NCBI RefSeq assembly: GCF_964204645.1
Contig: NC_134027.1
Location: forward strand, 2,964,485-3,028,484
Source of the DNA: Tubulanus polymorphus
Taxonomy: Eukaryota; Nemertea; Palaeonemertea; Tubulaniformes; Tubulanidae
Reading direction: 5' to 3'
Length of the DNA stretch: 64,000 bases
In this document: positions 1-64,000 of the stretch, in pieces
Layout: each line of letters opens with the position of its first letter
Position numbering within the stretch: position 1 is the first letter of the stretch
Notes under the pieces: model-generated
Database searches by the model: none
The model's input: the letters and a program-made list of their open reading frames with translations, nothing else
Told to the model about the DNA's origin: nothing
Position numbers and translations under genes: made by a program

Positions 1-47
1 GTACTGAATGATGCAATCTTTTTAAATTCCTTAATTTGTTCTTCTAG

Positions 48-291
48 ATACATTTGTATAAAAGGTGTATTTATTCTGACAACAGAATGCGAGTCTCTCA
101 TTGTTACTTTGGTTGTTACATTGAGAAAATTCACTAGCCTCATCTTCTCAATCATCTATTTCCAAAACCCATTCACTATCTACCACTGGATCGGTACTGC
201 TCTAGTATTTGGTGGTACCCTGATATTCACAGAAACGTTTACCAAGATAAGAGATGCATTTATACCACCAAAACGCAAGAAGGCAGATTAA
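48..291 (+). CDS. SLC35B4: SLC35B4-like nucleotide-sugar transporter, last coding exon (5' partial)
   Basis: This is the terminal coding exon of a solute-carrier 35 family transporter. It follows a pyrimidine-rich tract and CTTCTAG acceptor ending at base 47 and runs to TAA at 289-291. The roughly 80 residues include TTECESLIVTLVVTLRKF and IYFQNPFTIYHWIGTALVF, which match from memory the last two membrane helices of SLC35B4, a Golgi/ER carrier that brings UDP-xylose and UDP-GlcNAc into the lumen. The C-terminus KRKKAD has lysines at -3 and -4, a dilysine (KKXX) retrieval signal facing the cytosol. Upstream exons lie left of the window. SLC35B1 was considered, but the VTLVVTLRKF block fits B4 better. 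Confidence 0.88.
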
Positions 292-760
292 TGTGGCAGC
301 TAATTTACAAAGATCCAGCTGATTATCTTGCTACGTGAAATTTTGATTAGGCTTTTGTTTGTTTAAATGTGATAAACGTGTTATTTTTACAAACCATATT
401 AGCTGTAATGTAGGATTGTTTTTAATCTGTTATATCGATCAGAATTATATTGTATTATGCTTTCCTTGTCTTATAGTTTAATCGTCTCATAGTTTCTATG
501 TATAACTATTACTAAATTCGTGTATTGTGTATTTTGAAGACAAAATATAGAATTTTATCTTATCAGAAGTTTTTGTGTCACTTTTGTTTTACTCAGTCGA
601 TTTAGTGCTTCAGCTTGATCAATTAATTGATTTCATTGTTACCAAAGAAGTTTTGCACGGATATTAACTGTATAAATCGGGTACAATAACTTTTACAATA
701 TGTCGTTCTAAGTTGAGGAATTTACATGGTTGTTTATCGGTGCAAGTTACATGTCATATG

Positions 761-766
761 AATAAA
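761..766 (+). terminator. Candidate polyadenylation signal AATAAA for the SLC35B4-like gene
   Basis: A canonical AATAAA lies 470 bp after the SLC35B4-like stop codon and before the next gene on the strand. The stretch between (292-760) is AT-rich, has no ORF of note and is best read as 3' UTR. The assignment is inferred from position only. Confidence 0.5.
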
Positions 767-1322
767 TCGAAAATCCGGGAGTCCAGATCTTAGTCCGTAC
801 TTGTTCCGATCGTGACTAGCACATCGGGTTCAATCGATATAGCAGTAAACAAAAAGTCACTCGTCGCTGAGCTATCTGCTGAACAGTACTGCGTAAGTAT
901 ATGACGGCGAGCCGTGTGATATTTTTAACATACATGAATACAATATCCGAATAGTTTGGGTTAGTTACTTCGTTATTGGGCTCAGAAGGAATTACCGTGG
1001 GAAGATGGGTGCATATTCAATCAAAACTTGCATATCATTGGCACGTTATGTTATTCGATATGTTCGCTGAGGGCGGGACTGGGTTATTAGTTCGGCAATA
1101 AAAGTCGATTACATTGGAATGCACCTGCCTGAGATGAGTTTCAGATAAAACTGATTAATTTCGCTTTCACGCCATTGAGACAATACAGGCCGCAGCTGTG
1201 CAGGTGCATCTGAGTAGCCAAATGTAATTCTATATACGACTAAACACATGAACTCATTTTGAAAAGTCCATCCACGATCGTAACTGTACGAAAATGTTTT
1301 TTTCTAGGCAATCAATAATACC
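767..1322 (+). other. Intergenic / 5' UTR region before the YbaY-like gene
   Basis: No coding exon is recognisable. A T-run plus CTAG acceptor ends just before the ATG at 1323 (tttttttctag), so a non-coding first exon of the next gene probably lies in this stretch. I could not place its donor. Confidence 0.4.
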
Positions 1323-1694
1323 ATGGCGGTGAAAATTTCGGGACAAATAAAGTTCGCTGGAGGTGAACCGGAGTCCTTTCCCAGTGGCTCGTTTATGACC
1401 GTTAAATGTGAAGATACATCTCTGATGGACGTAGCGGCCGTATTACTTAAACACTGCACAATTGACGTGTCTGATTACAAGAAAGGGAAACCATTGACGT
1501 ATGAGATGCAAGTCGATCCCCCAGCCGATCCCCGACCAGAGATTACAATGTCGTGTGTGATAAATGTCGGTTGGAAGGCCCAGGGACATGAGTGGATTCG
1601 CAGAGGAGATTACCTAAACGATACGTCACATCCGATACAGTTCCACGCCACTGACCCAGTCATTAGACATATTGAAGTGATTCATTATAAATAA
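1323..1694 (+). CDS. Small YbaY/YscW-like beta-sandwich domain protein, 123 aa
   Basis: The complete ORF lies in one exon: ATG in a good context (ACCATGG) 14-15 bases after a clear splice acceptor, stop TAA. The protein has no signal peptide, membrane helix or low-complexity tract. The pattern VKCEDTSLMDVAAVLLKH (residues about 27-44), then PLTYEMQVDPP and a long strand ending with RGDYL and HPI, resembles the domain called YscW / YbaY-like (the PF09619 type). In bacteria that domain occurs in small outer-membrane lipoproteins and secretin pilots, where it reads as 'V.LEDVSLADA...' followed by 'F.L.YDP'. Here no lipobox is present, so the eukaryotic protein is likely cytosolic; its function is unknown. 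Family assignment is from recall of the motif pattern and needs a profile search. Codon use looks native to the host. Confidence 0.72.
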   Translation: MAVKISGQIKFAGGEPESFPSGSFMTVKCEDTSLMDVAAVLLKHCTIDVSDYKKGKPLTYEMQVDPPADPRPEITMSCVINVGWKAQGHEWIRRGDYLNDTSHPIQFHATDPVIRHIEVIHYK

Positions 1695-2374
1695 GATATT
1701 TTCAAACTTTGTAATCAAATATATAAAGACGAACAGTTCTGTTAATTTTTTTCGAATTATTCATGTTATTGATCTGCGGACCCGACGAGCTTGGTGACAT
1801 TTTGAGTAGGCCTCTTGGCGGCTGTTTGGCAAAGATTAGTTTATTTATTTTGCGGCCCCTGGATGAGCCCCGCGGCTTAAAAGCTTCACTGGTGACACTC
1901 CCACATTGGCTACGTGAACGGTACGAATCTATGGCCCAGGCGTTTTCCAACCGGGAGGACGCAATGCCTGGAGGCACCACGGCTGAACCTCAGTCGCGCC
2001 GGGCCTGGCGGCTGCCCGGTCGACAACCAGTCCTCGCCACATCATAGTGGTTGTTTGGTTGTAGAATCTATAATCATATACTATGGTGGTCCTTTTCGAA
2101 TATATAGGCTGTATTTGATTTTGGAATCGAGTTCTAAAGTGATTGAGTTGGCAGAACTGGTAATGCCCGGAGAGCCGCGCTGGGTTTGCTCAAATTGGTC
2201 TTTCTGATTAAGATCCGGCCCTACGTCCGTTTATGAATGTCCGCAAAATAGTGTTTGTAAAATTAATTTAACGCTAAGTTCTCCACACCGGCGTGAATTC
2301 ATTGATAACTATTTACGTAAATCGAGGTTTTGTAATGTTTTTCTGGATGGTTTAAAGCAATTAGCGCGTTAACG
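1695..2374. other. Intergenic; GC-rich block at about 1770-2040
   Basis: Between two plus-strand genes. Positions 1770-2040 are markedly richer in C+G and CpG than the flanks. Overlapping ORFs on both strands here share no recognisable family and look like by-products of the composition. It may be a promoter or CpG block for AFG3L2, a non-coding RNA, or an old repeat. Nothing decisive is visible. Confidence 0.3.
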
Positions 2375-7396
<5,022 letters not shown>

Positions 7397-7730
7397 TGTT
7401 GATTATTCTCGTATTCTTAGGCAAGACAGAGAACTAGAATGAACAGTGCTGGTAGATGTTTCACAATGCTGCTGTTTATAATGTAAACTATCTGACTTCA
7501 GTTCCATCATATAAAATACATCAAACGTCATCCGTAGCTCGATACAGGATCAATTTACATTTAGAGACTGAAATATTTGTATGAGAGTCTATGGACTATG
7601 CACTGAACAGTGTACCAGGTTTTTAATTCTACATTACTTTGCATTAGTAGCATCATGAATTGAAAGGGTTTGATTTGAATGGTTGAATATAACTTAATTA
7701 ATTATAAATAACTTATATTGACATCAGTCA

Positions 7731-7736
7731 AATAAA
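7731..7736 (+). terminator. Polyadenylation signal of AFG3L2
   Basis: AATAAA lies 335 bp after the AFG3L2 stop codon in AT-rich sequence, followed by a GT-rich stretch (AGTTTGTAC, GTTTGTTTTG), as expected for a cleavage site. Confidence 0.7.
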
Positions 7737-7749
7737 GTTTGTACATTAA

Positions 7750-8640
7750 CCATAAGTTTGTTTTGCTTCTTGATTTGAGGAAACATAAAACACTGGACTG
7801 AAAACCTGGTTTGTAGCAAGTCTTTTTGACTAACAAGTTACGTGAAAGACTTTTGTCACGGCATTCGAAATTGTGACAAATGTAGCCAACTAAGTGTTGA
7901 TCAATGCATTGACATTGATAACTAATATGTCCTCGTACATGATTGATAAGTGAGATTAATCCGACACAACAATTTGAGACAAGTTTCTTCCGTAAAAAGG
8001 CTTGGTGTGTACGGGATCAGTCTTCATAGGTCATAATCGTTAGGCTTTGTCTTTGAAATGATGAGCAGTTACAGTTACATCATGAGCGCAACTCGCAAAA
8101 TTGTGCCACTTCTTCCAGACACTACTACTAACCATGGGAAAAGCTAGTACCTGCAATTTCAAATGCAAGTATACCTATCATTTAAGGGGGTGATGTGGAT
8201 TGATAGCAACTCGATAAAGCAACTACATGTAAACCTTACTTCATTGTTACATTTTTATTACAACAAGGTCACATAGATTCACAGCCACAAACATACAGAG
8301 CATCGCGAAAACATATTGATATAAATTGAAAGCAATTGATTTTGAAATTGCCTCAAATAGTGACACGATATATAAACGTACGGACTGTAAAGTGTTGCCT
8401 AGAAGAATGAAGGAACATATTCTCAGTTCCTAAGTTATTACTTTTATTCAATTTATAATTTGTAAAATTTTCCTCCATTATCGTCATAAGTTTATTCTTA
8501 TTGACAATAAATTAAAATTACCTAAACTGCCGACTCATTTCATGGTGAGGCAGATTAGTTGTATTGCTAAATAGTTACTCGTAATGAATGTGTCAACATA
8601 CGCACGAAGAATATTGCATGAAGATAAATTAAATATAGCG
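7750..8640. other. Convergent intergenic space and 3' UTR of APEH copy 1
   Basis: No coding exon is seen. AFG3L2 (+) and APEH copy 1 (-) end towards each other here. Minus-strand AATAAA signals (TTTATT on the plus strand) at 8491-8496, 8443-8448 and about 8254-8259 can end the APEH transcript. Confidence 0.5.
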
Positions 8641-8641
8641 A

Positions 8642-11600
8642 TTACAGATGTTTAAAGAACCAGTGCACAATATTAACAAATGCATCAGCCTCTGTATCGA
8701 CCTTGTTAAGAGGATGGCTATTGTCTGGATATGCTAACAATCTAAAAGAAAGAACAACACATTAGAAACGAGGATACAACAGAAATACTGCTCGAAATCA
8801 ACAGATAATTGTTACCTAGTCTTTACACCACGAGCTTTGAGCGCTCTTATATATTCGTGTCCTTGTTTCGGGGGAACGCGAAGGTCATCCTTTCCCAACA
8901 TGATCATTACAGGTGTTTGAACTTTATCAACGAACTGCATCGGAGAAACGTCCCACATTCTTTTCATAACATCGGGAGTTGGTAAACATTTAAAGTCATA
9001 GTCATGACCTGACTCGCAATATGTCCTACAAAATCATCATCTTGTTTAAATGGAGACTAGATTAAATGGATCATTAACTGCCATAATTTCTGATCAAACC
9101 TACCAATCGGGAATATCAGTGATCGTAGCCATAGCTGTAAAAAGAGTTTGACAAATATTAGGAGCATGGCTTATGGCTTCACGTTAGTGAGCTACTGATA
9201 TTACAGCAGCTTACAGTTAAATAACATGTTATGAATGACTGGCTTATTTGACTGATTTTGAACCCATAATCTATGGAGTTAGTTGTGAGTTAAAAGTCTT
9301 TATAAAGTTCTACTCATTTTGCTATTTTTAGGGTAACTTACTGGATAAGTTGGTGACAGGATTCCGTGCACAAGCTGCTTTATAAAATCCCTGAAAAAAA
9401 AAGATATTTTAACGCTAAAAAATATGAAATCCTGACAGATGTTCAAAAGTATGGAATATGCTAACTCACTGGATATTGACCGATGAGATGACAGGTAAGA
9501 AATCCACCATGAGAACCACCTAAAACACAACACTTATCCTTATCGACAGGATACTTATCGATTACTTCTTCAATAGCTGCCTGAAAGACACAGATGGATT
9601 GAATAAAATAGCTCTGATAATTCAAAATAGACAAAAGTGAACGAATAGTGAACTTACCTGAACATCTTGTACATCTATTGTTCCGATATGATTAGGTAAA
9701 CAATCGATGAAGTCTTGACCATAAGACCAAGATCCACGATAATTTACTGAAACACAATTACTGTGAGTATTTGTCATGGAAGCATTTCAAGAAACTGCGG
9801 AATATGTGTGAAAATGCATGAAATAACTTACCACAAACGATAGTGAAACCACATCTACACAGCCCAGCAATATACAGCATGAAATCACTATGAAATGATG
9901 AATGAGGTCCACCTAGAATATACATTTCATATACCGTCAACCTTGGTTCATCTGTGCCCAGTTTAACCGTATAAGTTCTTAATTTATACACATAGAGTGT
10001 TCCTGTTTATAAGTAACTTTATTCTCTTTTTAAGTTTTGTGTCTAATTCGTACTCCATAATGGGTATCTTCATTTATTCCATAGACAATTAATACGTGGT
10101 CCTACAGTCCAATTTCTATCAGGTCCATCCTGAGTGACACTGATTAACCGAGGTTGACTTTATTAAATTTATAAATGTGAGGCATCAGGTTTCAATAATT
10201 TCACTAGTGTATAGATACTGACCATGGGGGAAAATAATCACAGGAGATGCATTTATATCACTAGCTGTACTATTTCCAGGTCTTATCAGAATGCTTTCAT
10301 AGCTATTTATATTTTCTTAAAAGAAAAATTGAAAACAAAAATTTGCATTACGCGTATTTGAAATGGAAATGATGAATCTTAATTAAAATCAAGTTTTGAT
10401 AGTGAAGAGACCTGAATACTAACTGTAAAGTGGATTCATTCTTTCAGGAGGAACATCGTGTTTAATTACTGACCAATTTACATCATCGAGTACAACAGGT
10501 GGGGATTTATCAAGCTGGTACCATGTTATATTAGATTCTTGACCTTCAGCTGGTAATTTGCCTATAACCTGGTAATAATTAACCAGAATATATATGTACA
10601 AAAAATAAGTTTATCACTACAGTGTTCTCCGCAAGAAGTTGTAGGCAAGAGCGGTAGCCAACTACATTCACCCCTCTGAAAATCAGTTGCCCCTGTAGAC
10701 GAGTTGATCTCAATGTTTCCTGTCAATGTTCTACATGAGAATTTCTTTATATACCAGTAGTAGTGAGTTATTATCAGGGATGACACCAAAATAAAGCTTA
10801 ATATGCAATGTTTCGAAAGCTTTGCATTTGGCATCGATAACGTTACAGTAAAGAATGAATGGAGGCCCTGTAAAATCCCAGCTTATAGAGAACATCGAAG
10901 CCAATCATTGTTTTCTTACCATATGATGTGGACTATTTGGTGAAGAACGGACAGCAAGAATATAATCATCACAAACATCCAGCACACTACATACGCCATA
11001 TTCATCTACAATTTCATCATATATTCTCACATATTTTCAAATAACATCATTTGATTGATTGTATTTTCTGATTTATACATACTGCTTGAGATCTTTGTTA
11101 CTGCCTTCGTTTCTAGATTGATGACCAGTGTAACCTGTCGAATTTAAATTTAGCCGAATAACCACAAATCATAACAGCTGCAGTTAATCGTATAAAATGC
11201 ATTGCTACTTACTATAGAAGTTCGCCAATGTGAAGTTATAACTATTCTCCGACCGTCATTTGCCCAACACCTTTTAGGAAAGCCTTGCGCATGAATACCG
11301 GGAAACTCACCATCTGAAGACAACATAACAACATGTATCATTGATCAAAAAGGTCAAATTCTAAAATCATATTAACATCCATCTTAATTTCTACCTTCAG
11401 ATGAGCGGATTACATCAACAATTATTGAAGTTTTTTCAGTATTCCAGTTATACTGAAACAGAAATCAAATGAAATCATTATCAAATTAACTGCATGTATT
11501 CTGCATACATTGCTAAAACTGCGACGAATGTTTACCTGCATTAAACTACTGCACTGCATGTGCGGCCCTCCAACTTTGTTTTGTAACCATATTAGTTTGT

Positions 11601-13362
11601 TTCCATTCGGTGAAATGGATGGTGCACGCCGAGATGAAGTCTCCTCGTCATCGCATAATGATGCTGAAATTTATAAAAAGCAATTAAAATAGCGTGTACT
11701 AATTTTCAAAACCATTTTTTCCTGGGATCTTCTACTACTTACAGCAGCTTTTTGATTTAATATCGAAGTAAAAGACTGATGATCTGAAGATATGAAGAAT
11801 TCTTTTATTTGTATTAGTTCAATGAACATGAGGATAAGAGTTGAAGAGAAGCGTGAACAGATAGTACTGTGTAGGTTTAACTGATTTTATTTGCAGCGGT
11901 ACACGGAACCACCTATTTTCACATCTATTGTTTGATTGATACAATAGGCTGAATAAGGCTGAAAAACTCACTTTCTTTGTAGACAGTAAATTAAGCCAAG
12001 TCGGTATGGGTCATGACAGTAACCTATAAACACAATTCCATCATCCGTATGACGCCATTTTGGCTGAAAAGTAGAGATTTTTGGTGAAAGATATTAGTGA
12101 ACTTAAGTAAGTGGGTGTATAGGCTTTATAAGGAATCGTATATTTACTGTCGCAGGGGATAAATCCTCTGGTATTCCATCTAACACAGATATCTCTTCAG
12201 TTTCAATATCTAGAATACAGATGACAGGATGATGCAGACCAACAAGCTGTTCACCCCAGTCTTCACGGAATAGATGTTCATCACCCTGAAATAAAACAGT
12301 TGGATTCACAAAGAGAATTAGCCATCAGTCTTATATCAACCTTACGTGACAGATATAGATATAAATACCTTAGCAACATCTTCGGTAGCTTTTCTAGCCT
12401 CTTCCACGGATGTCGTGCTATTCTTTCGATCGAAAAAAGATTGCGTTTTTGTTAACTTTCTTTCTGCTAAGTACATGAGTTTTTCCTCAGAGGGGGACCA
12501 TTCTAGAGTACCAAACGCCCCTAGTGTCATAAACAAAGTTTAGAGTTTTAATCCGAGTCCGAATAATTTTGATATTTTCTGCACATTTCGACGTTTTTAC
12601 TTACCATCAGCTTTGTAGATTTTTCCATGTTTCTCAAAGGCCAGAATATCAATGTTCTTTATCTTAGTACTTTCTGACCATACCTTTGAAGAAACGAATT
12701 GTGTTACATACATTACCATCTAGGTATTCACAAATGTTTAAGCTTCACTTTAAAATCACATTTTCCACAAACCTCGATGAAAAATTTCTCATCTCCTTTT
12801 TTCGGTGTGAATTTACGGACAACAGCTCTATATTTTCCAGATGGTGAGATCTTATTGTACAATCTAAAGAGAAAACAACTTCCCAATTAAGTTTCTTTCT
12901 GAAATTAAATTTAATAGTATAACCTCGGGTACGTTGATAAGCTTTCATACTCATTTTGTATTTCTTGTGGTGGTGTCACAATAAGCGGTTTTATTTTCTC
13001 TTGCTCAGTTTCTAGGATGTAATGTTTTGTAAATTTAATTTTCTCAACTCGTTCTATATCTCTCTCAGTCCATTCTGTATATACATGTACATTCTTATCT
13101 TGGATATTGTACAATGAACCTTCAGTCGGAGTGGGATATTTAGCCAAATCCCGGTATATGTTTACAACCTCTTCAACCTGCAAGAAATTTTAGGCAAAGA
13201 TACTATCAATCTTAAAAATGGACAAATTCATTTTTATGAATGAATAGACAATAAAATTTGAATGCCGGCGCACATCACTGTATGACTTGTTGTTGACCTA
13301 CTGCGGAGAGTGTAAAAACTCACCATTTTTTCTCTGACATTCACAGATGAACTAGACATCAT
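8642..13362 (-). CDS. APEH: Acylaminoacyl-peptidase (acylamino-acid-releasing enzyme), copy 1, complete, 22 exons, 730 aa
   Basis: Cytosolic S9C serine peptidase that removes N-acylated residues from blocked peptides. Exons, 5' to 3' on the minus strand: 13324-13362, 12951-13177, 12773-12863, 12605-12683, 12369-12520, 12148-12285, 11972-12063, 11743-11783, 11536-11663, 11395-11452, 11213-11313, 11083-11134, 10920-11005, 10424-10568, 10223-10315, 9832-9912, 9658-9746, 9470-9580, 9342-9390, 9104-9134, 8816-9025, 8642-8741. The total is 2193 nt in frame. The N-terminal part forms the beta-propeller. The C-terminal alpha/beta hydrolase has HGGPHSS (oxyanion loop), nucleophile GGSHGG with Ser587, Asp675 in KDDLRVPP, and His707 in NSHPL. 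From memory these numbers equal the human triad (human APEH is 732 aa). The start chosen gives [13 protein letters not shown]; an upstream in-frame ATG (MFCHFAT...) is possible. The exon 2 donor was set at AATGA|GTATGA because this keeps the QNELYN join seen in copy 2. Confidence 0.95.
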
Positions 13363-13453
13363 TGTAGCGAAATGACAAAACATGAGACCTAACACTGAAA
13401 ATGTCACCAGATCGTGAACCGAACCCAATAGATAAGATCAACACCGATCAAAG
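13363..13453. promoter_or_regulatory. Compact bidirectional promoter between APEH copy 1 and MRPL42
   Basis: Only 91 bp separate the two divergent start codons, so both transcripts must start within or very near this interval. No TATA box is visible, as is usual for head-to-head housekeeping pairs. An AAGATGGCGGC sequence, which also matches a YY1-type element, covers the MRPL42 start codon. Confidence 0.65.
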
Positions 13454-14481
13454 ATGGCGGCGCCCATGATGAGAACAGCGACTTCGAAATTACGAACAAT
13501 TTTGCCTCAAACGCTGTCTGTTTGTAATCGTAAGTTATATATTAAGTTACACATGATGAATCATATTAAACTTTATACAATCAAATGGTTTTTACTTAAC
13601 ATATACTCTTGCTTTATGCTTTAAACGAGTTTTTTGCGTTGTAATTGCTAGTTTTCCTAAGTAGGTGGCAGCACTTGACGGTGTTATGTGCAGCGCAACG
13701 TTACTGCTCTGTGCATGTACAGTGTACATGTCCATATTTATTATTTTTCAGGATTTAGCCAGTCGAAATTTTACTTGGGGGCACCCGTTGACAAAACCTT
13801 TCCGTACGTATCTGTCTAAATGACAATCTCGGATACTTATTGTATCGCCTGCTGTTTACATACCATTCTCATATACATTTGTTTTATTAGAAACCCTGCG
13901 ATAGTTTTATCCAAAGATGGGGCGACTGTCGTGTGCTGGCACCCAGAGGAAGAATTCCCTTATGAATTAACCAAGGTAGATGTAATTATCATCCCTCATT
14001 TTCTCGGTTCATAACCTAGCCCTTGACGGTTAACTATTATTACATTTGTACATTTTAGCAAGTACTGTTACGAGATAACTTATGCATTGATCTTTTTATT
14101 TCAGCCATTACCAAGATCTGTTCCAGAAATGGAGGAGGTTTGTAGAATTAAAACGAGATATTTCCTTATTTTGATCAGAATTTCAACGATTGAACCAGAT
14201 GTATATTTTTCTATTTAGGGCGATTCCTTGTTGAAAGTTCAATATCTTGAGAAAGACAAATTCGAAGGTAAACCCATGGAAGTAGTAAATAGAGAGCTTG
14301 CTGAAATGTTTTATACTTCACGTCATCCATGGGACATAAAGTGAGTTTATTTGATAGACCTTATCCAAAAATGACGATTTGAAATCGTATCAATGGATAT
14401 TATGACGATACTTTCTTACTTTTTAGGCCACAAAAGAAGAGAATAAAGCCTAACCCACCAAAAGATCGTGAGAGCATCTAG
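13454..14481 (+). CDS. MRPL42: Mitochondrial ribosomal protein mL42 (MRPL42), complete, 6 exons, 140 aa
   Basis: Structural protein of the mitochondrial large ribosomal subunit. Exons: 13454-13529, 13752-13803, 13891-13975, 14105-14137, 14219-14340, 14427-14481; the total is 423 nt in frame with GT/AG borders. The first 25 residues are rich in Arg, Thr and Ser without acidic residues, so they act as a mitochondrial presequence. The diagnostic core is IVLSKDGATVVCWHPEEEFPYE followed by TKPLPR, then ELAEMFYTSRHPW and a C-terminal NPPKDR close to the end. The human protein has the same layout (TSDGRTIVCYHP, PYEHTKPIPR, FFTTKHRW, NLNPPKDR) and 142 aa. It is divergent from APEH copy 1 and convergent with APEH copy 2. 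Confidence 0.93.
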
Positions 14482-14516
14482 TCTTTAATTGATTTGTGTT
14501 TCATTGTTATTTTGTA

Positions 14517-14522
14517 AATAAA
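14517..14522 (+). terminator. Polyadenylation signal of MRPL42
   Basis: AATAAA 36 bp after the MRPL42 stop codon gives a very short 3' UTR. Confidence 0.7.
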
Positions 14523-14689
14523 TAGTGTACGTCAACAGAAATATAAGGTTTTCATTTGGTTGTTAGTAAGTCACGGCGTACTTTCTTGAAGAAAATGATT
14601 CTGTATATTTGGGATACATCTAGTTTCTTTACATACTCATATGACTGCGAAAAATTGCATAAAACAAAAACAATTCTTTCCAAAAATAT

Positions 14690-14695
14690 TTTATT
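14690..14695 (-). terminator. Polyadenylation signal of APEH copy 2
   Basis: TTTATT on the plus strand (AATAAA on the minus) lies about 100 bp past the stop codon of the second APEH gene. The two convergent 3' ends are thus only about 170 bp apart. Confidence 0.6.
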
Positions 14696-14792
14696 TGATA
14701 GAAACATTAAAACAAAAAATCAAGAACATGAATAGATAATAAAAAATCACATCCAATGTCAAAAAAATGTTGCAAATTCTATGAAGTAGATT

Positions 14793-17700
14793 TCAACTTT
14801 GTGCACAATATTCCGAGCTGCTGTCGTTATCCATGTGTTGTTTGAACCAGTTGATTAGATTTATGAACCAGTCGGCTTCAACGTCAATTTTCATCAGCGG
14901 ATGAGCGTCTTCATAATAGTGCAGTCTGGATATGTAATATGCAAAGAAGACGGAAAATATATATAACAAGAATTGATTTATATCCGAGCAAGAGCATAGC
15001 CAGTATCTTACACTGAAACCCCGATCCTTCACTTTTTTGGCAAAGTTATTTTCAAAACGCACTAATCCACAAACTAGCTGGACGAGTTCAGGAGTCTAAA
15101 TCAATCACATAATTATATCAAATCTTGATTTTATTGCGTTTAAAAGTGATAATAAATTGATATCGTGGGATATACACGTTCACATTTTCGTGACAATTTT
15201 TGAAATCCTAAGCTAACGCCCCTGTTCTTCATTAATTGATTTATCACATAGCTTACCTGGTCTCGGCTCCTCTGGCTTTCAGGGCGCGGAAATAAGCAAG
15301 ACCCTGACTAGGAGGCACTCGCTCGTCGTATTTACCAATGAAGAATATCGTGGGCGTTTTAACTCGGTCGACGTATTGCATCGGAGATAGAGACCACATT
15401 CTACTCATCATGTCGTCTGTCACTAACATTTTGTAATCAAAATCGTATCCGCATTCGTACAATGCCCTATTAATGTAAACAGCGACAATCAATAATCAAA
15501 TCCACTTGTCCAAAATAATGGACATCTTAATTACTATATGGTATAATGTGTTTTATCAAACAGTCTTGGGGTTGTATTAATGCTTAACAATCTATGTTTG
15601 AAAATGTAGATTCTGAAAATGTCCTCACCAACAAATTAACACAATACGCATTGGATATTACCAGGCATGAGGAAGAAAACCTATCCGTGCATAAATATGT
15701 ATATATATTGCCAAATAACGGTGTCTACTTTGCCTTTTCATCCATGTAACTATGTAATTTTAATATCAATCAGAATCATTCAATAAGGTAGTTCTCAGAT
15801 TCTTTGTTGTTCTACAAAAAATTACATTTTCGCTCAGAACAAAACAAAACAAATACATACAAATACCAAATAAACGCCTCACTCGAAAGTTAGCACACAG
15901 ACTAAGATATCATAATAAATACGATTCACACCCAAGGTCGTGTTGGGTTAGGGTTTCTAATAATCTTACAAGTACACGTTAGGGACAGACAAACATATCG
16001 AAATATTATTAGTATTTGTATTATTTGTACATGTAGACAGAAATGGTTGCGCATATTTTAGAGCATCTGACAACACGTGCACAAGAACATAACACTGAGA
16101 TATTATGATAAATAAACTTGAATATTTTCAAAAAGGCTACATTTACCAATCAGGAATATCTGAAGCTTTAGTAAATGCTGAAATGATTTAAGAAATTTAG
16201 TTGATTGAATTAATAGAGCAATTTGATTAATAAATTCATTGATTCATTCAAAGCCATACAGGGCACTTACTCGCGAGATTGGTTGAAGGATTCCTCATAC
16301 TAGCGGCCTTGTAGAAATCCTTAAAATGAAATTTTGAAAAAATTCACGTCAGTACAAAATAGAATGAAATAAAGTTTTACGTGAATTTGAAAACAGAATT
16401 GTTTCACCAACCGGATATTGTCCAATAACTTGCAATGCTAAGGTACCACCATAAGAACCTCCAAACACAAAACAGTTAGTTCCATCTACGGGATATTTGC
16501 CAATAACCTCATTAATTGCACTCTGTTAAAAATACATTTGTATATAAATTAATACGCGTGAAATTATATTACTGGTAAGTATGATACTTACATTTAGGAA
16601 TTCATTTACCTGTATATCTTCCACATCCATTGTTCCTATTTTGGTTCTGGTACATTCAATTGAATCTTGTCCATAGCCCCACGAACCACGATAGTTGACT
16701 GGAATAAAGCAGACAAATGTCTAGGTTCAAAAATGCTTGTTGTTGCTATCGATATTGTTCTTCGCAAATATTATTTCTTACCACATAAAACTGTGAACCC
16801 AGCCTTGCAGAGACCAGCGAAAATTAAGGTGAAACCAGAATTAGCAACAATATGAGGACCGCCTAAAACATGAGTAAACTTGCGTGATTTGAAAGAAAGA
16901 TGTATGGCGTGCTAGTGAGGACGAAGCTGTACTGACCATGGATATAGACAGCTACAGGGGATTTCTTAAGTTCAATTTTCGATGAATTTGGTTGTATAAG
17001 AATACTATGGAAATGATCTAACTGAGCTGAAATGAGATATAACAAGTTAGCGTATAACAAGTATATTATCAATGAGCACAAAGTCGGTAAAAAAAGCCAG
17101 TACCAATGGACGTTACTTACGATATTCAGGATGTATTCTTTCAGGAGGTATATCGTGTTTAATTACTGACCAATTGACATCATTAAATACAACGGGTGAT
17201 GTTCTATCAAGCTGGTGCCATGTTATACTTGATTCTTCCCCTTCGGCTGGTAATTTTCCCATTACCTATAAACATGATTTCATTTGTCCGAATAAAAACT
17301 AACAAGAACCGATTTGGTAATCGAATTTTCAGGGGAAATTGCGGTCATCTTGTTTTTCTTACAAGGTAATAAGGGGTATCGATAGATGCACAAGCCACCA
17401 GTACATAATCGTCTAACACGTCAAGAACAAACCAAGCGCCTTCACATTCTGAAATAATGGTAAAACGTAAAACGTAGATATATCTGGTGTTTCATTGATA
17501 ACTTTAAGCAGGTAGTTAATAACCTGTCTACGAGGTAACCACTAACCTTTAGATATTCTTGTAACCGATTTCGTTCTAAGATTTATGACTGCAGACTCCT
17601 GAAAAAATCACGAAAACATTAGCGTCCAAATTGAGTAAAACATCGATGATTAAAGAATAAAGACATATGATCGATAGCCTTACAATTCTGTTTCGCCATT

Positions 17701-20700
17701 GTGATGTAAGTATAACTCTGTTGCTATCATTTGACCAATATCTTCTACATAGTCCTGTAGCATACAGGTAAATTCCAGGAAATTCATGATCTAGAAGATC
17801 AGAAACCGTATGTATACATATATATGTTCGTCAGCATATCAGAAGCTATTAGCGAAAGTGAATTTGACTCTACCTTTTGGCGACTGGACAATATCTACAA
17901 CAGTAGAAATCTCTTTGGTTTCCCAGTCACACTATAAGTATACCAATACAATATCTTGGACATGATTGTATACGTTTAAAGTTAAGAATGGATGATAGAA
18001 ACAAAAGAAATCAACATATAGGCTTAGGCCTAAACGCGGTACGAGGATTCTTCTCAGTAAAACATACCATTTTCTGCAATAGAAAAGACAAAAAACATCA
18101 AAGTAAAAAATTCCTCATTTTTTTCAACAGATTTTGATGATTCCGTGGATTTTGTATTGGCATACTTGTATACGTACCAAGACCACACTGCCAGAATGTA
18201 TTTTTGCGCCATCGAGAGGATGTTGTAGCCACGTGATTTTCTTTCCATCGGGACTTGTAGAAACTTCTTGACATGCATAAGTTTCGCCCCGAGACAGCAT
18301 GGCTGAGATTTTTGAATAATAATTACATAGTATAATTGAATAATGTATATAATTATCAGGTAATAATGTATATCATTATGAAAGTTTGCTTACTACATTG
18401 TGATGATTTCATATCCACGTAAAATATCGATGATCTGTAACAAATAATATCAAACTACTAGAAAATTACGAACAATCGTGAGAAAATTGTCATTGCAGCC
18501 GAGAGCGACTTACTTCCTCTGTCTTGTATATAAAAGTCCAAGGCGATACGGATCATGGAAATACCCAGTGAAAACAATACCTTCATTACCTCGAAACCAT
18601 CGTGGCTACAAATGAATAAATGTGCCATCTTTTGTTGGTTTTTCTTGTAAATATCAAATCAGATTTTACGTTACTTATACGTATACGTTACCTTAGCTGG
18701 GGACACATTATCTGGTACTTGATCTATTACAGATATCTCCTGTGTTTCGATATAAAAAATGCATATGACTGAATGATGATACTCGGAGAATTGATCACCC
18801 CAGCCTTCTTTGAATAAGGTTTTATCGCCCTAAAATTGAAAGGATGAAAATCTAGATGAGAAGAAATACTTCATGGTAAAATTTCAAACGTATTATACTC
18901 GTAACTGACCTTGCCAACATCCGAACCGGCATTCGTCTTATCGAAAAAAGACCGTGATTCATTCTTTTTCTCAGCAAGATACATAAGCTTTTTATCACAT
19001 GATGACCATTCAAATACACCGAATGAACCTTAATGAATATTTCTCTTTCACAACTATTCGCAATTTAATGAATATTGGTGAACGGACAATATCTTAAACC
19101 TAACATTGATGTAGATTCATCTTAAACTTACTGTCGTTTGAATAGATCTTCCCATGTTTCCCACATGCTTCCAGGTCTATATTCTGTAATTTCAATTTCT
19201 CTGACCACACCTAGATTTAAACATGGGTCATTTCTAATGGATTAAAAATCTTGGGTGATCTATAATGCCAAAGAAGCGGACATAGGTAATTATCTTCATA
19301 GGATATTTGGAAAATGCCCATGTTTCCATTGAATTATATATAAATTGAATACCTCCTTAATTCTATGCTTACTTCGATAAAATGCTTCGTTTCTCCCGAT
19401 TTTGATTTCAGCTTACGAACTATTGCACGCAATGTTCCTGACGTAGATAATCTACTGTAAAGCCTGCAATAACCGAATGACAGATGTAGGCCTACGTGTA
19501 TGGGCGGCCATTCCCGCCAAAAATCAGCGTTTCGTCTATTTGTCTGTACTTTGTCAAAATGTCATAGTACACCGCCAAAATGTGTAAGCGTAACGTCAAA
19601 TTGTGTAATGCGGCTAAATAACACAGGCGGCGACACTGTACGGACAGTATTTCGCGGTATTTTTCTCGCTTTGCGATCATCTCAAGGTCGTCTCATTGAA
19701 ATAATTTTGCGAGTATCAAATCGACAAATCGTATCGTATTCAAGGAAATGTATAAGTAACTCGTAAAACGTAAATCGTAACTCGTAAAACGTAACTCGTA
19801 AAACGTAAATCGTAAAACGTAACTCGTATGGCCCTTCCATATCATAACGAGCGTTTGTTATCTTTCATCATTAAAACCCGAGCAGATTCATCGAGAGTCG
19901 AGCACAGGGGCTCGTTACGATAGCTGGGGGTCCAAAATCAAAGATTTGACCCAGTATCCTAGGTACCACCTATAAAAAAAGAATTTTTTTCTTTTTTTAT
20001 AGGTGGTACCTAGGATACTGGGTCAAATCTTTGATTTTGGACCCCCAGCTATCGTAACGAGCCCCTGTGGAGTCGAGAGTCACCGGTTATTCGGAGTCAC
20101 CCTTTTCTCTAGCCCGAGCACAGAAAATCCGAGCTACCTACCAGAGGAGGAACGGAAGCGCCCTTCAACATACCATGGCATTGTCATTGATCGCTGGTTA
20201 TTCAGTGTCGTCTAAGCCTGAGACGCGGGTCTTTGATAGAGCATCGTGTTTACATTCGACGTTTCGGTATCGCAGGCTCTTTTCATTAGACGAACTCATG
20301 AACTTGAGAACTCAGGAAGTTATGAACTCGGAACTCATGAACTCAAGATGTCGTCTCAGGGCTTCCATAGGTTTACGGCAAAGTATTTACTTCCGCTATT
20401 TTACCGTACATTATTATTATATATTATAGTATTAACTAACTAAAGTAACAATAAAATCATTTTATTGGGTTTAGGTAATATGATACGATTTGTCGATTTG
20501 ATACGAGCAAAATTATTTCAATAAAACGACCTTGATATGATCGCAATGCGAGAAAAATACCGCAAAATACTGTCCGTACAGTGTCGCCCCCCTCAGGCTG
20601 CTTGATTCGACGATTCGGAGTACTCCGAATATTACTCTGGAGCACACCGGAAACAAGCGGTATCCGTGTTATCAGAGTAACAAATATGGTGGACAAGGCG

Positions 20701-21824
20701 GTATTATTTCGATCGTTCATCCCATTATTGTTGGAAGAATGTATGGAGGAAGCCTTCTACACGGAAGTTAATGGCCACTGCTAGGAGGAATAGAATTGCT
20801 GATAATTTCATGAAACAAACAACTAGAAGTTAATGATAAATAAAAACTTATTTATTGCAACTTGAATAAAATTTAACAAAAATAAAATAAAATTACAAAA
20901 ACTCGTTGTTACAAAAAAGTTGTTACTGAAAATATTTTTCATGTAAAAAAAGCAGCTTATCCGATTTTTAATTCTTTGATTTAATTCTTCTTCAAGTCCT
21001 TAAACAGGTCCAAGAAGCCCTTCATAACGGTCATTCTGTCATTATGCATACGTTCCTGTTGGGCCCTAGCAGAATCCTACCATTCCCTTTGTTCGGCCAG
21101 TAACGCCATCTTGCGGTACACCTATCACACCGTTGATTTTCTCTGGGTAGCAGTGGAGAGTCCGGAGTAGTGCTCCCGCCTACTTGATTCACTAGTGTAT
21201 TACTTGGTGTACTCCGGGTAACGAATCAAGCACCCTGCCGCATTACACAATTTGACGTTACGCTAACACATTTTGGCGGTGTACTATAACATTTTGTCAA
21301 AGTACAGACAAATAGACGAAACGCTGATTTTTGGCGGGAATGGCCGCCCATATACGTGCGTTTATCGTAGAATCACATCATATGTTAGGGATTGGAATAC
21401 ACGCATATCACGCGTATGATAAGCTTGAATGTTTTAACGTTCGTCTCGGAATATGCTTTCCGGGTCTCAAGTGGATTATACATATGTTGATAGAACAAAA
21501 AGAAAATCTTACTCATTTTGTATTTCTTGTGGTGGTGTCACAATAAGCGGTTTTATTTTCTCTTGCTCAGTTTCTAGGATGTAATGTTTTGTAAATTTAA
21601 TTTTCTCAACTCGTTCTATATCTCTCTCAGTCCATTCTGTGTATACATGAACATTCTTATCTTGGATATTGTACAATGAACCTTCAGTCGGAGTGGGATA
21701 TTTAGCCAAATCCCGGTATATGTTTACCACCTCTTCAACCTATAGAGTATAATACCGGTAAAACCACCAAAAAAAATGTAAAGCCTGTGACACGATCAAT
21801 AATAATATAAATGTAACTCACCAT
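14793..21824 (-). CDS. APEH: Acylaminoacyl-peptidase paralogue, copy 2, complete, 22 exons, 718 aa
   Basis: Tandem paralogue of the 8642-13362 gene in the same orientation, with MRPL42 between. Exons, 5' to 3': 21822-21824 (start codon only), 21513-21739, 19373-19463, 19132-19210, 18910-19028, 18692-18829, 18514-18605, 18394-18434, 18178-18302, 17874-17931, 17684-17790, 17547-17598, 17363-17448, 17121-17265, 16937-17026, 16782-16862, 16610-16698, 16412-16522, 16271-16319, 16147-16177, 15257-15466, 14793-14925. Every intron position and phase matches copy 1, and the total is 2157 nt in frame. The triad is kept: Ser564 in GGSYGG, Asp652 in KYDERVPP, His684 in EDAHPL. Changes: His-to-Tyr after the nucleophile, ARNP to MRNP, HGGPHSS to HGGPHIV, an 11-residue loss in the exon at 18910 and an 11-residue longer C-terminus. 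It is probably active with a shifted acyl-peptide preference (inference). Intron 2 carries nested transposons. The start is uncertain: the 5' exon is open upstream only to a nearby stop, so the ATG at the exon end is the only visible start. Confidence 0.9.
19755..19828 (+). repeat. Short tandem repeat of CGTAAAACGTAACT-like units
   Basis: Five to six alternating copies of CGTAAAA/CGTAACT/CGTAAAT words in a row, lying between the left TIR and the palindrome of the inner element. This subterminal repetition is typical of transposase-binding regions, though no function is shown. Confidence 0.6.
19904..20068. repeat. Near-perfect palindrome, 78-bp arms with a 9-bp spacer
   Basis: The left arm (19904-19981) starts ACAGGGGCTCGTTACGATAG and is matched by its reverse complement in 19991-20068, with AATTTTTTT as spacer. 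In RNA it would form a long hairpin inside the APEH intron. It may be a foldback element or a third insertion inside the inner transposon. Confidence 0.85.
20595..21238. mobile_element. Third TIR unit, non-autonomous, with a PIF/Harbinger-like remnant
   Basis: The left end, GGCTGCTTGATTCG then CGGAGTACTCC, mirrors the right end at about 21190-21238 (GGGTGCTTGATTCG then CGGAGTACACC on the minus strand). On the minus strand near 21110-20985 a broken reading frame gives MALLAEQREW, then a stop, then an ERMHNDRMTVMKGFLDLFK-type tail. This resembles the C-terminal coiled region of the Myb/trihelix-like accessory protein carried by PIF/Harbinger elements. An internal stop and the short length show it is dead. 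The superfamily is a suggestion only. Confidence 0.5.
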
Positions 21825-21829
21825 ATTGG

Positions 21830-22320
21830 CGTACTCCTCTACTGTGCAAGTTTATATCTATACGGAGTTTTATGTCCAAGAGCTCTATTTTTTATAAGGT
21901 TAATTGGGCGGTTATTCATTCATGTTCTAACAGTACTTACATGTGTCAAAAATCGAGGATTATAGACATGTACATGCTAGCATGGGCTATGTGTAAATGA
22001 ATATTTGATTGATATATACAGCTAAAATACAGTATTTATAGCAGCTGTACTGACTGATGCACTAACCGACTACGTAGTAACATAAAATTTGAATGGGAAA
22101 TATAGTCGATGTATGTCTATATCAATTATCTCAAATCCAACACGAATATAGGATCGCGAATAATTCATTTCTTTTTTCAATTAATCATATTCAGTATTCT
22201 CAGCGAGTTACGGTTTCACGAGTGAATGCTTGGGAGTATTCGTGTGCCACCAAATAGTAAGCTCGGACTATTTCTTAAATTTTAAAATGAATTCATATTA
22301 AGCCGTTTTATATCATAATT
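21830..22320. other. Intergenic, upstream of APEH copy 2
   Basis: No exon or repeat is recognised. The region is AT-rich. It must contain the promoter and any further 5' UTR of APEH copy 2. Confidence 0.35.
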
Positions 22321-22321
22321 G

Positions 22322-22580
22322 GAGCCGCGATCACACAGACACGATTTGGCCCGGGCCAAATTGGCACCGATCAGCCAATTTGGCCCGTACCTAATTAGAG
22401 AGCTCAGTGCTAAACAATCATTTGCCTGGTGCTAGAATTAGGCTCGGGCCTGGACCGACGTTTTTGGTCGGGCCAAATTTGGCCCGGGTCAAACAGGCTC
22501 GGGCCCATTTGGCACCCGTGTGAACAGTTGTTCCGGGCCAGATTTGACCCGGGCCAAAAACGCTCGTGTGATCGCGGCTA
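22322..22580. mobile_element. MITE with TAGCCGCGATCACAC termini and GGCCCGGGCCAAA core repeats
   Basis: About 259 bp. The termini are inverted: AGCCGCGATCACAC at 22323 against GTGTGATCGCGGCT ending at 22579, extending inward through TTGGCCCGGG-type sequence. The interior repeats GGCCCGGGCCAAA/TTTGGCCC motifs in both orientations, so it can fold extensively. It shares the CCGTACCTAATTAGAGAGC core with the element at 59901-60254, which defines a family. Confidence 0.75.
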
Positions 22581-23321
22581 TAAAGAAAATGGCCTCAGCC
22601 TTACATCAAACTTCTCTTTATGTATTTTTTGCTTACATGTATATATGGTTTATTACGTGAACAATGTTTAATGTTGTATGAAGTCGGTTTTAATAGTGTT
22701 GTCGAGTTTCTTTTTGTCATTACCTTTCTTCCTTTGAAAACAAAAATGTTTTCCCATCATTTATCACCGAACTTGTCCATCAAAGATGTGTGTCGTGGGA
22801 ATCTGACTCGTCGAAGAGAAAAGAATTGAAAATTAATTTCCGATTTTAAATGTAAGCTGTATTTTGAACAGTAAACTACAAATGATGAGCGAATGATATA
22901 TTAACAATGAATACCATAATAAAAACCTATTTTAATCAATGAATGAATTTATACAGTTTATATCATAGAGTGTCACATAAAAATACTTAGTAACAGTAGT
23001 ATTTATGTAACACATACAACTACGACTTTTATACCGATCCGTATTAAATATATATAAAGTATAATGTTTAGTATTTATTACGAAAATTATTTCATCTTTA
23101 GAATTATTCAAAGATGAACGAAATGATTTCGAACCGTCTGTTTTTGTTATCATTCTTATTTCGATAGCATGATATTATACGTATATATTATTTGAATGTA
23201 AGATATATTTATTCATAATTTTACAGCCCTACGATAACGCACTGTTATTCCTTCTTCAGCGTGTCAATTACGAACTATTTTACATGTTTACATATTTATA
23301 AGTCTATATATTTAATTTTCG
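22581..23321. other. Intergenic / 3' UTR of the uncharacterised minus-strand gene
   Basis: AT-rich, no coding exon recognised. The left neighbour APEH copy 2 starts at 21824 and is transcribed leftwards. The right neighbour's transcript ends here. Confidence 0.35.
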
Positions 23322-24921
23322 TTACTCAGTCACCACATCCTGAGACGCAGAACTCGGCATTGGCAAAGGAGAAACATCCGCCGATATTTTCTGTTGCGGA
23401 GTTTTCGGAACGCAGACCTCAGTCGCCGTTGGTGCAATTATTTGTTGGCGGTGAGACGCAGGGCGTTGGGTGGACGGTGGTTGAGGTCGGTACCAATTCA
23501 AACAACTAGCCACAGTATCATGTCCATATTTACTGGATGCTCGTTGTATTCTGTTAGTGTTTATTTCAGTGAAAGGCTCCCTAGTTGTAGCTAATAGTTG
23601 TAAACGAAACGGATTTTCTTTTCCATGCGACGTTCTGTAAGTAGTCGAGCTTTTCTCGCCGAAGCTACTTTTAGGTCTATTAGCTACGATTTGTTTGATC
23701 GGCAAAGGCTTGTAATAGGTAACTTGGTAGGTAGTCGGATGCGGTCCAGATCGGTCTAGTTCTTTCTTCGCCGGCATCCAAGTCATCAGATCCTGCTGTG
23801 CTTTATACGTAGTGTTTTTAACCCGTCTTCTCCCGAGTCCCTGTACGTATCAAAAAAAAAACAACGCGTGTTACGTAATCATCAGAGAAAATTCAAAATA
23901 ATGAATGCAGATTTGTGAGAAATAAAAATGTAGGCTACCTCTTCGAAAATTAGAGCGTCATTGAGAAAGGACTGTCTATTATCATGCCTGGAGAAGACAT
24001 GTCTCCCAGCGATCTCCTATTAATTAAAAAAGAAAGTACAATATATATGTATATATAACGTTCATGTGTATCAGAATGAAAAGCTCATCAAAGAACATTA
24101 ATGATTTGTGCGCTGATCGATTGAGAAGAGCCGGTAAGCTGTATTAGCGGCAGGGCGCACAATGGAACTGGATTCAGAACGATTAGGAAATGAATATTTG
24201 ATTGCGATATACGGAAAATTAATCATCTGCGCGTTGATTCAGTATATCGCGTATAGAACAGATTAATGAATATAGCTTCAATTTATTCCCGTATGTCACA
24301 GAAATTTATAGAAACCGCGATCTTAGACACAGGCGGTTGCTATGAGAATGATTTTACGGTATCCGCTTGAATGAAATGAGGTTTACGGTTTAACTATCGA
24401 TGTGAAACATTTTGACGAATCAGGCTGAGATATTTCACGATGTAAGAAATCATTTATAATTAATTTCTCATGTTTTCGGTTTTTGCTATTGATTCTATTT
24501 GTATATATTTTACCTGAGTTCTACGTAAAAATCGTTGTGGTGGCGGTGGTTTGGCCAACTGTCTGTATTCGTTCACAAAATCGTTTCTCGATTTACTTCG
24601 AAAATGACCGTGGTATCCAGACGGAAACTGCAAATAAGAAAAAAACACCATAAAAGTTACTTGTAAATATATCGATTGTAATGATCTATAGTTATAAAAT
24701 CATCGAAATACATTGTAATTCTTGAATACTGTATCATAGACTTTCATTTTCTGACAGAGAAAAGTGTTAGGTAAACAGAAAGACACAGATTGCAACAAGG
24801 TTTCTATATAAAATCCTATCAGCGAGTGCTTATCCCATAATTAAAGCGCCTTCGTGTGTTTCCAACATCCACGACTTACCCATGTCCCAGTTATACGCGA
24901 TCCTTGAGTCTTAACGGCCAT
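23322..24921 (-). CDS. Uncharacterised basic protein, 4 exons, 250 aa
   Basis: I do not recognise the family. The exons 24880-24921, 24514-24627, 23939-24016 and 23322-23840 join in phase zero with GT/AG borders, giving 753 nt. The start is the ATG at 24921 (MAVKTQGSRITGTW). Features: a short aromatic/glycine segment (FPSGYHGHF), a proline run (AKPPPPQRF), then HVFSRHDNRQSF, FEEGLGRRRV and YKAQQDLMTW. A long, disordered, Ser/Thr/Pro/Gln-rich C-terminal half follows. There is no signal peptide or membrane helix. Short motifs of the type 'RHD.R..F' followed by 'GRR' occur in small ciliary microtubule-inner proteins (CFAP90-like), so an axonemal role is conceivable, but this is a weak guess. The consistent splice phases support a real gene. 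Confidence 0.7.
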
Positions 24922-27900
24922 TTTAATTATTTATTCCGACTTTTCCATGATCGATTTCACCACTGACACCAACCAGTACTGGTAGAGCTGGAATATTGAA
25001 ACAGCGGTCGTCGCTATGCAAAATCGCGACGGCCCTGTAAACAGGTCGCGGCGGCGGCGGTTATAGTTGGAACACAAGGTAGAGCCACCCGCTCCAAGGC
25101 GTTTATTGTTCTTAACGAGGCTTTTTGATTTGCATACTATTAAATCCATTGACAATGTTAAGCCATAAACCGGTGTGGAAATGTGTGTGTGTTATTATGA
25201 ATAAATACAAGGTCCCGCAAATTACTACACAAATAGTATTAAATGCACGCAAAAAGGGTGTATATATTTATCTATGTAAGTGTAGACAGACCAAAAGGAA
25301 CTTAAGGACAAATGCTATGGCGAAAAGATAGTCTGCTAACAGGTTTATCTAGCTCGATAAACGTTTAATATATATACGAAATATTTGGAATTTACGACAG
25401 ACCTTAAGAATTACCTTAAGATTGTTTCGTGTTCTGTCGTTTAGATGGCGTCCGGAGCAAAGTTGACATGCCAATATGCTAGTTAAAATTTTACTTATTC
25501 AACGTTAACAACATAGAAATAGTAAATGCATTGCAGTGGATGGGTTAAAAACAAACCCGGGTTTGTTCTATTGATCTATGAAACTAAGTATTACGGACTA
25601 ACTTATATGAATACATGAAAATTTGTTTGTAGATCGAAATGATTACAGTGATAAGATTATCAGATAGTTGTACATGTATATGTATGTATATGTATTTATT
25701 TTATTATTGTGACGTAGTTATAAGTCTTCTTTACCAACACATAATATATACATTTCAACACTACCCAGCCCTCAACGGGCTTATAAGTCACCATTAATTA
25801 GATTTATTTATAAATATATTCAAGTGGTTATATATTCAGGTGTATATATACGTGATACATGTCAGCGGAGCGGTGGATTAGATGTTTGGCCCACGATCGA
25901 AATGGTTAGCAATAATTCAAACCCCTGTTTGATTTTTTAGATTGTTGATATAATGATATTTTTTTATCTGCGATGAAAATCCCGTGTTCCACTAGACTGA
26001 GCTCAGAGTAATATCTTTCGATGGAAAAATCCGAGATAAGAAGCCCGTATTTTTATTAAGACATGTTAGACCTGCGATATTACAGAACATCAAAGACGTC
26101 AACATAGTGGTACTTGAGATTGATGTCGAAGTGTTTATGAGATAGGTTTCTCTCTGTCCTCAGATGTGCTCGCTGTAATCCTGCTAGCTCCTGATTTCGG
26201 GTGTAGAACGACATCTGACAATGTATCTCGTTATTAGATCAGTTGACAATACAGTTTCATTTGGTCTTTGATGGTGGATTGGATACAGTCGCTGTTGCAG
26301 CCGAGGGTAAGAGACCGATCAAAAAGAGTAATATCATAAGGGAAATAATGATACTTTTCTAACCTGTTACAAATTACTCGCCAATTTTCGCAAATTACTG
26401 CACGGTCGAATTAAACATTAACATACCAAGATCTCAAATCTGAAATGTCGGTATTAAAGCTTTCATTCGCTCGAGAGATATGAATCTATCTCTTTATCAC
26501 GTTCGCAACGACACGAACGCCTTAAAAGGAATCTTTAAGGTACACGCCGACGAATGCTTTCAATGCGATATTGAACGTGTCGATTCCGCCGTGCAAATCA
26601 TCCCCAGAAGCACAGAAGCAAGCAAAAATTAAATTTCAGTCAGTTGTGAAATTCTATAACGCAATCAGTCGATTGCGCTTCGTTATCTGTGATTGCAAAT
26701 GAAGTAAAATTGATGGAGCTGTGTGTGTGTAAACTAAATCACACCAATGATGTAGAATAATACCAAAGCTGAAGCTTAGGATTTTTGCCCATCGACTGTA
26801 CCAAGTTATATCAGCGCTAATTTTCCAAATGTTGAGGCGGGCTTGGTCGGCCTTGCGACCACCAGCGACGTTCACATCGCACGAGCAGTTTTTACCGCTT
26901 TTTGCGAATAATAGAGCCCTATTCAGTCGGAGACGGGCTTTTCAGCGTGCTGTCTCATACGTGAAGTGCTCGCTATCCGTTGGCGAATTTTCTTACACGA
27001 ACATGGATAGACTGGGAAAACACATGATTTATATCAGATTTTGCACGAAAAAGTGCGTTACTCAACTCATAGTGGCCATACTAGACTGGTTGCCGGTCGT
27101 GAAGTTTAGGGCAAGCAACCAGTCTATGGCGATGACGCGCTAATGATGAGATATTGGCAGCACCTCCCGGTGTAATAAAACCGGCAAGTAGATTGCCAGA
27201 GTCGGTTCATAGTAGTGTATGAAGAATCCGCTAACGATGAACATAGCGGCAGCACCTTCCATTGCAAGCGATCGTTAGTCGACCTAAAGCCTGTTTTTGA
27301 TGTCGTATTAATGAGCCAAGAGTTTATCAAATCTAATTCAAATACTGTGCCCAACTTTACACAACGATTAGATCAGAATCTACGAACGAAATATAAAATT
27401 TTTTAATCGTCACTTTGTTAATTCTCTCGGGGACTCGTATATTGATGTATTGTGGTTGTGTCAGCTGTACCGTACGATGCTCGGTGTCATCTTTTAGACG
27501 TCATGATGCTGTAATTACAGACCGATGCTCGCCCGCTCCGCGATTGTTCATTTCCCTTTCAATCAAAGCAATTTGTGAACGATCGTTTGATGTCATACAC
27601 AACTCATTTCTCCAACAAATCGACGCAAATCACTCTCGGCTCGTCATTTCGCTTCTGTGAACACTGATTATTATCTTGCTGATTGCGGAGAGAATTAATT
27701 AACAACAGAGATGTTTTAACCGATTGTGCATGTAACTTTACCTGGAATGCGACGTTAAATTTCGTCCGTGGTTTTTTCCATTCTACAAAAGCTGAGTGTT
27801 TCCACAACTATCACCTATCACCAAACGATTTCTATTACACTTTGGCTTAGATTCCTTCAGTGGTGATGGTCAATTTTCCGAATTCACTCAAATGAATCTA

Positions 27901-30900
27901 ACCAATTAATCTAACACCTAACACAGGGCTGAAATCTGTCATTAAGATAAACCATCAACGTCAATTCAAACAATTTTTATTGTTTTTTTCTTGCGTTTCT
28001 GGTAGAATCCTTCCACCCATCTACCCGGAATTTCACGAATATATCGTTTCTATATGTATAATGCGCGCAACATCTATTCAGAAAAAAATATCGCCCGAAT
28101 TAAGAATAATGAACGAATGAAAGACGTTTCAGATGATATATGCGGGATATTAAATTTGGCCACCCGAGTCGCGACATTCGCAATTAAGTCGGCCGTAAAA
28201 AGACTGAACCATGCTTATCTCTGATGCACAAATTGAACATCAAAGCGTCGTTTCGTCGCCGTATTTATGGCTTGTGTATTGTCGTTTGAAACGAGCATCT
28301 TGTGGCAATAAGAAGGCTGATTTACATGTCTAAAACCCGGGCATCATCGCATTCTAATCCGACAAATGTCTCGAGGATCGATATTAATTTGACAAGATTT
28401 GGCTCCTGTCAGACACTGGTCACATTTGACTGATTAAAACAACTCAAGTTCAGCTACAGCTTCATCTATTCGGTTTAATTGATCGAGTCTCAGAGAGAGA
28501 GAGAAAGGACAACACACATTGACATCGGTCGCTTTCACCCAGAAGTGTCGCAGTTGATCATAATGTCTGATGACAGCCAGGAAGCCCCACCCTAGTCGAC
28601 GTAAACAGAAACATTGAGGAGTCTAAATTAAGAATTAATCCAGCTTATTGATCAGAAATGACTTATTTTTCAACTACATGGTCGACCACCGTACCGGTAA
28701 TTGGTGCCCAGTACTCGAGTGGCAAGCGAGGCAATCAGTAAACCGAGCTCAGTATTGTGTGTACAGTCACACTCGACACATGTGGGAAATAAAATTTTAA
28801 TCCAAATGAATGTTACGATCACCACTTTCTTTATCCTCATTTATATATACATTCGTTCAGCCAAAAATGATATCTTCAACCATTTTACGGAAATAGACAA
28901 TTTTGGATAGTCAACGACACCCGATACATTTTAGCCTACATTTTTTGTAAACAAGTTTATTGCCGTAGAAACTATTAAACTTATTTAAACTTATTTAAGT
29001 AAACGATGGCGAACACTGTAAAGTAGGTTCCGCAAAATCCACAAAACAGCGACGAATCTCTTGTGGCACCGCAATGGTGGAACCGATGTTATTTCCTTAT
29101 CATCGGTATTTACGTGCAACGAACAGCGACTGCTGCGTGTAATTGTCCATCTTGAAGTGTCACTTACGAAACATTAGACGGTCATCAGTCTACGTTTCGT
29201 GTTTGCCGGTTTATTAAAGGAAATAGCACCGGTCATTACTCTTAACGCCCGAGGAAGCAACAAGTCACCAGATGGGAATCTGGTAGAATTGCTTCGGCTT
29301 CTCATTACGTGACATGGCTGCCAAAAAACTAACTCTACCATTTTACGTTGGCAGCCAAGTTACTTGGTTCGTTAGGTGTTTATTGGCAGTACTGTCATAT
29401 ACAGTACAACATGCAAAATGCAAACGAATGACCGAACGAGTGCTGAATGCTTTTTTACTTCCCCGAAATCAATATATGAAAAGACACGTACTTCTTGTGT
29501 CATTCGCTCCGAATAAGAACGACTTCTTGTTTCATCAAAAGAAACAAGTAAACTATCTTATGAACGGTCTAAGCGCTCGGCGATGTATGAAGATTGCCTT
29601 TGATAAAATCTAGCACTCGAACAAAAACTAGCCCGCAGCCTGGTTATCATATTGGACGAGAAACCGATCTTCTCTCGTTGGGAACGAAATTGACAATTTT
29701 CCAACCATCATTGTCTCTTTCATAGCCCAAAGCTGGCCTAATATGCAGTTGTTAGTTACCGCGCGTATCAAATGATCTGACATCTCATCGCCATTACGCA
29801 GAAAAAAGTTCATCTTCGCTGCCTGATTCCGGAATTGGCTTCATTCATCGCAATCATAACTTGGCAACAATCGTGTAGGTTGTCAGAGAGTAGGCTCGCA
29901 GCCGTGAAAGGTTGGTAACGGCGGCATATCCCATAAAACATTTCATTACGAGAACATGTGAATATTATATACAGAAATCTCTGAATCATTCATCACTGCA
30001 GTCTGAAACACTTTCTATCACAGGCGTATTTTTGCATAAATCGTTTACAGCATTCCTATGTTTCCTATCGTACGAAGGCTAGAATCAATATTCATGTCCA
30101 AAATCAAGGAAACAGTTTTTCAAAGTTTATCGAAATGCACGTTTCGAGTTGCGAAACTTTGAAAAATTGGAAATGGAAATTTGGTCTTTGGGCTTTGTTT
30201 CTTCACCCCATATTCATCAAATTGCCTCCAAATTACCAGTCCATTGGTATCCGTGGGTTGGTAACAAATGCAAAGCGTGAAGGACCCAGGTGGCTGAGAA
30301 ATTATGTATACCAGTTCTTTAGTCACATGAACAGTGTTAATATGCCGCACAGGTTCACTAGTTACTGTTACTGTGTGCATAATCATCTTAGCGCTCGGCT
30401 CCGGTCTGTCCGAGGGACCACTTTAGCTAAGACAACTTTGTCTGTCCACGAACGGATGAAAATAATCACATTCGAGGAATTTGTTCAAGAAATGGCCCCT
30501 AAGGGAGACATGCATCTACATTATTGAATAGTGAAGCGCCGTGGGGGTGAGTGGCTGGGTAGACAAAATCGCATACCCAAATGAAGGCATAATTTATAGC
30601 CTGACGAAGCCGATAAAGAAGCCACGGATTGCGAATGAAAATATATCGAATAACGCGATGAAACTAGCTCCACCCAAGATATTTTGCATTCAAATGCAAA
30701 ATCCTATCGTCCGTATTTTTACCGATTCAAAAGTTCAAAAGCGCTGATTGAAATCTTGACTTTCTCAAAAATAGAGCAAATTTGATTGCGAGCGCTTTGC
30801 CATAAAGCGCGTGATCATGCAGTCGAATCTGAGTATCTAATTACCGCGAAAACACCTCCAGCAAAATAATAGTAATAACTTTTCTATCGAGTTTTAAAAG

Positions 30901-31490
30901 ATGTTTAATTTCTTGAAGTCGGTAAAATTGAAGATTTCGGTAATCAAGCAAGCAGCAAACACGACGGATCGAGAAGCGGCAAAAGTAATTAAAGTTTGGC
31001 ATCTCTGTGAATATTCTCTCTGTTGTTGATTGTTTCTGATGTGGAAATAAATGAATTGTCACACGCGTTGTTAAGAGTCAGGGTAGATAATGAAATAATG
31101 CAATAAGCCTGGGATCTAACGACTAAACCAAGACACTAAATTCACGTGCATCAAAGGACGAGTTCATATCCGAGCACACTGACTCAAATGTATCCTCGGG
31201 GCGTAATGCATGCACACTAAATAACACTTTAGAGACATTAGCACCGGTTACGAAAGAGTAGTATCTACCTTTCAGGTTTCCGAGGATCACAAATGAAGCC
31301 ATTCAGGCGCTCGATGTCTAATTTACAACTGTGAATGGAAGTTTTTTTTCAAATAGACGCAATCAAAGAGAATCTGAATGAGTATAGGCACAATACACGA
31401 TTCAATGAAGCGGTACTAATATCCTCGACTGGGTTCACTGTAAGCACATCCTTAGACCAGTCAAATCAAACAATTCACTTTTCGGAAATC
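24922..31490. other. Long intergenic region without a supported gene
   Basis: About 6.5 kb between the divergent 5' end of the 250-aa gene and the inferred 3' end of the plexin gene. The ORFs present are short (60-130 codons), lack splice context and match no family I know. Near 25860-25925 a sequence with a TGGATTAGATG A-box-like word and a later TTCAAACCCC could be a decayed tRNA-like SINE head. Nothing else is assignable. Confidence 0.4.
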
Positions 31491-33261
31491 TGTTTTTATT
31501 TCTTATTTTTATAAGTACAAAATATTTCTTTAATTTTTCTTTAAAACGTGATAAATCTTCTGTATTTTATACACAATTTTTTTTATACAGAGAATTTGCT
31601 TAAATGCAAATGCTTTTTAAACATACGTAGACACACACACGCACACATGTGTTCATTTTACATGCATAGGTGTATCGCTTATACAAACAACTAAAACAAA
31701 CTAAACCTACTGGTATTTTACGATAAAACATTCAAAATTACCGAGACCAAGAGGTCATTCATCTTATAGCTGAAGAAATTGAATTTAACGAAAAGAAAAT
31801 TCAGTTATTGTCGCCTGGACAAAATAATTCGTAAACACATATACACGTATATGAAGTGAAACCATTGCGAGATATCAGTTAGATATTGTTACATGCTACA
31901 ACGTTATTACAAAAATAATAAATATCATATCATATCATATATCACTTAAGATGTATTTGCATTGTAAACTACATCATATTCCATTAATTTTCAAACTTTT
32001 CATTTTTTCAATCAATGTATTTAACAAGCACAAATATCGCCATGAACACGCATATCTCCTCTTAGAAACTTATGTACATTCAATCGAAATAAATCATGCA
32101 CAATATTCATCATTATCAAATCAGTACAAGCATTGTGGAAAAAATCGCTCATGAACATCGAACAAACATTAAATTAACAGAAAAATATCCATTCTCACAG
32201 TTCAAATCTCGATACATTGATTTAGGTGGCATTACTTCTTTTGTGAATAGTGTCAAGTTTTTCAAGGTGACAGATTCTCAATAGTCGGGGAAATTTGAAC
32301 GATATCATCGCTGATATTTCTAACATCGCAGCGCTAATCTAACGCGGCTTCGAAAACCCCGAGAGGAGACCCAAATCCTTAATCTTTATAATACAAATTT
32401 ATTTGATACGTTCATGAGAATGGATTCGACTTTGAACATTTTTCGAATGTGGCTCAATAGAGATACACTGAGCTATCCACGATATATCTAAACACACTTC
32501 AAGTAATCCTTTCGTGCTGATCAAACAAACTATGCACAATAGCGAGATAAACCTTCTTTCTTTACTCCGCTCTCACTAATGGATGCATTGATTTAATATG
32601 TCAAAGTGAATTTACAATGTACGACAAAATCAGCGAAATTTTCAGTAAACATTGATCTGTAATCGCAGCCCTGAGGCAGTGTGTACATGTATCATCAGAG
32701 AAAACATTACTTGCTGTAATCACCAAAACGATATGATGGCTGATTTCTGAAATTCTTGCCGATGAATTGAACTGTCACTATGTATTGAAGCGAAATCTGA
32801 ACATTCTGATATGAATTCTTCATCGTATGTAAATGATATGTACTAAAGATGATTGTTTTCTTGTTCAATAATCTATGATAATCATGTCTTCGATTGTTAC
32901 CGAACGTTCATGTTTTACCCTAATCTCAGGATGGCGAAAACCAACGCAGAAATCAATTTTATCATTTTCTATCAAGCATAGCTAACTACATACATAGGCA
33001 TTATCCACTGTAAGCATTTAAAACGGCCACATTCACTGTAGTCACAAATCACTTGAAGCCTCTTTAATTCAACTGCATTGACCGAATATCACAAAGTCAT
33101 AACATGTTTTTAAGCATTATGCATATCAATAATAAAGTTACATAGTTCCTCACACATTCACACCATGTGTTTTTTACGTCAATATAATGAAATCTATATT
33201 TAGTTAGTAATATTAATATCTACAGCACCACATTGATAAATCTTGTATCAAGAAGCTTCCG
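31491..33261 (-). other. Probable 3' UTR of the plexin gene
   Basis: AT-rich non-coding stretch following the plexin stop codon. The first canonical minus-strand AATAAA with a good context is at 31495-31500 (TTTATT on the plus strand), which would give a 3' UTR of about 1.76 kb. Inference from position and composition. Confidence 0.45.
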
Positions 33262-61784
<28,523 letters not shown>

Positions 61785-62929
61785 CTACAAATAGAAATAA
61801 TAAAAACATGAATTAGAAATCTTTCATCGCTTATAATGATGCCTGTCTGAGGTGAAAAGAAAATTATAAAGGTTATGTCTAAGGAAAGAAACCTTTAGGC
61901 CCTTTTTTAAAATTACTTTGGCAACTGATTCTTCCACAGTCATAATTCCAGGGGGAGGGAAAAATCTAACATATTTTTTATCTTCACCACTGAACAAAAC
62001 ATCTCTGGAGTGGAGTGAAAAAAATTCTATTTTTTCTATCTAATCAAAAATTTCCTTCAGTGGATCTGCCATCCAATTTATCTAAACAAAACCTAATTCT
62101 CAGGGTGGACAGATACTTTTTGATACATCTAACTATTAGTCATGGCTATAAACCTGTCCTGGTTTGATTGCTAACAGATTCCGATTGATTTCCTATCAAT
62201 GACACATGTATATTCACATGACTATCATACCATAGCTTACGAAATATTTTATCAATCATTGAGAATAAAATCCTAATTCGTGCCCTTATGTAGATAAAAA
62301 AACAAGTTTTAAAGAATGCCACATATTTATATTTCATATTGTATAATGTATTCACGGTGATCATATAAAGCATGTAGCATTACATACACTGAATACATTT
62401 TCAGTTTTTCATGTAAAAAAAACCTGAACACGAGATTTCATTAATTGTAAAAATGTGTCCTAGAACAAACTGAGAAAATGATAAGGTTATAGTATGAGAC
62501 ATTGTTTGAATAATAGCTCGTAGATATACATGTATGAATGAGTTGGCCTTATTTGAATATCTTCGTCAGTTCAAATGATATGCCTTTATTGCTTTTTTAT
62601 CTCAGATTTAAATACACAAATAAATCAAGTCCTTCTAGAAAGTTTGTTCATCAGGTATCAAAAGGTCACTTTTGGTTTTTCAACCATAAAAAATCTAAGA
62701 ATTTGCCGCTATATCATTTGGCGAAACAAGTTTATTCTATATAAAAATCTAGCTATGCAAGCGGCTCCTGGGAAAACGAAAATATTTGTTCAGAATTTCT
62801 TACTGAAGAATGTTTAATGAATTCATAATGCTTAATGAATCATTAGGCTACGGATGATTGATTCAATGATCTAAAACATGTCGATCGAAAATGAAACAAA
62901 CTCAGCAGTAGCAGAAACATAGACGATCA

Positions 62930-62980
62930 GCGAGGGATAATAAAGCCAGGCGAGGGATAATACAGCCAGGCGAGGGTTTC
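62930..62980 (+). repeat. Tandem of about 20-bp units (GCGAGGGATAATAAAGCCAG)
   Basis: Two full units and a partial third unit that stops after GCGAGGG. Confidence 0.75.
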
Positions 62981-63013
62981 AATAACATCAGAATAGAAAT
63001 TGCATTCCGATAA

Positions 63014-63056
63014 GAATATGAATATGAATATGAATATGAATATGAATATGAATATG
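63014..63056 (+). repeat. (GAATAT)7 hexanucleotide microsatellite
   Basis: Seven GAATAT units without interruption within the plexin intron. Confidence 0.95.
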
Positions 63057-64000
63057 GTCAGTCATCTTGTCTCCAGATCTCGTTATCAGGAGCAATTTAA
63101 GATATTCCAAGAATGTTTCAATAGAACATTCTACAATGCCTTTCGCACAAATCTGATGGTGTGAACATAGATATTATTATCATACGAATTTATCAACACT
63201 GTAAACATTATTGAGGCCAATTATTAACCGCGTGCTAAAGGTTACCTGTCATCATATAAACATACATAGATCTGCATAAATCATCGCGTTTTATTCAATT
63301 GAAAACCTACTGATTTCTATCCACTTTTTATAATACACTCGTTGAAGAGTCAGAAATGAGTTTATTATCGATAGTGTTGATGGCAATGTCGCGTGGTTGT
63401 TGGGAGACTGTTTGGTGTTTTGGTACAGAGACGCAGACACTGGAGTAATTGAGCAATTCAATTGAATTAAATGAGTAATCCGCTTGAGTATGATGGATGA
63501 ATTCTGTCCAACAGAGATCAACGGCAGTCAATTATTTCGACTCACTACTTAATACCGAACAAGCCAATTTTATTTACCACATAACTCATGATTCAGGAGC
63601 TCAATCTCGGTGAATGTGTATCAAAGTATCTATGATATGATATTAGTTTGTCAAAGAATCTAGAGCAATAAAATTCACTTCGATATATACAGAACATCAA
63701 TTTGATTTTCATACCCAGATTATAAATTTGATATAGATCTAGATATAAATTTCATGCCCCTAAGTTACATATCGCCAACCTAAAACAGGCAATTATCAAC
63801 ACCAGTGACAAAGTGCTTTCATTAGCCTAAAATTAAAAATAGGAAGATTTTATTATGAGAACATTTTCTAATTTTACATACCTTTTCCACAGCCATAGAA
63901 AAAAATTTCAATAGGCTTTTCAAGGGCCTAGAACAAAATTTCCATTTTCCAAAACTTTCCAAAACTTGTTGTAAGAACCCTGACAGAATCTACATGAAAC

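What the first reader, a model, noticed from the sequence alone, without database searches (positions are those of the whole stretch)
21513..21739. APEH exon 2 is almost identical between two otherwise diverged paralogues, and only within the exon
Copy 1 exon 2 (12951-13177) and copy 2 exon 2 (21513-21739) are both 227 nt. I count only three differences, all synonymous. The other 20 shared coding exons differ at many amino acids. The flanking introns lose similarity within a few bases of each border. Ordinary gene conversion would be expected to run into the introns. Exon-limited identity suggests conversion through a spliced RNA/cDNA intermediate, very strong nucleotide-level constraint, or a recent exon transfer, possibly linked to the transposon cluster next to copy 2 exon 2.
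Basis: seen in the sequence. Interest (0 to 1): 0.7.

Follow-up and report, generated by a model that had tools for sequence, protein, structure and literature searches.

The report
One exon copied between sister genes
Two old, strongly diverged copies of a peptide-digesting enzyme gene share one almost identical exon, most simply because one copy overwrote the other there by ordinary gene conversion, which had to stop at the exon edges since the introns no longer match.

Summary
Two same-strand APEH genes, modelled with 22 exons each, lie at 8642-13362 and 14793-21824. Exon 2 differs at 3 of 227 bases, all synonymous (dS about 0.07). The 20 other shared exons average 54.5% amino-acid and 61% nucleotide identity, with synonymous sites saturated. 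Exon 2 is not specially constrained: 35% identical to pig APEH, against 42% and 39% for the rest of copies 1 and 2. So it was homogenised recently.

None of 21 intron pairs has detectable similarity, so every exon is an island of homology and ordinary gene conversion must also end at its borders. A spliced-RNA template is not needed, though not excluded. The introns are all kept, exon 2 occurs only twice in the genome, and the nearby transposon lies beside the exon, not around it.

Addition: exon 14 (81% identical) is a second outlier, probably an older exon-limited event.

Open: donor direction, template, whether a further diverged APEH copy exists (search did not complete), and how conversion worked on a 227-bp island. 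A new case of a known process.

The parts
21513..21739 (-). APEH copy 2 exon 2 (227 nt; 75 codons + 2 nt), near-identical to copy 1 exon 2
12951..13177 (-). APEH copy 1 exon 2, partner of the tract
8642..13362 (-). APEH copy 1, 22 modelled exons, intact 730-aa reading frame
   Evidence: model from paired alignment and splice sites, no RNA data; Pfam APEH_N and Peptidase_S9
14793..21824 (-). APEH copy 2, 22 modelled exons, intact 718-aa reading frame
   Evidence: Pfam; best PDB match 7px8, E 5.7e-144
10424..10568 (-). APEH copy 1 exon 14, second and probably older exon-limited tract
   Evidence: 81% nt, pS 0.41; permutation p 5e-5; two genome matches only
17121..17265 (-). APEH copy 2 exon 14, partner of the older tract
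13324..13362 (-). APEH copy 1 exon 1 (13 codons, ends ATG|GTGAGT)
   Evidence: read; used in the model
21822..21824 (-). APEH copy 2 coding part of exon 1 (the start codon alone, followed by GTGAGT)
   Evidence: read; used in the model
19499..21352 (.). DNA transposon in intron 2 of copy 2, inverted ends of about 120 bp, TACGTG repeat on either side; beside the exon and not part of the tract
   Evidence: ends of the family are dispersed in the genome (40 matches scored of 85 candidates)

Best explanation
Interlocus gene conversion between two old, functional, same-strand APEH paralogues about 8.6 kb apart homogenised exon 2. Since all introns have diverged past recognition, each exon is an isolated island of homology in non-homologous DNA, so strand exchange and mismatch correction end at the exon edges by necessity. 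Shown: the tract, its borders, the saturation of the other exons, the loss of intron homology, the lack of special constraint. Inferred: that the template was DNA; that exon 2 stayed convertible because it is the longest exon (227 nt, about the size of the yeast minimal efficient processing segment) and was kept similar by repeated events, the last at dS about 0.07; that exon 14 records an older event (dS 0.59). After the last event both copies stayed under purifying selection: 3 synonymous and 0 amino-acid changes.
For: 224 of 227 identical with saturated pS elsewhere. 0 of 21 intron pairs similar. Exon 2 not constrained relative to pig APEH, 35% against 42%/39%. Only two copies of exon 2 in the genome at E <= 0.001, so no third donor close in DNA. 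Exon 14 behaves alike at lower identity: 73% aa between copies, 30% and 35% to pig; identical codons in 24 of 33 same-residue columns against 116 of 286 elsewhere. 3 synonymous and 0 non-synonymous differences, Fisher p 0.009. Literature: conversions between paralogues are usually reported for exons and intron divergence may impede them (PMC3966223, section 4.2 read); minimal efficient segment about 200 bp in yeast, conversion possible but rarer below 80% identity (PMC3924818, passages).
Against: The other exons are now 61% identical, far below the 80% or more at which conversion mainly occurs (PMC3924818, passages); a single recent event on such a substrate is hard, so repeated events must be assumed. 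Mouse needed 2.5 kb of identity for efficient ectopic conversion (PMC3966223, passages). Exon 21 (210 nt) is nearly as long but unconverted, and exon length does not predict identity (Spearman rho 0.22, p 0.34; without exon 2 rho 0.10, p 0.69). Identity runs to both exon edges instead of ending raggedly inside. In C. elegans and primate ADH1 tracts often include introns. No relatives, reads or individuals were available.
Confidence: 0.78

Rival explanations
1. Conversion templated by spliced RNA or cDNA of one copy, recombining with the other gene within exon 2.
For: The tract ends within 2-3 nt of both splice junctions, as a spliced template would also give. The two genes are neighbours and look functional.
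Against: Does not predict anything that DNA conversion between genes without intron homology does not. Tracts spanning two exons would delete introns; all 21 introns are present in both modelled genes. No retrocopy holding exon 2 or exon 14 was found (two matches each); a retrocopy of other exons was not searched for.
Confidence: 0.1
2. Extreme nucleotide-level constraint on exon 2 (for example an overlapping regulatory or splicing code).
For: All three differences are synonymous.
Against: Exon 2 is 35% identical to pig APEH, lower than the mean of the other exons, though the mammal is the only outgroup used. Constraint would have to hold 71 of 74 same-residue degenerate codons identical, against 140 of 319 in the other exons.
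Confidence: 0.03
3. Recent insertion or transposon-borne transfer of the exon into one gene without homology.
For: A transposon sits 160 nt from copy 2 exon 2; its relatives' ends are 96-98% identical to it (40 of 85 candidates scored), so the family was active recently.
Against: A non-homologous insertion would carry flanking intron or break at random; both borders fall at the splice junctions and each copy uses its own unrelated acceptor and donor context. The element does not contain the exon, and exon 2 matches nothing else in the genome.
Confidence: 0.03
4. Assembly or polishing artefact.
For: No reads could be inspected.
Against: The flanks of the two exons are unique and unrelated, and three real differences remain. 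Polishing would need reads from 61%-identical neighbours to be cross-mapped (inference).
Confidence: 0.04

Closest known systems
Interlocus (ectopic) gene conversion between gene duplicates, reported mainly for exons
   Same: Local tract of high identity, synonymous sites included, between otherwise diverged neighbours; the tract ends where homology ends (PMC3966223, section 4.2 read; PMC3924818, passages).
   Different: The surrounding genes are far more diverged (61% nt) than usual conversion partners, and the tract is exactly one whole exon.
Mosaic concerted evolution of mammalian gene pairs (BMP8A/B, DDX19A/B, TUBG1/2)
   Same: Some exons evolve in concert and others divergently within one gene pair (PMC2720389, passages).
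   Different: There the converted fragments span several exons with their introns; here all introns are diverged.
Conversion in primate ADH1 genes
   Same: Conversion between tandem enzyme genes, seen as mosaic similarity (PMC3409193, passages).
   Different: Their introns are still alignable and tracts cross exon-intron boundaries.
cDNA- or mRNA-mediated recombination, as proposed for intron loss
   Same: Would also give exon-bounded tracts (PMC3652778, abstract start in listing).
   Different: Its hallmark, precise intron loss, is absent here.

Membership tests
Interlocus gene conversion | Tract of excess identity including synonymous sites against a diverged background | tested here: met
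   Exon 2 pS 0.06 against 0.785 for the other 20 exons
Interlocus gene conversion | Tract bounded by loss of homology or by random end points | tested here: met
   Ends at the splice junctions, where homology ends; 0 of 21 intron pairs similar
Interlocus gene conversion | Excess identity not explained by protein constraint | tested here: met
   35% identity of exon 2 to pig APEH against 42%/39% elsewhere; one outgroup only
Interlocus gene conversion | Paralogues within a species closer than orthologues between species | not testable with these tools
   No related genome held: own genome has no relatives here; viral contigs and genome contigs gave no relative
Interlocus gene conversion | Donor and recipient identified | tested here: inconclusive
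   Residues shared with pig by one copy only: 69 in copy 1, 48 in copy 2, p 0.064; GC3 of the two copies does not differ, p 0.15
cDNA-mediated conversion | Intron loss or multi-exon intron-free tract, or a retrocopy donor | tested here: not met
   All 21 introns present in both; exon 2 and exon 14 each match only the two genes. Retrocopies without these exons not searched for
Transposon-borne exon capture | Exon inside an element, or further element copies carrying it | tested here: not met
   Element 19499-21352 ends 160 nt short of the exon; no other exon 2 match in the genome
APEH (S9 acylaminoacyl-peptide hydrolase) | APEH N-terminal domain plus S9 catalytic domain | tested here: met
   PF19283 and PF00326 above cut-off in both copies
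APEH (S9 acylaminoacyl-peptide hydrolase) | Ser-Asp-His triad | tested here: met
   Both copies keep S, D and H at the pig positions in the alignment; Ser587 and His707 named in PMC12514842 (passages), the Asp position is recalled

The most novel reading that the evidence does not exclude
Exons of these genes are repeatedly overwritten one whole exon at a time (exon 2 recently, exon 14 earlier) from a spliced RNA or cDNA of the neighbouring gene, so that the exon, as the unit present in mature RNA, is also the unit of concerted evolution.
Probability: 0.08. Interest if true: 0.65.

Novelty: new member of a known kind. Interest (0 to 1): 0.3.

Why it matters
It is a clean natural case of conversion between genes whose introns are unalignable and whose other exons are 61% identical, so it bears on how short and isolated an island of homology can be and still be converted. 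It also warns that exon-bounded identity alone is no evidence for an RNA template.

Tried and rejected
Extreme constraint: rejected on the comparison with pig APEH. Transposon capture: rejected. Donor direction from GC3 or from relative rate: inconclusive. Exon length as the reason that exon 2 was chosen: suggestive only, since the correlation is absent. Relatives outside the genome: viral contigs with exon 2 (14 pattern matches, none confirmed) and genome contigs with copy 2 (7 pattern matches, none confirmed). Background sample: 264 kb around and including the window, protein self-comparison within 60 kb; the APEH pair was the only long collinear chain of exons I saw in the list. A minus-strand cluster of similar segments about 47 to 39 kb before the window (31-75% aa identity) was not resolved into genes, and the sample is too small for a rate. 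Whether the genome has a further, diverged APEH copy is unanswered: the protein search did not complete, and the PF19283 family search found nothing but also rang in 0 of 14 control genomes, so it says nothing. Paper searches; one search returned none, three listings each, which I did not open for those terms.

Full report
What is there. The window lies in a 268-Mb, 77-contig genome, at C3:2964485-3028484. On the minus strand are two APEH genes. A paired splice-site and alignment model gives 22 exons in each, with the same intron phases and intact frames of 730 and 718 aa (no RNA evidence). Both carry the APEH N-terminal and S9 domains; copy 2 has pig APEH 7px8 as best solved relative, E 5.7e-144 (copy 1 was not run there in full). 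A gene resembling mitochondrial ribosomal protein L42 lies between them on the plus strand (MRP-S32 domain, E 7.3e-20, on a hand-joined piece).

The observation. Exon 2 differs at 3 of 227 positions, all third codon positions and synonymous. pS is 0.06 and dS 0.07, with a Poisson interval of 0.013 to 0.216. The other 20 shared exons, 616 aligned codons, have 54.5% aa identity, 61.0% nt identity and pS 0.785; the best of them is exon 14 at 81%. Chance at the background rate is 1.1e-43. The finding stands as described.

Why constraint does not explain it. Against pig APEH, exon 2 is 35% identical over 69 aligned residues, while the other exons average 42% in copy 1 and 39% in copy 2 over 619. 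Seven exons of copy 1 are lower still, so exon 2 is unremarkable. Yet 71 of 74 same-residue degenerate codons are identical between the copies, against 140 of 319 in the other exons. An exon free to drift from mammals but frozen between neighbours has been homogenised. Only one outgroup was available.

Why it stops at the exon edges. For each of the 21 intron pairs a sensitive BLASTN found nothing at E 0.01. At every exon the match ends with the splice signal: 2-4 nt upstream and 0-9 nt downstream. Exon 2, with 2 and 3 nt, is like the rest. So homology between the genes is already chopped into exons. Conversion depends on homology and must end there. A review of Caenorhabditis paralogues says that conversions are usually reported for exons and that intron divergence may impede them; the same section adds that in C. 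elegans tracts often include introns, with 15% of detected events extending into introns in one survey (PMC3966223, section 4.2 read). In primate ADH1 and in three mammalian gene pairs, tracts cross introns (passages).

A second exon. Exon 14 has 81% nt identity, pS 0.41 (dS 0.59), and none of 20,000 permutations over exons of 25 codons or more reached it. Identical codons make 24 of 33 same-residue columns, against 116 of 286 elsewhere (binomial 1.8e-4, 0.004 after correction for 21 exons). To pig it is only 30% and 35% identical. Its neighbours, exons 13 and 15, are at 52% and 53% nt. I read it as an older event of the same kind; local constraint within this group of animals cannot be excluded.

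Mechanism. Best reading: DNA-templated interlocus conversion, probably repeated. A yeast-based review gives a minimal efficient segment near 200 bp, says conversion mainly occurs above 80% identity, and that it is possible but rarer below (PMC3924818, passages). Exon 2 is the longest exon at 227 nt. But exon 21, at 210 nt, is 59% identical and unconverted, and across exons length does not predict identity. Since the other exons are at 61%, a single late event on such a substrate is difficult; repeated events that kept exon 2 similar from early on are easier to accept. This is inference. Since the last event 3 synonymous and no amino-acid changes accrued (Fisher p 0.009), as expected if both copies are under purifying selection.

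Template and direction. A cDNA template would be limited by the same exon edges and is not excluded. Its hallmark, intron loss, is absent, and exon 2 and exon 14 each match only the two genes in the genome. Direction is open: copy 1 alone shares 69 residues with pig, copy 2 alone 48 (p 0.064), and GC3 is uninformative (p 0.15).

The transposon. Intron 2 of copy 2 is 2049 nt against 87 nt in copy 1. It holds an element, about 19499-21352, with inverted ends (121-nt match, 96.7%) and TACGTG on either side; a second inverted pair is nested inside. Ends of these families are dispersed in the genome at 96-98% identity (40 matches scored of 85 candidates). The element ends 160 nt short of exon 2. 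A break made by it could have started repair, but nothing shows that.

Limits. No reads, individuals or relatives. The search for further, diverged APEH copies did not complete. The 264-kb background sample is too small for a rate.

Noticed in passing
10424-10568 and 17121-17265: Exon 14 of the two APEH genes is a second, weaker exon-limited island of identity (81% nt, pS 0.41).
   Followed up: yes
about 13436-14478, plus strand: A gene resembling mitochondrial ribosomal protein L42 (MRP-S32 domain) lies between the two APEH copies, head to head with copy 1; its likely start codon is about 100 bp from that of copy 1.
   Followed up: partly
19499-21352: Composite DNA transposon with nested inverted ends in intron 2 of APEH copy 2; its ends are dispersed in the genome at 96-98% identity (40 of 85 candidates scored).
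   Followed up: partly
16412-16522: Copy 2 has Tyr where copy 1 and pig APEH have His next to the catalytic Ser (GGSYGG against GGSHGG), so the two enzymes may differ in the oxyanion site.
   Followed up: no
L011:9802 to L012:742 and L012:2801-3741: Direct repeat of about 940 bp, translated segments 100% identical, exactly 2999 bases apart, about 10 kb before the window.
   Followed up: no
49620-49873: Short tandem array with a unit of about 50 bp, 94-97% identical copies.
   Followed up: no
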